The translations under genes were made by a program, and so were the position numbers. The notes beneath the pieces were generated by a model. It was not told where the DNA came from, searched no databases, and was given only the letters and a program-made list of their open reading frames with translations. Shown in pieces: positions 1 to 64,000 of a stretch of 64,000 nt of DNA (position 1 is its first letter; each line of letters opens with the position of its first letter). Origin of the DNA: Frigoriglobus tundricola. Lineage in GTDB: Bacteria; Planctomycetota; Planctomycetia; Gemmatales; Gemmataceae. The stretch covers positions 4,712,001 through 4,776,000 of the forward strand of contig NZ_CP053452.2 in the NCBI RefSeq assembly GCF_013128195.2, written 5' to 3'.

Positions 1-172
1 CGAGGCTCGGTGGGTCGGCAAAATCGGCCCGAACCGCCTGCGCCTCGGGCGGCAGCGTCGAGCCGTCCTTGGCGTCGCGGTACGCCGCCCGCACCGGCCC
101 GACCTTTTGCTCCAGCAACCCGCGCACCACCGCGCCGCCGACGGAGCCCGTGGCCCCGGTCACCAGAATCAT
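1..172 (-). CDS. NmrA-like NAD(P)-dependent epimerase/oxidoreductase, 5' part only
   Basis: Read on the minus strand the ATG at 172 opens a frame that runs off the window edge after about 57 codons. The protein begins MILVTGATGSVGGAVVRGLL, the glycine-rich TGATGxxG dinucleotide-binding loop of NmrA/extended short-chain dehydrogenases, followed by a beta-alpha-beta pattern and a conserved Asp (RADFADP) typical of the NmrA group. It is predicted to be a cytosolic NAD(P)H-binding oxidoreductase or redox sensor; the substrate cannot be told. It is divergent from the HxlR regulator at 332, a common pairing in which the regulator controls the oxidoreductase. Confidence 0.85.
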   Translation of the reverse strand, partial: MILVTGATGSVGGAVVRGLLEQKVGPVRAAYRDAKDGSTLPPEAQAVRADFADPPSL

Positions 173-260
173 GGGGCACCTTGTGTAAATTTCTGCTCAA
201 CGCCCGGCCCCCTCGCACCCGCGAGTGCCGAGCCGAGAGGGTCTTCCGTAAACGCCGCGG

Positions 261-266
261 TATACT
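261..266 (+). promoter_or_regulatory. candidate -10 element upstream of HxlR gene
   Basis: TATACT lies 65 bp before the HxlR start in the 159-bp divergent intergenic region and is the best -10-like hexamer there. The direct repeat GTAAACGC/CTAAACGC (from 248 and 265) overlaps it and could be an operator. No convincing -35 is visible. Confidence 0.25.
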
Positions 267-331
267 AAACGCGAGTCAATTCGGTGGGAAGGACGCACTT
301 TTTTGTAAGCCCCCGGTAGGCCCGGAGTGAC

Positions 332-712
332 ATGAAAGAGCACTACAACTGCCCGGTGCAGGCGACGATCAACGCGATCGCGGGGAAGTGGAAGGTCCAG
401 ATCGTGTGGCACCTGTCCTTCGGGACCTTGGGCTTTGCGCAACTCCGACGCAAGCTGAAGACAGTTTCAGAAAAGGTGTTAACCGCGCAATTGAGGCAGT
501 TGGAGTCCGACGGGATCGTGACCCGAACGGTCCGCGCCACCAACCCGCCGCACGTCGATTACGCCCTGACGGCCTCCGGCCGCGAGCTGGTCGCGCCCAT
601 GCAACAGCTATGTGATTGGGGGAGCAAACAATTCGGCATCAAAGGAACACTTCCTCAACCGAAAGGGCGCGTCGGCGCTCCGGCGGGGGTGAGGTGCGCC
701 GAAGACGAATAA
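332..712 (+). CDS. HxlR-family winged-helix transcriptional regulator
   Basis: 126 residues. It opens MKEHYNCPVQATINAIAGKW, the HxlR signature with the conserved N-terminal Cys just before the first helix, then the winged helix (FAQLRRKLKTVSEKVLTAQLRQLE) and the wing DGIVTRTV..PPHVDYALT. Family members (YodB, HypR, HxlR) act as cytosolic dimers, and several sense quinones, aldehydes or oxidants through that Cys. The C-terminal 20 residues are a low-complexity tail not expected in the family. The divergent NmrA-like gene is the likely target. Regulation of its own promoter is inferred from the arrangement only. Confidence 0.88.
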   Translation: MKEHYNCPVQATINAIAGKWKVQIVWHLSFGTLGFAQLRRKLKTVSEKVLTAQLRQLESDGIVTRTVRATNPPHVDYALTASGRELVAPMQQLCDWGSKQFGIKGTLPQPKGRVGAPAGVRCAEDE

Positions 713-773
713 CGCACCGGGGCGCCAGCGGCCCTTCCCGGACGGGGCCACGTACCGGGCGGGCGCGCGACCC

Positions 774-1178
774 TCACTCGTCCTCTTCCAGCGCCTCGCC
801 GAGAACGTCCTCGTTCACGTAGATCGGCACCCGGCTCGCCACCGCGACCGCGATCGCGTCGCTCGGGCGGCAGTCCACCTCGGTCAGCTCGCCGTCCTTG
901 CGGACGCGGAGCTTCGCGAAGTACGTGTGCTCCTTCAGGTCGCTGATGACGATGTCCTGGATCTCGCCGCCCAGTTGCTCGACGACGGAGATGATGAGGT
1001 CGTGCGTGAGCGGCCGCGGGGCCGCCAGCCCCTTCACGCGGCGGTCGATGCTGGTCGCCTCGAAGATGCCGATGACGATCGGGAAGTTGCGCTCGCCGTC
1101 CACTTCCTTCAGGATGACGATCTGGTGGTCGTCCAGCTCGCTGATGATGATCCGGCGGAGTTCCATCTGGATGGGCAT
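774..1178 (-). CDS. DUF151 / bifunctional nuclease family protein
   Basis: 134 residues covering a complete DUF151 (BFN) domain: the MELRRIIISELDDHQIVILKE start, the core FPIVIGIFEATSIDRRVKG, RPLTHDLIISVVEQLGG and the C-terminal DCRPSDAIAVAVASRVPIYV are all conserved. Plant and bacterial relatives have been described as bifunctional (RNase/DNase) nucleases, but the biochemical role in bacteria is poorly settled. The tail is short and acidic (EALEEDE), and the UVR domain found in some relatives is absent. It stands alone: convergent with the HxlR gene and divergent from the phosphatase gene at 1284. Confidence 0.85.
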   Translation of the reverse strand: MPIQMELRRIIISELDDHQIVILKEVDGERNFPIVIGIFEATSIDRRVKGLAAPRPLTHDLIISVVEQLGGEIQDIVISDLKEHTYFAKLRVRKDGELTEVDCRPSDAIAVAVASRVPIYVNEDVLGEALEEDE

Positions 1179-1283
1179 CGGCGTTTGGTATTTCGTGTTC
1201 GGCGTTGTGGGTTTACAGTTTGGGCGCGACCCGCGCGCCGACTATTCAAATAGTAAACGCGAACCACCGAACGCGAAACACGA

Positions 1284-2479
1284 ATGTCTCCCGCCACCGT
1301 CCTGCTGAGCAGCCCGCCCGATTCCACCGGCGACGAGTTACGGAAGCTGGTCGCGGCGGCCGGGTTCGTGGTCGCGGACCACCTGCTCGGCTCCCCGCCG
1401 GCCGTGGACTTCGGCCCGATCGTGACCGCCGTGATCGAGGTCGGGAGCCGCTCCGACGTGGCCGCGGCCCAGACGCGGCGGTGGCGGGCCGAACTCGGCG
1501 ACCAGTTCGTGCCGGTGCTGTGGGTCGTGCCCGCCGACAAGGGCGGCGGGGAACCGGGCGGTGCCCCCGATCAGCGGGTGGCCGGGCTGGACGCGGGCGC
1601 GGACGCGGTGCTGGCGCGCCCGGTCGATCCGGCGGTGTTCGTGGCACAGGTGCGGGGCGCTGGCCCGCGCGCAGGGCGCCGCGCGCGCGTGTGGCCGTTC
1701 GCGCGGGCGAGGCCCGGTTGCTGGGGGACCAGTTGCAGAAGGCGCTCGCCCAGCAGGCACGCGAACAGGAGATGGCCCGCCGGGTGCGCGGCACGTTCTT
1801 CCCGCGCTCGTTCCCCCAGGTCGGCGCGGCCCGGTTCCACGTGTGCTACCGGCCGCGGAGCCGGACCGGGGGCGACTTCCACGACGTGCGCCGGCTCGAC
1901 GAAAGCCACGTGGGATTCTTCGTGGGGGACGTGATCGGCACCGGCGCCGCGGCCGGGGGGCTGCTCGGCGTGTTCGTGCAACAATCGGCGGTGCTGAAAG
2001 AGATCACCGGGCAAAACTACCGGATCGTCCAGCCGGGCGAGGTGCTGACCGGCGTGAACCGGCAGTTGATCGGCCTCGGCGCAGAGGACCTGCCGCTCGT
2101 GGCGATGCTCACGGGCGTATTGAACGCGAAGACGGGTGCCATCGCGATCGCCCGCGCCGGATTGCCGGCAGCGGTCCACGTCCCCGCGAACGGTTCGCCC
2201 GGCGTATGGACGGTGCCCGGCCCCTTCCTCGGTACCGCCGACACCACGTACCAACCCTTTACGGGGACACTACTTCCGGGCGACCATTTGCTCATCGGCA
2301 CCGACGGCACGCGGCCCGACGGCGACCCCGGCCCCACCGGCAGCGAGCGACTGCTCGAAGCCGCCGCCAAGCACCGCGGCGCAACCGGAGCCGCGTTCGT
2401 GGACGCGGTCGCGCGGGAACTGCTCCAGTACGTGCGCCACGCCGACGACTTCACACTGCTGGGCGTGGAGATGGGGTGA
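1284..2479 (+). CDS. PP2C/SpoIIE-type phosphatase with N-terminal receiver-like domain, frameshifted
   Basis: The ATG at 1284 opens a frame encoding a receiver-like fold (VAGLDAGADAVLARPVDPAVF, about residues 1-120). From about 1660-1690 the reading continues in another frame as VAVRAGEARLLGDQLQKAL and a complete SpoIIE/PP2C phosphatase (RTGGDFHD, VGDVIGTGAAAG, GDHLLIGTDG, DDFTLLGVEMG) to 2479. One missing base in the GC-rich run joins the two into about 398 residues. The receiver part lacks an obvious phospho-acceptor Asp where VIEVG stands. Related proteins dephosphorylate anti-sigma antagonists; the nearest STAS protein here is far away (48567). Sequence error and genuine inactivation cannot be told apart. 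Confidence 0.7.
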
Positions 2480-2612
2480 CCTCCCCCCCGGCCCCCCTCC
2501 CTTCGGAGGAAGCGCGGAACGCGGAACTGGAGGGTGCCTTTGGTCTTCCACTCCGCGGACTGCGTTCCGCGTTCCGCGCTTCCTCCGAAGGGAGGGGGGC
2601 CGGGGGGGAGGT
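2479..2612. repeat. 48-bp perfect inverted repeat (family A, CCCTCCCTTC type)
   Basis: Arms 2479-2526 and 2565-2612 are exact reverse complements around a 38-bp spacer, and the left arm begins inside the stop codon of the phosphatase gene. Arms contain GGCCCCCCTCCCTTCGG and GCGCGGAACGCGGAA. Cognate copies with the CCTCCCT/AGGGAGG core lie at 26568-26702 and 57025-57163. It will form a strong terminator-like hairpin in RNA. Confidence 0.9.
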
Positions 2613-2684
2613 TCTTCAACCATTGTCGCGCTCTGGGCAAGCTCCTACGATAACTAGCCTAACCGTTACGCGCGGAGCAGAGTC

Positions 2685-2966
2685 ATGCAGAAGGGCATTC
2701 ACCCTAACTACCGTCCGGTCGTGTTCCAGGACGCGGCAGCCAATTTCGCCTTCCTCACCCAGTCGTGCGTCGAAACCGGCGACACGATCAAGTGGGAAGA
2801 CGGCAACGAGTACCCGCTTTACAAGCTGGAAATTTCCAGCGCCAGTCACCCGTTCTTCACGGGCAAAATGAAGCTGCTGGACACCACCGGCCGCGTCCAG
2901 AAGTTCAACGACAAGTACAAGAAGACCGGCTACAGCGGCGCGAAGAAGGGCGAGGCGAAAAAGTAA
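2685..2966 (+). CDS. rpmE2: 50S ribosomal protein L31, type B
   Basis: 93 residues beginning [16 protein letters not shown], which is the L31 signature, and containing the type B central part [11 protein letters not shown] followed by [12 protein letters not shown]. The zinc-binding Cys pairs of type A L31 are missing (only one Cys), so this is the zinc-independent form. The lysine-rich tail ([12 protein letters not shown]) is slightly extended. It acts on the large ribosomal subunit near the central protuberance, bridging to the small subunit. It lies 170 bp upstream of prfA on the same strand, an arrangement (L31 next to RF1) seen in many bacteria. Confidence 0.95.
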
Positions 2967-3136
2967 TCGCGTTTGTCGCGTTCGGTGGTGTTTCTCGAGT
3001 GGTTGACCACGACGACGGGTGTTCCGTGATGGGTGTGTCCAGGAACCGCGCCGCGTACGACCTGGGGCCGCTTTAGCGCCCCGGTTCGCGACCGCGTATT
3101 CCGGCACCACCCAACACCTTACCCCCGGCACCCTCC

Positions 3137-4216
3137 ATGTTTCCCGCTCTTGAGCAGAAGCTCGCGCGCTACAACGAACTCGAACAACAACTCTACGACC
3201 CCGATGTCGCGGGCGATCCGGCCAGGGTCGGTGCCATCGGCAAGGAGCGGGGCGCGCTCGCCAAGCAGGTCGAACCGTACATCGAGTACAAGCGCCTCTG
3301 CGCGGCCGTTGCCGACGCCGAAGCGATGGCCGCCGACCCGGACCTCAAGGCAATGGCCGATGAGGAACTGGCCGAACTGCGCCCGAAGCGCGACGCGCTG
3401 CACACGAAGATCGAAGAGCAACTCCTGATCGACCCCTCGGAAGATTTTTCACGGCTGATCGTTGAAATCCGCGCCGGGACCGGCGGCGACGAGGCCGCGC
3501 TGTTCGCGGGCAACCTGTACGAAATGTACACCCGCTACGCCCGCGAAAAGGGGTGGAAGGTCGAAGAAATTGCGGCCAGCCCCGGCGACGCGGGCGGGTT
3601 CAAGGAAGTCAGCTTCGGCGTGTCCGGCGACGACGTGTACCAGTACCTCCGCTACGAGTCCGGCGGGCACCGGGTCCAGCGCGTGCCGGCGACGGAAACG
3701 CAGGGCCGCATTCACACCTCCGCCGCGACAGTTGCCGTGCTGCCGGAGCCGGAAGAGGCGCAGGTCGTCATCAACGAGGCCGCGGACATCGAGTGGGAGC
3801 GGATGCGGGCCGGCGGGGCCGGCGGCCAGCACGTCAACAAGACCGAGTCGGCCGTCCGCATCTGGTACAAGAAGGGCACACCGGAAGAGATGGAAGTGAA
3901 GTGCCAGGACGGGCGGAGCCAGGGGAAGAACTACGAGCAGGCGATGCGTATTCTGCGGTCGCGGCTGTTCGAGCGGCAGCAGGAGAAGCTGCACCGGGAG
4001 CGGTCGGACATGCGGAAGTCGCTGATCGGTACCGGCGACCGGAACGCCCGCATCCGCACGTACAACTTCCCGCAGAACCGGTGCTCGGACCACCGCATCG
4101 AGTTCACGGCGTACAAGCTCGACGCGATCATGGCGGGCGACCTGGACCAGATGATCCAGCCGATGCGCGACCACGTCCGGAAAGAGAAGCTGTCCGCGGC
4201 GGGCCAGGCGGGGTGA
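3137..4216 (+). CDS. prfA: peptide chain release factor 1
   Basis: 359 residues, the usual length for RF1. The PAT tripeptide that reads UAA/UAG is at 184-186 (RVPATETQGRIHTS), which separates it from RF2 (SPF). The catalytic GGQ loop is at 229-231 (AGGAGGQHVNKTESAVRI), with the Gln that is methylated by PrmC. The N-terminal coiled region and the C-terminal NFPQNRCSDHRIEF are conserved. It hydrolyses peptidyl-tRNA on the ribosome at stop codons. prmC is not adjacent, although it often follows prfA; the next gene starts 3 bp downstream and is unrelated. Confidence 0.97.
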   Translation: MFPALEQKLARYNELEQQLYDPDVAGDPARVGAIGKERGALAKQVEPYIEYKRLCAAVADAEAMAADPDLKAMADEELAELRPKRDALHTKIEEQLLIDPSEDFSRLIVEIRAGTGGDEAALFAGNLYEMYTRYAREKGWKVEEIAASPGDAGGFKEVSFGVSGDDVYQYLRYESGGHRVQRVPATETQGRIHTSAATVAVLPEPEEAQVVINEAADIEWERMRAGGAGGQHVNKTESAVRIWYKKGTPEEMEVKCQDGRSQGKNYEQAMRILRSRLFERQQEKLHRERSDMRKSLIGTGDRNARIRTYNFPQNRCSDHRIEFTAYKLDAIMAGDLDQMIQPMRDHVRKEKLSAAGQAG

Positions 4217-4219
4217 CCG

Positions 4220-4907
4220 GTGGCAGAGCCGTTGCGTCCGCGCTCCGACCACGAACTCTACGCCTTCTTCCGCGAGCGCGTGGAGATGAGTTCCCGCGAT
4301 CACGACCGGCGTGAAACGGCCCGCCTCTACAACCGCCCCGAGCGATACGGGGCCGAGGCGCGGTATTGGACGATTGCGGGCGGCGAACCGCGACAGATGC
4401 GGTGCTATGGCACCGAATGCGGCTTCCGCATCCACCACCCGGAAACGCTCTACCACGGCGGTTATGAGTGGATCGACCCTCTCAATGCGGTTTTCGTTCG
4501 CGAATACCGGCGGCGACGGGTGCCACTTCAGTTTCGTAGCGCTTCCGGGCCAGCACCGGATCGAGGAGCGTCCGGTGGTGAGGACCGCTCCAGCCGGGGC
4601 GGGAGGCTGCACCCGCGAGTCGGCAAATGTGCTCGTCGGGGAGACCCTCTGGGAGTTCCTGGGCCTCGGCCTACGAACCGGGTTCTTCGTTCTCGAAATG
4701 CTGCCGTGCCGTCTGGACGGGTTCCTGGCCGAGTACCCGGACCGCGATCCGCTGCCGACGGCAGGTGATACGCACCAGCCCGAACTTCACGCACTGGCGG
4801 AACAGTTCGGGCTGGTGGGGTGGGGCCGCGGGGCCATCCGGCCGCGACTGGCCGAGCTGCGCGAGCGATACTTTCCGCAGTTGGTGTTCGGTCCGGACAT
4901 AACCTGA
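4220..4907 (+). CDS. unknown protein with TGGDGCHFSF motif, frameshifted
   Basis: The start ATG... follows the prfA stop by 3 bp (GTGGCAGAGCC context, first in-frame ATG-equivalent at 4220), so it is probably translationally coupled. The first part (ELYAFFRERVEMSSRDH ... HPETLYHGGYEWIDPLNAVFV) continues in the +1 frame from about 4500 as ANTGGDGCHFSFVALPGQ ... VLVGETLWEFLGLGLRTGFF to 4907. Removing one base in TTCGTTCGCGAA restores about 228 residues. The TGGDG.HFSF motif recurs in uncharacterised bacterial proteins, but I cannot name a function. It may be a real frameshift or a sequencing slip. Confidence 0.6.
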
Positions 4908-4964
4908 ACCGATGGCGAGCCAACCGATTAGGCGTCAGCCACCTTTCACCCCGCTGATTTCAAA

Positions 4965-5285
4965 TCAGCGTTCCAAAGTGGAGATCACGGAGAGGTGCGG
5001 GCCGTCGCTGGTCATGGTCAATTGGTAGTCGATTATCATCCGCTTGTTGGCGGCAAAATAGGTGGTCTTCCGCTTGATCAGGTCCATCATAACAGCCAGG
5101 AAATCGTCTCGTGCGTCAGGCGGGAGAGTTGCCGCCGTGCGGTCCAGCAGATCCGCCCGCTCACGAGGGGACGCGATGGCCGCGTTCCGAGCGATCAGAG
5201 CGACGGAGACCAGCTTCTTGAGCTGGTCTCCGGTTTTCCAGTGGTCCTTGTAAGGTTCGATAAAGTCCCACACCACCTCGGACAT
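4965..5285 (-). CDS. hypothetical protein, uncertain N-terminus
   Basis: 106 residues from the ATG at 5285 (MSEVVWDFIEPYKDHWKTGDQL), mostly alpha-helical, soluble, without a recognised domain. The frame stays open upstream to about 5450 and there encodes a Lys/Gln-rich stretch followed by PPPEAPLVLIEPRGEVK, which reads like protein, but this part has no ATG, GTG or TTG. Either the true start has been lost by mutation or frameshift, or translation begins at 5285 and the upstream match is accidental. No function proposed. Confidence 0.55.
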   Translation of the reverse strand: MSEVVWDFIEPYKDHWKTGDQLKKLVSVALIARNAAIASPRERADLLDRTAATLPPDARDDFLAVMMDLIKRKTTYFAANKRMIIDYQLTMTSDGPHLSVISTLER

Positions 5286-5739
5286 CTTGACTTCACCGCG
5301 CGGCTCAATGAGAACCAGGGGCGCCTCGGGTGGTGGATCGTTTTTAGCGAATCGGTTCTTCAGTGCCTTCTTTTTCTTTGCTTGCTTCTTTTGTTCTTGC
5401 GATCGCCCACGGTCAACCCTCTCGTATCGGCAGCGTCGGGCCGGCTCTCACCCGCTAACCTATCCGCTCCTCGGCCGTTGCTCAACCAGTGTCCGGCCGC
5501 CGATTGAAAGGCTCTGTTTGGACAAAACAAACTAGTTGATAATCAAGTCAAAGCGGCACAAGTCATAAAGTCGAAAACCTGGACCCGCTCCGGTCGTTGC
5601 CTCTACGACCGGCGACTACGACTTGAGACGGCACCGGGCCAACCCGCGACGCGCGCCCGCGGCTTGGCCGTCGATTGTCGCGCGCCGCAGCGAAGGTGAG
5701 CGGATTGCCCTGTCGGACGACCGGATCGAAGCGGCCGGC
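5286..5739. other. intergenic region without a clear gene
   Basis: Contains the possible upstream extension of the 4965-5285 gene (to about 5450) and an inverted repeat at 5559-5625. Nothing else supportable is seen on either strand. Confidence 0.5.
5559..5625. repeat. inverted repeat, family C (CAAGTCrTAAAGTC)
   Basis: Left arm CAAGTCATAAAGTCG (5559-5573) and right arm CGACTACGACTTG (5613-5625), enclosing GGACCCGCTCCGGTC. The same arm sequence and the reverse complement of the inner segment occur at 41141-41178, so this is a dispersed element rather than a chance hairpin. Confidence 0.65.
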
Positions 5740-6117
5740 TCACTTGGCTGTCACCCGGACAAACGACCGCTCGGTGCCCTTATCGTCGATGGTGACCAGT
5801 TCCGTGTCGGTCAGCTTGGTGACGCTCCGGTTCGATTTCTCCTCCTGATCGCCCAGCTTCATCGTCATCTCGATTTTGTTCCCGCTGACCTTGTAGGTGC
5901 CATCGGCCGTGAGCGCCTTGCCGTCCCCGGTGGTCAGGGTGAACTTCGCCTTGCCGTCCTTCATGATCTCCAGCACCACCGATCCGTCCTTCTTCTCTGT
6001 CCGCTCCCACTTCCCGACCAACTTGTCGGGGTCGATTTTCTCGACCTTTTTGTCGTCCGCCCCGGCCTGTAAGCCGAAGGCGAGCACGAGGACCGCCAGA
6101 AGAACGCGCAGGTTCAT
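5740..6117 (-). CDS. small secreted protein, TIGR03066/TIGR03067-like planctomycete paralog family
   Basis: 125 residues with a signal peptide (MNLRVLLAVLVLAFGLQAGA) and a lipocalin-like beta-rich body: KLVGKWERTEKKDG, LEIMKDGKAKFTL, DGTYKVSGNKIEMTMKL, RSVTKLTDTELVTIDDKG. The order GKW... / DGTYKV.GN.. / L..TELV matches the small repeated families described from Gemmata obscuriglobus. Predicted to be exported to the periplasm or surface; no biochemical role is known. It stands alone, followed on the same strand by no partner gene. Confidence 0.75.
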   Translation of the reverse strand: MNLRVLLAVLVLAFGLQAGADDKKVEKIDPDKLVGKWERTEKKDGSVVLEIMKDGKAKFTLTTGDGKALTADGTYKVSGNKIEMTMKLGDQEEKSNRSVTKLTDTELVTIDDKGTERSFVRVTAK

Positions 6118-6272
6118 GGGAAGCTCCGGTGAAACGAGTCCATCAGGGCATACCCGTGAACTCGGTTACTGTCCACTGCGCCTTCGATGTGTCAGGCGGC
6201 TGATTGAATGACGACGGTGCGAGCTGCGAACGTTGGCGCTGGGAGCGCGGCACCTGTTCGTTCGGGGGGTAA

Positions 6273-6345
6273 TGGCCCCGGAGGGAGTCGAACCCCCGTT
6301 TCGTGGTTGTCACCCACGCGTCGTAAGCCGTTGGACCACGAGGCC
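6273..6345 (-). tRNA. tRNA-Val (anticodon GAC)
   Basis: Read on the minus strand: acceptor GGCCTCG (6345-6339) pairs with CGGGGCC (6280-6274), D-arm GTC...GAC, anticodon stem CGTGG/CCACG with loop GTGACAA giving anticodon GAC, four-base variable region, T-arm GGGGG-TTCGACT-CCCTC, discriminator A. Length 73 nt; CCA is not encoded (ATT follows). GAC reads the valine codons GTC/GTT. Fold was done by hand. Confidence 0.92.
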
Positions 6346-6542
6346 GCGATCCGATCATTGGAGAGGACGCGCGGCCGCAGGCACAGGTTCGCGAGCAGTG
6401 TCAGGTTGCTTTCACGGACCGTCCGTTCCACCTCCGCTGCGCCATCGGCGGGCTCATGTGGCGCGGCAGCGCGTGCGAGGTGTCGTCCCGGCCCGGTTTC
6501 TACAATACCCCCACTTCACTCTCCTCCGCAGGAACCTTCGAG

Positions 6543-8081
<1,539 letters not shown>

Positions 8082-8090
8082 CCAGCGCGA

Positions 8091-8202
8091 AGTGCGGAGC
8101 GCGGAGTTCAGACCGGAGAATGAAGAACGCGGAGCGAAAGACCGAAAACCAGAATCGGCTCTGAGTATTCGGTGTTTCACTCCGCGTTCCGCGTTCCGCA
8201 CT
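8091..8202. repeat. degenerate inverted repeat (GCGGAGCGCGGAG type)
   Basis: AGTGCGGAGCGCGGAGT (8091-8107) and ACTCCGCGTTCCGCGTTCCGCACT (8179-8202) form imperfect arms. The GCGGAACGCGGA words resemble the inner half of the repeat at 2479-2612. Confidence 0.6.
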
Positions 8203-8218
8203 CCGCGCTCAAAAAACA

Positions 8219-8250
8219 CCGCCCGGCGGTACGGGGATACCACCGGGCGG
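8219..8250 (+). terminator. hairpin downstream of fumC
   Basis: CCGCCCGGCGGTA (8219-8231) and TACCACCGGGCGG (8238-8250) pair with one mismatch around a 6-nt loop. There is no T-run after it; it lies 137 bp past the fumC stop. Confidence 0.55.
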
Positions 8251-8474
8251 CCGGGAGATCGACCCACACGGGGTGCGATCTTGCTCCTAGCGTAATCACA
8301 TTCTGCCATCGGATCAATGGTCCGGCACGTTTTTTCCTACCGGCCGAACGTGACACCCACATCTGTTGAGCGCGGCAAGAAAATCCGTGCCCGCCACAAC
8401 TCTGCTGGCACTTGGGCCGTCTTGAGTGAATCGGGGACACCCGATTCGCCCCTCAACATATCGGAGTTCGTTGT

Positions 8475-9380
8475 ATGCGTCGGTATTTACTGGCCGCGAG
8501 CTTTGCCGCGGCCGCGGTCGCGATCGTGGCCGATCCGGCTGGTGCCCTCATGATAGCCGTTCCGCAGCCCGGCCACCTCGCGATCACCTCTCCGGTCGTG
8601 GTGACCGGGAAGGTCACCTCGATCGCGACCGACACGGTCGAGGCGGCGTCACCGTTCGCCGGCGCCAAGGACAAGCTGAAGTACAAGATCGCGACCGTGA
8701 AGATCGATACCGGCCTGTCCGGCATTGATGGCACGAAGGTGAAGGAGATCAAGGTTGGGTTCGTTCCGCCGCCGGACCCGAACGCCAAACAGCCCGGCCT
8801 TCGCCCCGGCCTTCGCCCCGGCCGCCGCCCGCCGGAACTGAAGGAGGGGCAAGAGGCGATCTTCTTCCTCGCCAAGCACCCGACCGCCGACTTTTACGTC
8901 ATCCCCGGTATCAGCGCCCCCTTTGACATCAGCACCCCCGAGGGGAAGAAGACCCTCGAAGACGTCAAGAAGGTGGCGGCGACGCTGGCCGACCCGATGA
9001 AGGGGCTGAAGAGCGACAAGGCCGACGTGCGGGCCGAAACCGCTGCCGTCCTGGTGACGAAGTACCGCGCCTACCCGGCGTTCGGCGGCGAGATCGAAGA
9101 GGTCGCGCTCCCGGCCGATGAGAGCAAGCTCATCCTGAGGGCCCTCGCCGAAGGCAACTGGCAGGCCGCCCGCATCGGCGGGGCGCCGAACCCGTTCATG
9201 GCGTTCAACCAGCTCGGCCTGAACGAAAAGGACGGCTGGGTTCCGCCGATCATCGTGAACGTCCCCGGTCAGCCCGGCCCCGATTACACGGTCGTCATGA
9301 AGGACGCGTTCGGCAAGTGGCTCGAAGGCCCGGGCAAGGATTACAAGATCAAGAAGGTCGTACCCCAGGCGGCCAAGTAA
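8475..9380 (+). CDS. secreted protein of unknown function (tandem paralog 1)
   Basis: 301 residues with a signal peptide (MRRYLLAASFAAAAVAIVADPAGA). The mature part has a beta-rich region (VVVTGKVTSIATDTVEA ... KLKYKIATVKIDTGLSG ... IKVGFVPPPDPN), a short RPGLRPGLRPGRRPP proline/arginine repeat, then a helical half with KSDKADVRAETAAVLVTKYR and LPADESKLILRALAEGNW. The next gene is a clear paralog with the same order of blocks. The arrangement VxGKVT...YKIAxxKxxTGL suggests an exported carbohydrate- or protein-binding module, but no named domain is recognised. It probably resides in the periplasm. Confidence 0.8.
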   Translation: MRRYLLAASFAAAAVAIVADPAGALMIAVPQPGHLAITSPVVVTGKVTSIATDTVEAASPFAGAKDKLKYKIATVKIDTGLSGIDGTKVKEIKVGFVPPPDPNAKQPGLRPGLRPGRRPPELKEGQEAIFFLAKHPTADFYVIPGISAPFDISTPEGKKTLEDVKKVAATLADPMKGLKSDKADVRAETAAVLVTKYRAYPAFGGEIEEVALPADESKLILRALAEGNWQAARIGGAPNPFMAFNQLGLNEKDGWVPPIIVNVPGQPGPDYTVVMKDAFGKWLEGPGKDYKIKKVVPQAAK

Positions 9381-9531
9381 CGCGGGAGGCCCGAACCGCG
9401 GCCGGGTGCGGACGGCCGATCGATCGGACCACACGTTTTGTCCGATCTGCGCCTTCTGCGTTCGTCCGCGGCGCTTTCTGTTTTTGCTCCCCGCTCCGTT
9501 CCTAATCTCGCTATTCGATTCAGGAGACTTC

Positions 9532-10407
9532 ATGTTTCGCGTTTTGTCGCTGGCCTCCGTGGCCGCTTTGGTTCTCGCGACGCCGGTCGAGGCGAAGCGG
9601 GTCATGCGGCTGTTCACGCCGGTCGAGAAGCTCGTCCGCGCCGACGTGGTGGCGGTCGGCAAGGTGACCGCGCTGGAAAAAGACACGGTCACCGCCGCCC
9701 CCGCACCCGGCGCGACCGACAAACTCACGTACAAGATCGCGGTCCTGAAGGTGGAGACCGGCCTCTACGGCGCGGCCACCGTCACGCACGTGAAGGTCGG
9801 GTTCATCCCGCCGGCTCCCGTTGATCCCAACGCCCCGCCCGCGCCCGTCCGTCCGGGGCGCGGCGGGTTCCAACAGGTCAACCTGACCGTGGGGCTGGAA
9901 GGGCTCTTCTACCTGACCAAGCACCACAGCGGCGAGTTCTACGTCATCAGCCCGATCTTGGCCCCGACCGAGGCCACGGCGGACGGGTTCAAGGACCAGG
10001 TCGCAATGGTGAAGAAGGGCGTTGAGGTGCTGGCCGATCCGACGAAGGCGCTCAAGGCGGAGAAGGCCGACGACCGGCTTTTCGCGGCCAACGTGTTGGT
10101 AACCAAATATCGCACGTACCCCGAGGGCGGCGGCGAGGTCGAAAACGTGAAGGTGCCCGCCGACGAGAGCAAGCTCATCCTGAAGGCCCTCGCCGAGGGC
10201 AACTGGAAGAGCGACCCGAAAACGCCCCAGGCGCCCAACGCGTACCAGTCTTTCGGCCAGCTCGGCCTGACCGATAAGGACGGCTGGACGTTCCCGGCCG
10301 TGAAGCCGGGCGAGGACTTCATCGACAAGACCAAGGACGCGTTCACCGCGTGGCTCGCCGGCGCCGGCAAAGACTACCAAATCGAGAAGCTGGTGGTGAA
10401 GAAGTAG
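9532..10407 (+). CDS. secreted protein of unknown function (tandem paralog 2)
   Basis: 291 residues from the ATG at 9532, which has CAGGAG six bases upstream and opens a signal peptide (MFRVLSLASVAALVLATPVEA). It shares with the preceding gene the blocks VVAVGKVTALEKDTV, KLTYKIAVLKVETGLYG, VKVGFIPPAPVDPNAPP, EGLFYLTKHHSGEFYVI, LVTKYRTYPEGGGEVENV and PADESKLILKALAEGNW, so the pair arose by tandem duplication. The proline-rich linker differs (APVRPGRGG). A strong hairpin follows, suggesting the two genes may share a transcript. Function unknown. Confidence 0.8.
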   Translation: MFRVLSLASVAALVLATPVEAKRVMRLFTPVEKLVRADVVAVGKVTALEKDTVTAAPAPGATDKLTYKIAVLKVETGLYGAATVTHVKVGFIPPAPVDPNAPPAPVRPGRGGFQQVNLTVGLEGLFYLTKHHSGEFYVISPILAPTEATADGFKDQVAMVKKGVEVLADPTKALKAEKADDRLFAANVLVTKYRTYPEGGGEVENVKVPADESKLILKALAEGNWKSDPKTPQAPNAYQSFGQLGLTDKDGWTFPAVKPGEDFIDKTKDAFTAWLAGAGKDYQIEKLVVKK

Positions 10408-10431
10408 TAGCGCCATCAGGAGTCACGCAGC

Positions 10432-10468
10432 TGTGGTTGTGAGCCCGTTCCGAGGGCTCACAACCACA
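10432..10468 (+). terminator. perfect 15-bp hairpin terminator
   Basis: TGTGGTTGTGAGCCC (10432-10446), 7-nt loop, GGGCTCACAACCACA (10454-10468). It starts 24 bp after the stop of the preceding gene. The following bases are not T-rich. Confidence 0.75.
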
Positions 10469-10601
10469 CATCACACGTCTCTGCACTCGGTCTGATACTG
10501 GCGCGGGGAGTAGCGTTTCCGTGCGGATCGGGTAAGCTGGGCGTGGCGGCTCCGGGCAAGGGCTTCCGCCCCGCGCCTTCTTCAACACCGAACACCGCAC
10601 C

Positions 10602-11786
10602 ATGCCCCGACTGTTGCTGGTCGAAGACGAAGTGGTGAACCGCGACCTGTTCCGGCGGCGGCTGGAGCGGAAGGGGTACGTCGTCGTCACGGCGGAGGAC
10701 GGGCTCCGGGCCGTGGCGCTGACGCGGAGCGAGATGCCCGACCTCGTGCTGATGGACCTGGGCCTGCCGGACATCGACGGGTGGGAGGCCACGCGGCGGA
10801 TCAAGGCCGACCCCGCGACCGCGGCGGTCCCGGTGGTCGTGCTCTCGGCGCACGCCACCACCGACGCGCGGAACAAGGCGTTCGCGGCGGGGTGCGAGGA
10901 GTTCGAGACGAAACCGGTGAACTGGGAGGCGCTGTTCAAGAAGATCGAGGAGGCGCTCGCCCGGGCGCGCGAGCGGGCCGCGGCCCGGGCCGCCCCGCCG
11001 GCCGACGAGATCGACTTTGGCGGGACGGCCGGGCCGGACCCGATGGCCGTGACCGCCGTACTCCGCAAGGGCCAGCGCACGCTGGCGGGCGACGCGCGGC
11101 CGGACGCGGGCGACGTGTGCGTCGTGCAGCCGAAGCGGATCCTGGTGGTCGAGGACAACGAGCCGAACCGCGTGCTCCTGTGCCGGCGGCTGAACGGCCG
11201 CGGGTTCCTGACCACCGAGGCCGCGGACGGCCGACGGGCGCTCGAACTGGTCGCGAAGACCCGGTTCGACCTCGTGCTGTGCGACGTCATGATGCCCGGC
11301 GTGGACGGCTACGAGGTGCTGAGGGCCATGAAGGCCGACCCGGACCTGCGGGCGATCCCGGTAATCATGGTTTCCGCGCGGGACGACACGGCGGGGGTGG
11401 TGCAGTGCATCGAGATGGGCGCGGAGGACTACCTCCAGAAGCCCTACGACCCGGTGCTCCTACACGCCCGCGTGAACGCGTGCCTCGACAAGCGCCGGCT
11501 CCGCGACCAGGAGGTCGCGTACTTGCGCGGGGTGGCCGACCTGACCCGGGCGGCGGAACACGTCGAAAAGGGGACGTTCGACCCGGGGCTCCTGGCCGAG
11601 GTCGCCGCCCGGGGCGACGCGCTGGGCACGCTGGCCCGCGTGTTCGCGAAGATGGCGCACGAGGTGCAGGGCCGCGAGCGGCAGTTGCGGGCCGACGTGC
11701 AGAAACTCGCCACGGCCACGGGGGACCGCCGCGAGGTCGCGCCGAAGCCGGGGGACACACTCATCCTGCCGCGTCCGCCCAAATAA
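10602..11786 (+). CDS. double-receiver response regulator without a classical output domain
   Basis: 394 residues. REC1 (about 1-125) has the acidic pair EDE, phospho-acceptor Asp in LVLMDLGLPDIDGWEA, Ser/Thr in VVLSAHA and Lys in ETKPVNW. A linker of about 45 residues follows, then REC2 (about 170-295) with VVEDNEPN, LVLCDVMMPGVDGYEV, VSARDD and LQKPYDP. The last 100 residues are a helical, probably coiled-coil tail (GTLARVFAKMAHEVQGRERQL). The layout resembles PleD or adenylate cyclase-linked receivers but lacks GGDEF, HD-GYP or DNA-binding domains. No histidine kinase is adjacent, so it is an orphan regulator that probably acts by protein contact. Confidence 0.88.
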   Translation: MPRLLLVEDEVVNRDLFRRRLERKGYVVVTAEDGLRAVALTRSEMPDLVLMDLGLPDIDGWEATRRIKADPATAAVPVVVLSAHATTDARNKAFAAGCEEFETKPVNWEALFKKIEEALARARERAAARAAPPADEIDFGGTAGPDPMAVTAVLRKGQRTLAGDARPDAGDVCVVQPKRILVVEDNEPNRVLLCRRLNGRGFLTTEAADGRRALELVAKTRFDLVLCDVMMPGVDGYEVLRAMKADPDLRAIPVIMVSARDDTAGVVQCIEMGAEDYLQKPYDPVLLHARVNACLDKRRLRDQEVAYLRGVADLTRAAEHVEKGTFDPGLLAEVAARGDALGTLARVFAKMAHEVQGRERQLRADVQKLATATGDRREVAPKPGDTLILPRPPK

Positions 11787-11808
11787 GAATGGCTTAATGT
11801 TGTGCCGG

Positions 11809-11903
11809 GAAAGTAGGCGACTCGCTCCGCGAGTCGCGCCCTCGGCGACCCGATCTTTGGAGTGGGTGACTGGTGTCACTCGCGGAGCGAGTGACCTACT
11901 TTC
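11809..11903. repeat. inverted repeat, family B (CACTCGCTCCGCGAGTG)
   Basis: Arms 11809-11835 and 11877-11903 pair over about 27 bp with two mismatches and contain ACTCGCTCCGCGAGT. A second copy with the same AAGT.GG.CACTCGCTCCGCGAGTG word is at 29417-29500. It sits between two convergent genes and may act as a bidirectional terminator. Confidence 0.8.
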
Positions 11904-11906
11904 GGA

Positions 11907-12536
11907 TCACTTCGCGTCGGCCGCCGCCTGGAAGTTGCTCAGTTCCAGAAGCACCTTCTCGCCGCCCTGAAGGAGGAACTCCTCCTTCACGATGCCGCGG
12001 TCCTTGGCGAACCAGATGCGGACGGTCGTCTTGGCCCCGGCGATGTCCATGTCCTTGCCTTCCACGAACACCGTGTCGTAATCGACGTTCTGGATCTTGA
12101 CCTTCTCCTTGTCGTTCACCACCTTCAGCGTGCCCTTGATGACCTGCGTGCTCAGCTTGCTGTTCACCTCCCAGGAGTCGCCCTTCTTGACCGGCAGCGG
12201 CAGCACCTTCACGAACGGGTCGAGCTTGTCGTCCTTCACGCGGGTGCGGTACACGCCGTCGGCCCGGACCACGTACCACTCGCTCGTCTTGGCCTCGCCG
12301 ACCTTCACGTCCTTGCCGACGAACGTGTCCACCTGGTACTGCTCCTCGGTGCCCACCTTCTCGGTCTTGACGACGCTCACGGTCACGTCGTTATCGCCGA
12401 CCCTGTACGTCCACTTCGTCCCCTTCTTCAGGGGAAAGTAGCCGTCGGCGGAAGCGTCCTTGGGCGGCTGTGCCAGCAGCACGCCGCCGAACAACACCGC
12501 CGCCGCACCGACGACCGACCGGATCGCGCGCAACAT
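11907..12536 (-). CDS. secreted beta-rich protein of unknown function
   Basis: 209 residues beginning with a signal peptide (MLRAIRSVVGAAAVLFGGVLLAQ). The mature part begins YFPLKKGTKWTYRVGDNDVTV, a pattern repeated in exported planctomycete proteins (YxPLKxGTxWTY), followed by VGTEEQYQVDTFVG, WYVVRADGVYR, VKKGDSWEV and WFAKDRGIVKEEFLLQGGEKVLLEL. The whole reads as alternating strands and is likely a lipocalin-like or LolA-like binding protein in the periplasm, but no name can be given. The start has a normal spacing; no neighbour on the same strand shares a transcript. Confidence 0.78.
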   Translation of the reverse strand: MLRAIRSVVGAAAVLFGGVLLAQPPKDASADGYFPLKKGTKWTYRVGDNDVTVSVVKTEKVGTEEQYQVDTFVGKDVKVGEAKTSEWYVVRADGVYRTRVKDDKLDPFVKVLPLPVKKGDSWEVNSKLSTQVIKGTLKVVNDKEKVKIQNVDYDTVFVEGKDMDIAGAKTTVRIWFAKDRGIVKEEFLLQGGEKVLLELSNFQAAADAK

Positions 12537-12806
12537 CCGCTACACTCCTGGGTTGGTTCCCGAGTTCGGGGAGACCGGGCTAGTATATGCGATTCATTAT
12601 GACCGGTTAGCGGGCGGGCGCACACGGACTTCCCCACCGGTTCGGACCGCTTTTAATCCGATTCTGCCGTTCCGGCCCGCCCCGTGGGCCGCGCTGCTAC
12701 CGACTTTCCGGGGCGCATTTCCATACGCCCTCCGCCGGAACCGTGTTCGATCCGGAGCCGGCGCTGGCGAAAGAAAACGGGCCACAGATGGCGCTCCTGT
12801 CGTCCG

Positions 12807-15800
12807 CTATTTCTTCGGCGTCACTTTCAGCAGGAACGAGTCGCTGTGGCCGCCGCTCGTGGGCTGGTACATCTGTTCGCCCCGGGCCGGCGGGAGGGTG
12901 AAGTCGCCCGCGAACTCGGCCAGCACCACGAACTCGGCGGTCGCGCTCGCGGCCGACTCGTAGTGGAAGCACGACATCGCCTCGCGGTCCTCGCGGAGGA
13001 CGTGCCCCTGAGCGTTTTGGGCCGCCGGGAACCGCCGCTCGTCGGCCGAGATGGTCTCGCACCCGGCCGGCTTCGGGCTCTCGATCAGGAAGTACTGGAG
13101 CGAACCGACCCGTGGCACGGCGGTCACGTTTACCTTCAGGTAGCTCCCGACGGGCACGCTCGCCCCGCTCTTGAGTTCGGTCCACTGCCCGTCGGCGCCA
13201 CGCAGGGTCACGGTGCGGGTCACCATCACCCCGTGGTCGCGGGCCGGCGTGCGCGTGCCGCCCGTGCGGGTGAACGAGACCGTGACGTGGACCAGCGCGC
13301 CGCCGCTCGCCTCGGCGCCCGTCACGCGGAACGTGTTCCCTCCGGCCTTCAGATCCGTACCAGCGAACCTCACGCTCTTGGACGCGGCCGAGTCGAGCGT
13401 CACGGCGCCGGCCCCGGTGCCGTTGAGGGCGATCTTGACGCTCCCGGCCGCGGCCGGGCCGGCCCGCACCGCGACGAGATAGTCGCACAATGCGTACAGC
13501 ACGCACGCCGTGTCCTTGGTGGAGTCCCACCGGTCGCCGCGCTTGGTGCTGTGGAAGTACGCGAGGGCACCCGGAATCAGCGGGTCTTTCGGGTCTTGCG
13601 CCACAAGGGCCTTCATCACCGTGGCCGTAACTTCGGTGGTGTTATCGGCCCAGCGCGAGAACCCGGCCTTCGTCCAGAACACGCGGTCGCCGGCCTTTTG
13701 CGCCCGCTTGCGCAGTTCGGCGGCCAGTTTGTCGGCGAGCGGCTTCTGCCCGTGCTTCGCGGCCAGTTCGAGAGCCAGGGCGTGCCCGGTGTCCGACATC
13801 TCGGCGCGCCCGACGGTCTTGTCGATTCGCGCGAACCAGGCGTTCAGGTTGGTGCCCTGCTTTTTCAGGCGGTCGGCGTCCAGCGCGGCGACCCACAGAC
13901 AGAACAGCGCGTCGTTGACATCGGTGTCGCGCCCGCCGTTCGGCTTCGCGAGGGCCGCGTCCCAGCCCTGTTTGATGGTCAGATCCCACAGGCCCGCCGA
14001 TTGGTCCAGGTACTGCCTGAGTCGGCCCATTCCGCGGTCGATGGTGCCGGGGTTCGGGCACGGGTAACCGGCCTCTTCCGCCGCGAGCAGCCCGAACATT
14101 GCATACGGCGTCATCATCTCGTGTGTCTGGCCGCTGCCCTGCCACGCCCACCCGCCGTCGGGCTGCTGGAGCTCGATCAGCCGCTTCTGCCCGGCCTCGA
14201 CCACCTTCGGCAACTTCTCCTCGAGCTGCTTGATGGTGCTGATGCCGGACTGCTTCAGGATCAGCCCGACGCGGAGCGCCGGGAGGAACCGGCTCATGGT
14301 CTGCTCGACGCACCCGTAGGGGTACTCGACGAGGTACGGGAGCGTGTCCGCGAGGTCGGCCGCCAGCGTCGGCGCGACGGTCACCGTCACCTGGGCCGTC
14401 TTCGGGTCGAAGCCCGCCGGCATGGTGAGCTTCAGGTCGTCTTTGCCCACCAAGCCGGATACGGTGACGCGTTCCGGTACCGTTGACGCCACCACCGGGA
14501 GCTTCTTGAGTGAGGCGTCGCTGCCGGCGGCACAGGTCGCGGACATGAGCAGGTCGGTCGTGCCCGGTTTGCCGGCCCGGTACGTCCAGTACGCCGGCAC
14601 GTTGCCGTTGGCCGGCACGGTCACCACTTGCTCGCCCGCGGACAGCACGGCGCCGTTTTCGGCCTTCAGGTGAACGCGGACGTTCTGCTCCCGGTCGGTC
14701 AGGTTGTGGACGGTGCCGAACACGCGCACCACGTCGCCCTCGGCGAACGTCCGCGGGAGCATCGGCCAAATCATGATCGGCCGCGTGGTCTTGAACCGGC
14801 TCGTCGCGCTGCCGACGTGCATCTTCGGCGAGACCGCGGTCACCTGCACGCGCCAGTTCGTGAGCGAGTCGGGCACCTTGAAGGCGGCCGTCGCCCGACC
14901 GGTCTTGTCGGTACGGAGGGCCGCGGTCCAGAACGCGCTGTCCGCAAAATCCCGGCGCACCACATCGTTGCCGACGCCCAGCGCCGGGAGCGGCGGGCCC
15001 GCCCCGAAATCGCGGTTGAACCCGAACGACATGCCCATCTGCCCGCCGACGAACGGCTGCGAGAACCCCATGTTCCCGCCGGGGTGCGAGAAGCTGCCCT
15101 GGATTCCGGCCACGCTCGGCACGCCGCCGCCGAACCCGAACCCCCTGCCACCAAAGCCGCCGCCACCAAAGCCGCCGCCGCCAAAGCCGCCGCCAAAGCC
15201 GCCGCCACTGAAGCCCATGTTCCAGACGCCGCCTTGAATGCCGAACTGTGCGCCGAGATTGCCAAACCCGCCAAATTGCCCGAACTGGCTGCCGAACCCA
15301 TTGAAGCCCTGAAACTGGTAGCCTCCGAACGCGTATCCGTTCGGGTAGAAGTGGCCGCGGTGCAGTGCCCACGGGTCTTGGCCATTGTGATGGGCCAGCG
15401 CGATCAGCACCACGTTGTCGATCACCGTGGCCGACAGGCGGGCCGGTCCACCGTTGTCGAGGGTGTCGAGGTGAAACAAGTCCCCGAGCCGCGCCGATTT
15501 GGGCACCTCCCAGAAGAGATCGGAACACGCGCCGCCGGCCAAGTATACCTCTAATCTCGCCAGCCGAACGAGCGTCACCATACCCATCCACTTCACTTTT
15601 CCCTCGTCCTTCCAATCCTTGGTGAGCGTCTCGAGGCGGTGTTTCAACCCCGGCTCTTTCGCGAGCGCGTCGGGGTCCTTCAGCACCGCCTCCGCCTCCA
15701 GGACCAGATCCGCGATGCGGACGTTACCCAACCGCGTGGCGGCGAGGTCGCGGGCGGCGCGGCCCTGACCGCGGGCGTCGGCGAGGTAGAAGTCGCGGAT

Positions 15801-18026
15801 GTTGCCGCTGAGATCGCCGGACACGCCGAGCAGCGATTCGTCGAACACCGACACGACCAGATCCACCTCCTCTTCGCGGTTCACCCGGAAGTTGAGCCTC
15901 ACGTCCGCTCCCGGCCCGACCGTATCCGGTGCGGTGGTGCTGACGGTGAGCGTTCGATCGGTGGGGGCGACGAACAGGTCGTGCTGGTCGGCGAACACGT
16001 TCGCCGCCGACTCCGGGTACTGCACGCACACGGAGCAGCCGTAGCGGAGGTTCGGTGGGAGCACCTCGTCGACGCGGACGGTACCGTTTGCTCCGGCGGT
16101 GAGCGGTTTCGCGAGCTTCACGCCGCCGGAATCGCGGAGCGTGAGGAGCATCTTCGCACCGGCGAACCGCGTGTGAACGGTCCCCGTCAGGTGCCCGCCG
16201 GCCGACAGTTCGCGGGCGTCGAGTTGCAGCACCACGCCCGGCATCTTCGCGGGTGCCTTCACTACGACGCCGGTCTCCGCCTGGAGCGTTGTACCGTCGG
16301 CGAGTCGCGTAACCGCGAGCAGCTTGTACGCGCCCGGGTGCTTGAGATCGACTTCCGCTCGACCGTTCACCACCGGAACGGCCGTCAGCACCTTGCGCTT
16401 CACCGGGTCGAACACGGGGAGCGACTTCCAGCCGTCCGCGGCGGGCTTCTTCTTCGGCTTTCCGGCGCCGAGCGGCGGAATCCGTGTGTGCTCCGCCAGT
16501 TCGCCGTCCTCGTCGCTGTATTGTGGCGCGAGCCACAGCGCCGACGAGGCGGCTTCGAGCTCCACGACGACGACGGTCGTCGCATACGCGTCCCTCGCGC
16601 CGAGGTTCACGGGCGTCACGGTCACCGGCACGTTCTCGCCGGTCCGGTACACCTCTTTCGGTGCGGCAATGGCGATCGCCTTCTCGCCGACGGGGGTGAG
16701 CGGGAACGTGCCGACGGCGCGGTTCTCGCGGCCCGTCTCGTCAACGAACGCGGCCGTGAGCGCCACGGAATGCTGGCCCCGCAGCCACTCCGGCAGCAGG
16801 TCGATGTTGACGGACCCGGGCCCGTCGCCGGCGAACTCGGCCGTGCCCTCGCGGGTGGCGACGGTGCGTGCCCCGAAGCCGGCGAACGACGCCGCGGACA
16901 CGCCGTTGGCGAGCGTCAGCAGGCGCTCGTCGTCGGGGAGGGCGGAAAAGTCGTCGGCCGACGGCGGGCCGGTCTCGGCGATCACGAACGCGGCCGGGTC
17001 GAGCGCCAGTTTGTTCACCTCGGCGGCCTTCGTGACCACGGCCGACCACGAAGCCGACGTGCCCTTTACCGGCCGGTCGAGGTAGTCGCGGGCGTCGAAC
17101 GTGACGAGCAGTTTACCGTCCTTCACTTCGCCCCTCAGTTTCATTCCGACCTTTGTCTTGCGGTACTCGCCGAGAAGCACGCGGGCGCCGCCCGCGAGGG
17201 CGGCCGCTTCGTCCGGAGGCGCGACGGCGATGCGGTAGTGGTCGAGCGCGTCGGCGTCGGTGAACGTGTACTGCCCGGTGAGCCGGCCCGCAGCGTCGGA
17301 CCGGAGCTTCAGTCGAGCGGCGCGGGTGCCGCGCGTCTCGCTCGTCACATCGACGGTGTACTCCCGGTCGGCGACCGGTTTGAAATCGATGCCGTCAACG
17401 GTGTCGTGAACGTAGGCGACGAACTTGAGGGTGTGGCCGGGGCGGTACGCCGAGCGGTCGGTGATGACGAACGCGGTGCGACGTGTGCCCTCCGGCCGGG
17501 CCGGCAGCGTGGTCCGGGCGGTGAGCCGCTTACCGGTACCGGTCGCGAGAGAGAACGCGAGCGGCTGTGGTTTTTCGGAGGTGTGTGCCCAGTGAAACGT
17601 GTTGTCCGCCCCGACGGTGGCCTCGAACTCCATCTGCCCGGCGGTGATGGTCACCTTCGCGCCGGCGTAGCTCTTTTCACCGGCAACCCACCCGCGGACG
17701 CCGCATTCGTCCGGCAGAACGATGAGGGCCGGGGCGTTGGTCGCGGGTTCCGTGATCGCGAACAGCGGTACGACTTCGCGCGGCTTCGCGACCTTCGGCG
17801 GCGGGGCGGGCGGCGGGTCGGCCCTCTCGGGTTTAGCGGCGACGAGCGCCGTGACGAGTGAAACGCACAGCAGGCCCGCGGTTAGGACCGCCAGTCCCCT
17901 GGAGAGACCGTGAAGCCCGGCTTTGCGGGCGACAGGTCGCGAGGAACGAGTGGAGAGGCCGTGAAGCCCGGCTCTGCGGGCGACAGGTCGCGAGGAACGA
18001 GTGGAGAGAGAACACGTCCACCGCAT
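12807..18026 (-). CDS. bacterial alpha-2-macroglobulin with intact thioester and Gly-rich bait segment
   Basis: 1739 residues from the ATG at 18026 (AAGGGG seven bases upstream). After a 40-residue Arg-rich leader made of two 17-residue repeats comes a membrane/signal segment (GLAVLTAGLLCVSLVTALVAA). Macroglobulin domains follow (TDRSAYRPGHTLKFVAYV, VFDESLLGVSGDL), then a Gly/Phe/Asn-rich stretch (about 890-1000) at the bait-region position, the MG7 core DSAFWTAALRTDKTGRATA, and the thioester motif CVEQ at Cys1239 inside the alpha-alpha barrel (YPYGCVEQTMSRFLPALR). Such proteins trap proteases in the periplasm. The usual partner pbpC is not adjacent. An upstream in-frame ATG (18125) would only lengthen the leader. 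Confidence 0.93.
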   Translation of the reverse strand: MRWTCSLSTRSSRPVARRAGLHGLSTRSSRPVARKAGLHGLSRGLAVLTAGLLCVSLVTALVAAKPERADPPPAPPPKVAKPREVVPLFAITEPATNAPALIVLPDECGVRGWVAGEKSYAGAKVTITAGQMEFEATVGADNTFHWAHTSEKPQPLAFSLATGTGKRLTARTTLPARPEGTRRTAFVITDRSAYRPGHTLKFVAYVHDTVDGIDFKPVADREYTVDVTSETRGTRAARLKLRSDAAGRLTGQYTFTDADALDHYRIAVAPPDEAAALAGGARVLLGEYRKTKVGMKLRGEVKDGKLLVTFDARDYLDRPVKGTSASWSAVVTKAAEVNKLALDPAAFVIAETGPPSADDFSALPDDERLLTLANGVSAASFAGFGARTVATREGTAEFAGDGPGSVNIDLLPEWLRGQHSVALTAAFVDETGRENRAVGTFPLTPVGEKAIAIAAPKEVYRTGENVPVTVTPVNLGARDAYATTVVVVELEAASSALWLAPQYSDEDGELAEHTRIPPLGAGKPKKKPAADGWKSLPVFDPVKRKVLTAVPVVNGRAEVDLKHPGAYKLLAVTRLADGTTLQAETGVVVKAPAKMPGVVLQLDARELSAGGHLTGTVHTRFAGAKMLLTLRDSGGVKLAKPLTAGANGTVRVDEVLPPNLRYGCSVCVQYPESAANVFADQHDLFVAPTDRTLTVSTTAPDTVGPGADVRLNFRVNREEEVDLVVSVFDESLLGVSGDLSGNIRDFYLADARGQGRAARDLAATRLGNVRIADLVLEAEAVLKDPDALAKEPGLKHRLETLTKDWKDEGKVKWMGMVTLVRLARLEVYLAGGACSDLFWEVPKSARLGDLFHLDTLDNGGPARLSATVIDNVVLIALAHHNGQDPWALHRGHFYPNGYAFGGYQFQGFNGFGSQFGQFGGFGNLGAQFGIQGGVWNMGFSGGGFGGGFGGGGFGGGGFGGRGFGFGGGVPSVAGIQGSFSHPGGNMGFSQPFVGGQMGMSFGFNRDFGAGPPLPALGVGNDVVRRDFADSAFWTAALRTDKTGRATAAFKVPDSLTNWRVQVTAVSPKMHVGSATSRFKTTRPIMIWPMLPRTFAEGDVVRVFGTVHNLTDREQNVRVHLKAENGAVLSAGEQVVTVPANGNVPAYWTYRAGKPGTTDLLMSATCAAGSDASLKKLPVVASTVPERVTVSGLVGKDDLKLTMPAGFDPKTAQVTVTVAPTLAADLADTLPYLVEYPYGCVEQTMSRFLPALRVGLILKQSGISTIKQLEEKLPKVVEAGQKRLIELQQPDGGWAWQGSGQTHEMMTPYAMFGLLAAEEAGYPCPNPGTIDRGMGRLRQYLDQSAGLWDLTIKQGWDAALAKPNGGRDTDVNDALFCLWVAALDADRLKKQGTNLNAWFARIDKTVGRAEMSDTGHALALELAAKHGQKPLADKLAAELRKRAQKAGDRVFWTKAGFSRWADNTTEVTATVMKALVAQDPKDPLIPGALAYFHSTKRGDRWDSTKDTACVLYALCDYLVAVRAGPAAAGSVKIALNGTGAGAVTLDSAASKSVRFAGTDLKAGGNTFRVTGAEASGGALVHVTVSFTRTGGTRTPARDHGVMVTRTVTLRGADGQWTELKSGASVPVGSYLKVNVTAVPRVGSLQYFLIESPKPAGCETISADERRFPAAQNAQGHVLREDREAMSCFHYESAASATAEFVVLAEFAGDFTLPPARGEQMYQPTSGGHSDSFLLKVTPKK
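17908..18009. repeat. tandem 51-bp direct repeat translated in the macroglobulin leader
   Basis: Copies 17908-17958 and 17959-18009 are nearly identical (one or two base differences); a partial third piece precedes them. On the minus strand they encode two in-frame 17-residue units LSTRSSRPVAR(R/K)AGLHG directly before the membrane segment. The Arg-rich, Gly-poor composition is unlike normal leaders, so the repeat looks like a dispersed element that has been captured at the gene start. Confidence 0.85.
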
Positions 18027-18134
18027 GAGACACCCCTTTTCGGCATGCGCACAGGCACCCGTATCATAACCCGACGATTCACGAACCGGGGATGAGCCGT
18101 GTTCCACAATTCCGAATTTCGGCACTTGAGAGAA

Positions 18135-18226
18135 TCAGCCGGTGTTCTTGTTGAACATGCACAGCAATAGATATTTTTAATTTAATATTCTTTTAATAAT
18201 AATTAAAATACATAAATATTACCGAT
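18135..18226. other. AT-rich island
   Basis: About 90 bp dominated by A and T (for example TTTTTAATTTAATATTC) in an otherwise GC-rich window. It lies upstream of the macroglobulin start on one side and of the decayed regulator on the other, so it could be a divergent promoter/UP-element region, a protein-bound silencing site or the scar of foreign DNA. Confidence 0.7.
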
Positions 18227-18748
18227 TTGCGCAAATCGCCCGAGTCGATTCTCGAACAGGGCCGCACGGCCGCCGAGATAATAGCTCGAGTGGCCGGCGC
18301 GGTCCTCGGATCGAGGTTGCGGTCGGCCCGTCTCCGTCAGGGGCTTTCGATCCGAAGCGGGGCACTCGGGCCGGTCCGAGCAAGACCTCCGTCGTCCGGC
18401 TGGAGCAGGGCCGAAATGCCCATCCGCTGACGGTGATCAAAGTGTGCAAGGCGCTGTGTACACCTGGCCGGGATTAACGACCCGAAGAGATCGAACGCCG
18501 CAGCCGTGGCCAGCCACCACGGGGCGGACGATCGCTGGTACGACTTGACCGATTTCGGCGCCGGCACGCTGGGCGGACTGGATCGCCCCCTGACACCGAA
18601 GGAGCGGAACCGATTTGCCGAACGCGGAACGGCAGTCGCGCTCCTGCTACTGAAAAGCCGTCTGGAGAGCGGCCACCTTCTCCCGGCGGTACTCGAACTC
18701 TACCGGGGCAGCCCACCTCGGAGTCACGACGGCGAAGAATTCGTCTAG
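18227..18748 (+). pseudogene. decayed XRE-type helix-turn-helix regulator
   Basis: Three frames must be joined to read the protein: GSRLRSARLRQGLSIR..GAL (about 18300-18365), then SKTSVVRLEQGRNAHPLTVIKVCKAL (18378-18455), then LAGINDPKRSNAAAVASHHGADDRWYDLTDFG to 18748. The first two blocks form the helix-turn-helix and the GxSxTSVxRLEQGR recognition region of XRE regulators; the third is a tail rich in charged residues (KERNRFAERGTAVALLLLK). At least two frameshifts make it non-functional as written. It would have bound DNA and perhaps paired with a toxin, but no partner remains. Confidence 0.65.
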
Positions 18749-19020
18749 GATTTACCAGGTAGAGCCCAGTTGTGCATCGGAGGAACCATCCCCACGCTCT
18801 CGGAAGGGGAAGCGATTACTTTCCGTAGCGACAAAGAGCATAGTTACGCCCCCCCGATCCCGATTCGGCGATCATGCCTATCCGATTGTTGTCCGTGCGA
18901 ATCGACCAGAATATGACGCGGCCCCGCCGCACGGGGCAAATCCTTGTAAATGCACCACGAGTTGCCATTTGCAGTAGATCTCGATGGCCGACTTGAAACC
19001 AGCCTGGGGACGCCTAAAGT
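18749..19020. other. intergenic region without a gene
   Basis: No coding region is supported on either strand. It holds the presumed promoter region of the TPR/hydrolase gene; no confident -35/-10 pair is seen. Confidence 0.5.
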
Positions 19021-19048
19021 GGTACAGTGCCAACATTGTCACTGTACC
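19021..19048. promoter_or_regulatory. 28-bp near-perfect palindrome in the leader of the hydrolase gene
   Basis: GGTACAGTG (19021-19029) and CACTGTACC (19040-19048) are perfect arms, and the inner C-CAA-CA-TTG-T is also symmetric except for one pair. The palindrome ends 23 bp before the ATG at 19072. It fits a dimeric repressor operator or an RNA hairpin that covers the leader. Confidence 0.65.
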
Positions 19049-19071
19049 CGATGCTAGAGAGAGGTGTCAGG

Positions 19072-21450
19072 ATGTTGCGCTGGTGGATGCGGTGCGGAAC
19101 GGGTCTGGCGGTATCGGCGGCTTGGGCGTGTTGGCTCGGTACCCAGCCGGCGCAAGCTCAAACACCCGAGCGGTTATTGAATCTCGCCAAAGAGGCGTAC
19201 AATCAGAAGCGGTACGCTGCGGCGAGTGATCTCTACCTGCAAGTCATTGACAAAACCAGTCGAGACCCCGGCATTCCTTACAACGCCGCCTGTTGTCTGG
19301 CACAGGCCGATCGGATCAACGACGCGTTCCGGCTGCTCGAACTGGCCATCGAGTACGGGTGGAAGAACGCGGACCACCTCGCCTCGGACCCAGACTTGAA
19401 GCGACTGCATTCCGATCCGCGCTGGAACAAGATGCGTGACAAGCTCGTCGGGCTGCGGGCGCAAGAAGAATCGCGACGGCCGTGGAAGGCGGCCCTGGGC
19501 ATCGATTTGGAATGGCGCGATTCGTATTGGCACTACTTCCGCTTTACTGAACACCGGCGGCTGATGCTGGAGGGAAAAGCCGCCTCCGGACGGGAAGGGG
19601 GACCGCTCGGTTCCGGGACGTGGTACCGACTCGAACCCAAGTCCGACGGCTGGATCTATAACCGGCACAACACCGTCATCCAGGTGGACTGGGACGAACC
19701 ACAAGAACGGACCGTGTTGCTCACCAGTCACCCGAGAGAATACATCTCGATTAACGGCGAACTGCGCTTTGGCGGGCAGGGATGGCAGCACATCATTCCC
19801 GTTCGGCTCAAAAAGGGCAAGAACACGATTGTGTGCGACCACCAACTCGTTGCCGAACTGTACCCGGCGCACCACCCGTACTCGTTCATCAGCAAGACCC
19901 TGCTCGTACCGGACCTGCGGGAGGGCGAAACGGGCGAATTCCGCGCATCGGTCACGGTCCTCAACGCCACCCCGAAGGCCGGCCCCGTGACGATCACCGC
20001 GGGGCTCGGCAACGGCCCGAATACGGAGACCACGAGCCGGCCCATCGCGGCCATGAATGCGCGGGCTGTCGGCTTTTCGTTCCGCGTGCCAGAGGGGTAC
20101 AAACCCGGTGAGCAACTGTTGCGACTGACGCTCTCGGACGGCGGTGAAACCACGACGGCGCCCGTGCGCGTCGTCGGCCGAACCGAGGCGTATCAGCGCA
20201 CCTTTATCAGCCGGTTCGACGGGATGGTTCGCCACTATGCCATCAACCCGTCGTCCTCCGGGCGGGCCGATCAACCCGTCGTCCTCGCTTTACCCGGTGC
20301 GGGGTGGGAAGCACGAAGAACGGCTCAAAGCTACGAGCAACGGTCGTGGGGCCACATTGTTTGCCCGCTGTTCCGCGGGGCGACCAACGGTGAAGGCGTC
20401 TCCCGTCAAACAGTGCTCGAATCGCTGGAGCAAGCCATCAAGGAGCTCCGCGCCGACCCGAAGCAGGTCTTTCTGATCGGCTATTCGGCCGGTGGGCACG
20501 GGGCGTGGCAGATCGCCTCACTGAACCCCGGTCTCTTCTCCGGGGTCGGAGCCAGTGCCGGATGGATCAGCTACTTCACCTACATGCCCACAGATCGGCC
20601 CCGGCTTGACACGACGGACCCTGTGCAAAAAATCTTTGCACGGGCCTCCAGCGAGATCGACGTTGAAGCACGGTTCGACGCCCTCGCCACCATTCCGAAC
20701 GTCGGCCTGGTCCACGGCGACAGGGACAAGGTCGTTAGCGTCAACGAATCGCGACGGGTAAAGAAGGAACTGGAGCGGCGGGGCGTCAAACCGTTCTATC
20801 ACGAACAGCCCGGCGCCGACCACGGCTGGGCCACGTCGACGGCCGACCAGGTCGATTTCCCCCCGCTGCTTGATCACCTGAAGAAGCACTCCCGCCCCGG
20901 GACCGGAGACATCTGGGGGGGAGAGCGCTTGCCGCGGACCTGGCACGATCTGCTGGCGCGCCCGGTCGTCGCCGTCTACGGTACGAACGGTACTGCCGAA
21001 GAGCACGAGGCCGCACGCACCGGAGCCCTCATGCTGATGGATCGCTGTCGTCTCATCTACAGCGCAGACTGTGAAGTGGTGCCCGACACGGTTCCCCTGG
21101 CCGACCTGCGCGGCAAAAACGTCCTGCTGTACGGCTCCCCGTCCTCGAATCGGCTCTGGGAGGAACACCCGACGGCCAAGGGGTTGCTCAAGTCGCCATC
21201 GGCCCAGAAGGCGACAAGTTTCCTGATGTTAGGAGATCGAGACGGGGTCCTTTGGGGATCGATCGGCGGGAAAACGCTGTTCGACTGCCGTGTTGCCTAC
21301 GGAATCGATCCAATGTCACAGATGTACGCGTTCCCGGATTGGGTGCTCCTCACGCGCGAGGTTCTTGACAAGGACTTCGAGGGCGTCCACGGCGCCGGCT
21401 GGTTCAATCGCGACGGGAAAATTGACGACCAGCGTTCCGCTTGGCGCTGA
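19072..21450 (+). CDS. secreted TPR / alpha-beta hydrolase protein
   Basis: 792 residues from the ATG at 19072 (AGGTGTCAGG just upstream); a GTG at 19027 lies inside the palindrome and is less likely. Signal peptide MLRWWMRCGTGLAVSAAWACWLG..AQAQ, a TPR-like block (AKEAYNQKRYAAASDLYLQVI ... PYNAACCLAQADRINDAFRLLELAIEYGW), a beta-sandwich middle region, then an alpha/beta hydrolase with the nucleophile elbow GYSAGGHGAW, acid in HGDRDKVV and His in GADHGWAT. This is a complete catalytic set, resembling PHB-depolymerase/feruloyl-esterase type enzymes acting outside the cytosol. The substrate is unknown. The C-terminal 180 residues form an extra domain (YGTNGTAEEHEAAR). Confidence 0.85.
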   Translation: MLRWWMRCGTGLAVSAAWACWLGTQPAQAQTPERLLNLAKEAYNQKRYAAASDLYLQVIDKTSRDPGIPYNAACCLAQADRINDAFRLLELAIEYGWKNADHLASDPDLKRLHSDPRWNKMRDKLVGLRAQEESRRPWKAALGIDLEWRDSYWHYFRFTEHRRLMLEGKAASGREGGPLGSGTWYRLEPKSDGWIYNRHNTVIQVDWDEPQERTVLLTSHPREYISINGELRFGGQGWQHIIPVRLKKGKNTIVCDHQLVAELYPAHHPYSFISKTLLVPDLREGETGEFRASVTVLNATPKAGPVTITAGLGNGPNTETTSRPIAAMNARAVGFSFRVPEGYKPGEQLLRLTLSDGGETTTAPVRVVGRTEAYQRTFISRFDGMVRHYAINPSSSGRADQPVVLALPGAGWEARRTAQSYEQRSWGHIVCPLFRGATNGEGVSRQTVLESLEQAIKELRADPKQVFLIGYSAGGHGAWQIASLNPGLFSGVGASAGWISYFTYMPTDRPRLDTTDPVQKIFARASSEIDVEARFDALATIPNVGLVHGDRDKVVSVNESRRVKKELERRGVKPFYHEQPGADHGWATSTADQVDFPPLLDHLKKHSRPGTGDIWGGERLPRTWHDLLARPVVAVYGTNGTAEEHEAARTGALMLMDRCRLIYSADCEVVPDTVPLADLRGKNVLLYGSPSSNRLWEEHPTAKGLLKSPSAQKATSFLMLGDRDGVLWGSIGGKTLFDCRVAYGIDPMSQMYAFPDWVLLTREVLDKDFEGVHGAGWFNRDGKIDDQRSAWR

Positions 21451-21459
21451 GCCTTCCGC

Positions 21460-21687
21460 CAGCGACAGATTGGGGCGCGCGTTCGAACCCGCGGCTGAGC
21501 TTGGCGGTCCGGAAAGCGGCGGCCCGTTTGCGAAGAAGACCTTGAGCCAGTGATAGAAGCCGGTCACGTGGATCTGATGCTCCTCGTACAGATCGGAACC
21601 GGGGCACCTGTTCGACGCGGTGCTTCTTGAGAATGGCGCCCTTCTCGGTCGGGCCGAACACGCGGAACTGCGACGCGGGAACTTCCA
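21460..21687 (-). pseudogene. transposase helix-turn-helix fragment
   Basis: On the minus strand FGPTEKGAILKKHRVEQVP is followed, one frame off, by SDLYEEHQIHVTGFYHWLKVFFANG. Joined, these match the N-terminal HTH subunit of IS3/IS66-type transposases (TxEKxAIL..H..E..PVSDLCDE..I.PT.FYRW.K..FENG). A frameshift, the absence of the catalytic DDE part and the neighbouring intron mark it as a remnant. Its family cannot be fixed further. Confidence 0.6.
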
Positions 21688-21694
21688 GTCGAGT

Positions 21695-21726
21695 TAAGAG
21701 TTTACACCCGCACGCACTCGATAGAA
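21695..21726 (-). repeat. 32-bp dispersed motif, copy 1
   Basis: TTCTATC-N3-TGCGTGCGGG followed by TGTAAACTCTTA on the minus strand. It matches 24579-24610 at 29 of 32 positions. It abuts the 3' end of the group II intron. Confidence 0.75.
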
Positions 21727-22944
21727 TCGGGTAGGGGGCGGGATTACCCCGCCGTCCTCCCACACCACCGGACGTACTCGCGTATCCGGCGGTTCCTAAC
21801 GTGCTTGTAACGCCTCGTATCGATCGACGAGGCACGCCAGTCCGAGACGCTTCCACCAACTGGACGGCATCGCCGGGTTCGCCACGGGCGCCCCCGACTT
21901 CCGCCACCAGCCCTTCCCCGACAACGCGGTACACCACGCTTGACGCAACGACACGCCCTGCCGAACGAAGGCGTCCACCATCGGTTTCACTCGCTTGCAC
22001 GGCTTCAACCGCACGCACCGCAACTCCCGGCGAACCCAGTCGTCTCGTTCGACCAAATGGCTCCGCATCGCCGCGCGGCGAAAGTACGTCACCCATCCGC
22101 TCAGAAACGAGTTGAGTTCCCCGACCATCCGCTCGAGGCGATGCCCCGATTCCGACGGGTGATCGATCGGATGCGGTCCTTGGCCCGCTCCCGACTCACC
22201 GGCGCGAGCCCCAACCGCCCGTCGCTCAGAAGTCGATGGCTGAGGAACTTCCGCTCCTCGACCCGTGCCACTGCACTCTTCCACCGATTGACACGCAGCT
22301 GGAGTTTCGCCTCCAGGAACGTCATGACCGACGCTATCACCCGCCGACCGGCCGCTTCCGACCGCACGTAAATGTTGCCGTCATTCGCGTACCGGCAGAA
22401 GGTGTGGCCCCGACGCTCCCGTTCCTGGTCCAGGTCGGCCAACAGCAGATTCGCCAACGGCGGCGACAGCGGCCCCCCTTACGGTGTCCCTTCGTGACAT
22501 TTGATACACACGCCGCCTTGCATCAGCCCCCGCTTCCCGAATGCGGCGGGTGGGTGCCTCCCCCGTGAGTTTCCTCACCGGACGGACGAACGACTACGGC
22601 CTCGGCTGACTTCTCCCGGCCCGTGCCCGAGGCGTTGCCGCCCCAGGTACGGAGATCGCCTCCGCGGGTCGAGAGATCTCCCAGGGTAAGTTGCGTTGCT
22701 TCGTCGAGCGGCCGCCGGTTTACCCACGTGTGCGTTCGAGTGAGATCGGGCTTCGCGGTCCGTTGCCCGCTGACCCCGCCACGCGTGGCTCGTATCCGGT
22801 TCCTGTTCGTCGGCTCCCGGCTGGGGGCTTCGGCTTCCTTCCGATTCCGCCTCGCGACGGACACCCTTGCTTAGCCGGGCGGTTCCGGTCATCACGGTCC
22901 GCAGAGGACTTCCACCCCCTCAAACCACAACATGCCTGGCACAC
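21726..22944 (-). mobile_element. degenerate group II intron
   Basis: About 1.2 kb on the minus strand. The 5' end reads GTGTGCCAGGCATG (from 22944), fitting the GUGYG consensus, followed by GGTGGAAGTCCTCTGCGG and the conserved core word AGCAAGGGTGTCC with GGCGGAATC..AAGGAAGCC. The 3' end has CCGGATACGCGAGTACGTCCGG and GTGGTGTGGGAGG, the domain V/VI-like hairpins, finishing CCTACCCGAT at 21726. An internal reverse-transcriptase/maturase reading frame is broken. It sits directly after the terminator hairpin of the 23003-24514 gene, an insertion habit known for bacterial class C introns. Intron class and exact ends are inferred by eye. Confidence 0.72.
21796..22530 (-). pseudogene. group II intron reverse transcriptase/maturase, inactivated
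   Basis: Reads GLMQGGVCIKCHEGTP-stop-GGPLSPPLANLLLADLDQ, where TAA at 22481-22479 replaces the Gln/Glu codon of the universal EGTPQGGPLSP motif. RYANDGNIYVRS follows, with the catalytic YADD changed to YAND. A frameshift near 22165 precedes LERMVGELNSFLSGWVTYFRRA and the maturase/GIIM domain ending SGKGWWRKSGAP..ANPAMPSSWWKRLGL. Missing metal-binding Asp, nonsense codon, truncated N-terminus and frameshift each suggest it cannot splice or retrotranspose alone. Confidence 0.78.
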
Positions 22945-22951
22945 AATAGAA

Positions 22952-22978
22952 CCGCCCACACGGTTCACGTGCGGGCGG
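22952..22978 (-). terminator. hairpin terminator of the zinc-ribbon protein gene
   Basis: CCGCCCACACG (22952-22962) pairs with CGTGCGGGCGG (22968-22978) with one mismatch around a 5-nt loop. On the minus strand it is followed by TTCTATT and then the 5' end of the intron. Confidence 0.65.
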
Positions 22979-23002
22979 TGGGGTGCCGGCTCGGCGCGCG
23001 GG

Positions 23003-24514
23003 TCACTGTGTGAACCACGCGTCTTCGACATCGATGTCCGCGTCGGTCAGTCCGGTACATTTCCCCTTGATCTTGATCGTCGCGCCGGCCCGCAAGTACG
23101 GGAACTGGCTCTTCAGATCCGTGTCGAACGCAACAGTAATTTTGCGGTCGTCATTCTTACCGACTGTTGTGATCACGATCCGGCCGTTCTCGACGCGCTC
23201 GATCCGGGCGCCAGAAATCGTGAGGTCCTTGTTCTTGTATTTCGGGTCGGCGGTCCCCGGGTTCGCGTAATCGGCGATCAGGGTCGCCGCCGAGACCTGC
23301 ACCGAAGGGTCGGGGGCCGCGGCACCCGAGAGCGTGCCGTCCGCGAACTCGTCGAGGCCGAACCCCGTGCACTTCCCGGACACCTTGATGCGCTGCCCCC
23401 GGCCGTAGGAGAACGGCGCTTGGCCGGCGCGCAGCGCGCAGGTGATTTCTTTAAGCTGGCCCTTCGCCGCGCCCTCCAGGACGACCTCCAGCGTGTTGCC
23501 CCGCGCCGAAATTCTCAACAGCTTCCCGCTCAGGATGAACGTCTTGTTTTGGTACTTGTCCCGCGCCGCCGGCGCGTCGTCGTCCGTCTGCTTGGCCAGG
23601 TCTTCGGCCCGCACTTCGGTCGTGGGGCCGATGGGCGGGTACTGCTGGAGGAACTTCGCGTCGTCGAGTTCCCCGGCGGAGGTGGGCGCGCCATTCTTCG
23701 GGCGCCACTCCTTGGCCTGAACGCGCCCCTGGTCCTCGGCGTTCGGGTGGAACGCGGCCAGGATGTAATCGTCGCCGTTGCGCCAGTACACGACCCGGCT
23801 CTGATTGGCCTTCGGGGTCCAGGCATCGATCTTCTTCTGGTCCGCGCCGAACGCCTTCCTCAGGTCGTCGGCGGTCGCGGTCTTCCCCTTGGAGAGAGTG
23901 GCCTCCGCTTGCGCCCGGGTCGTCGTTCCGACCTTCAGCTCCCCGTAACTCCGTTGGGACACCAAGAAGTTAGAGTTTTCGAGGGCCTCTTTCGCCTTAT
24001 CGAGGGTCTCGACCACCGCCTCCTTCGTCTTCACCATGAACCAGTAGACGCCGAACCCGACGCTCCCGCAGCAGGTGAGCAGGGTGGCGCAGACGATGCC
24101 GACGATCAGCGCCGCGTTCGACCCGCCCTCGGCTCTCTTGCCGCGGCCCGCTCGGTCCGGCTCATCGCCGTCGTGCCGCCTGCGCTTCACCGGCCGGCCG
24201 TCGTCCTCGTCGTCGCGCCGCTCGCGCTTCGCCGGCCGGTCGTCGTCACCGTCCGCCCTCTTCGACCGGACCGGTTTGCCGCTGGCCCGGGCGGGCGCCG
24301 GTTCGTCCAGCGCTTCGAACGGCGCCCGCTCCGGCGGCGGGGGAGCGACCGGAGCGGCTTTCGCCGGCGTGGGCGGAGCCGCCGGGGCGGGCGCGGGCGG
24401 CTGAGAAGCGGGGATGACGCCGCTGCACTTGGGGCACTTCACGGCCCGTTCGGCGTACTCGTCCTTCACCGAAAGTGTCGCGGAACATGACGGACACGTT
24501 ATGCGGATCGGCAT
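23003..24514 (-). CDS. zinc-ribbon membrane protein with two OB-fold (tRNA_anti-like) domains
   Basis: 503 residues from the ATG at 24514 (CTGGAG six bases upstream). N-terminal zinc ribbon MPIRITCPSCSATLSV...AVKCPKCSG (two CPxC knuckles), a long Pro/Ala then Arg/Asp-rich linker, one transmembrane helix (ALIVGIVCATLLTCCGSVGFGVYWF, about 145-170), then an exported part with two related OB-fold modules: KYQNKTFILSGKLLRI...GQRIKVSGKCTGF and KYKNKDLTISGARIERV...ATIKIKGKCTGL. The repeated KGKCTG ends are characteristic of the tRNA_anti-like family. Predicted one-pass inner-membrane protein; ligand unknown. A CPxC ribbon plus low-complexity linker is common in Gemmata membrane proteins. Confidence 0.85.
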   Translation of the reverse strand: MPIRITCPSCSATLSVKDEYAERAVKCPKCSGVIPASQPPAPAPAAPPTPAKAAPVAPPPPERAPFEALDEPAPARASGKPVRSKRADGDDDRPAKRERRDDEDDGRPVKRRRHDGDEPDRAGRGKRAEGGSNAALIVGIVCATLLTCCGSVGFGVYWFMVKTKEAVVETLDKAKEALENSNFLVSQRSYGELKVGTTTRAQAEATLSKGKTATADDLRKAFGADQKKIDAWTPKANQSRVVYWRNGDDYILAAFHPNAEDQGRVQAKEWRPKNGAPTSAGELDDAKFLQQYPPIGPTTEVRAEDLAKQTDDDAPAARDKYQNKTFILSGKLLRISARGNTLEVVLEGAAKGQLKEITCALRAGQAPFSYGRGQRIKVSGKCTGFGLDEFADGTLSGAAAPDPSVQVSAATLIADYANPGTADPKYKNKDLTISGARIERVENGRIVITTVGKNDDRKITVAFDTDLKSQFPYLRAGATIKIKGKCTGLTDADIDVEDAWFTQ

Positions 24515-24578
24515 CGGCCACTCCAGGGCTGAAACGGCGGGGGAGAGAGATCCCGTCACCGCACGGGGCGGGTCGGAG

Positions 24579-24610
24579 TAAGAGTTTACACCCGCGCGCA
24601 CGTGATAGAA
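24579..24610 (-). repeat. 32-bp dispersed motif, copy 2
   Basis: On the minus strand TTCTATC-N3-TGCGCGCGGG then TGTAAACTCTTA; 29 of 32 bases match the copy at 21695-21726. It immediately follows the ilvB terminator hairpin. Confidence 0.75.
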
Positions 24611-24611
24611 A

Positions 24612-24649
24612 CGAAGAACGCCCGGGCGCCGGCGCCCGGGCGTTCTTCG
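24612..24649 (-). terminator. 19-bp perfect hairpin terminator of ilvB
   Basis: CGAAGAACGCCCGGGCGCC (24612-24630) and its exact complement (24631-24649) abut with no spacer. On the minus strand the sequence TTTCTATC follows. It begins 14 bp after the ilvB stop. Confidence 0.85.
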
Positions 24650-24663
24650 CTCGCACGTGGCGC

Positions 24664-26430
24664 TCACGCCTTGATGATGTCCTTCACGGTCGCGCCGGCG
24701 GGGATCATCGGCAGCACGTGTTCCTGGTGCGGCACGTGGACGTTCAGCAGGAACGGCCCCGGCGCCTCGATCATCTCCACGAGCGCGGCGTCCAGATCGG
24801 CCTTATCGGTGACGCTCCGCGCCGCCACCCCGAAGCCCTCCGCGATCTTGCAGAAGTCCGGGTACGGCGGCAGGTCCTCGCCCGCCCCCAGGTACGTGTG
24901 GCCGCGGTTCGAGCCGAAGAACCGGTCCTCCCACTGCATCACCATCCCGAGGTGCTGGTTGTTCAGCAGCAGCACCTTGGCGGGAATCTTCTCCGCGAAC
25001 GCGGTCGCCAGCTCCTGCACGTTCATCAGGAAGCTGCCGTCGCCGTCGATGTCGATGACGAGGTCGTTCGGGAACGCGACCTGGGCCCCCAGCGCGCTCG
25101 GCAGGCCGAAGCCCATCGTGCCGAGGCCGCCGCTGGTGATCCACTTCCGCGGCGTGTTGAAGTGGAAGAACTGCGCCGCCCACATCTGGTGCTGGCCCAC
25201 GCCGGTCGTGATGATCGTGCGGTCGAGCTGGTTGCGGTCGCGCAGGATCTCCCACAGCCGGTGAATGGCGAACTGCGGGATGATCGCGTGCTCGGGCTCG
25301 ACGAACTTGAGCGGCTCGGCCTCGCGCCAGGCGTCGATCTGGCGCCACCAGTCCGGGTACCGCCCGCCCGCCGTCAGGTCCGCGTTCTTCTCCTCTTTCA
25401 AGAGCGCGTTGAGGCCGCCGAGCGCCGCCTTCAGGTCGCTGTGGACCGGGACGTGGGCGAACTTGTTCTTGTGGATCTCCGACTTGTCGATGTCGATGTG
25501 GACGATCTTGCCGTGCTTGGCGAACTCGCTGAGCTTGCCGGTCACGCGGTCGTCGAACCGCACGCCCAGCGCGAGCAGCAGGTCGGCGTCGTTGATCGCG
25601 TAGTTCGAGTACACCGTGCCGTGCATGCCGAGCATCTGGAGGCACAGGTAGTGGTCGGCCGGGAAGTTCCCGAGGCCGTGGACGGTGAGGCCCACGGGCG
25701 CGCCGAGCAGTTCCGCGAACTCCTTGAGTTCGGCGGCGGCGCCGCTGTGGGTGACCCCACCGCCGGCGTAGATGAACGGCTTCTTGCTCGCCCGGATGGC
25801 GGCGATCACGGCCTCGAGTTCGGGCCGCGTGGCCTTCCGCAGCGGGCGGTAGCCGGGCAGGTCCATCGGCGGGTCCCAGTCGGGCACGATCGATTTGGTC
25901 TGCACGTCCTTGCAGATGTCGATGAGGACCGGGCCGGGGCGGCCGGTCGTGGCGATGTGGAACGCCTCCTTCACCACCCGGGTGACGTCCTCGGTGCGGG
26001 TCAGGAGGTAGTGGTGCTTGGTAATGCCGCGGCAGATCTCCACCATCGGCGTTTCCTGGAACGCGTCGTTGCCCAGGACGTTCGTGCTCACCTGCCCGGT
26101 AATGGCGATGAGCGGGATGGAGTCCATCTTGGCGTCGGCGATGCACGTCACGAAGTTCGTCGCGCCGGGGCCGCTGGTGGAGACGCACACGCTGGCCTTG
26201 CCGGTGGTGCGGCTGTAGCCGTGGCCCATGAACCCGCCGCCCTGCTCGTGGCGCGGGAGGATGGTGCGGAGCGTGCCGCTGACGCGGGTGAGCGCCTGGT
26301 GGATGGGCATGCTCGCCCCGCCCGGGTACGCGAAGACGGTGTCGACGCCGTGGCGGATCAGGCTGTGCACGAGGATGTCGGCGCCGCTCATGGGGGCGCT
26401 CGGGGCCACGGTCGTGTTCGGATCGGCCAT
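24664..26430 (-). CDS. ilvB: acetolactate synthase, large (catalytic) subunit
   Basis: 588 residues from the ATG at 26430. Three thiamine-diphosphate enzyme domains are visible: Pyr domain with the catalytic Glu in [18 protein letters not shown] and [16 protein letters not shown], central FAD-type domain ([16 protein letters not shown]), and the PP domain with the Mg/TPP motif [35 protein letters not shown]. The GMVMQW element is specific to AHAS. It condenses two pyruvates, or pyruvate and 2-ketobutyrate, in the first common step of Val/Leu/Ile synthesis. The regulatory subunit ilvN and ilvC are not adjacent. A strong hairpin ends the gene; the promoter is not evident. Confidence 0.96.
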
Positions 26431-26567
26431 CGCTGGTCGCCTGTTGGGAGGAGAGGATAACCCCGCGCGCGCGGGCAGTTCTCTCGATATCGAGAGAATC
26501 AGTATACCGTTTGGCCGCGCCGGCGGGAACCGCGCTCGCGCGAAGATGTGAGGAAGGCTGGTGCCCG

Positions 26568-26702
26568 GAAGAACCCACCCCCACCCCTCCCTGAAGGGAG
26601 GGAGCACGACCGGCAGCCCTTCGGTACGTCCCGAGAACCGGGGGAGGCGTGTCGCGCGTTCACCCCCTCCTCTTCAGGGAGGGGGCTGGGGGGGGCTTCT
26701 TC
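26568..26702. repeat. long inverted repeat, family A
   Basis: GAAGAACCCACCCCCACCCCTCCCT near 26568-26592 pairs imperfectly with the AGGGAGGGGGCTGGGGGGGC..CTTCTTC arm ending 26702. Each arm carries its own CCTCCCT..AGGGAGG mini-palindrome. The same design is present at 57025-57163 and, with a different inner part, at 2479-2612. Confidence 0.8.
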
Positions 26703-27328
26703 GCGCCGTCCGCGGCGCCTCCTGCGCTCCCCACTTTACCCGCCTGAGCAAACGGAGCGCGCCCGCGCGGCGCCCGAACGCCGCCCACTCTGTTCCGTCC
26801 GAGCGCCCGCCGAACGGGCAGGCAAACGGCGATCGGAGTGTAAGCGCGTTACTCCCGCTTTACACATCAATACCCACGCGTGAATTCTCCACAATAATCA
26901 CTCGCAGTTTTTCATGCCACGCGCGGAAGCCTGAAAAACATGGCGTTTCGTGCGCGCGGGCCGGTTGACGCGCGCTCCAAAGGCGTCCTAAAGATTCGTA
27001 TCTGACACGCCCGCTGGATCGGATCGGTCCTCCCGATCGGTCGGCGGCCGTGGCCCGCGGCACCTGCCGTAGCCCGTCGCCCGGGGCCCCAGTCCGCCGG
27101 CCCGCTCTCATCGCCCGTTGTCGCGACCCGCCGCACCGCCCGACTCGCACTCGGAGCGCGGCCGGGGGCGCGCCCGGCCGCGACGCCGGGACAGCCCTTG
27201 CCGCCGCGCGGCGGCCCAACGGACCCGCACTGAACTTCCGGTCGCACCGGCGCGGGGGCGCTCCGCCCCGGCGCGCCGCGGCGGTCGCACGCACCCCGGA
27301 CCCGCACCCGAACGTCAGGTACCCCGCA
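26703..27328. other. intergenic region, probable promoter region
   Basis: No gene is supported. A short AT-richer stretch (26880-26945) contains the inverted repeat GTTTTTCA/TGAAAAAC (26907-26939) and is the likeliest promoter location for the metalloprotease gene. The remainder is very GC-rich and reads as protein in several frames only because of composition. Confidence 0.5.
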
Positions 27329-29362
27329 ATGTCGAACTGGCTGACCCGCCGCACCGATCGCCGTCCCACGAACAAGGTCCGGCGCCCCGCACTGCGGCTC
27401 GAGGCGCTCGAGGCGCGGGAGGTGCCGGCGGTCGCGATCCAGATCAACTACTCGCTGGACAGCACCGGGTTCTTCACCAACAACCCGGCCGCCCAGGCGA
27501 TCCTGCAACAGGCGGCGAACGAGCTGGGCAACAGCCTCAACGAGAACCTGTCCGCCATCACCCCGTCCGGCAGCAACACCTGGAACGCAACGTTCTTCGA
27601 CCCGCGCACCGGGTCCGTCACGTCGGTGGCGAACCTGAACGTCGCCGCGAACACGCTCGTGGTGTTCGTCGGGGCGCGGGCGCTCAACAGCTCGGAGGCC
27701 GGGTACGGCGGCTACGGCGGGTACTCCAGCACCGGCACGGCGGCGTGGAACAGCACGATCCAGACGCGCGGCGCGACCGGGTTCGCGCCGTGGGGCGGGA
27801 GCGTCACGTTCGACACCACGCAGAACTGGTACTTCGGACAGTCCGCCTCCGTGCCCTCGAACCAGCTCGACTTCTACTCGGTCGCGGAACACGAACTGGG
27901 CCACATCCTCGGCATCGGCACGTCGCCCCAGTGGACGAACCTGTCCCAGGGCGGGTACTTCCTGGGCGCCAACGCCGAGGCCGTGTACGGGGGGCCGGTG
28001 CCCGTGACCGCCGACGACGGGCACTGGGCCAACAACCTGACCGTGAACGGCGCGCGGGGCGTGATGGACCCGTCCCTGCCCTACGGCACGCGGGTGAACT
28101 GGTCGGCGCTGGACGCCGCGGCGCTCCGGGACCTGGGCTGGAACTCGACCGCGGCCGCGTCGCCGCCCGTCAGCCCGCCCCCGCCCGCGCTGCCGCCCGC
28201 GACGGTCGCGCTCAGCGGGAGCGCGAACGGCACCGTGGCCCTGTTCTCCGTGGTCAACGGGGCCCTGTACCAGAACGGCCAGGCGTTCACCCCGTTCCCC
28301 GGCTACACCGGCGAGATCCGGATGACCGCCGGGGACTTCAACGGCGACGGGGTGACGGATTACGCGTTCACCAACGGGACCGGATCGCCCTCGGTGATCG
28401 AGATCGTGGACGGCCGCACCGGCGGGTTCCTGCTGCCCCCGACGGCCCCGTTCGGCGCGTACAGCGGCGGGCTGTACCTGGCGGCCGGCGACATCGACCA
28501 CAACGGCCAGGACCAGCTCATCGTCGCCGGCCAGAACGCCCCGCCGATCGTGCTGATCTACCAGGTGGCCAACGGCGGGCTCCAGCTCCAGATGAGTTTC
28601 ATCGCGTTCGACGCGCCGTGGTTCGGCGGCGGCATCCGGGTGGCCGCGGGCGACCTGAACGGCGACGGGTACGCCGACGTGGTGGTCAGCACCGCGTCCC
28701 AGGTCGGGGCCGTCGCCACGTACAGCGGGGCCGCACTGGCCCACGGGCAGGTGAGCGAACTGTTCCCGATGTTCTTCCTGGTGCCCGGGAGCCCCGTCGG
28801 GCTCAACGTCGCGGTCGGCAACCTGGAGAACAACGGCTACGACGATCTGGCGATCACGTTCGGGACCGGCGGTCCCGGCGTGGTGGCGATCTGGTCCGGT
28901 GCGGTTCTCACCCAGAACCCCACCACCTCGCCCATGAACCTGCCGCTCGCGGCCCTGTTCCTCGCCGTCCCGGGCAACCAGGGGGCGCGGCTGGCGACCG
29001 TTGACGTGAACGGCTCCGGCGTCGACCAACTGATCGTCACCAGCGCCGACCCGTCCAACTCGCTCGTCCGCCTGTACACCTTCGCCCAGGCCCAGGCCGG
29101 CGTCGGATCGGTCGCGTACCCGCTCGGCACCTCCACAATCAACGGCGTGTACGCCGCCGACCACGTGCAGCCGGCCAACTCGGACACCACACAGAACCCC
29201 GACGCGACCTCTCCGCCCCCGCCCAGCACCACGGCCAACACGAACACCACGTACACGGTGACCGCGGCGCCGCCGAATCACAAGTGCACGTGCCCGGCCT
29301 GCACCGCCCTCGCGAACATCGCCACCGGGGCCTCGCTGATTGCGTCCATCACGGTCAAGTGA
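27329..29362 (+). CDS. exported zinc metalloprotease-like protein with FG-GAP repeats
   Basis: 677 residues from the ATG at 27329. The N-terminus (MSNWLTRRTDRRP..RRPALRLEALEAREVPA) has the LEALExREVPA motif seen on many large exported planctomycete proteins. A protease domain has HELGHILGIGTSPQW (HExxH) and a Met-turn candidate RGVMDPSLPYGTR. The usual third His is replaced by Thr in HxxGxx(H), but a conserved-looking His in DDGHWANN could serve, as in leishmanolysin-type enzymes. Five FG-GAP/VCBS-like repeats follow (AGDFNGDGVTDYAF, AGDIDHNGQDQLIV, AGDLNGDGYADVVV, VGNLENNGYDDLAI, TVDVNGSGVDQLIV). The tail has a Cys pair (CTCPAC). Probably surface or extracellular. Confidence 0.85.
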   Translation: MSNWLTRRTDRRPTNKVRRPALRLEALEAREVPAVAIQINYSLDSTGFFTNNPAAQAILQQAANELGNSLNENLSAITPSGSNTWNATFFDPRTGSVTSVANLNVAANTLVVFVGARALNSSEAGYGGYGGYSSTGTAAWNSTIQTRGATGFAPWGGSVTFDTTQNWYFGQSASVPSNQLDFYSVAEHELGHILGIGTSPQWTNLSQGGYFLGANAEAVYGGPVPVTADDGHWANNLTVNGARGVMDPSLPYGTRVNWSALDAAALRDLGWNSTAAASPPVSPPPPALPPATVALSGSANGTVALFSVVNGALYQNGQAFTPFPGYTGEIRMTAGDFNGDGVTDYAFTNGTGSPSVIEIVDGRTGGFLLPPTAPFGAYSGGLYLAAGDIDHNGQDQLIVAGQNAPPIVLIYQVANGGLQLQMSFIAFDAPWFGGGIRVAAGDLNGDGYADVVVSTASQVGAVATYSGAALAHGQVSELFPMFFLVPGSPVGLNVAVGNLENNGYDDLAITFGTGGPGVVAIWSGAVLTQNPTTSPMNLPLAALFLAVPGNQGARLATVDVNGSGVDQLIVTSADPSNSLVRLYTFAQAQAGVGSVAYPLGTSTINGVYAADHVQPANSDTTQNPDATSPPPPSTTANTNTTYTVTAAPPNHKCTCPACTALANIATGASLIASITVK

Positions 29363-29416
29363 GCCGCGTTCGAACGTGAGCCGGAGCCGGGTGTAACATT
29401 CCCGGTGGAATACCAG

Positions 29417-29500
29417 AAAGTCGGTCACTCGCTCCGCGAGTGGCACCTGCCACGGACTTCCAATGGGTGGGCGCCACTCGCGGAGCGAGTGGCCGACTTT
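29417..29500. repeat. 28-bp inverted repeat, family B
   Basis: Arms 29417-29444 and 29473-29500 match with one mismatch and contain CACTCGCTCCGCGAGTG. Same family as 11809-11903. It is 55 bp after the protease stop and may end that transcript. Confidence 0.88.
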
Positions 29501-29707
29501 ACCAACCGCTCGGCCCGGACCACCCAATCTGTAACACAACTGCGACCATCGGCTTAGCCGACCGGTGCGATTACTCATTCTGAAGCGGGCCAACCCCGCT
29601 CTCCAAATGCGACTCGCCCGCTCCCCCGCCGGTCGCGGCCCGATCGCGCAAGGAACCTTTGGGGTAGTGTATCTTCGGTTTGGCACGAACCGCCCGCGGC
29701 GGTCGCT

Positions 29708-30982
29708 TCACACCGCCGCGTGCGGAAACCGCGCCTGGAGCCGCGCCCGCCACTTCGCGGTCAGCCGGTACGACGTGAACACTCCGCCGCGCACGCTCCG
29801 CAGCCCCGGCGCGGCCAGGAACGCTTCGGCCGCGCCGTCGGTCATCTCTCCGCTCCCGACCCCCAGCCATTCCAGGCCGGTCAAATGTTCGCTCGCGAAC
29901 ACCGCGATCAGCCCCGCCTCTCCGAGAGCGGATAGCAGAGCCAGCCGCCGGAGCGCTTTCGCCCGCGGCGAACCGAACAGCGTGCGGAGCGGCCGTTCGC
30001 CCTCGTGGCGGGCGGAGTACCCTTCGAGTGTGAACGCCCGCAACCGGTCGAACACGGGCGAACCGGCCAGCACCCGCGCCCCGTTCGCGTTGAGCCCGGT
30101 GACGGTGACCGATTCGACCGGGGCGGCGTCCCACACCTTCTCCGCGGCGCGAACGAGCGTCGTCGCACTGGCCACGGACGCGACCGGGAACCCGCGCCAG
30201 AACCCGGTCCAGCGCACCCCGCGGACCGCGGGCAACTCGGCCAGCCACCGCTCCCCCAACTGACTCTGGAGCTGGAACTCGCGCTGCCGGTCCGGGTCCG
30301 CGGGCGGCACCGGTTCGCGGCGCCCGCGCTCGGCCAGCCGGCACTGAACCCGGACGAACTCGGCCCGCGCCGGGTCGTCGTGTTCCTCCAGCCAGTCGGC
30401 GTACATGAGCCGGGGCGTGTCCTCGTCCGGGTTGTCCTGGACCGCGCGGAGGAGCTGTTTCTGGTCGGCCGCCGCGGCGACCGCCGCCCAGCGCGGCCGT
30501 TCCTTTCCGGCCTCGGCCTGGTAGCGGAACACGCGCACGTGGGTCGGATCGGCCAGAACCAGTGCCTTGCCGTCGGGGCCGAAGGCGGCCACCGCCCACG
30601 GCTCGGACGCCGCCCCCACGCCTTCGATCGTCTGTTGGACCCGGCCCGCCGCGTCGAGTACGTGAGCCGCGTCGGTATCGGGGTCGAGCGCGACGCGGTC
30701 GCCGCCGGGGTGCCGGGTGAACGCGCGCGGGTCGTTGGCCGGCGCGCACGCGCCGAGCATCCGGTACGCCGCCCCGTTCCAGGTCAGCACGCCGGTCGCG
30801 GCGTCGAAGAGGGATTCGGCCTGATCGGGTCGGGCCAGTTCGTTGACGAACGCGGAGCGGAAGTACCAGAGCGAGAACAGCCCCCGGTCGGTCCAGACGA
30901 GTACCTGCCCGTTCGGGTACGGCACCGACACGCCGCGCACGCGGCCCTTGATCTCGCCAAAGGTGTCGAACGGCTGCCACAC
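29708..30982 (-). CDS. TIGR02996 repeat-companion domain protein
   Basis: 424 residues. The N-terminal 170 residues look like partial propeller blades (PNGQVLVWTDRGLFSLWYF, FGPDGKALVLADPTHVRVF). The centre has the TIGR02996 hallmark LLRAVQDNPDEDTPRLMYADWLEEHDDPARAEFVRVQC, a planctomycete domain that often precedes leucine-rich repeats. The C-terminal half (VTVTGLNANGARVLAG ... LRRLALLSALGEAGL ... LTGLEWLGVGSGEMTDGAAEAFL) reads as degenerate LRR-like repeats. Cytosolic, protein-protein contacts likely; no enzymatic role. The downstream intergenic repeat separates it from the preceding plus-strand gene. Confidence 0.8.
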   Translation of the reverse strand: MWQPFDTFGEIKGRVRGVSVPYPNGQVLVWTDRGLFSLWYFRSAFVNELARPDQAESLFDAATGVLTWNGAAYRMLGACAPANDPRAFTRHPGGDRVALDPDTDAAHVLDAAGRVQQTIEGVGAASEPWAVAAFGPDGKALVLADPTHVRVFRYQAEAGKERPRWAAVAAAADQKQLLRAVQDNPDEDTPRLMYADWLEEHDDPARAEFVRVQCRLAERGRREPVPPADPDRQREFQLQSQLGERWLAELPAVRGVRWTGFWRGFPVASVASATTLVRAAEKVWDAAPVESVTVTGLNANGARVLAGSPVFDRLRAFTLEGYSARHEGERPLRTLFGSPRAKALRRLALLSALGEAGLIAVFASEHLTGLEWLGVGSGEMTDGAAEAFLAAPGLRSVRGGVFTSYRLTAKWRARLQARFPHAAV

Positions 30983-31062
30983 GGTAACGCCCCCGAAAAA
31001 TCTCCGTTAGCTTACCGGAATTCATGAGAAGCCGGGGGCGGTCGTGCTCGGGGAACGGCCAA

Positions 31063-31149
31063 CGTGCGCGGCGCACGGTCATGGACTGGTTTGAGGGCGG
31101 CAATGGGCGACGAGCGACCATCGTGCGCGATGCACGGTCACGGACTGGT
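31063..31149. repeat. 59-bp spaced direct repeat
   Basis: CGTGCGCGGCGCACGGTCA.GGACTGGT (to 31090) and CGTGCGCGATGCACGGTCA.GGACTGGT (to 31149) repeat with a 59-bp period and few differences. No gene overlaps; the inner CGTGCGC.GCACG is itself palindromic. Confidence 0.6.
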
Positions 31150-31313
31150 ACGATGGGAAATTTGTGAGACCCCTTGGGCGCAGGATGCGGGACGAAAGAA
31201 AATGGTAGGCGACTCGTTCCTGATCCCGGTTGAAGCGGACGAATTCGACAGGAGCGAGTGGAGCATTTCGCTTGAAAGTGTGAGCACTCGATAAGGCCGG
31301 AACGCACACGCGG

Positions 31314-31430
31314 TGTTTAGCGATGCAAATAAAAGAAGCGAGCCGTTAGGGACCACCCCTAACGGCTCGCTCCGCCCAAGCCTCCGACGGTATCCCGCTG
31401 ACACCGTCGGGGTTGCCATGCCGCTAAACA
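31314..31430. mobile_element. MITE-like 117-bp element with 9-bp terminal inverted repeats
   Basis: It is bounded by TGTTTAGCG (31314-31322) and CGCTAAACA (31422-31430). Inside are two hairpins: AGCGAGCCGTTAGGG/CCCTAACGGCTCGCT (31337-31371, perfect 15 bp) and CCGACGGT...ACCGTCGG (31384-31410). There is no coding capacity. The structure fits a non-autonomous transposable element or a long regulatory RNA hairpin; it lies 26 bp beyond the convergent end of the 31457-31948 gene. Confidence 0.6.
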
Positions 31431-31456
31431 ATAATGCACGGGGCGTGCCAAATCCG

Positions 31457-31948
31457 TTACCCCGCGCCGCCAGAGCTTCGGGTCGCGTTCCACCAGTCGC
31501 GTACGTGCCGGGCGAGTGTGGCGGTATCGGACGCGACGGGGACCTCCGGCCGTGCGAGTTTCAACTGAACCTCCACGTCGAGCCGCCGCGCGTAATCGGG
31601 GTGGCTGCCGACGAACAGTGGTTGCTCGCGGACGAGTGCCCGCCCGCCGAGTTCGTACAGTGCGATCGGGCAGAGCGTTTCGGGCGGGAACCAGAACAGT
31701 ACGGCGGTGGCCCGGCGCAGGTGGCGGTACTCCCATTCGATCTGGGTGCGGGCCGCGGTCGGGTCGTCCATCGGGAAGTTCCGCCGCCGCGGGTTCAAGA
31801 GGACGAGCGGCAGGTCGGACAGGCGCGCGACCACGTCGGCCTGCCAGTCGAACGTCCCGCTGATGCCACCAGCGAGAAACAGGCTCGGCACGGGGCCGTC
31901 GTACTCCGCGAGCGCTTCGATGTAGGTCGCTGGGGGTGCGGTGGGCAT
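31457..31948 (-). CDS. nucleoside 2-deoxyribosyltransferase-like protein
   Basis: 163 residues from the ATG at 31948. The core SLFLAGGISGTFDWQADVV, LLNPRRRNFPMDDPTAARTQIEWEYRHL, ATAVLFWFPPETLCPIALYELG is the nucleoside-deoxyribosyltransferase-like fold (Nuc_deoxyrib_tr2): LAGGI binds the sugar, the WE/YELG region supplies the catalytic acid. True enzymes exchange bases on deoxynucleosides; proteins of this sub-family are often associated with phage or defence functions and their substrates are unknown. Cytosolic. No partner gene is adjacent. The ATG at 31948 is the only sensible start. Confidence 0.75.
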   Translation of the reverse strand: MPTAPPATYIEALAEYDGPVPSLFLAGGISGTFDWQADVVARLSDLPLVLLNPRRRNFPMDDPTAARTQIEWEYRHLRRATAVLFWFPPETLCPIALYELGGRALVREQPLFVGSHPDYARRLDVEVQLKLARPEVPVASDTATLARHVRDWWNATRSSGGAG

Positions 31949-32122
31949 GAACGAAGCGCTCCGAGTTGGTCGCTGAGGTCCCTTCCATATTAATCGCAAT
32001 CGTTTGAGACGCGGCGCACACAACGGCCAATGGCGCCGCCGTTCGGGGGTCACCAGCGGATCGGGTCGTGACGCTCGGCGCGTAGCGCGTTAGGATGCCC
32101 ACTCCTCCAGGGCGATGCGCAC

Positions 32123-33409
32123 ATGCCTTCTGACCCCACCGTCATCGAGTTCGACGTCCGCACCGACGAAATGCTCGTCAACATGGGTCCGCAGCACCCC
32201 AGCACGCACGGCGTGCTGCGGCTCGTGCTCCGCACCGACGGCGAGGTCATCTTCGAGGTGACGCCGCACCTCGGCTACCTGCACCGGTGCGCCGAGAAGA
32301 TCGGTGAGAACGTCACGCCGATCCAGTTCATCCCGTACACGGACCGGATGGACTACCTCGCCGGCATGAACATGAACCTCGGCTACTCGCTCGCCGTCGA
32401 GAAGCTGTGCGGGCTGAAGGTGCCCGAAAAGGCCCAGGTCATCCGCGTGCTGATCTGCGAGCTGAACCGGATCGCGTCGCACCTCGTCGGCATGGGGGCC
32501 TACGGGCTCGACCTCGGCTCGTTCAGCCCGTTCCTCTACGCGTTCCGCGAGCGCGAACACATCCTCGACCTCTTCGAGGACGTGTGCGGGGCACGGCTGA
32601 CGTACAGCTACCTCACGATCGGCGGGGCGCACGACGACCTGCCGGCCGGTTTCACGGACCGCGTGCGGAAGTTCCTCGCGTACTTCAAGCCGCGCATCCC
32701 GGAGTACCACGCGCTGCTCACGGACAACCACATCTTCGTGAAGCGCACCGCCGGGATCGGCGTGCTGTCGAAGCAGATGGCCCTCGACTACGGGTGCACC
32801 GGTCCGATGCTCCGCGGGTCGCTCGACCGCACGAAGGGCGACCCGGACTGGGACCTGCGCAAAACCGAACCGTACTCGGGCTACGAGCAGTACGCCTTCG
32901 ACGTCCCGCTGCCGCCCTACGACCGCGCGCCGCACGGGGCCGCCATCGGTGACTGCTGGCACCGGTTCTACGTGCGGATGCTGGAGGTGGTGGAAGCGAT
33001 TAAGATCGTCGAGCAGGCGGCGGCGAAGTACGACGCGATCCACGCCGAAGGCGAGCGCGCGCGAGCCGAGTTCGCGGCCCGCAAGCCGACGCTTTCGGCC
33101 GACGACCTGAAGAAGGCCGAGAGCGAATGGGCGACGCTCTTGAAGACGAAGTACGCCCACCGTGTCGAGCCGCCGCGCCAGCTCACGCCGGGCGAGTGCT
33201 ACGTCGAAACGGAGTGCCCGCGCGGACAGATGGGGTTCCACGTCGTCGGTCGGCCGTCGAAGGAGAACGTGCCGCTCCGCGTGCGGGCGCGGTCGAGCTG
33301 CTTCGCGAACCTGAGCGTGACCGGCGAGTTGTGCAAGGGGTGCCTGATCGCCGACATCCCGGCCATCGTGGGGAGCATTGACGTGGTGATGGGGGAGATT
33401 GACAGGTAG
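32123..33409 (+). CDS. nuoD: NADH-quinone oxidoreductase subunit D
   Basis: 428 residues with the 49-kDa/NuoD hallmarks: MGPQHPSTHGVLRLVL, HLGYLHRCAEKIGENV, YTDRMDYLAGMNMNLGYSLAVEKL, NRIASHLVGMGAYGLDLG and RGSLDRTKGDPDWDLRK. It forms part of the hydrophilic arm next to the quinone site of complex I. Near the C-terminus an extra, charged insert of roughly 45 residues (AIHAEGERARAEFAARKPTL...) precedes YVETECPRGQMGFHVVG. The gene is alone here: no nuoB, C, E or others are in the window, which is unusual because nuo genes normally form an operon. A separate scattered cluster or a supernumerary copy are both possible. Confidence 0.95.
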   Translation: MPSDPTVIEFDVRTDEMLVNMGPQHPSTHGVLRLVLRTDGEVIFEVTPHLGYLHRCAEKIGENVTPIQFIPYTDRMDYLAGMNMNLGYSLAVEKLCGLKVPEKAQVIRVLICELNRIASHLVGMGAYGLDLGSFSPFLYAFREREHILDLFEDVCGARLTYSYLTIGGAHDDLPAGFTDRVRKFLAYFKPRIPEYHALLTDNHIFVKRTAGIGVLSKQMALDYGCTGPMLRGSLDRTKGDPDWDLRKTEPYSGYEQYAFDVPLPPYDRAPHGAAIGDCWHRFYVRMLEVVEAIKIVEQAAAKYDAIHAEGERARAEFAARKPTLSADDLKKAESEWATLLKTKYAHRVEPPRQLTPGECYVETECPRGQMGFHVVGRPSKENVPLRVRARSSCFANLSVTGELCKGCLIADIPAIVGSIDVVMGEIDR

Positions 33410-33419
33410 GGAGTGTGCA

Positions 33420-33923
33420 TTAATCTGCGGCCGATTGTTTAATGACACTGATGGGGAGAAACAACTTGCTCGGCTGTTCTGGAAAGCAAGTAAAGCCGAA
33501 GTGTTCGTAGAATCGAGCGGCCTCGTCGTCGATTGCATCGACTGTAACCGAGTGAATCCCAATCTGGTCGGCCAACAGCAAGCACCGCTCGAAACAATCC
33601 AGCAACAAGCGACCGCCCAACCCTTGCCCGCGTCCCGAAAGATCAACCGCAAGCCGCGCCAGCAGAACGGCCGGAATCGGATGTTCCGGCAACTTCTTTG
33701 TGTTGGCTGCTGGGAGAGAATCAAACTCGATCGCACTGCTCGCCAGCGTGTAGTAGCCGAGGACTTTCACATCACCGGGGCGCACAAGCACATACGTTCG
33801 AGCCAAATTCCGTTTTTCGTATTGTGACACAAACCGCGCAAGAAAATCGTTGAGTGGCGGCTTCCCACAGTCGAAACCATCTCTCTGGTGCTGCCTACTC
33901 AGGCGTTCGATTGTCGTTGTCAT
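33420..33923 (-). CDS. GNAT-family toxin-like N-acetyltransferase (TacT/AtaT group)
   Basis: 167 residues. It starts IERLSRQHQRDGFDCGKPPLNDFL, the FxCGxxxLNxFL motif typical of tRNA-acetylating GNAT toxins. It then has YVLVRPGDVKVLGYYTLASSAI, the acetyl-CoA loop LAVDLSGRGQGLGGRLLLD, and the catalytic Tyr in EAARFYEHFGF. Family enzymes (TacT, AtaT, ItaT) acetylate the amino group of aminoacyl-tRNAs and stop translation; the antitoxin binds and represses. Usually an RHH/DUF1778 antitoxin precedes the toxin in an operon; here none does. The next gene is divergent (34126) and carries a TacA-like tail. GCAGGAAAA precedes the start. Confidence 0.85.
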   Translation of the reverse strand: MTTTIERLSRQHQRDGFDCGKPPLNDFLARFVSQYEKRNLARTYVLVRPGDVKVLGYYTLASSAIEFDSLPAANTKKLPEHPIPAVLLARLAVDLSGRGQGLGGRLLLDCFERCLLLADQIGIHSVTVDAIDDEAARFYEHFGFTCFPEQPSKLFLPISVIKQSAAD

Positions 33924-34040
33924 CGTATTTTCCTGCGGCTATAGTCACCTCCCAAATGTACACAGATCATCGCGGCGGGAAAACCCCACTTTCCCCAATT
34001 TAGCAAAGTGGGCTGTTGCTCAATCTGGACATCGTCTAGG

Positions 34041-34100
34041 ATTGCGGAAGATTGCGGAAGATTGCGGAAGATTGCGGAAGATTGCGGAAGATTGCAGAGG
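34041..34100. promoter_or_regulatory. array of five perfect and one degenerate 10-bp direct repeats
   Basis: The unit ATTGCGGAAG repeats exactly at 34041, 34051, 34061, 34071 and 34081, and ATTGCAGAGG follows at 34091. A 10-bp period puts each unit on the same face of the helix. It lies in the divergent intergenic region between toxin and putative antitoxin (33924-34125), 26 bp before the antitoxin start. It fits cooperative operator sites, or a length-variable tract that sets promoter spacing. Confidence 0.75.
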
Positions 34101-34125
34101 AAGATGCCTAAAACGGAGCGATCCA

Positions 34126-34437
34126 ATGGGAAACGAACAGATGCTAACAACTGTCCCCGAGGTGCGAGTCACCGATAACAAGGCGCGCCTGACGCTCCCG
34201 AAGGGCTTTGCCAACTCAACTGTCCTTGTCGAAGTCGTGAGTGACGTGGAAATCATCGTGCGTAAGGCAAAGGTCGTTCCGCTCTCGGAAGACGAAGAAC
34301 TCCCGCCGCTGCCGCACGTTCAACCGCTCAGCGACGCGGATCGCGACCTGTTCCTTGCGGTGCTCGACAACCCACCCCCACCGAATGCGGCACTGCGCAA
34401 GCTCATGTCGAAAAAGCAGGCCAAGCCCGCGACGTAA
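34126..34437 (+). CDS. putative antitoxin: SpoVT/AbrB-like N-terminus with TacA-like C-terminal tail
   Basis: 103 residues from the ATG at 34126 (CGGAG nine bases upstream). Residues about 12-45 (VRVTDNKARLTLPKGFANS, VLVEVVSDVEIIVRKAKV) read like a short SpoVT/AbrB swapped-hairpin DNA-binding domain. The C-terminus LSDADRDLFLAVLDNPPPPN and ALRKLM closely follow the neutralising tail of DUF1778 antitoxins (FxxxLDxPPxPxxALRKLL), which wraps the GNAT toxin. An acidic linker (SEDEELPPLPHV) joins the two. It is divergent from the toxin gene rather than upstream in the same operon. The assignment is inferred from motif comparison by eye. Confidence 0.65.
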   Translation: MGNEQMLTTVPEVRVTDNKARLTLPKGFANSTVLVEVVSDVEIIVRKAKVVPLSEDEELPPLPHVQPLSDADRDLFLAVLDNPPPPNAALRKLMSKKQAKPAT

Positions 34438-34502
34438 CAACCGCCGCAGGTTCGTCCTCGTCGGATAGGTTGAACCGCAACTCAACCTCCTCGGGGATCA
34501 CC

Positions 34503-35114
34503 ATGAACAGGCTTCTGACGCTACTGACGGTCGGGGCAATCGCGGGCTCTGCGGTCGCGGACGTGCCGCCCCCGCCCCCGCCGAAGGGCAAGAAGTACGT
34601 GTCGGTGAGCAACGAGGTGGTGCTCGGCAAGGACGTGACCGGGTACGTGTTTGTACAGCGGGTGAGTACCGGCCCCGGTGCGCCGCGGTTCACTTATGAG
34701 AAGCTGGAACTGACCACGGAGAAAGCGGTCGCAATGGCGGTGGGCGGTCGGCGCACCTTTGTGACGCTGATTGCCGTGCCCCAAGACGCGGCTAAAGAGT
34801 TCAAAACGGACGCCGAGCTGTTCGCCGCACTCGGGGCGAAGAAGGTGAAAGGCGATCGCTCTCTCGAATTCGCCGGCACGGCCACGGTGCCCGACACGGT
34901 GAAGGCTGAGTCGGTCAAGTGGACGTACACGATCACCGCCATTGACCCCAAGGACGGCATCAAAACGAAAGTCGAAGGCGAAGGGGCGGAGAAACCGGGG
35001 AAGAAAGAGAAGCCGCCGACACCGGGCGTGTCGTGGATGGCCGGCGGCGCCGCGGCTCTTGCGGCGCTGCTCGGCGGATTCTGGCTCGCCGGTCGCGCGC
35101 GCCGGAAAGCGTGA
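34503..35114 (+). CDS. secreted protein with C-terminal membrane anchor
   Basis: 203 residues from the ATG at 34503. Signal peptide MNRLLTLLTVGAIAGSAVADV followed by a Pro-run (PPPPPPKG), a beta-rich central part (YVSVSNEVVLGKDVTGYVF, YEKLELTTEKAVAMAVGGRR, ITAIDPKDGIKTKVEGEG), a Lys/Pro-rich spacer and a C-terminal hydrophobic helix (WMAGGAAALAALLGGFWLAG) ending in RARRKA. The tripartite end (spacer, helix, basic residues) is typical of surface-anchoring or sorting tails. It follows the antitoxin by 65 bp on the same strand and may share its transcript, but nothing links their functions. Confidence 0.78.
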   Translation: MNRLLTLLTVGAIAGSAVADVPPPPPPKGKKYVSVSNEVVLGKDVTGYVFVQRVSTGPGAPRFTYEKLELTTEKAVAMAVGGRRTFVTLIAVPQDAAKEFKTDAELFAALGAKKVKGDRSLEFAGTATVPDTVKAESVKWTYTITAIDPKDGIKTKVEGEGAEKPGKKEKPPTPGVSWMAGGAAALAALLGGFWLAGRARRKA

Positions 35115-35138
35115 CCTCCGGCTGATGTCGGGACCGTC

Positions 35139-35184
35139 TTCGGCCCTTCGATCTCGCCGAGGCGGGCGAGATCGAAGGGCCGAA
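35139..35184. terminator. 20-bp perfect hairpin between convergent genes
   Basis: TTCGGCCCTTCGATCTCGCC (35139-35158) and its exact complement (35165-35184) with a 6-nt loop. It lies between stops 35114 (+) and 35195 (-), so it can end both transcripts. Confidence 0.82.
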
Positions 35185-35194
35185 CGAGCCGGGA

Positions 35195-35635
35195 TCAGAC
35201 TTCTGCTGCGGGCACCAGTTCCATGTCGCCATCGCCCAACTCCCGTCCGTCATGAGCGTAGAACGCCAGCGGTTTCACCGGCTTCCGATCTCGACGATCG
35301 ATCAGCACGTATTTTGCTGCTCCGCCGCACGTCTCACCCCACTGCCGGATCGCCGTCAGCACCAGGTACAACCCGCGCCCCTTTTCGGTGAGAGCGTACT
35401 CGTGATACGCGCTGCCATCGGCGGCAGGAACCTGTTCGAGCACCCCCAGCGAGACCAGCTTCCGTAGCCGCACGGTCAGAATGTTCTTCGCCACGCCGAG
35501 GCTGGTCTGGAACTCCCCGAAGCGACGCTTCCCCGCGAACGCCTGACGGACGATCAGCACGGACCACACGTCGCCAACGGCTTCGAGGGACCGCGCGACG
35601 GGGCACACGTCGTTGTCTAAGCTCTTGCGTTTCAT
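35195..35635 (-). CDS. HxlR-family transcriptional regulator
   Basis: 146 residues from the ATG at 35635. MKRKSLDNDVCPVARSLEAVGDVWSVLIVRQAF contains the HxlR signature with the conserved Cys, then GEFQTSLGVAKNILTVRLRKLVSLGVLEQ is the winged helix and YHEYALTEKGRGLYLVLTAIRQWG the C-terminal dimer helix. The tail carries extra residues (DRRDRKPVKPLAFYAHDG) seen in the drug/aldehyde-responsive subgroup. It is divergent from an SDR gene, and two palindromes lie between them. Most relatives repress the divergent oxidoreductase until Cys modification relieves it. Longer starts (to 35689) lack a good binding site. Confidence 0.9.
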   Translation of the reverse strand: MKRKSLDNDVCPVARSLEAVGDVWSVLIVRQAFAGKRRFGEFQTSLGVAKNILTVRLRKLVSLGVLEQVPAADGSAYHEYALTEKGRGLYLVLTAIRQWGETCGGAAKYVLIDRRDRKPVKPLAFYAHDGRELGDGDMELVPAAEV

Positions 35636-35681
35636 GGTAATTGCCCCCTCATGTCCTGCAAGCAGGAGAATATTTCTCTTT

Positions 35682-35736
35682 GGTTGCAAGATGCAACCGC
35701 ACGTTCAGTATAGCTCCTCAGTTGCAAGTTGCAACT
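35682..35736. promoter_or_regulatory. paired palindromic operators in the HxlR/SDR intergenic region
   Basis: GGTTGCAAGATGCAACC (35682-35698) and AGTTGCAAGTTGCAACT (35720-35736) share GTTGCA-AGw-TGCAAC with centres 38 bp apart. The first overlaps TTGCAA (35684-35689), which with TATAGC (35709-35714, 19-bp spacer) could form the SDR promoter. The second covers the expected start of transcription. The HxlR protein at 35195 is the natural candidate to bind both. Confidence 0.72.
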
Positions 35737-35756
35737 GTCCAAAAGGGGAGAACGCC

Positions 35757-36497
35757 ATGTCGAAGAAACTCGAAGGTAAGGTGGCGATCATCACGGGCGG
35801 CAGCGCCGGCATCGGTCTCGCCACGGCCAAGCAGTTCGTGGAGGAGGGGGCTTTCGTCTACATCACCGGTCGCCGTCAGGCCGAACTCGATGCCGCCGTC
35901 CGCGCCATCGGTTCCAACGTAACAGCCATCCGCGCCGACGTCTCCAAACTCGCCGACCTCGACCGCGTCTACGCCCAGATCGGTAAAGAGAAGGGCCGCG
36001 TCGATATCGTCTTCGCCAACGCGGGGCTCGGCGAGCTCGTCCCGCTCGGCTCCATCACCGAGGAGCACTATGACACGACCTTCAACGTCAACGTCAAGGG
36101 GTTGCTCTTCACCGTGCAAAAGGCCCTTCCGCTGATGCCCGACGGCGGGTCGATCGTCCTGAACGCGTCCATCGTCTCCATCAAAGGGTTCCCGGCCTTC
36201 AGCGTGTACTCGGCCACCAAGGCGGCCGTTCGCTCGTTCGCTCGGTCGTGGACGACGGACCTCAAGAGCCGCGGCATCCGGGTGAACGCCGTCAGCCCCG
36301 GTCCGATCGACACCCCGCTGCTCAACCAGACGTTCTCCGACCCGGACCACATGAAGGCCCTCGCCGCGACCGTCAGCATGGGCCGCCTCGGGCGCCCGGA
36401 AGAGATCGCCAAGGCGGTCGTCTTCCTTGCGTCCGCGGACGCCAGCTTCGTCACGGGTGTCGAACTCTTCGTGGACGGCGGGGCCGCGCAGGTCTGA
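35757..36497 (+). CDS. SDR-family NAD(P)-dependent oxidoreductase
   Basis: 246 residues from the ATG at 35757 (AAAAGGGGAG upstream). Classical SDR: nucleotide loop TGGSAGIGLATA, IVFANAGLGE (NAG motif), catalytic Ser in LNASIVSIKG, Tyr-x3-Lys in VYSATKAAVRSF, and SPGPIDTPLLNQ. The TGRR after strand 2 suggests NADP(H). Cytosolic tetramer typical of the FabG-like group; substrate unknown. The divergent HxlR regulator and two palindromes suggest induction by aldehydes, quinones or similar electrophiles, a common role for this pairing. A hairpin terminator follows. Confidence 0.93.
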   Translation: MSKKLEGKVAIITGGSAGIGLATAKQFVEEGAFVYITGRRQAELDAAVRAIGSNVTAIRADVSKLADLDRVYAQIGKEKGRVDIVFANAGLGELVPLGSITEEHYDTTFNVNVKGLLFTVQKALPLMPDGGSIVLNASIVSIKGFPAFSVYSATKAAVRSFARSWTTDLKSRGIRVNAVSPGPIDTPLLNQTFSDPDHMKALAATVSMGRLGRPEEIAKAVVFLASADASFVTGVELFVDGGAAQV

Positions 36498-36598
36498 TCC
36501 GAAGACCAACCGCTCCGGCACTGACGCCCCGAGCCGAGAAGGCGTGTGTTGGCGATCACAAGTGACCGGTCTACTTCGTCTCAAAGGATGTTTCGTTG

Positions 36599-36642
36599 GG
36601 GTGTGCGGTTGCCCGAGAGCGGGGCGGACCGCACACCCTTCT
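36599..36642 (+). terminator. hairpin terminator after the SDR gene
   Basis: GGGTGTGCGGT (36599-36609) pairs with ACCGCACACCC (36628-36638), followed by TTCTTT. The 18-nt loop is long. It is 100 bp downstream of the stop. Confidence 0.65.
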
Positions 36643-36806
36643 TTCGTGCCCGTGCTCGTTCCGACACGCCCCCATGCCGGCGCCGGAACCTATTCACATG
36701 CGGGCTCTGATTCGGGACGAAACCGGCGCCCCTTGTCGCCCGCGAGCGCGGGCCGGTATATTCGGCGCACCGACTGTCTCGCTCCGCCCTCCGCGCGCAG
36801 GTTGAC

Positions 36807-38267
36807 ATGGACCCTGTCTGGTATTTTGTCGTCAACGGGGCACAAACCGGCCCCGTGTCATTTGCCGAACTGAAGGCCGCGGCCGCCGCCGGGAAGTTGT
36901 CCCCGGGCGATCTGGCGTGGCAGGAGGGCACCGCGGATTGGGTGCCCGCCGGCACCGTTGTCGGGGTGTTTTCGCCGGCCCGGCCGCAACCCGGAGCCGT
37001 CCCGTTGCCGGCCGCGGGCCCGGAACCGCTGTCCCTCGACGACGAACCGCCCCGCCGCAACCGGTCCCGGCGCCCGCGGCGCGCACGCGACGACGCGGAA
37101 CCGTCCGGAATGCCGGACTGGCTCCAGTTGATTCCGGTGCTGATTCGACGGGCGACCAACCCCGACCGGTCCCGGATCGCACCCGTGCCCGATGAAGAGT
37201 CGGCACTCGGGCGGGCCGGGGTGATGGACCCGACCGCCCGCAAGTTCGCGGTGTGGCGCCGGTCGGTGCTGTTCGTTGCTGCCGTGCCGTGCGCGTTCGC
37301 CGCACTGTTCGGACTGGTCGATATGATCGGGATGAACAAGGAGGAGCGCGAACCGTTCAGCACGTTCGGCTTGCTCCTCCTATATCTTCAAGCGTTCGCC
37401 CTGTTCTCGCTGCCGGCGGCCGCGGTCCTCGGCGCGCTCAGCTACGACCGACTGGCGGCGTCCGCACGATGGGTGCTGGTCGGGGGCCTCGTGTCCTTTG
37501 GGGTCCCGCTGGCGGTCGCGTTTGTGCCCGGCGACTGGTTGATCGATCTGAAAATGACCAGTTCCACGACCGTTCAGGAGGCCGAGGCGGCGCGGGGCGC
37601 GGTCGGGGCGGTACTCGGTGTGCAGTTCTATTTGCTCCTGATGCCGGCGGTGCTGTCGCTGCTGCCGGCGGTGTCGCGGGCGTGCGTGCTGATGAAGTTG
37701 CTCCTGCCGGAGTCGCTGGTGCCCGGTTGGGGACTGGTCACGAGCATCCCCTTGTGTGCGCTACTGACGCTCAGCACGTTCGTGATGCTGTACCACCTGG
37801 CCGGCAACGCGCTTTTGATCACGGGGCTGCTGCTCTGGGTCGGGGCACCGCTCCTGTACCTCACCCGGTTCGATCTGCTCACCCGCCCGATCACCGCGCC
37901 GGCCGACCGGGAGGCCCTCGTCCGCACGGCGTTCGGCGTGTTCGGCCTGATCGCGCTCGGCATGGCGCTGCTGATCGTCTACCTGTTCACCGCGAAATTC
38001 CTGGGGAAGACGCTCGTCGGGTTCGATTCGGCGACCTCGATCATCCGGCCGTGGAAGCTCGAGCTCCACCGGAAGTGGATCGAGTACGTCGGGCGGTCGC
38101 TGTTCCTGTCGGTGTTCTTCGCGGACCTGTTGTTGCGGATCGCGCTGTCGGTGTGGCGCGAGGAGCGGGCGTTCTCCGGCACGGCCCCGGCCGCCGCCTT
38201 CGACCACACCATGTCCGGCCTCGGCTCGGCCGTGTTGCCGCGCGGGAGCGCGCCGCCCGTGGCGTGA
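36807..38267 (+). CDS. GYF_2 domain-containing multi-pass membrane protein
   Basis: 486 residues. The first 55 residues (MDPVWYFVVNGAQTGPVSFAELKAAAAAGKLSPGDLAWQEG..DWVPA) are a GYF_2 domain, which usually binds proline-rich peptides. An Arg/Pro-rich linker follows (PPRRNRSRRPRRARDD). Then there are about seven or eight hydrophobic segments, among them SVLFVAAVPCAFAALFGLV, LLLLYLQAFALFSLPAAAV, WVLVGGLVSFGVPLAVAFV, FYLLLMPAVLSLLPAV, MLYHLAGNALLITGLLLWV, TAFGVFGLIALGMALLIVYLF and LFLSVFFADLLLRIAL. No transporter family is recognised. GYF_2 plus membrane domain is a frequent Planctomycetes design; a role in protein assembly at the inner membrane is only a guess. Monocistronic. Confidence 0.8.
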   Translation: MDPVWYFVVNGAQTGPVSFAELKAAAAAGKLSPGDLAWQEGTADWVPAGTVVGVFSPARPQPGAVPLPAAGPEPLSLDDEPPRRNRSRRPRRARDDAEPSGMPDWLQLIPVLIRRATNPDRSRIAPVPDEESALGRAGVMDPTARKFAVWRRSVLFVAAVPCAFAALFGLVDMIGMNKEEREPFSTFGLLLLYLQAFALFSLPAAAVLGALSYDRLAASARWVLVGGLVSFGVPLAVAFVPGDWLIDLKMTSSTTVQEAEAARGAVGAVLGVQFYLLLMPAVLSLLPAVSRACVLMKLLLPESLVPGWGLVTSIPLCALLTLSTFVMLYHLAGNALLITGLLLWVGAPLLYLTRFDLLTRPITAPADREALVRTAFGVFGLIALGMALLIVYLFTAKFLGKTLVGFDSATSIIRPWKLELHRKWIEYVGRSLFLSVFFADLLLRIALSVWREERAFSGTAPAAAFDHTMSGLGSAVLPRGSAPPVA

Positions 38268-38454
38268 GGCAGGGGACAGAGGACCGGGAACGGATGTTGG
38301 TTTTGAGCGCCGGAGGGGCGTCAGATGGTAGCCCCGGGTGGAGCGGGCGCTTCGCGAGCGCAACTCCAGGAACCGACTGACGCCCGGACGGGTCGCGGGC
38401 GCCGCCCGACTCGCGGCGGGCGCGGGCGAGCGGGTTCGAGGTGGCGGCATCCGT

Positions 38455-39004
38455 CTACTGCGGCGCCGTCACGCCGACCATGAGGGCCGCGAGTGTGATA
38501 ACGACCGGCACGACGATCAAGAGCTGGAACGCCACGACCAAGCAGGCCCGGCCGAGGGTGGTTGGAAGGAGCGAGGACAGCATCCCGGCGTGGATCACCA
38601 TGCTGACCGGGATCCCGATCAGGGCCGCCATCACCGGGCCCCGTCCGCCCATACCTCTCCCGGCCCCGATCGCGTCCCCGGCCCCAGCCGCAAACATGAT
38701 CGCGCAGCGGGCCACGAAATCCACCAGCCCGATGAGCAGCAAGATCCCCATCGCCCGGCCAGCGGACGGCACCGGGACGGCCGTCCCGGACGGGGCGCGC
38801 GTCTGCGGGTATCGCCCGTTCCGGGGCCCCGAGTACTCGTCGTCATGGTCGAAGTCGGACGGGCCCGTGCCCCCCCACGACTTTGTTGGTCCAGCCGATC
38901 GCGACCCGCAGGATGAAGCCCCCGATCCAGAGCACGAAGAGCACCGTCATCGCCAATACACTCAGGCCGCACAACAGGCCCTCGAGCCCTGCGCTCGGGT
39001 CCAT
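38455..39004 (-). CDS. small membrane protein, frameshifted at a C7 tract
   Basis: From the ATG at 39004 (GAGGTG upstream) the frame gives MDPSAGLEGLLCGLSVLAMT, a first membrane helix and LRVAIGWTNKVVGG. At the seven-C run 38870-38876 one base too many shifts the frame; the continuation reads TGPSDFDHDDEYSGPRNGRY, then helices MGILLLIGLVDFVARCAIMF, VMAALIGIPVSMVIHAGML and CLVVAFQLLIVVPVVITLAAL to 38455. Corrected length is about 182 residues with four helices. The homopolymer makes a sequencing slip, phase variation or decay all possible. No family recognised. It is convergent with the GYF_2 protein gene, which is also a membrane protein. Confidence 0.68.
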
Positions 39005-39360
39005 GAATCACCTCGGGTTCTGATTCGTCGCCCTCGAATCATCGTCACTGCACCAAGAACTGCTCGGCGCGAACGGGCGAACGTCGATCTGGATACGGGT
39101 TCATAGAACACGGGAAGATGCGCGGCGGTCGGGCCGGAACCTTTTACAGCGTCCGGCCATCGAGCATGGACGTTCGCCACAGCACCGCGTCCGGTGTCCG
39201 CTGCTCCAACACGTTTCGGTTGCCCGGTTGCCCCCCCTCGCGATCTGGGGGCACCGCACCCGCCCGCGCCCGCCGCAAAAACGCCACCGCCCCGGGCGGC
39301 GAGACCCGAGGCGGCGCGAGGAGGGAACGTTGTGTGCGATTCGGTCCGAATCGCCTGTTC
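39005..39360. other. intergenic region without a gene
   Basis: About 356 bp between the start of the membrane-protein gene and the HtrA stop. No coding frame, repeat or convincing promoter is seen. Confidence 0.5.
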
Positions 39361-40785
39361 TCACGGTACGCTGGTGATCCACCCGTCCTTCAATTTGCCG
39401 TCGCGGGCGACGAAGTATTTCAGCGGCAGGAACGTACTCAGGTCTTTGTGGTTGAGCACGAACGTGACGTTGTCGATGTTCAGCGTCTCCCACAGGTGGA
39501 GCCCCACCAGCACGTCACCTTTCTGAATCCCGGCGGTCGCCGCGACGCTGCCCAGGGCCACGTCCACCACCTGAAGACCGCCGCGGAGCTGCGGGTTGGC
39601 CTTGGCTACCGATTCGGCCCCCACCGGCGCGACCTTCACCCCGAGCCGCTTCCAGACCGCGTCGCCCGCGGCGGGCGGCGCCTTCGGTCCGGCCTGGAGG
39701 ACCAGTTCCAGGTCGGCAGCGGCCCCGTTTCGCTTCACGCGCACCGGGATCTTCTGACCGGTCGGCCGGTCGATCAGCCCGCGCTCGAAGTCGATCGAGG
39801 TGAACACGGTCACGTCGTCCACGTGGTCCAGAACGTCGCCGATCTTGAACCCCGCCACGGCCGCCGGCGAGTTGGACTCGACTTGCTCGACACTGACGAC
39901 CCGCTTCGCGTGGCTCTCGGTCGATTCGCGGGTCGCGGCGTCGCGGAGCACGAGGCCGTGGCGGATGCCGCTGCGCCGGCGCACGCCGATCAGGTCCGCG
40001 GCGCGGGGGATGACCGCGTCGATCTGGAGCGCGAACCCGATGTTCTGTGCCCCGGCGCGGATGGCGACGTTCACGCCGACCACCTCACCGAGTACGTTCA
40101 AGAGCGGCCCGCCCGAGTTGCCGGGGTTGATCGGCGCACTCGTCTGGATCAGCCCCTTGTACCCCATGTCCTTGTTCAGCGACACGTCGCGGCCCTTGAA
40201 CGACACCCGGCCGTCGGTGACCGAGTGCTCGTACCCGAAGGCGTTCCCGATGGCGATGACCGGTTCGCCGACCATCAGGTCCGCCGACGTGCCGAGCCCG
40301 ATCACCGGCAGGGCCTTCACCGGATCGACCTTGATGAGGGCCAGATCGGCTTCCTTGTCGGTGCTGACCACCCGGGCCGTGTGGCCGGTGCCGTCGTGCA
40401 GGCGGATGCGGAGGCTGGACACGTCGTCCACGACGTGGAAGTTGGTCAGGATGTAGCCGCGGCCGTCGAGGACGATCCCCGTCCCCATGCCGTTGACCCG
40501 TTGCGGTTGCACCGGCTGGCGGCTGAACGGGTCGTCGCCGGGGGCGGTGACCGTGCGCTCGCTGTGAATGTTGACGACGGACGCTTTCAGCCGGTCGTAC
40601 ACGTCCACGACCTGATCGCGCCGCTTCCCGGGGGTGAGTTCGCGTTCACCGGCGGTGGCCTGGGGGGGCGGTTCGGAGAACGCGGGGGTGAAGGCGACCA
40701 ACCCGACCGCGGCTGCGAGACCGGCCGGCACAAGCAGCCGACGGCGTGCGAGCCGGATAACCGACGAAAGTGTCACCGAACGCAT
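39361..40785 (-). CDS. HtrA/DegP-type serine protease with two PDZ domains
   Basis: 474 residues from the ATG at 40785. Signal peptide/anchor MRSVTLSSVIRLARRRLLVPAGLAAAVGLVAF. Trypsin-like domain with the triad His in YILTNFHVVDD, Asp in DKEADLALIKV and Ser in APINPGNSGGPLLN. PDZ1 has VVSVEQVESNSPAAVAGFKIGDVLDHVDD, PDZ2 VVDVALGSVAATAGIQKGDVLVGL. This is the DegP/DegQ layout: periplasmic quality-control protease and chaperone for misfolded envelope proteins. The signature NPGNSGGPL is intact. There is no adjacent two-component system. A longer in-frame start (41130) lacks a signal peptide context and is not preferred. Confidence 0.92.
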   Translation of the reverse strand: MRSVTLSSVIRLARRRLLVPAGLAAAVGLVAFTPAFSEPPPQATAGERELTPGKRRDQVVDVYDRLKASVVNIHSERTVTAPGDDPFSRQPVQPQRVNGMGTGIVLDGRGYILTNFHVVDDVSSLRIRLHDGTGHTARVVSTDKEADLALIKVDPVKALPVIGLGTSADLMVGEPVIAIGNAFGYEHSVTDGRVSFKGRDVSLNKDMGYKGLIQTSAPINPGNSGGPLLNVLGEVVGVNVAIRAGAQNIGFALQIDAVIPRAADLIGVRRRSGIRHGLVLRDAATRESTESHAKRVVSVEQVESNSPAAVAGFKIGDVLDHVDDVTVFTSIDFERGLIDRPTGQKIPVRVKRNGAAADLELVLQAGPKAPPAAGDAVWKRLGVKVAPVGAESVAKANPQLRGGLQVVDVALGSVAATAGIQKGDVLVGLHLWETLNIDNVTFVLNHKDLSTFLPLKYFVARDGKLKDGWITSVP

Positions 40786-41127
40786 GTGGCCCCCGTGCCA
40801 GCGGCGGAATCCATCCTTGACGTCACCTTTCTGTTCGGACTCCCGGCGCGGACCGCTGCACGCCGCGGGAGCGAGGAACGCACACCCGTGCTTCGCTACG
40901 GCACACTTGCGCCGCGCGTGCCCCGTGGCGCGAACGGAGCGGTTGGCCGGATCGGCGAACCGTATCGACTGGGCCGGTCGTGCGGCCCGTTGCCCTTCTC
41001 CCCGCGCGTTTGTAGGGGTGAGTGCGAGCGTGCGGCTTGACTCAATTTGACCACGCCGGGTGAACGGCGCTGCCGCCGGCGCGTCACACTCCGCGCGTTC
41101 GGAACCGAACCCGATGACCAGGAGAGA

Positions 41128-41215
41128 CACACGTCAGAAGGGCGCAAGTCGTAAAGTCAAAGACCGGAGCGGGTCTGGGTGTTCGGCTCTGTGACTTGCG
41201 ACCTTCTGACGTGTG
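41128..41215. repeat. 23-bp inverted repeat, family C
   Basis: CACACGTCAGAAGGGCGCAAGTC (41128-41150) and its complement (41193-41215) with one mismatch. Contains CAAGTCGTAAAGTC and GACCGGAGCGGGTC, both also present (the second inverted) at 5559-5600. It lies just upstream of the TPR gene at 41239. Confidence 0.78.
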
Positions 41216-41238
41216 GCCCCACGAGGAGACACGGACAC

Positions 41239-41562
41239 ATGGCCCGAACCCCGCGCATGGCCCAGATCGAAGCCATGCTGGCCGACGACCCGAACGATGC
41301 GTTCCTCCGCTACGGGCTGGCAATGGAACACGCCAGCGCCGGCGACGACGCGGAGTGCGTGACCGTGCTGCGCGATTTGATTGTTCGCACGGCGGAGGCC
41401 CCCTACGTTCCGGCGTTCCTCCAGTGCGGTCAGGCGCTGGTGCGGCTCGACCGGACCGCGGAAGCGTGCGAAGTCCTCAGGGCGGGGATCGGTGCCGCCG
41501 CTCGAGCCGGTGACACGCACGCCCAGGGAGAGATGCAGGGGCTGTTGTCTTCGATTGAGTGA
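41239..41562 (+). CDS. small TPR-like protein
   Basis: 107 residues from the ATG at 41239 (CGAGGAGAC upstream). Three helix pairs are visible: IEAMLADDPNDAFLRYGLAMEHASAGDDAECVTVLRDLI, PYVPAFLQCGQALVRLDRTAEACEVLRAGI and AARAGDTHAQGEMQGLL. The A..G.A..LD...A spacing fits tetratricopeptide repeats. Cytosolic, likely an adaptor. It has no recognisable partner; the next gene encodes an ECF sigma factor 240 bp downstream. Similar tiny TPR proteins are common in planctomycetes. Confidence 0.8.
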   Translation: MARTPRMAQIEAMLADDPNDAFLRYGLAMEHASAGDDAECVTVLRDLIVRTAEAPYVPAFLQCGQALVRLDRTAEACEVLRAGIGAAARAGDTHAQGEMQGLLSSIE

Positions 41563-41803
41563 GCGGAGCGTAGAAGAGAACTCCGTTCCCGTATGATGCC
41601 ATCGCTCACGCCCTTTGGGGCACCCATAAGCGCGAGCGATTCGACACAAACACCTTCTCAGCCGGAACTTATCCGCTCCATCCCATTGCGACACGGCCCC
41701 TCAACGCGCCGGTGACGCGGCACAATACTCCCGAAGTCGGAAAACTCGTGGACGCGCCGGCGCACCTCACGCCACTACTTACCATCCGGAGGAACAAGAT
41801 CGA

Positions 41804-43498
41804 ATGACCGACCTCGCACGCCTGCGGCAACTGGTCGCCATGACCGACGCCGTGCCCGATGCGGACCTGCTCCATCGGTTCGTCACCGACCGGGACGGGC
41901 CGGCGTTTGCGGCCCTCGTCCGCCGGCACGGTCCGATGGTGCTGGCCGTGTGTCGGCGCGTGCTGCGCCACCGCCAGGACGCCGAAGACGCGTTTCAGGC
42001 CACGTTCCTCGTGCTGGCCCGCCGCGCCGAGACGATCAAGTTGCGCTCGCCCCTCGGGGGCTGGCTGTACGGCGTGGCGTACCGGACGGCGCTCAGCGCC
42101 CGGCGGGCGGCGTCCGTCCGGCGCGAGCGGGAGTCGCGGGCTGCGGAAATGAAAAGCGGGGAGCTGATACCCGACAACGGCCTCGCGGCCGAGTTGCGGG
42201 AGGCGCTCGACCGGGAGCTGGCGGCCCTACCGGACACGTACCGAGCGGCGGTGGTGGTGTGCGATCTGGAAGGGCTGCACCGGCGCGACGCGGCTCTCCG
42301 CCTGGGGTGGACCGAGGGCACCCTGTCCAGCCGCCTCGCGCGAGCCCGCGCGCTCCTCGCCCGGCGGCTGGCGCGGTACGGCCTGGCCGTTCCCGCGGCG
42401 GGGCTGGCCGCGGTTGCCGGACCGGAGGCCGTGGCGCACGCGCTGGCGGAACCGACGGTTCGGCTGGGAACACTTGTGGCAGCCGGAGAGGCGGTGGTCG
42501 CCGCCCCGGTGGCCGCACTGATGGAGGGGACGATGAAAGCGATGCTACTTCTCAAGTTCAAAGCGCTGGCGGCTTCTGCGGTAGTCGGGTGCGCCGTCGC
42601 GGCGACCGCCCTGGCCGGGTGGCGGGCGGACGCCGCCGGGACCGCGGAGCCGTCGCAACCGGACACCCCGAGGGCGGAAACGCCCCGGCGCGCGGCACAG
42701 AAACCGGACAGCGGATCGCGGGCGGTGCCGAAATCGGACAAGGAGCGCATTGCCGAACTCGAGCGCGAGCGGGACCAGTTGCTGAAGCAGGTGGCCGAAC
42801 TCGCGGCCCGGTTGGACAGGGTCGAAGCCGAGCGCCAGGCCGCCCGTCCCGAGAAACGCAAACCGTCCGCGCAAACCGCAGAGGACATTGCGCGGGCGGA
42901 GAAGCTCGTCGCGGAGAAGCTCGCAGCGGAAAAGCTCGCGCGGGACATCGCTCAGGCCGATAAGCTCGCCGCGGAGAAGCTCGCACGGGACAGCGCTCTC
43001 GCGGAGAAGATCGCGGCGGAGAAGCGTGTCAAGGCGGCACAGGAAATCGCTCAGGCCGCAGAACGTCGCGCTCTGGAGAAGCTCAAAGCCGCCCAGGACG
43101 TCGCCGCGCAGGCGCAGAAACAAGCCAAGGAGGCACTGGATCTGGCCCAACAGCGGGACCCGGCGCCGAAAGCGGCTCCGCCGGCGGACCGCCGCCCGAC
43201 CGGTTCGCCGGTCAAGCCGACCGATCCGTTTGCGCAGCGGGATCTCGTGCCGACCGCGAAAGCGGTGGTACGGGTCTACACGGTGGGCGATCTGGCCGGG
43301 GACGAGAAAGAGGGCGAAGCGCTCGCCAAGGTCGTGCGGGCGACCGTCGAGCCGAAGTCCTGGGGGACGGACGCCGGGGTCGAGTACCTGCCGGGCCGCA
43401 AGGTGCTGGTGGTTCGCCAGACGGCGAAGGCGCACGACGAGGTCAACGAACTGCTGGTGCTGCTCCGCTCGCAGCAGAAGGCGCCGGCTGGGAGGTAG
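41804..43498 (+). CDS. ECF sigma factor with membrane helix, coiled coil and STN-like C-terminal domain
   Basis: 564 residues. Sigma2 (LLHRFVTDRDGPAFAALVRRHGPMVLAVCRRVLRH..DAEDAFQATFLVLARR) and sigma4 (ALPDTYRAAVVVCDLEGLHRRDAALRLGWTEGTLSSRLARARALL) occupy the first 190 residues. A hydrophobic helix follows (LKFKALAASAVVGCAVAATALAGW, about 247-270). Next is a long Lys/Glu/Ala coiled coil (about 300-450) with KLAAEKLARD-type repeats. The end VVRVYTVGDLAGDEKEG ... TVEPKSWGTDAGVEYLPGRKVLVVRQT resembles the secretin STN/N0-like domain. Tail-anchored planctomycete ECF groups are known; the exported domain may sense the envelope and hold the sigma part at the membrane. No anti-sigma gene is adjacent. 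Confidence 0.9.
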   Translation: MTDLARLRQLVAMTDAVPDADLLHRFVTDRDGPAFAALVRRHGPMVLAVCRRVLRHRQDAEDAFQATFLVLARRAETIKLRSPLGGWLYGVAYRTALSARRAASVRRERESRAAEMKSGELIPDNGLAAELREALDRELAALPDTYRAAVVVCDLEGLHRRDAALRLGWTEGTLSSRLARARALLARRLARYGLAVPAAGLAAVAGPEAVAHALAEPTVRLGTLVAAGEAVVAAPVAALMEGTMKAMLLLKFKALAASAVVGCAVAATALAGWRADAAGTAEPSQPDTPRAETPRRAAQKPDSGSRAVPKSDKERIAELERERDQLLKQVAELAARLDRVEAERQAARPEKRKPSAQTAEDIARAEKLVAEKLAAEKLARDIAQADKLAAEKLARDSALAEKIAAEKRVKAAQEIAQAAERRALEKLKAAQDVAAQAQKQAKEALDLAQQRDPAPKAAPPADRRPTGSPVKPTDPFAQRDLVPTAKAVVRVYTVGDLAGDEKEGEALAKVVRATVEPKSWGTDAGVEYLPGRKVLVVRQTAKAHDEVNELLVLLRSQQKAPAGR

Positions 43499-43532
43499 TC
43501 TTGCTGGCAGTATGAAGGTAGCGAACAACAGA

Positions 43533-43562
43533 CGAGCCGCCGGGGATGGCCCCGGCGGCTCG
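43533..43562. terminator. 13-bp perfect hairpin between convergent genes
   Basis: CGAGCCGCCGGGG (43533-43545), ATGG loop, CCCCGGCGGCTCG (43550-43562). It lies between stops at 43498 (+) and 43592 (-). Confidence 0.78.
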
Positions 43563-43591
43563 CTCCCGTTTGCGGTTGGCTCGCGGGGGGC

Positions 43592-44623
43592 TCACTCGTC
43601 CTTCGGCGGGGTGAAGTCGGCGATGTAGAGCTGAGCGGGCATCCGGCCGTCGCGGCTACTCGTCCACATCAGCTTGTCGTAGGTCGGGCTGAACACCGGC
43701 AACACGTCCTGACCCGGCGCGTACGTGATCCGCACCTTCTTGCCCGTTTCAATGTTCATCCACCACAGGTCGTAGTTCGGCGGCGCCAGCGGGTTCGAGT
43801 GGTCCGCGCCCGTGTAGATGATGTGCTTGCTGTCCTTGAACCAGTACGGCGCCCAGAACACCCACTTGTCGTCGTTCGTGAGCGCCTTCTCGCCCGTTCC
43901 GTCGTCGTTGATGACGTACAGTTGGAGCCGGTCCTTTTCCTTGCGGTCGGCGCGGAACACGACCTTCTTGCCGTTCGGGCTGAAGAACGGGCCGCCGTTG
44001 TAGCAGTTCGGCGCGTCGGTCAGCCGCTTCGGGTTCGAGCCGTCCGCGTTCATGATGAACAGTTGCACGTTCTGGGCGTTGCCCGAGCTGAACACGATGC
44101 GCTTGCCGTCCGCCGAGTAGCTCCCCTCGGCCGTGTACACCTTCGCGTCGGGCGTCAGGCACTTCAGGTCGCTGCCGTCCAGGTTCGCCTCGTAGATCTT
44201 CATGTGCGGGTCGAAGTCCCACGAGTACCGGCGGCGGACGCCCTTCTTCTTGTCCTCCACGCGCTGCGCGATCTCGGCCTCCTGGTGCTTCTTCGTTTCG
44301 GGGTCGCCGTGGCTGCTGGCGAAGATGACCTTCTTGCCGTCCGGGCGGAAGTAACCGCAGGTGGTGCGCCCGTTTCCCGGGCTGATGCGGGTAGTTTTGC
44401 CCGTCTTCAGGTCCATGACGAAGATCTGGTAGAACGGGTTGCCGGTGTCCTTTTCTTCGGCCTGGAAGATGACCTTCGTACCGTCCGGCGAAAAATAGCC
44501 CTCGCCGGCCCGGACGAAATCGCTCGTGAGCTGTTTGATGTTCTTCAGGTGGGCGCCTTCGGCCGCCTTCCAGTCGGGGTCCGCGGCCGGGACGAGGGCG
44601 AGCGAGAGCAGAAGTGCGTTCAT
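43592..44623 (-). CDS. TolB-like PD40 beta-propeller exported protein
   Basis: 343 residues from the ATG at 44623 (AAAAGGACC upstream). Signal peptide MNALLLSLALVPAA; six PD40 blades follow, for example GEGYFSPDGTKVIFQAE, GYFRPDGKKVIFASS, GSYSADGKRIVFSSG, PFFSPNGKKVVFRAD and VFSPTYDKLMWTSSRDG, alternating with YQIFVMDLKTGKTTRISPG-type WxMD motifs. Belongs to the TolB/DPP-like propeller group; there is no hydrolase domain. Probably periplasmic or surface, involved in binding. pal/tol genes are not adjacent, so it is not TolB itself. The gene shares the hairpin at 43533 with the sigma factor gene. Confidence 0.88.
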   Translation of the reverse strand: MNALLLSLALVPAADPDWKAAEGAHLKNIKQLTSDFVRAGEGYFSPDGTKVIFQAEEKDTGNPFYQIFVMDLKTGKTTRISPGNGRTTCGYFRPDGKKVIFASSHGDPETKKHQEAEIAQRVEDKKKGVRRRYSWDFDPHMKIYEANLDGSDLKCLTPDAKVYTAEGSYSADGKRIVFSSGNAQNVQLFIMNADGSNPKRLTDAPNCYNGGPFFSPNGKKVVFRADRKEKDRLQLYVINDDGTGEKALTNDDKWVFWAPYWFKDSKHIIYTGADHSNPLAPPNYDLWWMNIETGKKVRITYAPGQDVLPVFSPTYDKLMWTSSRDGRMPAQLYIADFTPPKDE

Positions 44624-44815
44624 CGGCGGGGGTCCTTTTCGGGTGCGCGCGAACGGGTCGCGTGTCAGTGTATCATTCCCGGAAAGGGGTGCGTACCGCC
44701 CGAGGGCGCCGCGTTCGACGCGCTCGGCTTCTTCGAAACGCACCGATCCGTTTTGCGCGAGCTTTGTCCGATCGGTTATGATTGGGGCTCCCTCTCTTTG
44801 CCAACGGGGTGTCAC

Positions 44816-45370
44816 GTGCTTCGCCCGCTGTGCGTCATCGCTGCGACGAGCCTCCTGATCGGCCTTTCACCCGCGGCCGACGACCCGCCCGGCCCGAAGA
44901 TCGAAGTCCCCGACGTGAAAGGGCTGACCCGCCGGAACATTCAGACGTACTCCGAGGCCGGGCTCGGCTACTCGGTCGGGTACAACGCGCCGGGCTTCGG
45001 CGCAACGGTTTACGCTTACAACCGCGCCATCGAGACGATCCCCGCCGGCGCCGCATCGGAGGTAGTGAAGAACGAGGTGAAGCGGGCGGCCGATGAGATC
45101 GATCTCGCGAGGCAGCAAGGCGCGTACAAGTCGGTCAAGGAGCTGGGGATGGAAGAAACCGTTCGGCTCGGAAAGGCGGAGGACGCCCCCGCGGCCCTCC
45201 GGCGGCGGTACGAGATCGAGTGGAAGGACGGGACCCGACTGAGCGAAGCCTACGTGACGGGCTATAAGAACCATTTCGTGAAGATCCGCATCACACACGC
45301 CCCGGACGACAAGACCGCGCCCGAGAAGATCGCGGCCCTTCTTGAAGCGCTCGGTCCGTCGCTAAAATGA
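44816..45370 (+). CDS. secreted protein of unknown function
   Basis: 184 residues from the GTG at 44816. Signal peptide (V/M)LRPLCVIAATSLLIGLSPAAD. The mature part runs GPKIEVPDVKGLTRRNIQTYSEAGLGYSVGYNAPGFGATVYAYNR, then helices KNEVKRAADEIDLARQQ and KELGMEETVRLGK, and ends YEIEWKDGTRLSEAYVTGYKNHFVKIRITH. It has the layout of exported lipid-binding or DUF-type proteins in planctomycetes; no domain name can be given. The start was chosen from the signal peptide: the preceding in-frame region lies inside the antisense propeller gene. No operon partner. Confidence 0.75.
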   Translation: MLRPLCVIAATSLLIGLSPAADDPPGPKIEVPDVKGLTRRNIQTYSEAGLGYSVGYNAPGFGATVYAYNRAIETIPAGAASEVVKNEVKRAADEIDLARQQGAYKSVKELGMEETVRLGKAEDAPAALRRRYEIEWKDGTRLSEAYVTGYKNHFVKIRITHAPDDKTAPEKIAALLEALGPSLK

Positions 45371-45453
45371 TGCCGCGGGCGCGACCCGAAAACGAATCAC
45401 GAGGGCCGTTCCGGTCCTCGTTCGCATTTGTCGCGAGTGGTCAACCCGTAAAG

Positions 45454-45585
45454 AAAGCCCGGGCGGTGCCCCGGGCTGAGGAGTCTCGCCCCTTCGGGTG
45501 ACGATTTCGTGACCGGTTCGCCGTACGGATGTCTTTGCAGGCCGAAGGTCTGCGATTCCTCAGCCCGGGGCACCGCCCCGGGTTT
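45454..45585. repeat. inverted repeat, family D (CCCGGGGCACCGCCCCGGG)
   Basis: Arms 45454-45485 and 45554-45585 pair with few mismatches and contain GCGGTGCCCCGGGCTGAGGA. Related GCCCCGGGC(AA/GTT)GCCCGGGGC arms occur at 63481-63660, and a half copy at 48252-48271. It lies just upstream of htpG. Confidence 0.8.
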
Positions 45586-45635
45586 TCAGGGGCCGCTCCC
45601 TTGACCCGCGCTCCCGTAACGCCAGAGGTTTTGCC

Positions 45636-47540
45636 ATGCCTGCCGAAACGCTCGAATTCAAAGCCGAACTCAAGCAACTGCTCCACCTCATCACGCACTC
45701 GCTGTACTCCGACCGCGAGATCTTCCTGCGTGAGCTGATCTCCAACGCGTCCGACGCCATCAACAAGGTGCGGTTCGACGCGCTCGCCAACGCCGACAAG
45801 CTCGAGGGCAACACCGACTGGAAGATCAAGCTGGCCCCGGACGCCGCCGCCGGCACGCTCACGATCTCCGACAACGGCATCGGCATGTCGCGCGAGGAGG
45901 TCATCGCCAACCTCGGCACCGTCGCGCAGTCGGGGACCAAGGCGTTCCTCGAAGCCGCCAAGCGCGCGGGTAAGACCGGCGAGGCGCCCGGCCTCATCGG
46001 CCAGTTCGGCGTCGGGTTCTATTCCGCGTTCATGGTCGCCGACAAGGTGACCGTCGTCACGCGCGGCGCGGGGAGCCGGGCCGCCGACGCGACGAAGTGG
46101 GAGTCCGACGGCCAGGGCAGCTACACCCTCGAAGCGGCCGAGAAACCGGCCCGTGGCACGGACGTCGTCCTCCACTTGAAGGAGGACGCGAAGGACTTCC
46201 TCGACCCGTGGCGGCTCCGCCAGCTCGTGCGCAAGTTCTCCGACTTCCTCGAACACCCCGTCGTCATGGACGTGGAAAAGGAGGTCAAGGGCGAGGGGGA
46301 AGAGACCAAGAAGGAGGTGACCGAGGAGACGCTCAACTCCCGTAAGGCGATCTGGCTCCGCAACAAGAGCGAAGTGAAGCCCGAAGAGTACGAGGAGTTC
46401 TACAAGTCGCTCGCGCACGACACCGAGGCCCCCGCGGACGTGATCCACTACGCCGCGGAGGGGAAGACCGAGTTCCGCGTGCTCGCCTTCGTGCCCGCGC
46501 ACAAGCCGTTCGGCTTCGACTACGAGGAGCCGGTCGCGGGGCTGCGCCTGTACGTGCAGCGCGTCCTCATCATGGACCGGTGCGAACAGGTGCTCCCCAC
46601 GTACCTCCGGTTCGTGAAAGGCGTCGTCGATTCCGCCGACCTGCCGCTGAACGTGTCGCGCGAGATCCTCCAGCAGAACCCGCTGCTCGACGCGATCCAG
46701 AAGAGCGTGGTGAAGAACGTGCTGGAGGCGCTCGCGGGCATGAAGAACGTAGAGTACGACAAGTACCTCAAGTTCTACGCCGGCTTCGGCACCGTGCTAA
46801 AAGAGGGGCTCGGCCGCGACTACGCGAACCGCGAGAAGATCGCGGACCTGCTCCTGTTCGAGAGCGCCTGCACCGAGCCGGGCAAGTTCACCACGTTCGC
46901 CGAGTACGTGGAGAAGATGCCGACCGATCAGACCGAAATCGCGTACCTGATCGGTGAGTCCGCCGAGCAGCTCCGGCACTCGCCGTACCTCGAGGCGTTC
47001 CGCGCGAAGGGCCGGGACGTGCTCCTCCTCACCGACCCGATCGACGAGTTCTCGATCCCGCAGCTGGGCGAGTACAAGGGGAAGAAGCTCGTTGCGGCGG
47101 ACCGGGGCGAGGCGGCGGGCGCCGGTGAGGTGCCCGCGGGCGACAAGGAGAAGTTCGCGGCGCTCGTCGCGGCGCTCAAGACGAAGTTGCCGGAAGTGTC
47201 CGACGTCCGGCTGACGAACCGGCTCACCGAGAGCGCCGCGTGTCTCGTGGCCGGCGCCTCGGGCCTGTCCGCACACATGGAGCGCCTCATGGAGCGGATG
47301 GGCCGCGACGCCACCGCCTCGAAGCGCGTCCTCGAACTGAACCCCAACAACGCCACGGTAGAAGCGGTACGCTTGTTGCATGAGAAGAACGCATCGGACC
47401 CGCGCCTCGATCTCTACGCCCGGCTCCTGTACGAGCAGGCGGTGATCGCGGAAGGGTCCAAGGTGAGCGACCCGGTCGCGTTCGCCAAGCGGGTGAACGA
47501 CCTGATCGCCCGAGACGCACATGCGCCAGGGTCTGCCTGA
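45636..47540 (+). CDS. htpG: molecular chaperone HtpG (Hsp90)
   Basis: 634 residues, the family length. N-terminal GHKL ATPase: SLYSDREIFLRELISNASDAINK, ISDNGIGMSREEVIANLGTVAQSGT, IGQFGVGFYSAFMVAD. Middle domain with RKAIWLRNKSEVKPEEYEEFYKS and RLYVQRVLIMDRC, KGVVDSADLPLNVSREILQQN. C-terminal dimerisation domain ends LIARDAHAPGSA with no MEEVD, as in bacteria. It is an ATP-dependent cytosolic chaperone working with DnaK for heat or oxidative stress. No CIRCE or sigma-32 promoter is evident; an inverted repeat (45454-45585) precedes the gene. Confidence 0.97.
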   Translation: MPAETLEFKAELKQLLHLITHSLYSDREIFLRELISNASDAINKVRFDALANADKLEGNTDWKIKLAPDAAAGTLTISDNGIGMSREEVIANLGTVAQSGTKAFLEAAKRAGKTGEAPGLIGQFGVGFYSAFMVADKVTVVTRGAGSRAADATKWESDGQGSYTLEAAEKPARGTDVVLHLKEDAKDFLDPWRLRQLVRKFSDFLEHPVVMDVEKEVKGEGEETKKEVTEETLNSRKAIWLRNKSEVKPEEYEEFYKSLAHDTEAPADVIHYAAEGKTEFRVLAFVPAHKPFGFDYEEPVAGLRLYVQRVLIMDRCEQVLPTYLRFVKGVVDSADLPLNVSREILQQNPLLDAIQKSVVKNVLEALAGMKNVEYDKYLKFYAGFGTVLKEGLGRDYANREKIADLLLFESACTEPGKFTTFAEYVEKMPTDQTEIAYLIGESAEQLRHSPYLEAFRAKGRDVLLLTDPIDEFSIPQLGEYKGKKLVAADRGEAAGAGEVPAGDKEKFAALVAALKTKLPEVSDVRLTNRLTESAACLVAGASGLSAHMERLMERMGRDATASKRVLELNPNNATVEAVRLLHEKNASDPRLDLYARLLYEQAVIAEGSKVSDPVAFAKRVNDLIARDAHAPGSA

Positions 47541-47864
47541 GCGGGCGCCGTCAGATATCCGGTGCGATTCCATAGTCCGCTACATGATCGGAATTCGCGC
47601 CGGGTATAATTCGTTACGGCGAGACGAATCGGCGGGCCGCCGCCGATTCTTGGATTGGACAGGAAGTTGGCCGTCCCGCACTGAGGGACCTACCCGGAAC
47701 GGATTCGCACATCCGGGCGATTCGCGCCAGATTGAAAGAGTTTCCACTTACGCGGTAGCTGGCGCGCCAATGTGCGCATTTCGTTGCGTGTTTTTTGACT
47801 TTTCGCAAACTTCCTGTTCTAGGGTTCGGCTACATCGGAGATTCACAGCATTGAGGGATCGGTC
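47541..47864. other. intergenic region without a gene
   Basis: No coding frame is supported. The last 80 bp are AT-richer and carry a candidate promoter for the small gene at 47865. Confidence 0.5.
47795..47823 (+). promoter_or_regulatory. candidate promoter of the 47865 gene
   Basis: TTGACT (47795-47800), 17-bp spacer, TCTAGG (47818-47823), 41 bp before the ATG. The -35 is strong; the -10 fits poorly. Confidence 0.3.
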
Positions 47865-48182
47865 ATGATGATTTTCACCCTCTTAACGGCCGCCGCGGTT
47901 GCCGCTGTCACCCTGACCGCACTCTATGTTCTGGTCGCGAAATCAGAACCGGTGCAAGCGCTGGCGGGCGAAACGACCATCTCCAGCTCCGCCGACCCCG
48001 CAGCCGAAACGCTGACTTCCGGACGCGACCTCGCCCCGGTAACCCGCACCGAATGGCAACTGACCACGGTCTCCGCCCTGAGCGACGCGGAAGAACTGCT
48101 GGACGTACTGGAGAACCAAGGGGTGAACGAACGGGAACTGGTGGTGCTGGGCAACTCGTGTTTCGCCGTCCGCTGGCGGTAA
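47865..48182 (+). CDS. small membrane-anchored protein
   Basis: 105 residues beginning with one long helix (MMIFTLLTAAAVAAVTLTALYVLV), then a Ser/Thr/Ala linker (ETTISSSADPAAETLTSGR). The folded tail EWQLTTVSALSDAEELLDVLENQGVNERELVVLGNSCFAVRWR resembles a short ferredoxin-like or ACT-like alpha-beta unit found in planctomycete proteins, with helix SDAEELLDVLENQG and strand ELVVLGNSCFAVRW. Predicted N-in single-pass inner-membrane protein facing the periplasm. No function known. A 22-bp terminator follows. Confidence 0.72.
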   Translation: MMIFTLLTAAAVAAVTLTALYVLVAKSEPVQALAGETTISSSADPAAETLTSGRDLAPVTRTEWQLTTVSALSDAEELLDVLENQGVNERELVVLGNSCFAVRWR

Positions 48183-48198
48183 GCTGACGGTGCCGATC

Positions 48199-48246
48199 CG
48201 AAACGCCGCCGCCCGCGAACCAAAGTTCGCGGGCGGCGGCGTTTCG
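48199..48246 (+). terminator. 22-bp perfect hairpin terminator
   Basis: Stem 48199-48220 and 48225-48246 (CGAAACGCCGCC..GCGAAC) with loop CAAA. It starts 17 bp after the preceding stop. Confidence 0.85.
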
Positions 48247-48566
48247 AGCGAGCCCCGGGCGTTGCCGGGGGCCTCTATCCGCGCATCGCGTAAAATCGTT
48301 CGAACTCGTCTTGGCAGGGTGGCCGAGGTGGTGCTAAAGAAAAACCCCACCATAACTCGGCTTGCGCCGCGATATGGTGGGGCCGGAACAGAGAAGAGGC
48401 AGAACTTCTACGTATACTGAGCGGATGCAACGACGTTGTCAACACCAACCGGCGGGAATTTTCCCCGCCGCTCCCGAAGCCCGTTCGGGCGCTTGATTAG
48501 ACACCCGGCTACGAATACGCTGGGGGTGAAGCGAGTCGTTCGGCCCGTCACCCAAGGTTCCCGCAC
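48247..48566. other. intergenic region with hairpins, no gene
   Basis: Contains GCCCCGGGCGTTGCCGGGGG (family D half copy, 48252-48271) and a stem CCCCACCATA (48345-48354)/TATGGTGGGG (48373-48382). No coding frame is credible; promoter of the STAS gene must lie in the last 100 bp. Confidence 0.5.
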
Positions 48567-48950
48567 ATGTCATCCGACGCGGACCTGACTAACGAGTTCT
48601 TTCAGGTCAAGCGACACGGCGATGTGGCCGTCATCGTGCCGTCCCCGCAGGTCGAAGACCTCCCCGAAACGCTGCTCCAACCGGCCGCGGAACTCGTCCT
48701 CGCGCCGCTGAAAGAGGACCCGCCGAACCAGATCATTGTGGACCTGTCGGCCGTGTCGTACTTCGGCTCGGCGTTCATCACCTTCCTGTTGCGCTGCCAC
48801 CACCTGCTGAACTCCCGCGGCAGCGAGCTGGTTCTCGCCGGCGTGAACCCGAACATCCGCGAACTCTTGCGGATCACCAATCTGGAAATGTACTGGGCGC
48901 TCTACGACACCGCCGCCGAAGCCATCTCCGCGCTCGGCAGCGCGGACTGA
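48567..48950 (+). CDS. STAS-domain anti-sigma factor antagonist-like protein
   Basis: 127 residues. The STAS fold is visible as FFQVKRHGDVAVIVPS, NQIIVDLSAVSYFGSAFITFLLRCHHLL, GSELVLAGVNPNIRELLRITNLEMYWALY and the last helix AAEAISAL. The phospho-acceptor loop of classical SpoIIAA is D(S/T)SG; here it reads YFGSAFI, keeping a Ser at the usual position. Relatives are dephosphorylated by PP2C enzymes and released from anti-sigma kinases. A frameshifted PP2C gene is far away (1284). No anti-sigma gene is near. The TPR gene follows 123 bp later. Confidence 0.85.
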   Translation: MSSDADLTNEFFQVKRHGDVAVIVPSPQVEDLPETLLQPAAELVLAPLKEDPPNQIIVDLSAVSYFGSAFITFLLRCHHLLNSRGSELVLAGVNPNIRELLRITNLEMYWALYDTAAEAISALGSAD

Positions 48951-49073
48951 CCGCCGGCTCGTGCCATTTCTGCGCCCGGCGCCCGTCCGCACCCCGCGGT
49001 TGCCCTTGACGCGCGCCCGCCGGGGCGGTTCTACTCCCCCGGGATTTTCGCGCCCCATTCGGGACCCGCACAC

Positions 49074-51428
49074 ATGGCCACAGACCCGGTCGCCCCATCC
49101 CCCGCCGCGCGCCCGGACCCGATCCGGAACCTCTGGCAGGTGCCCGCGCTGCTGCTCGGCCTGGGCGCGTTCGTCTCCGTGTGGCAGGGCTGGGTGCTCG
49201 CGGGCACCCCGGGCGACGCGTTCCTCGGCGACATGGCCGCGCTGAAAGAGGAGTACGAAAAAACGCAGCCCAGCCCCAAGGACCTGAAGAACAAGCTCAA
49301 CAAGGTGGCGGAGGGCGTCGAAACGTCCGAACAGGCGCCGCTGGGCCGCTTCTACCTCGGGAGCGGGTACGTCCGGCTGGCCGAGATCACCCCCAATCTG
49401 GACGAGGCCCACGGGTACTGGACGCTGGCCCGGCAGCACTTCGGCCTGGTGTCCGAGAAGCAACTGTCCGATCCGGCCGACGGCCCGCGGTTCCTCTTCC
49501 GCACCGCGAAGGTGCAGGCCGCGGTCGGGCTGCCGGCCGACGTGAGCCTCGCCGAGATCATCCGGCTGGTCCGTGTGCTGTCCGCCCCGCCGCCCGGCGA
49601 GGACGCGGGCGAGACGCACCGCCTCATCGCGGACCTGGCGCTGCGGGCGACCCCGCCGGACCTCAAGGTGGCCAAACTCGAACTCACCGCGTACCTGACG
49701 ACCGGGATCGCCACCCCCGCGGCGTCGCTGAACCGCGGCCAGTTGCGGCTCGCGGATCTGTGCCTGCGAACGGGCGAGAGCGAACAGGCGCGCAAGTGGC
49801 TGAAGCCGCTGGTGAACGATACGACGGCTCCGCCCGATGTCGCCATTCCCGCCCGGGCGCTGCTCGCGCAGGTGCTCATGGCCGACGGCAACTTCCGGTT
49901 CGCGGCCCGCGCGTGGAAGGAGCTGCGCGACATGTCCGGGGTGCCAACGAGCCTCCGGCTGACGGCCGCGTACCAGCTCGGCGTGTGCAATTTGAAATCG
50001 GCGGATTTCGACGCGGCCGCCCGGCTGTTCGAGGAGGCCGCGCGGGGCGAAGGGCCGGAGACCGCCGCCGCCCGGATCCAACTGGCCGACGTCCGCCTGC
50101 GCGACCCGGCCCCGGCGCGGCGCCAGACCGCCGTCGCGCTTCTGGCGGATGCCGTCAAGGGGGTCCGCGGTTCCGCGGAGTACGACCCGTCGCTCGTCCC
50201 GCTGGCCGACGCCCAGGCCGTCTTCGAGCGGACCGTGAGTGCGCTCCTGAGCGACGGCGCGTTCGAGCCGGCCCTCGAAACCGACAGGGCCTACGCGGCG
50301 ATTTGCTCGCCCGGCCGCGACCGCGAGAAGCGGGCCGAGATCCTCGGCGCGTGGGCCGCGGCCCTTCAGAAGGAGAAGGGCGGGGACCCGAAACCGAAAT
50401 TCAAGGCCGCCGCGGCCGAGTACGTCGCGCTGGCCGCGCTCCAGCCGAAGACCGAGGCCAAAATGGACCTGCTCCGCCGGGCCGCCTCGTTCTACCGGCA
50501 GGGGGGCGACCCCGGAACGGCCGCGACCCAGATCGAAGAGGCGCTGAAGCTCCCCGACATCCCGGAGTCGGTGCTCGTGCCGGTGTGGGTCGAACTCGCC
50601 GACGCGCTCCTGGCCGCCAACCGGTCGGACGAGGTGTGGGGCGTCTTCCGGAAGATCACGACCCGCGACACCCCCCTGTCCACCTCGGTGCGCTACCGCC
50701 TGGCGCGGCAGTTCGTGGACAGCCGCCACCCCGGCCTCGTGCCCACGGGGCGCGCGCTGTTCGAGCAGATCGCCAACCAGGAGAACGTTTCGGCCGCGGA
50801 GCGCGAGTTCCACGAGCGGGCGCTGACCGAACTGGCCCACGCCCAGATCCGGGAGGGAAACTTTACTGAAGCCGAGGTCGGGTTGCGGAAGCAACTGCGC
50901 ATTTACCCGTACCCCCGGGCGCCCGAATCGGGCTCGGCGAATTTGCTCCTGGGCGTGTGCCTGTTGCAGCGGGCGAAGGACGCGCCGCCCGCCGACGCGA
51001 AGAAGATGCGGGACGAGGCGCTGGCCATCTTCACGCAAATCATGACCGATTGCGACAAGGCCGCCGAGAAGCGCGGCCGCCCGGCGACCGAGCGCGAGAA
51101 GCAACTGGCCGACCGCGAGGCGTGGCTGCGGCTCCAGGCGGCGCTCCGCGTGCTCCAGGCGTACCAGCAGATGAGGATGCCCATCGAACTGCTGACCGAG
51201 GCGGCGCGGATGCGGGAGCGGTACCAGAACTCGGTGGAAGAGCTGATCATCTGGAGCCTGATGTACCACGCGTTCAAGCAGCTCGGTAACACCGCCGAAG
51301 CGCTGAACACCCGCGACCGGATGCGGGAGGTGTTCGACAAGCTCCCGCCCTCGGCGTTCCCGCAAAAAACGGGCGAGTACAGCCGCGACTTCTGGCTGAA
51401 AGAATGGTTCTCGCCGGACCCGAAGTAG
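49074..51428 (+). CDS. TPR-rich protein with N-terminal membrane helix
   Basis: 784 residues. A single hydrophobic segment near the start (LWQVPALLLGLGAFVSVWQGWVLA, about 21-44) anchors the protein. The remainder is helical repeats: AEGVETSEQAPLGRFYLGSGYVRLAEI, RLADLCLRTGESEQARKWLKPLV, LRLTAAYQLGVCNLKSADFDAAARLFEEAARG, LRRAASFYRQGGDPGTAATQIEEAL, ELAHAQIREGNFTEAEVGLRKQL, and a helical end (LADREAWLRLQAALRVLQAYQQM). About 10-12 TPR-like units. It is probably a periplasm- or cytosol-facing scaffold. Function unknown. The convergent gene at 51462 ends 33 bp away without a clear terminator. Confidence 0.83.
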   Translation: MATDPVAPSPAARPDPIRNLWQVPALLLGLGAFVSVWQGWVLAGTPGDAFLGDMAALKEEYEKTQPSPKDLKNKLNKVAEGVETSEQAPLGRFYLGSGYVRLAEITPNLDEAHGYWTLARQHFGLVSEKQLSDPADGPRFLFRTAKVQAAVGLPADVSLAEIIRLVRVLSAPPPGEDAGETHRLIADLALRATPPDLKVAKLELTAYLTTGIATPAASLNRGQLRLADLCLRTGESEQARKWLKPLVNDTTAPPDVAIPARALLAQVLMADGNFRFAARAWKELRDMSGVPTSLRLTAAYQLGVCNLKSADFDAAARLFEEAARGEGPETAAARIQLADVRLRDPAPARRQTAVALLADAVKGVRGSAEYDPSLVPLADAQAVFERTVSALLSDGAFEPALETDRAYAAICSPGRDREKRAEILGAWAAALQKEKGGDPKPKFKAAAAEYVALAALQPKTEAKMDLLRRAASFYRQGGDPGTAATQIEEALKLPDIPESVLVPVWVELADALLAANRSDEVWGVFRKITTRDTPLSTSVRYRLARQFVDSRHPGLVPTGRALFEQIANQENVSAAEREFHERALTELAHAQIREGNFTEAEVGLRKQLRIYPYPRAPESGSANLLLGVCLLQRAKDAPPADAKKMRDEALAIFTQIMTDCDKAAEKRGRPATEREKQLADREAWLRLQAALRVLQAYQQMRMPIELLTEAARMRERYQNSVEELIIWSLMYHAFKQLGNTAEALNTRDRMREVFDKLPPSAFPQKTGEYSRDFWLKEWFSPDPK

Positions 51429-51461
51429 TGCGCCCGGGGCGGCCCGCCCCGAGCGGCCCGC

Positions 51462-52370
51462 TCACCCGACGAACTGTTCCAAGAACTTGCGGCTCTGGCG
51501 GAGCGCCCGCTGGCGGGCGGCGATCGAGCCCTCGTAGGCCCGGTCCTCCACCTCGATGCACACCGGGCCGGAGTACCCGGTGTCGGTCAGCGCGGCGAAG
51601 AACTCGCCCCACTTCACGTCGCCCAGGCCCGGCAGCTTCGGCGTGTGCCAGCCCAGGCCGAGGGCGCCGACCGCGTAGAGCCGGTCCGGGTCGATGCGCT
51701 CGTCCTTCGCGTGGACGTGGACGATCTTCGGGCCGAACTCGCGCACCGCGCGGCCGCAGTCGATGAACTGCCACACGAGGTGCGACGGGTCGAAGTTCAG
51801 GCCGAGCGGCGCGTCCGGGAACATCTCGAAGAGCCGGCGCCACACCGCCGGGCTGACGGCCACGTTCTTCCCGCCCGGCCACTCGTCGGTGCTGAACAGC
51901 ATCGGGCAGTGCTCGATGCCGATCCGCACCCCGGCGGCCCGGGCGGCGGCCAGGACCGGCTCCCACACGTCCCGGACCTGGAGGAGGGTCGCCTCCACCG
52001 TGGCGGCCGGGTCGCGGCCGATGAACGTGTTCACCACGCCGACGCCCAACTTTGCCGCCGCGGCGATCACCTTCAGCAGGTGGTCGCCCACCAGCTTGCG
52101 GTGCGCCGGGTCCGGGTCGAGCGGGTTCGGGTAATAGCCCAGCCCCGAGATGCCGACGCGGTGGATGCGGAGCAGGTCGCGCACCTTCTCCGCGTCGTCG
52201 TCGGTGAACTGGGTCACGTCGAGGTGGGTGACGCCCGCGTACCGCCGGTCGGCCCGGCCCGGCGGCCAGCACATCAGCTCGACGCAGGCGAAGCCCTCGT
52301 CCGCCGCGAACGCCAGGACGCTTTCGAGCGGCTGGTCGCCGAAAATCGCCGACACGAACCCGAGTTGCAT
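51462..52370 (-). CDS. sugar phosphate isomerase/epimerase (xylose isomerase-like TIM barrel)
   Basis: 302 residues starting MQLGFVSAIFGDQPLESVLAFAADEGFACVELMCW, the usual start of the AP-endonuclease-2/xylose isomerase-like barrel. Metal-binding residues are in GIEHCPM (Glu), GLNFDPSHLVWQ (Asp, His), VHVHAKD (His, His) and VCIEVEDRAYEG (Glu). This gives a complete metal site for sugar or hydroxypyruvate isomerase/epimerase-type reactions. The exact substrate cannot be told; inositol or tagatose pathways are possible. Cytosolic. No sugar-utilisation genes are adjacent. Its ATG at 52370 is the only good start. Confidence 0.9.
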   Translation of the reverse strand: MQLGFVSAIFGDQPLESVLAFAADEGFACVELMCWPPGRADRRYAGVTHLDVTQFTDDDAEKVRDLLRIHRVGISGLGYYPNPLDPDPAHRKLVGDHLLKVIAAAAKLGVGVVNTFIGRDPAATVEATLLQVRDVWEPVLAAARAAGVRIGIEHCPMLFSTDEWPGGKNVAVSPAVWRRLFEMFPDAPLGLNFDPSHLVWQFIDCGRAVREFGPKIVHVHAKDERIDPDRLYAVGALGLGWHTPKLPGLGDVKWGEFFAALTDTGYSGPVCIEVEDRAYEGSIAARQRALRQSRKFLEQFVG

Positions 52371-52613
52371 GATGGTACTTGGTGTTGGAAGTTGGGTACT
52401 CGGTATTTGATGTCACGCGCCCGGGAATTGGCAAGGGCGGTCCGCCGCACGGCGCCTTTGCAAGGCACCAGACACCGAACGCCCGGATCGTTTCTCATCC
52501 CTTTCTCCTTGAGGGATGACTGGACTCGCTCGATCGCAGAGCCGATACTGGAGGAAGATCCGGCCCCCGCCGCAGCATACCACTGCGCCAGGCGAATGAA
52601 AGAGGGTGCTCTG

Positions 52614-53393
52614 ATGTGCGGACTCCGAAAGTGGATCTGGGCCGTGTTCGCCGCGGCCGCGGCCGCGACTCCGGCCGTTGCCCAAACGAGCAGCAGCACG
52701 TTCAGCGGCTCCTCCGGATCGTCCGGGGCCACCAGCACGGGCGGCAGCAGCCTGAGTGGCAACAGCCTGGGCGGCAACAGCTCGGGCGGTGGCGGGAGCG
52801 GCCTCGGCGGCAGCCAACAAAACGGCACCGCGCTCCAGGGCATGCAACAGGCGCCATCGCTGTCGGCCCCCACGGGGACCGCGTCCACGTCCCTCTCTTC
52901 GACCAACTTTCTCTCCGGTTACTACGGGAACCCGTACTACCAGGGGCTGATCACCGCCACGAACAACGCGCCGCCCGGCGGCTTTGGTATGGCCCTTTAC
53001 GGTAACAGCAGCGGCACCAACGGGACCGGGAGCGTCAACCGCGGCACCTCCGGCAACAACAACCAGAACACCAACCAGATCAGCGGCATCCTGATCCCGA
53101 TCCAGGTCCAGATGACCTACTCGTCCCAGATGCGGTTCGCGGTGCCGCCGGTCCAGGCCACCCAGATGCAGGCCGACCTCCGCGGGGCGATCGACGGCTC
53201 GATCAGCAACCCGAAGAGCGTGCAGGTCATCACCGACGCGAACAACAACGTTGTTCTGCGGGGGAGCGTGAAGGACGACGACGAAGTGCGGCTCATCGAA
53301 GGGCTGGTCCGGATCACGCCCGGCGTCGGTGCGATCACGAACGAACTGACCGTGCCGCGGCCCGCGGTCGGGGTCGCCGCGGCGGGCAGGTGA
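52614..53393 (+). CDS. secreted Ser/Gly/Asn-rich protein with C-terminal BON-like domain
   Basis: 259 residues from the ATG at 52614. Signal peptide MCGLRKWIWAVFAAAAAATPAVA. A low-complexity region (SSSTFSGSSGSSGATSTGGS, NSLGGNSSGGGGSGLGGS) and an NQ-rich region (TSGNNNQNTNQISG) precede the folded end: ATQMQADLRGAIDGSISNPKSVQVITDANNNVVLRGSVKDDDEVRLIEGLVRITPGVGAITNEL. This last part is a BON-type domain, which binds phospholipids or aids secretin/OsmY-type proteins. Probably envelope-attached. Followed by a hairpin terminator, so monocistronic. Confidence 0.82.
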   Translation: MCGLRKWIWAVFAAAAAATPAVAQTSSSTFSGSSGSSGATSTGGSSLSGNSLGGNSSGGGGSGLGGSQQNGTALQGMQQAPSLSAPTGTASTSLSSTNFLSGYYGNPYYQGLITATNNAPPGGFGMALYGNSSGTNGTGSVNRGTSGNNNQNTNQISGILIPIQVQMTYSSQMRFAVPPVQATQMQADLRGAIDGSISNPKSVQVITDANNNVVLRGSVKDDDEVRLIEGLVRITPGVGAITNELTVPRPAVGVAAAGR

Positions 53394-53432
53394 CCGGTCC
53401 GGCGACGAACGGACCGCCGGGTCCGAGACCGA

Positions 53433-53463
53433 AGGAGCCCGCGAACGGTGTTCGCGGGCTCCT
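53433..53463 (+). terminator. 14-bp perfect hairpin terminator
   Basis: AGGAGCCCGCGAAC (53433-53446), GGT loop, GTTCGCGGGCTCCT (53450-53463), then CGCGTTT. It follows the BON-like gene by 39 bp. Confidence 0.82.
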
Positions 53464-53523
53464 CGCGTTTCCGCTTCGCGTACAATGACCAAACGGTACT
53501 CGACATCTAACGCAAGGACACGA

Positions 53524-53940
53524 ATGGGCGGCGTGAACCCGTACATCCAGAAGGGGCCGGCGGCGAGGGCCACGCGGCCGTTCAAGGTCACGTTCGTCGA
53601 TGAGGCGACCGGCAAGAGCACCGACGTCGCGGTGGACCCGGCCGCGCTGCACGGCCACCTCGGCCTCGACGGCAGTCTGCTCGATATCGCCGACAGTGCG
53701 GGTGTGGAGATCAACCACTCGTGCGGCGGCGTGTGTGCCTGCTCGACGTGCCACGTCCACGTTCGCCAGGGCGGCGCCAGTTGTCCGCCGGCGACCGAAA
53801 ACGAAGAGGACGAGCTCGACAAGGCCCCGGACGTGTCAATGGACTCGCGTCTGTCCTGTCAGTGTGTGCCCGACGGCAGTCAAAACCTGCTCGTCCTGAT
53901 TCCGAAGTGGAACCGGAATCAGGTTCAGGAAGGACATTAG
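53524..53940 (+). CDS. 2Fe-2S ferredoxin (ISC/adrenodoxin type)
   Basis: 138 residues from the ATG at 53524 (AAGGA upstream); an ATG at 53485 would add 13 residues. Core KVTFVDEATGKSTDVAVD, LLDIADSAGVEINHSCGGVCACSTCHVHV ... SMDSRLSCQCVPDGSQNLLVLIP shows the adrenodoxin-type ligands C-x5-C-x2-C with the fourth Cys in SRLSCQC. It should bind one 2Fe-2S cluster and serve as a low-potential electron donor, for example in Fe-S cluster assembly. No isc genes are near. The N-terminal 20 residues (GGVNPYIQKGPAAR) are an extra tail. Followed by a hairpin. Confidence 0.92.
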   Translation: MGGVNPYIQKGPAARATRPFKVTFVDEATGKSTDVAVDPAALHGHLGLDGSLLDIADSAGVEINHSCGGVCACSTCHVHVRQGGASCPPATENEEDELDKAPDVSMDSRLSCQCVPDGSQNLLVLIPKWNRNQVQEGH

Positions 53941-53997
53941 GGGACAGGGAACGGGAGATCGGGAACGGATGTTCCCTGCTCCCGTTCCCTGTCCCCC
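53941..53997. terminator. 17-bp perfect inverted repeat after the ferredoxin gene
   Basis: GGGGACAGGGAACGGGA (53941-53957) pairs with TCCCGTTCCCTGTCCCC (53981-53997). The arm starts directly at the stop codon of the ferredoxin gene, like the repeat at 2479. Related words GGGGACAG..GGACCGGGAACGG follow the gene that ends at 38267. Confidence 0.7.
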
Positions 53998-54103
53998 GTC
54001 TTCTCCTGGTTACTGGCTTCTGCCCCACAAACGGAGTATGATCCATATGCGTTAAATGTGTACGGGTCCGTCTTCTCCCTTTCTCGCCGTTCGAGGATAC
54101 GCC

Positions 54104-55279
54104 ATGCGACGTTGGATGGCCGCACCTCTCGTCTTCGCCGTGGCCGTCGGCGTGACGTCACTGGAAGCCCCGCGGGCCGGCGCCCAGCCAAAAGATGAGA
54201 ACGCCACAGCGACCGCGGAGACGATCCGCACCGCGGACGGGATCGAACTCCACGGTCTGTTTTTCGCGACCCAGAAGAACCCGACCACGGCGCCCGTGGT
54301 CGTGTACCTGTACGCGCCCGGCCCGGACCGCGATATGACCAAGGGGGACTGGGGCAGTTTGACCAAGCAGCTCAACAAAGAGGGCTACCACGTCTTCCAG
54401 TTCGACTGGCGCGGGCACGGCAAGAGCACGTCGATCAAGGACCCGCAGAAGTTCTGGGGGAACCCGTACCTCAACGGCGCCGGCAACAACTTCAACAGCT
54501 ACATCAAGGGCGGGGCGAAGGTGCCGCTCAAGAACACCCTCTACTTCAAAGACATCACCAAGCCGGTCAGCTTCATGCCGGCGTACCTGAACGACCTGGC
54601 CGCGGTGCGGTTCCACCTGGACAGCAAGAACGATAACAAGGAGCTGAACACCAGCTCGATCTACATCGTCGGGGCCGGGGACGCCGCCAGTCTCGGGATG
54701 GCGTGGCTCACGGCCGAGTGGAAGCGGCCGGCGACCTTCCCGAACGAGACGCAACGGGGCGGGGCGCCCACCTACGAGCAGGTCCCGCAGGCGCTCGTCG
54801 GCGGCATCGCCAACGAGGGCGGGGCCGACTTCGGCGGGGCCGTCTGGCTCACCGCCACCCACCCCCCGTCGTTCCCCGTGTCCACCCTGAAACGGTGGAT
54901 CTCCAACCCGGACTTCGCGCCGAAGATCCGCGAGAACAACCCGATGCTGTTCATGTACGCCGAAAAGGACACGAACGGGGCGCTCAGCGGGAAGCAGCAG
55001 AGCGAGATGTTCTTCAACCAGGTTCTGGTGGCCAATCCGCAGAAGAACGCCAGCCTCGACAAGCTCGAGCAGACGCGCCTGTTCGAGGTGAAGGGGGCCG
55101 AGCAGTTGCAGGGCGTCAAGCTGCTCGGGCAGAACACGACCCTGAAGACCGAAGACACCATCGTGAACTACTTCGCGTTCATTCAAAAAGCGCGGGCCAA
55201 GTTCCCGTCCAAGTCCCGGAAGTACGACGTCCCGTACTACATCGACACGAAGTACTTCGAACTCCGCGACGGCCGCTGA
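54104..55279 (+). CDS. secreted alpha/beta hydrolase-like protein lacking the nucleophile serine
   Basis: 391 residues from the ATG at 54104 (CGAGGATACGCC upstream). Signal peptide MRRWMAAPLVFAVAVGVTSLEAPRAGA. Fold elements: PVVVYLYAPGPDRDMTKGDW, YHVFQFDWRGHGKSTSI (the WRGHGxS oxyanion-side motif), SIYIVGAGDAASLGMAW and MLFMYAEKDTNGAL. In active enzymes the strand-5 elbow is GxSxG; here it is GAGDA, so the Ser is missing, and a clear catalytic His is not seen. It may be an inactive binding protein, or the nearby Asp may serve. Exported; substrate unknown. Confidence 0.78.
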   Translation: MRRWMAAPLVFAVAVGVTSLEAPRAGAQPKDENATATAETIRTADGIELHGLFFATQKNPTTAPVVVYLYAPGPDRDMTKGDWGSLTKQLNKEGYHVFQFDWRGHGKSTSIKDPQKFWGNPYLNGAGNNFNSYIKGGAKVPLKNTLYFKDITKPVSFMPAYLNDLAAVRFHLDSKNDNKELNTSSIYIVGAGDAASLGMAWLTAEWKRPATFPNETQRGGAPTYEQVPQALVGGIANEGGADFGGAVWLTATHPPSFPVSTLKRWISNPDFAPKIRENNPMLFMYAEKDTNGALSGKQQSEMFFNQVLVANPQKNASLDKLEQTRLFEVKGAEQLQGVKLLGQNTTLKTEDTIVNYFAFIQKARAKFPSKSRKYDVPYYIDTKYFELRDGR

Positions 55280-55301
55280 CGCGGCGGTCCGGTACGAGGT
55301 G

Positions 55302-55354
55302 GGAGACGGGAGCGGCCCCGCGCGATTCACGTCGCGCGGGCCGCTCCCGTCTCC
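55302..55354 (+). terminator. long hairpin terminator
   Basis: GGAGACGGGAGCGGCC (from 55302) pairs with GGCCGCTCCCGTCTCC (to 55354); the inner GCGCGA/TCGCGC extends the stem with one bulge. It begins 23 bp after the stop. Confidence 0.8.
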
Positions 55355-55518
55355 GGCCGGGTTGCGGCTCGTTTCCGGCAGGTGGCAGGGACGGGCATTG
55401 TGAAGTTTTGTTGAGGACCCGCTCGTTCGATGAGCCGGTTGTCCACCGGGCGAAATAATGTGTCTGCGGCCGGCTCATCACCCCGGGCGCCGCCGCTCCG
55501 GCCTCGTCTGAGGGACGC

Positions 55519-56958
55519 ATGAATTTCTGGACCGCCGTCGGCGAATTGAGTACCGGCCCGTTCGTCTTCCTGACCGTCGCACTTCTGATCGCGTTGGCGT
55601 TCGAATTCATCAACGGGTTCCACGACACCGCCAACGCGGTGACCACGGTCATCTACACGCGCACGCTCTCCGCCACGCCGGCGGTCGTCTACTCCGGCCT
55701 CATGAACTTCGCCGGCGCCCTCATCACCGTCCTGTTCTTCGGCGCCGCGGTCGCGTTCAGCATCGTCAACCTGCTGCCGGTCGATCTGCTCGTAGACGCC
55801 AACTCGGACGCCTCCCTTGTGATGGTGCTGGCGCTCTTGATCGCGGGCGTGATCTGGAACCTGGGCACGTGGTCCGTCGGGCTCCCGGTGTCGAGTTCGC
55901 ACACGCTCATCGGCTCGATCCTCGGCGTCGGGATCGCGAACGGCCTGTGGACGAGAACCGGGCTGGCCGGGGTGAACTGGGCGAAGGCCGGGGAGGTCGC
56001 GGCCGGGCTGCTGCTGTCGCCGGTACTCGGGTTCCTGGCCGCGGCCGGGCTGCTCCTGGCGATGCGCCGGGTGTTCAAAGAGCCGAAACTGTACGAACCG
56101 CCGGAGGACGGAGACCGGCCGCCGCGGTGGGTGCGGGTGGTGCTGCTCGGCACGTGCGGCGCGGTGAGTTTCGCGCACGGGTCGAACGACGGGCAGAAGG
56201 GGATGGGCCTGTTGCTGCTCGTCCTCATCGGGTTCATGCCGGTCCACTACGCGCTGAACGTGAACGACCCGGAGATGGGGGTGAAGGTGAGCACCGCGGC
56301 CGGCGCGGTCCGCGAGGCGTACGCCCGGTACGACACGCCGGTCCCGGCGGAGTTGGACACCGACCTGAAGTACATCGCGGAGCGGTTGCGGGACCAACCG
56401 GACCTGTCCGCCCTCGCCGGGACCGCCGACGCGGACGCGAGCGGCAACCGGGTGAACTCGCGGTGGGAGGTGCGGCAGGCGATCTTCCGAACGAACCGCG
56501 AACTGAAGCGCGTCGAAAAGGCCCCCGAAGCGCCGGAGGCGTTACGGAAGGAGCTGGCCGCGATCCGGGAGACACGGCTCGCCCCGGCGATCGAGTTCGT
56601 GCCGATCTGGGTGGTGGTGTGTACCGCGCTGGCGCTGGGGATCGGGACGTGCGTGGGGTACAAGCGGATCGTGGTCACGGTGGCAGAAAAGATCGGCAAG
56701 AGCCACCTGACCTACGCACAAGGGGCCGCGGCGGAGGCGGTGGCGGCGGCAACGATCCTCGCGGCCGACGTGGCCCACCTGCCCGTGAGTACGACGCACG
56801 TCCTCTCCAGCGGGGTGGCCGGAACAATGGCCGCGAGCGGGGCCGGCGTGCAGGGCGGCACGTGCCGGAAGATCTTCCTGGCGTGGGTTCTGACACTGCC
56901 CGCGTCCGCGGTGCTGGCCGGCGCCCTGTTCACTCTGGGCCGGCTCGTCACGGGCTGA
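55519..56958 (+). CDS. pitA: inorganic phosphate transporter, PiT family
   Basis: 479 residues. The two PiT signature halves are present: first FEFINGFHDTANAVTTVIYTRTL with PVSSSHTLIGSILGVGIANGL, second CGAVSFAHGSNDGQKGMGL and YAQGAAAEAVAA with LPVSTTHVLSSGVAGTMAA. About ten membrane helices can be counted. A large hydrophilic loop of roughly 110 residues (about 255-355, AAGAVREAYARYDTPVPAELD) divides the halves and is longer than in E. coli PitA. It moves metal-phosphate with protons across the inner membrane. No phoU/pho genes are near; a PhoU-like partner is therefore not evident. Confidence 0.93.
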   Translation: MNFWTAVGELSTGPFVFLTVALLIALAFEFINGFHDTANAVTTVIYTRTLSATPAVVYSGLMNFAGALITVLFFGAAVAFSIVNLLPVDLLVDANSDASLVMVLALLIAGVIWNLGTWSVGLPVSSSHTLIGSILGVGIANGLWTRTGLAGVNWAKAGEVAAGLLLSPVLGFLAAAGLLLAMRRVFKEPKLYEPPEDGDRPPRWVRVVLLGTCGAVSFAHGSNDGQKGMGLLLLVLIGFMPVHYALNVNDPEMGVKVSTAAGAVREAYARYDTPVPAELDTDLKYIAERLRDQPDLSALAGTADADASGNRVNSRWEVRQAIFRTNRELKRVEKAPEAPEALRKELAAIRETRLAPAIEFVPIWVVVCTALALGIGTCVGYKRIVVTVAEKIGKSHLTYAQGAAAEAVAAATILAADVAHLPVSTTHVLSSGVAGTMAASGAGVQGGTCRKIFLAWVLTLPASAVLAGALFTLGRLVTG

Positions 56959-57024
56959 TACGGAAATCGTGTCGGTTGGATCAGCCGAGCCACGACCGCC
57001 CAGAGGGGAATGGGGAGGCCGACG

Positions 57025-57163
57025 GAGAAGACCCACCCCCCGGCCCCCCTCCCTAAAGGGAGGGGGTGACGGCGCGCATGGCCTCCTCCAATTCCGCGGA
57101 GGCGACGGTGTTCCGGAGGTCTTGCTCCCCTCCCTTCAGGGAGGGGTTGGGGATGGGTTCTTC
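57025..57163. repeat. long inverted repeat, family A
   Basis: GAGAAGACCCACCCCCCGG and the CCTCCCTAAAGGGAGGG mini-palindrome at the left; CCCCTCCCTTCAGGGAGGGG and GGGGATGGGTTCTTC at the right. Arms run to about 57060 and from about 57125 to 57163, with mismatches. Same design as 26568-26702. Confidence 0.78.
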
Positions 57164-57284
57164 GTCTTCCTCCCCCTTCTCTTTCCACGGCCCACGAGAA
57201 GCTCCGCTGACAGCGGCCGGAGAGAGAACCGCGGGGGCCGGAGGCGGTTCTTCGCCTTTTTGCCTGTGGGTGCGGGTACGTCTT

Positions 57285-57356
57285 CTGTAGCCGGCCTTTG
57301 TGAGGCGGGTGCTCTGCGCCTCGTGGTCGCTCCGGCCTCACAGCGGCCGGCCACAG
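57285..57356. repeat. inverted repeat with GCCGGCC core
   Basis: CTGTAGCCGGCCTTTGTGAGGC (57285-57306) pairs imperfectly with GCCTCACAGCGGCCGGCCACAG (57335-57356). Two or three mismatches. It precedes the stop of the convergent WD40 gene by 47 bp. Confidence 0.65.
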
Positions 57357-57402
57357 TCAGCACCTCACGCGATTGGGTATGAGTGCCCGAGACCAGGAAC
57401 CG

Positions 57403-59481
57403 TCACTTCACCAGTTCCGACACCCACCACACCTCGACCGTCTTGCCGACCGCGAGAAGCACCACGTCGTCCGTCGGGCCGGCGGTCATCGCCCGGATCG
57501 CCGCCGGGCGCTTCACGCGGTGAAGCGCCTTCGCGGCGGACACGTCCCAGATCACCAGCCAGCCGGTCGTGTCCGTCACCACCAACCGCGATCCGGTCGC
57601 GTTGAACGACAGCCCGGTGATCGGCGTGGCCAGAACGGAAGTGAGGGTCGGTTTCCCCCCCATGGCGGACCAGATGCCGACGTGCCCTTGCTCGTCGCCG
57701 GTGGCGAAGTCGCCGGTCGCCGGACACGTCGCCCAGGCTTTCACCGTGGCCTTGTGATCGCGACTGGCGGCCTCCGGGCGCAGTGGACCCGACCAAAGCA
57801 AAATCGACCCGTCCGGCTGCCCGGCCATGAGTTTGCCGCCGGGCGCCCACGCGAAGAACGTCGCGGCCGGCTTCGCCGGGTCCTTCCCGAGCCCCATCGG
57901 CAGGGTCTCATCACCCTTGCCAGGAAGCACATATCCCCGGTCCCGGCCCTTCGGGCTCTGCACGAACGTTGTGGATATGAGCCGGAGTTGCAGCGTGTTG
58001 CCCCGAACCGCGGCAAAGCGGAGGCGGTCCGCGTCCGGCTCCGGCGCAACGGCGACGGGGAACCCGGGCAGCTTCGCCACGGCCAGCGCCGGACCGTTCC
58101 GCGGCGCCGCGACGACGCCGGTCGCACTGTGGGCAAAAACGAAGCGATTTTTGGTGTCGAACTGCACGCGGGTGACCGGCCCCTCCGCCTTCGGGCCGGG
58201 GAGGACCGCGTCGAACGTCGCCTGGTCGAGCGGCCACAGCCGCGTGGTGCCGTCGGCGTACCCGATGGCGAGGGTGTTGTGGTCGGGGGCCAGTTCGAGG
58301 GCGGTCACGTCGGCCGGTCCGTCTTCCAGGGCACTCGACCCGCTCTTCTTCGCCCGGTCGAGGTGCGTCGGTGGGCGCGCCGGCGATGGATCGGGTGGTG
58401 GCGGTTCCGGTGGCGGGGGCACGTTCGGTGCGGCCGGGACCGGGGCCGGCGGCGGATCGGCCTTCACCTCCTCCGTGCCCCGGTGCCGCCCGGCGAGGTA
58501 CGCGGCCGCGCCGAAGAGGAACAGGCCGGTGACCGCCGCGCACACGCCGGCCATGACCCCGAGCTGGGCCGGCACCGATCCGCGCGAAAGGAGAACGACC
58601 GCGGCGTTCCCGGCCAGCCCCAGGAGCGCGAACCCGACACCGGCCCGAAGGCCGAACTCCGATCCGAGATCGGCGGCGTGCGCGAGCACGATCGGCCCGC
58701 CCGCAAGCCCCAGGGCGAAAATCAGTGCCGCCCACAGCAGCCACCACTTGCGGCGGTGGTCGGCCGCGACCGGAACGGGCCGCTCGCCGGCCAGGAACGC
58801 GCGCGTGTCGCGCGCGAGCGGGCGGGTTTCGAACTGGAGCGTGACGGCGCGGCCGTCCGGAAGGGTGAGCGCCAGTTCCCCCGCCCCAAGTGTCCCGACC
58901 GCGCACCCGACGGGGGCGTACAGGAACGGCTTCATCGGCTCGTGTTCGAGGAATAGGCCGTGCGGCACCAGCACGGCGAAACACGGCCCTACGATCTGCC
59001 GGAGCGAGTCGGTCAGCACCCGTACCGGCACCCGAAACGGCGGGTCCGGCTCCGCGGCCGGGCCGGTCGGTTCGTCGTCGTCGAGCGACAGGATCTCGCC
59101 GGGGAACGGTGTCGGGGGGACCGAGGTCGCGTGGGCGGGTGAACCCGGTGGGGGACTCGCCCTCTCAGATAAAGGGGCCGCCGGCGCGGATTTGGAAAGC
59201 GGCGGGGCTGGCGGGGACGGGAGCGACGGGGATTTCGGTAACGGTTGCGGGATTGGGGACGGGAGCGGGGCGTCCCCGTGCGGTCTGCTCGACTGCTGGC
59301 GCTGGGCGTCGCGTACCGGGGCCGCTATTGCGATCGTGGGCAGGTACGCGGACGCTTCCAGTGCGGCCGTCAGATCGACCGGCGTCAGACATTTCGGGCA
59401 CTTCGCCGACCGTTTTTGCCCGGCCCCGTTCGGCAATTTGAGCCGCTTCCCGCACGCCCGGCACACGAGCCGCACCGCCAT
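57403..59481 (-). CDS. zinc-ribbon, multi-helix membrane and WD40 protein
   Basis: 692 residues. N-terminal zinc ribbon (LVCRACGKRLKLP...SAKCPKCLTPV), a Ser/Pro-rich linker, a beta domain (VRVLTDSLRQIVGPCFAVLVPHGLFLEHEPM), then four hydrophobic segments (WWLLWAALIFALGLAGGPIVL, AGVGFALLGLAGNAAVVLL, LGVMAGVCAAVTGLFLFGAAAYLA). The C-terminal 300 residues are WD40-like: LELAPDHNTLAIGYADGTTRLW, FFAWAPGGKLMAGQPDGSILLWSG, ATCPATGDFATGDEQGHVGIWS, LSFNATGSRLVVTDTTGWLVIWDV. Probably an inner-membrane scaffold with an exterior or cytosolic propeller. It is head-to-head with the kinase-WD40 gene (59726); a functional link between them is an inference. Confidence 0.85.
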   Translation of the reverse strand: MAVRLVCRACGKRLKLPNGAGQKRSAKCPKCLTPVDLTAALEASAYLPTIAIAAPVRDAQRQQSSRPHGDAPLPSPIPQPLPKSPSLPSPPAPPLSKSAPAAPLSERASPPPGSPAHATSVPPTPFPGEILSLDDDEPTGPAAEPDPPFRVPVRVLTDSLRQIVGPCFAVLVPHGLFLEHEPMKPFLYAPVGCAVGTLGAGELALTLPDGRAVTLQFETRPLARDTRAFLAGERPVPVAADHRRKWWLLWAALIFALGLAGGPIVLAHAADLGSEFGLRAGVGFALLGLAGNAAVVLLSRGSVPAQLGVMAGVCAAVTGLFLFGAAAYLAGRHRGTEEVKADPPPAPVPAAPNVPPPPEPPPPDPSPARPPTHLDRAKKSGSSALEDGPADVTALELAPDHNTLAIGYADGTTRLWPLDQATFDAVLPGPKAEGPVTRVQFDTKNRFVFAHSATGVVAAPRNGPALAVAKLPGFPVAVAPEPDADRLRFAAVRGNTLQLRLISTTFVQSPKGRDRGYVLPGKGDETLPMGLGKDPAKPAATFFAWAPGGKLMAGQPDGSILLWSGPLRPEAASRDHKATVKAWATCPATGDFATGDEQGHVGIWSAMGGKPTLTSVLATPITGLSFNATGSRLVVTDTTGWLVIWDVSAAKALHRVKRPAAIRAMTAGPTDDVVLLAVGKTVEVWWVSELVK

Positions 59482-59725
59482 GACCGGAGTCCTCCGAAAT
59501 CGTTCGGCCCGCTTCTTTTGATTCTAGGGCCGGTCGCCGGCACCCGGCGGGGTAATCCGCGTGGCCTTCGGGCACGGTGGTGCGGTCCGGCCCGGTGATG
59601 CGGTAGAATAGTGGCGCGTTGCAACCTCCGGCGGTCCGGAGGCCGGTTGAAGACAGCGAGCCGGTTTTCGATTCGGGACTCGTACCGTTGGAGCTTGGAA
59701 CTTGTCTCATCGCCCGGAACAGCGA

Positions 59726-61753
59726 ATGTCCACACGCCGCCTCTCTTGTCCCTGTGGGAACGTCTGGGACCACCCGCTCTCCGAGCCGGTGCCGGCCGAC
59801 GTGCGTTCCATTTGCCCGTCCTGCACGCTCGCCGGAGAGAACACCCGCGTTCCGCCCTCGGCGGGGCACGGCTTTTCGTCCGGTACGGTCGTCACCAATC
59901 CCGACGCGGCGGCCGATTCGGAGGTCCGGCGCCGGGAGAAGGCCAGCGGGTTCAGCCCCGGCCGCGTCATCGCCGGGTACGAGATCATTGAGGAACTGAA
60001 CCGCGGGGGCATGGGCGTCATTTACAAGGCCCGGCAGCCGGGCGTGAACCGCCTCGTCGCGCTCAAAATCATCACCCCCAGCAAGCTCGACCAGCCGGGC
60101 ACCCGCGGGCGCTTCAAACGCGAGGTCCGCGCGTCCGGGCGGGTGAACGACCCGTGCATCGTCACCATCTTTCAGACCGAACTGGACGGCCCGATCCCGT
60201 TCGTGGCGATGGAGTACGTCCACGGCATCGACCTGCTGCGGCTGGTCCGCCAGACCGGCCCGCTGCCCGTGACCGACGTCGTGTACTACGCCCGCCAGGT
60301 GGCCGAGGGGCTCCAGCACGCGTACGAGGTGAAGCTGGTCCACCGCGACATCAAGCCGTCGAACCTGATGATCAGCCCCTCGCCGCTGGCCCCGACCGAG
60401 GGGCGCACCGGCCGGCTGCCGAAGGTGAAGATCCTCGACATGGGGCTCGCGCGGATTCTGGACACGACCGAAATCGATCCAGAAACCGATGATCTGACGC
60501 AGGTCGGCCAGTTCATCGGCACGCCGGACTACGTGGCCCCGGAGCAGGCCGAAAACCCCCGCGCCGCCGACACGCGGTCGGACCTGTACTCGCTCGGCGG
60601 GGCCATGTACTTCTGCCTGACCGGTGAGGTGCCGTTCCCCGGCAAGACGCTGGTCGCGAAGCTCCGCAAGCAACTGACGGAACCGCCGCCGTCGGCCGCG
60701 GCGAAGCGCTCGGACGTCCCCGTCGCCGTGGACGCGCTGATCCGGAAGCTGATGGTGCTGGACCCGAAGGACCGCTACCAGACGCCGGCGGAACTGGTCG
60801 CCGCTCTGGACGTGATCCTCAAGGCGGCGCCGCCGAAGACCGGCGCCAAGGCCGCCGCGGTCTCGTCGGTCTTCGCCCGGGCGCACGACGGGGGCGTGTC
60901 GGCAATGGCCGTCGCCCCGGACGGCGCGTTTCTCCTGACCGGGGGCGGGGACAGCACGCTCAAGTTCTGGAACCCGGCCACCCTGAAAGAACAGCGCGTC
61001 CTGACCGGCGACCTCGGCGCGGTCGAATCGCTCGCGCTCGGGCCGACCGGCAAGTGGGTGGCGACGTGTACGATCCGGCTGAGCGCGTCGGACATGGGCG
61101 TGCAACTGTGGGATCTGAACACGGGCAACGAGGGCAAGCGGTTGCGCGGGCCGACGGACAACATTTCCGGCGTGGCCGTTTCGCCGGACGGTCAGGGGAT
61201 CGCGGCGGCGTCGGCCGACAAGATGGTGTGGCTCTGGCTGCGGGAGCCGGGTCAGCCGCTCAGCCCGGTGTGCATCAAGGGGCACTCGGCCGCTGTGACG
61301 GCGGTCGCGTTCGTGGCCGCCGATTCGCTCATCTCCGCGAGCCAGGACGGCACCGTGCGGCAGTGGGACCTGAAAACGGGCAAATCGAAAGGCGCGCTGC
61401 CGGCGGCCGTCGGCCCGATCGGGGCGATGGCGTTCGGCGCGAAGCGCGTCCTCGTGGCCGGGCGCGACGGCCTGGCGGTCCGGCACCCGGCGTCGGGGGC
61501 GTTCCAGAAGGTGCCCGGGCACGACGGCCCGGTCCTGTGCTGTGCCCTCTCCCCGGACGGCTTGCTCCTCGCCAGCGGCGGGAGCGACCGCACGGTGCGC
61601 GTCTACCGGGCCGAGGACGGGCTCCCGCTCGCGTCCTTCGAGGGCCACGACAAGCCGGTGCGGGCGGTCGCGTTCGCCGCGGCCGGCGACGCGCTGTACT
61701 CCGGCGACGAGGGCGGCACCCTCCGCCGCTGGCCCGTCCCGAAGGTGAAGTGA
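59726..61753 (+). CDS. Ser/Thr protein kinase with C-terminal WD40 repeats
   Basis: 675 residues from the ATG at 59726; a TTG at 59702 is possible. An N-terminal Cys cluster (LSCPCGNVW ... SICPSCTLAG) looks like a zinc ribbon. The Hanks-type kinase (about 90-365) has LNRGGMGVIYKA, catalytic Lys114 (VALKII), His-Arg-Asp at 206-208 (LVHRDIKPSNLM), the metal Asp238 in LDMGLAR (DMG in place of DFG), and GTPDYVAPEQ. Seven WD40-type blades follow (MAVAPDGAFLLTGGGDSTLKFW, GVAVSPDGQGIAAASADKMVWLW, AFVAADSLISASQDGTVRQWDL, CALSPDGLLLASGGSDRTVRVY). No membrane helix: a cytosolic signalling scaffold, expected to phosphorylate Ser/Thr on proteins bound by the propeller. Confidence 0.93.
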   Translation: MSTRRLSCPCGNVWDHPLSEPVPADVRSICPSCTLAGENTRVPPSAGHGFSSGTVVTNPDAAADSEVRRREKASGFSPGRVIAGYEIIEELNRGGMGVIYKARQPGVNRLVALKIITPSKLDQPGTRGRFKREVRASGRVNDPCIVTIFQTELDGPIPFVAMEYVHGIDLLRLVRQTGPLPVTDVVYYARQVAEGLQHAYEVKLVHRDIKPSNLMISPSPLAPTEGRTGRLPKVKILDMGLARILDTTEIDPETDDLTQVGQFIGTPDYVAPEQAENPRAADTRSDLYSLGGAMYFCLTGEVPFPGKTLVAKLRKQLTEPPPSAAAKRSDVPVAVDALIRKLMVLDPKDRYQTPAELVAALDVILKAAPPKTGAKAAAVSSVFARAHDGGVSAMAVAPDGAFLLTGGGDSTLKFWNPATLKEQRVLTGDLGAVESLALGPTGKWVATCTIRLSASDMGVQLWDLNTGNEGKRLRGPTDNISGVAVSPDGQGIAAASADKMVWLWLREPGQPLSPVCIKGHSAAVTAVAFVAADSLISASQDGTVRQWDLKTGKSKGALPAAVGPIGAMAFGAKRVLVAGRDGLAVRHPASGAFQKVPGHDGPVLCCALSPDGLLLASGGSDRTVRVYRAEDGLPLASFEGHDKPVRAVAFAAAGDALYSGDEGGTLRRWPVPKVK

Positions 61754-61792
61754 CCCGCGCGGTACAATTCCGGAACCCACGGGAGAAAAACC

Positions 61793-62155
61793 ATGCCGAC
61801 CGACGCGACGAGTACCGATCCGCAGTCCGGAGTACCGGCACTCAGCGGCCCGGTGGCCCCGAAAGCGACTACCAAACACCGAACTGACGAGGAACTGGCA
61901 CACGAACTGGTGGAACTCGAAAAGCAATTCGATCCTCCTGATCCGGACGCGATCATGATAGACGCGCGGTGGTTCGATACGCACTGGGGAACGCCTGACT
62001 TCGAACCTTATCGCGGAACGCACATCGCCGTTTTGAACGGAGCCATCGTCGGTCACGGATGGAACTCACTCCAGCTCCAGATCGATGTGGCTCGGAAGTT
62101 CAACGTCCACCCACAGCGGTTCATCCTTGAGTACATTCCCACCCGCGAATTTTGA
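61793..62155 (+). CDS. DUF5678-like small protein
   Basis: 120 residues. The first half is charged and disordered. The second half, DARWFDTHWGTPDFEPYRGTHIAVLNGAIVGHGWNSLQLQIDVARKFNVHPQRFILEYIP, follows the DUF5678 pattern (YxGxxIAVxNGxIVGxG, helix, LxYIP). Such proteins often precede retropepsin-like proteases in bacteria. Its stop overlaps the next start (TTGA at 62152-62155), so the two are translated in a coupled way. It starts 40 bp after the kinase stop and could be cotranscribed with it. Function unknown. Confidence 0.72.
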   Translation: MPTDATSTDPQSGVPALSGPVAPKATTKHRTDEELAHELVELEKQFDPPDPDAIMIDARWFDTHWGTPDFEPYRGTHIAVLNGAIVGHGWNSLQLQIDVARKFNVHPQRFILEYIPTREF

Positions 62156-62688
62156 GTGAAACGGTGCCCCAGGTTCATCTCGCGGTTCGGGATGTCGGCG
62201 GACGAACACTCCCCACTTCCGTTGGTGGAACGGTTTACCTTCCCCAACGCCGAGTGCGTGCTTGGGTGCGCTTGGGTCGAGAAATTTTACCCCGCGAAGC
62301 GGTTGTGGATACGGGCGCGCCGGCCAGTATCTTTTCACGGCAGGTTTGGAAAGCCTTTCACACTCGCGGCGATATTGTGTGGATCGCTCATCCGCCAACT
62401 GAGGCCAGTCGCGAGGTGCTGCCGCGCATCGATGTTCACGGCGGCAATTATCCGTTTCGGCTCGGTCGCATCCGCCTCGTGGTGGTGGACCTCGACAAAA
62501 ACCAACTGGCCCCGCGAGACGTGCTCGTGATCTGCACCGAGGACGAACCCGTCGATGCCGAAGCAGACCCGCCCGAATTGCCACGCCTCTTGCTCATCGG
62601 CCTCGCGGACGTGATGAACGGGCGCTCGTTGCTCCTACAAGTCTCTGCTGATGGTCAACAATGGACGGCACCGTTGAGCGAACCTTGA
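62152..62688 (+). CDS. retropepsin-like aspartic protease
   Basis: 178 residues from the TTG at 62152, which overlaps the preceding stop; a GTG at 62164 is a possible alternative. Core: GRTLPTSVGGTVYLPQRRVRAWVRLG, then the active-site triplet in EAVVDTGAPASIFSRQVWKAF (DTGA flanked by hydrophobic residues, as in retropepsin and clan AA), and LLLIGLADVMNGRSLLLQ, the ALG-type strand of this fold. One DTG per chain implies a dimer active site. Cytosolic; substrate unknown. Coupled to the DUF5678-like gene, with which it recurs in other genomes by my recollection. Confidence 0.78.
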   Translation: MSETVPQVHLAVRDVGGRTLPTSVGGTVYLPQRRVRAWVRLGREILPREAVVDTGAPASIFSRQVWKAFHTRGDIVWIAHPPTEASREVLPRIDVHGGNYPFRLGRIRLVVVDLDKNQLAPRDVLVICTEDEPVDAEADPPELPRLLLIGLADVMNGRSLLLQVSADGQQWTAPLSEP

Positions 62689-62706
62689 GTGATCGGTAGT
62701 ACCCCG

Positions 62707-63408
62707 TCACGCCTTCTCCAACAACATGTCCACCACCCAGCATCCGCGCACATGCGGTTCCGCACCGCGACAGTGGCCCAGCACGTCGGTGTTGTCGCAC
62801 CCGGCGTCTTGAAGTGCATCCGCGAGGATCGGCATCCGGTCGAAAGCCTTGTTGTCGTAGATGCCACGGGCCAGCGCCTGTACGTCGAACGTGAGCCAAA
62901 GCGGTTCGAGTGTAACGGGACGGAAGGGGTTGCCGAAGATGTCACGGATCAGCTTCGCCTGCTCGGCCAATTCTTTCCGATGCGCGTTCTCGAAAGCGGT
63001 ATCGTATTCGGAATCCGGCCCTTTATCGGCCTCCGCACATGCCGCCGCACTCGCGGCTGTGCTTGAAACCGAACTTGCAGTTCGGCCCGTAACGGAGCGA
63101 ACGAAAATGGCGTCGGCGGCGGCATGGGTCGCGAAGGTGGCTGGGTCCGGTGCCCAAGGCTGGCCCCGATCAAATGCAACAGCTTCCGCCTGGGAGAAAG
63201 CGCGGTCCCTGTCGGCGCGTGTCGCCAAACCGTCGGCGTATCGCTCCGCGACTCCCAACGCGTCGCGACTTTCGTTCGGGAGTAAGCTCCAGATGCGCCC
63301 GCAACAAGCACATCCGAATAGCCTCATCTTTCGTTCGTCGGTGACTTCGCGGCGATTCGGAAACATCCGCTCCGGGTCATCGCACGCGAGCCATTCGGCT
63401 TCGGTCAT
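62707..63408 (-). CDS. planctomycete paralog family protein with Cys-rich motif
   Basis: 233 residues starting MTEAEWLACDDPERMFPNRREVTDERKMRLFGCACCGRIWSLLPN. The TEAEWLAC.DP..M.....R...DRK.RLF.CACCRRIW motif, the middle NPFRPVTLEPLWLTFDVQALARGIYD, and the end MPILADALQDAGCDNTDVLGHCRG..HVRGCWVVDMLL are the hallmarks of a family repeated many times in Gemmata-type genomes. No enzyme activity is known. The Cys/Trp motifs may bind zinc. It is convergent with the retropepsin-like gene, 18 bp apart. Confidence 0.8.
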   Translation of the reverse strand: MTEAEWLACDDPERMFPNRREVTDERKMRLFGCACCGRIWSLLPNESRDALGVAERYADGLATRADRDRAFSQAEAVAFDRGQPWAPDPATFATHAAADAIFVRSVTGRTASSVSSTAASAAACAEADKGPDSEYDTAFENAHRKELAEQAKLIRDIFGNPFRPVTLEPLWLTFDVQALARGIYDNKAFDRMPILADALQDAGCDNTDVLGHCRGAEPHVRGCWVVDMLLEKA

Positions 63409-63862
63409 CGTGTCGCCCCGTTGAGGGTGGTCTCATTGCCCTGTTGAAACCCCGCGCACGTTGTTCCGCGGCCTGCTCTCTTCAGCCCGAAGGGCGGGGA
63501 CAGCATAGCCCCGGGCAACGCCCGGGGGCGGTCGAGTATGGCCTTCCAGGCTGAATGCCTGGGACAGCACCGCGTGTGTCAGGCCTTCAGCCTGAAACAT
63601 ATGATGGCTCGCACCCCGGGCGTTGCCCGGGGCTATGCTGTCCCAGCCCTGCGGGCTGAAAGCGCACCGACCCTTTCAACAAAGCACGGTCGTATCATAC
63701 GCCCTCCGCCCGCCGAACCGCCACGACCGGCATTCGCAGCACGGCTCGTCGCTCTCACCCATGTTCCTTAAACTCCGCAAACTGGCATCGCCAGATGCGC
63801 CGGCGTAAAATCGGCGCTCTGGGCAAACCCCTCCGCCGCGACCACCCACCGAGAGCCGCACC
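63409..63862. other. intergenic region with a composite inverted repeat, no gene
   Basis: Mostly the repeat at 63481-63660. No credible coding frame on either strand. Confidence 0.55.
63481..63660. repeat. composite inverted repeat, family D
   Basis: TTCAGCCCGAAGGGCGGGGA then CAGCATAGCCCCGGGCAACG at the left (63481-63520) pair with CGTTGCCCGGGGCTATGCTG and TCCCAGCCCTGCGGGCTGAA at the right (63621-63660). An inner pair (CCTTCCAGGCTGAATGCCTGG / CAGGCCTTCAGCCTGAA type) adds a second level. Confidence 0.82.
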
Positions 63863-64000
63863 GTGAAACCCGCTTTGTTCTTCGGGCGCCGCCCGGCGTT
63901 CGCCCTGCTCGCCGGGCTGATCTTCGTCCTTCCCGGAGTCGCACGCTCCGGCGAGGACGACGACCTCAAGAAGGAAATCGCCGACGTCGAGAAGCAGATC
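63863..64000 (+). CDS. exported protein, 5' part only
   Basis: The GTG at 63863 opens (M)KPALFFGRRPAFALLAGLIFVLPG, a typical signal peptide, followed by VARSGEDDDLKKEIADVEKQI, which looks like the start of a coiled coil. The gene runs off the end of the window after 46 codons. No function can be proposed; the mature part may be a periplasmic coiled-coil or TPR protein. Confidence 0.65.
   Translation, partial: MKPALFFGRRPAFALLAGLIFVLPGVARSGEDDDLKKEIADVEKQI

What the first reader, a model, noticed from the sequence alone, without database searches (positions are those of the whole stretch)
21726..24649. Three hairpin - TTCTAT - GTGYG junctions around a dead group II intron
On the minus strand the terminator of the 23003 gene is followed by TTCTATT then GTGTGCC (intron 5' end). 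The intron's final hairpin is followed by TTCTATC and GTGCGTGCGGG. The ilvB terminator is followed by TTTCTATC and GTGCGCGCGGG. The last two share a 32-bp motif (29/32). This suggests repeated insertion of intron-like elements downstream of terminators with TTCTAT as the binding site, as known for class C introns, leaving 5' scars at two places.
Basis: partly seen in the sequence, partly recalled or inferred. Interest (0 to 1): 0.6.

Follow-up and report, generated by a model that had tools for sequence, protein, structure and literature searches.

The report
Decayed terminator intron beside duplicated promoter
A worn-out self-splicing mobile element sits just behind a gene's stop signal, as its class usually does, and the striking repeated motif next to it is a copied piece of a neighbouring gene's stop/start region rather than a scar left by other such elements.

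Summary
The three junctions are real and the coordinates good. One is a group II intron (22944..21726, minus strand, 1219 bp) inserted in the T-tail behind the hairpin of the 23003 gene, the known habit of class C (IIC) introns. As a retroelement it is defunct: about 727 nt are missing and a frameshift breaks its reverse transcriptase, though domain V is intact. The other two junctions are not intron scars. The ilvB-side copy is a terminator tail plus the conserved upstream (probable promoter) element of the 23003 gene. The same block, without an intron, precedes this gene in all 6 relatives fetched where it adjoins ilvB, and (one variant) in 3 where it does not. The intron-side copy is a lineage-specific duplicate (42 bp, 83% identical) between the intron's 3' end and a broken IS3-type gene piece. 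The 32-mer (up to 3 mismatches) has no third place in this genome and none in 98 relatives. TTCTAT is not the binding site: 1 of 10 sister introns (this one) and 1 of 116 introns from the genome collection have it at the insertion point; they follow varied T-tails behind hairpins. How the duplicate arose is inferred, not shown. An ordinary find.

The parts
24664..26607 (-). ilvB, acetolactate synthase large subunit (ORF as listed; the stretch scanned was 24664-26436)
   Evidence: TIGR00118 684 bits
24616..24637 (-). hairpin after ilvB (probable intrinsic terminator), followed by the tail TTCGTTTC
   Evidence: the scan found 4 terminator-like sites against 3.3 in shuffles, so position and relatives carry the call
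24572..24613 (-). copy A of the repeat: terminator tail plus conserved upstream (probable promoter) element of the 23003 gene
   Evidence: aligned with CGGGYGTATACACT in relatives, here CGGGTGTAAACTCT; block also before this gene away from ilvB; no sigma-70 consensus found
23003..24514 (-). gene for a tRNA_anti-like (OB) domain protein with a weak zinc-ribbon match, next to ilvB in 6 relatives
   Evidence: PF12869 64.9 bits; PF13717 20.9 bits, below its cut-off
22951..22979 (-). hairpin after that gene (probable intrinsic terminator), -23.9 kcal/mol with flanks
   Evidence: hairpin plus T-tail after this gene read by eye in 5 of 6 relatives
22945..22951 (-). TTCTATT, last 7 nt of the 5' exon (the T-tail)
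21726..22944 (-). group II intron, class C type, 1219 bp, internally deleted
   Evidence: RF02001 84.6 bits, RF01998 35.1 bits; 87-88% identical to a 1946-bp full-length copy in G002
22686..22861 (-). group II D1-D4 match RF02001
22556..22649 (-). group II D1-D4 match RF01998 (35.1 bits, cut-off 35)
22548..22550 (-). junction of the internal deletion (intron positions 395/397; positions 396-1123 of the G002 copy unmatched)
21799..22541 (-). reverse transcriptase/maturase remnant: first 273 residues of the sister's open frame without a match, YADD read as YAND, one frameshift near 22138
21764..21794 (-). domain V, same fold and energy (-17.9) as in two full-length copies
21688..21729 (-). copy B of the repeat: last 4 nt of the intron (21729-21726), then the 3' exon from 21725
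   Evidence: no similarity to the IS3 left ends
21490..21689 (-). 5' piece of an IS3-type orfA with a frameshift, directly after copy B
   Evidence: relative L079 matches IS3 family models best, below their cut-off

Best explanation
A class C group II intron retro-inserted into the T-tail just downstream of the terminator hairpin of the 23003 gene, the standard target of its class; it later lost about 727 nt of its reverse transcriptase gene and picked up a frameshift. The 32-bp motif is host sequence: upstream of the 23003 gene it is a terminator tail joined to the conserved upstream (probable promoter) element of that gene. The copy next to the intron is a lineage-specific duplicate of about 42-50 bp of that junction, lying between the second hairpin and an IS3-type gene piece. 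Shown: intron ends, target type, deletion, presence of the block before the same gene in relatives, uniqueness of the pair. Inferred: that the element is a promoter; that the duplicate arose by template switching between the two terminator tails (shared GGGCG..TTCT) or is the stub of a larger tandem duplication; and that the intron came after the duplication.
For: Intron: RF02001 84.6 bits. 3' end fixed by a second copy and by sister introns ending ...CCTACCCGAT. All 10 family introns with a readable 5' end follow a hairpin of -21.3 to -33.2 kcal/mol (no shuffles there). Of 116 flanks from the genome collection 103 fold at -12 kcal/mol or lower against 22 of 116 shuffled, with a T-rich tail. 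A full-length G002 protein is closest to GsI-IIC RT (452.6 bits; LtrA 130.5). Deletion and frameshift. Motif: aligned with 6 relatives where the gene adjoins ilvB. Block or variant before the same gene in 3 relatives where it does not adjoin ilvB, and absent after ilvB in the 10 relatives read where something else follows. Two places in this genome, none in 98 relatives; 0 in the genome collection with a 20-mer. 42-nt repeat; IS3 homology starts at 21689.
Against: No sigma-70-like promoter is recognised in the region, and terminator-like sites there (4) are no more than in shuffles (3.3): 'promoter' and 'terminator' rest on position, conservation and folding. This genome's block differs from the relatives' CGGGYGTATACACT at 2-3 of 14 positions, and the strict relatives' pattern does not ring here. 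No blastn trace of a duplicated gene body lies downstream of copy B (tblastx gave scattered weak matches). The homology extends into the 5' exon only slightly (joined flanks score 29, 500 shuffles at most 17), so 'duplicate first, intron second' is parsimony only. The IBS1-EBS1 pairing was not identified.
Confidence: 0.85

Rival explanations
1. One reading: repeated insertion of intron-like elements at TTCTAT sites behind terminators, leaving 5' scars at two places.
For: Three hairpin-TTCTAT-GTGYG junctions within 3 kb.
Against: Beyond GTGYG, 2-6 of 18 positions match intron 5' ends, chance level; the block or a variant stands before the same gene without an intron in 9 relatives; TTCTAT in 1 of 10 and 1 of 116 insertion sites; genome-wide pattern count equals its control.
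Confidence: 0.02
2. Copy B is the promoter stub of a full tandem duplicate of the 23003 gene whose body was later lost or replaced by the IS3 piece.
For: Copy B follows the hairpin of the 23003 gene as copy A follows that of ilvB; the short homology GGGCG..TTCT in both tails would suit an unequal exchange.
Against: No blastn trace of the gene body downstream of B; no second full copy of the gene in the genome (own matches are short except the gene itself).
Confidence: 0.25
3. The motif is an insertion-sequence end.
For: Copy B abuts an IS3-type orfA piece.
Against: The motif is unlike the left-end region of the two related elements (shuffle fractions 0.998 and 0.898 of 500), while the sequence from 21689 on is like them (0 and 0.008); the other copy is the upstream block of the 23003 gene.
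Confidence: 0.04
4. The 42-bp repeats bound a mobile unit carrying the 23003 gene and the intron (footprint of insertion).
For: Direct repeats flank a 2.9-kb segment.
Against: The gene lies directly downstream of ilvB in 6 same-genus genomes; five of these show the block once by a strict pattern and the sixth a variant.
Confidence: 0.03

Closest known systems
Class C (IIC) group II introns inserting after intrinsic terminators (PMC4424553 and PMC8919778, passages, citing Robart et al. 2007)
   Same: Insertion behind a hairpin within a T-tail; protein lineage closest to GsI-IIC; group II ribozyme domains; same 5' and 3' ends as sister introns.
   Different: Lacks about 727 nt, reverse transcriptase broken; no intact copy of this lineage found in the genome.
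IS3-family insertion sequences
   Same: The piece downstream of copy B resembles an IS3-type orfA of G001 (63% over 27 aa).
   Different: Only a 5' piece with a frameshift; the motif itself is not its end.
Terminator-promoter junctions between neighbouring genes
   Same: Copy A is such a junction by position and conservation.
   Different: Here a 42-bp piece is duplicated 2.9 kb away with no intact gene seen directly behind it.

Membership tests
group II intron, class C (IIC) | group II ribozyme domains | tested here: met
   RF02001 84.6 bits, RF01998 35.1 bits; domain V folds like two full-length copies
group II intron, class C (IIC) | intron-encoded protein of the class C clade | tested here: met
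   Tested on a full-length G002 copy 87-88% identical to this intron: best match 6ar1 GsI-IIC RT 452.6 bits; 7uim 315.1 and 5hhj 273.2 (that these are IIC is recalled); LtrA 130.5. No tree was built
group II intron, class C (IIC) | insertion after an intrinsic terminator | tested here: met
   hairpin 22979-22951; 10 of 10 family introns with a readable 5' end; 103 of 116 other flanks at -12 kcal/mol or lower, 22 of 116 shuffled
group II intron, class C (IIC) | 5' GTGYG and 3' AY ends (recalled) | tested here: met
   GTGTG at 22944, GAT ending at 21726
group II intron, class C (IIC) | functional reverse transcriptase/maturase | tested here: not met
   deletion, YADD to YAND, frameshift: a relic, not an active member
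group II intron, class C (IIC) | IBS1-EBS1 and IBS3-EBS3 pairing | tested here: inconclusive
   looked for by eye in the alignment, not resolved
group II intron, class C (IIC) | splicing | not testable with these tools
   needs an experiment
   chance identity beyond GTGYG
IS3 end (for the motif) | similarity to the left end of related IS3 elements | tested here: not met

The most novel reading that the evidence does not exclude
The intron carried its former 3' flank with it: copy A reads hairpin-TTCTTCGTT|TCTATC, which would itself be a typical target of this lineage (sister introns sit behind TTTCGTT), and the sequence after the intron is just what would follow an insertion there. So the intron may once have sat behind ilvB and moved, by an unknown template-switching or recombination event, to the next terminator together with about 40 bp of downstream DNA (a 3' transduction).
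Probability: 0.04. Interest if true: 0.5.

Novelty: new member of a known kind. Interest (0 to 1): 0.12.

Why it matters
It settles the finding as ordinary: a known class of retroelement in its known target, plus a small local duplication. Useful by-products are a set of sister introns showing that the target is a hairpin plus a varied T-tail rather than a fixed word, and a reminder that TTCTAT-GTGYG in this genome occurs as often as its reversed control.

Tried and rejected
Genome-wide scan for TTCTAT N(0-3) GTGYG: 4 places, reversed control 4; the only one outside the window (C1:6289146) shows no homology beyond short matches of 14-31 nt. Further copies of the motif: one 2-mismatch 17-mer elsewhere in this genome, none of the 32-mer in 98 relatives, none of a 20-mer in the genome collection (records of this genome may be left out there).

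Search for a full-length active copy in this genome: none of this lineage by RF02001 or DNA (which gave two 5'-truncated 3' pieces and one weak D1-like match). Three reverse transcriptases over the TIGR04416 cut-off and without stops exist; RF01999 was found at one, RF02003 at another and no intron family at the third (E up to 0.01).

IS-end hypothesis tested and rejected; the two window pieces gave no Pfam family. Trace of a duplicated gene body: none by blastn. A tblastx comparison was too noisy to use and its output was cut. One search listed files only. In one search my script read the minus-strand loci in the wrong direction; those rows were not used, and the loci were read again in the right direction. 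The EBS1 loop was not resolved. A search for intron-intron tandem junctions of this lineage gave 0 of 95 genomes. Robart et al. 2007 (PMC1871835) is not held, so it is cited only through passages of PMC4424553 and PMC8919778. The other papers were seen as listings with the start of their abstracts only. One whole-genome search (of 12) was left unused.

Full report
What is there. The window is 64 kb of a 9.86-Mb genome in two contigs. On the minus strand the order is: ilvB (TIGR00118, 684 bits); a hairpin (24637-24616); copy A of the motif; a gene at 23003-24514 with tRNA_anti-like (OB) domains and a weak zinc-ribbon match (PF12869 64.9 bits, PF13717 20.9 below its cut-off); its hairpin (22979-22951); a group II intron (22944-21726); copy B of the motif; and a 5' piece of an IS3-type orfA. 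The terminator scan found 4 sites against 3.3 in shuffles, so the hairpins are called terminators from their place after stop codons, their folding and the relatives, not from the scan.

The three junctions read as described. The 32-mer (up to 3 mismatches) has two places in the genome and its 23-nt core 0.00 expected matches in the window. As a 42-nt repeat the copies are 83% identical and 2884 bp apart. One correction: two other pieces of the same intron in this genome align up to window positions 21726 and 21730, and sister introns end ...CCTACCCGAT. So the intron ends with the first T of 'TTCTATC' and the 3' exon is TCTATCGAGTGCG.

The intron. RF02001 gives 84.6 bits and RF01998 35.1 (cut-off 35). 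RF02001 over 95 genomes of the family rang in 11, with 18 places listed. In 10 of these, this one included, I read a 5' end of the GTGYGCCAG type. Of the other eight, three on G041 C20 start GTACG; G041 C28, G132 C30 and G058 gave no such 5' end by pattern; G038 and G022 (partial matches) were not examined. All 10 follow a hairpin of -21.3 to -33.2 kcal/mol. Their last seven exon bases are TTCTATT (here), TTTCGTT twice, TTTGCTT, CTTTGTT, CTGCGAT, GTTGTTT, TTCCATT, TTGGATT and TTGCGTT: T at -6 and -1 in 10 of 10, TTCTAT in 1 of 10. Three flanks were too short or held N and one was a duplicate, leaving 116; some come from one species, so they are not all independent. TTCTAT lies in the last ten bases of 1 of 116, TTCTATT ends 0 of 116, and the tail is T-rich. 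103 of 116 fold at -12 kcal/mol or lower against 22 of 116 after one shuffle each. The target is a hairpin with a loose T-tail.

Class and state. The reverse transcriptase of a full-length sister (G002, 1946 bp) matches GsI-IIC RT best at 452.6 bits, then 7uim 315.1 and 5hhj 273.2 (recalled to be IIC as well), and LtrA at 130.5. This intron aligns with the sister over 1-395 (86.9%) and 397-1219 against 1124-1946 (88.5%), so about 727 nt are missing. The first 273 residues of the sister's 521-residue open frame (stop to stop) have no match, the frame changes near residue 408, and the remnant reads YAND where the sister has YADD. Domain V folds as in two sisters, so the ribozyme core may survive. 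RF02001 and a DNA search show no intact copy of this lineage in the genome. Three other group II reverse transcriptases pass the family cut-off without stops, with RF01999 and RF02003 found at two of them. That class C introns insert at terminators is established (passages of PMC4424553, and PMC8919778).

The motif. A DNA search with the ilvB end plus the next gene matched 17 of 18 same-genus relatives. In six (G013, G010, G008, G001, G002, G007) the match ran past the ilvB stop into that gene, and I fetched these. All six have a hairpin, a T-tail and a CGGGYGTATACACT-type block there: the strict pattern rings in five, and G002 has a variant. This genome's copies read CGGGTGTAAACTCT, differing at 2-3 of 14 positions, and do not ring with the strict pattern; the alignment places copy A there. 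In the ten other relatives whose ilvB end I read, something else follows ilvB and the block is absent. In three relatives where the gene has another neighbour, the tail and block stand directly before it (G004 and G016; G018 a variant); in a fourth (G011) the start was not found. So the block belongs to the gene, as a promoter would. Beyond GTGYG the motif matches intron 5' ends at 2-6 of 18 positions, as shuffles do.

Copy B aligns with copy A (joined flanks: score 29, 500 mononucleotide shuffles at most 17). A hairpin with a T-tail follows the gene in 5 of 6 relatives (read by eye; G010's frame stopped early), and the strict pattern finds no second block in the stretches fetched. So copy B is a gain of this lineage, as far as the held genomes show.

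Downstream of copy B. A frameshifted piece resembles IS3-type orfA of G001 (63% over 27 aa); the relative L079 matches IS3 family models best, below their cut-off. The motif does not resemble the left ends of these elements, whereas the sequence from 21689 on does. No blastn trace of a second gene body was found there. The origin of copy B is thus open between a short templated duplication and the stub of a larger one; I favour the first, by inference.

Results against my reading: no sigma-70-like promoter was recognised at either copy; the homology reaches into the 5' exon only briefly; EBS1 was not found. No claim of absence from print is made.

Noticed in passing
L074 (G041 C20, another genus of the family), reverse-complement positions 2423-8500: Three group II introns of about 2030 bp head to tail with no spacer (...CCTTACCCGAT|GTACGCCC), 99.4-99.8% identical, the third running to the contig end; perhaps insertion behind the intron's own last hairpin. 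A junction of that kind for the window's lineage was found in 0 of 95 genomes..
   Followed up: partly
L069 and L070 (G005); L074 reverse-complement 1058-1726: Sister introns of about 419, 504 and 669 bp that keep both ends but have large internal deletions; in the first two domain V was not seen in the last 95 nt.
   Followed up: no
L009 (C1:8696407-8696946) and L010 (C1:5206049-5206430): Two 5'-truncated pieces of the same intron lineage in this genome, 86 and 84% identical, ending at CCGAT; L010 lies next to a tRNA gene.
   Followed up: partly
L011 (C1:7982751): A 114-nt stretch 70% like intron domain I, downstream of what looks like a strong inverted repeat; no GTGYG start was noticed; possibly an old or different group II intron.
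   Followed up: no
L068 (G002 C1:5940150-5943050): A copy identical to a full-length sister for 1198 nt with no further match in the stretch fetched: 3'-truncated or interrupted.
   Followed up: no
G000 C1:3713401-3714522: Group II type reverse transcriptase (363 bits, no stops) with no intron RNA family found in the locus held.
   Followed up: no
L032 (G016 C9): The relative's copy of the 23003-type gene has an in-frame stop early in its zinc-ribbon part, though its upstream block is kept.
   Followed up: no
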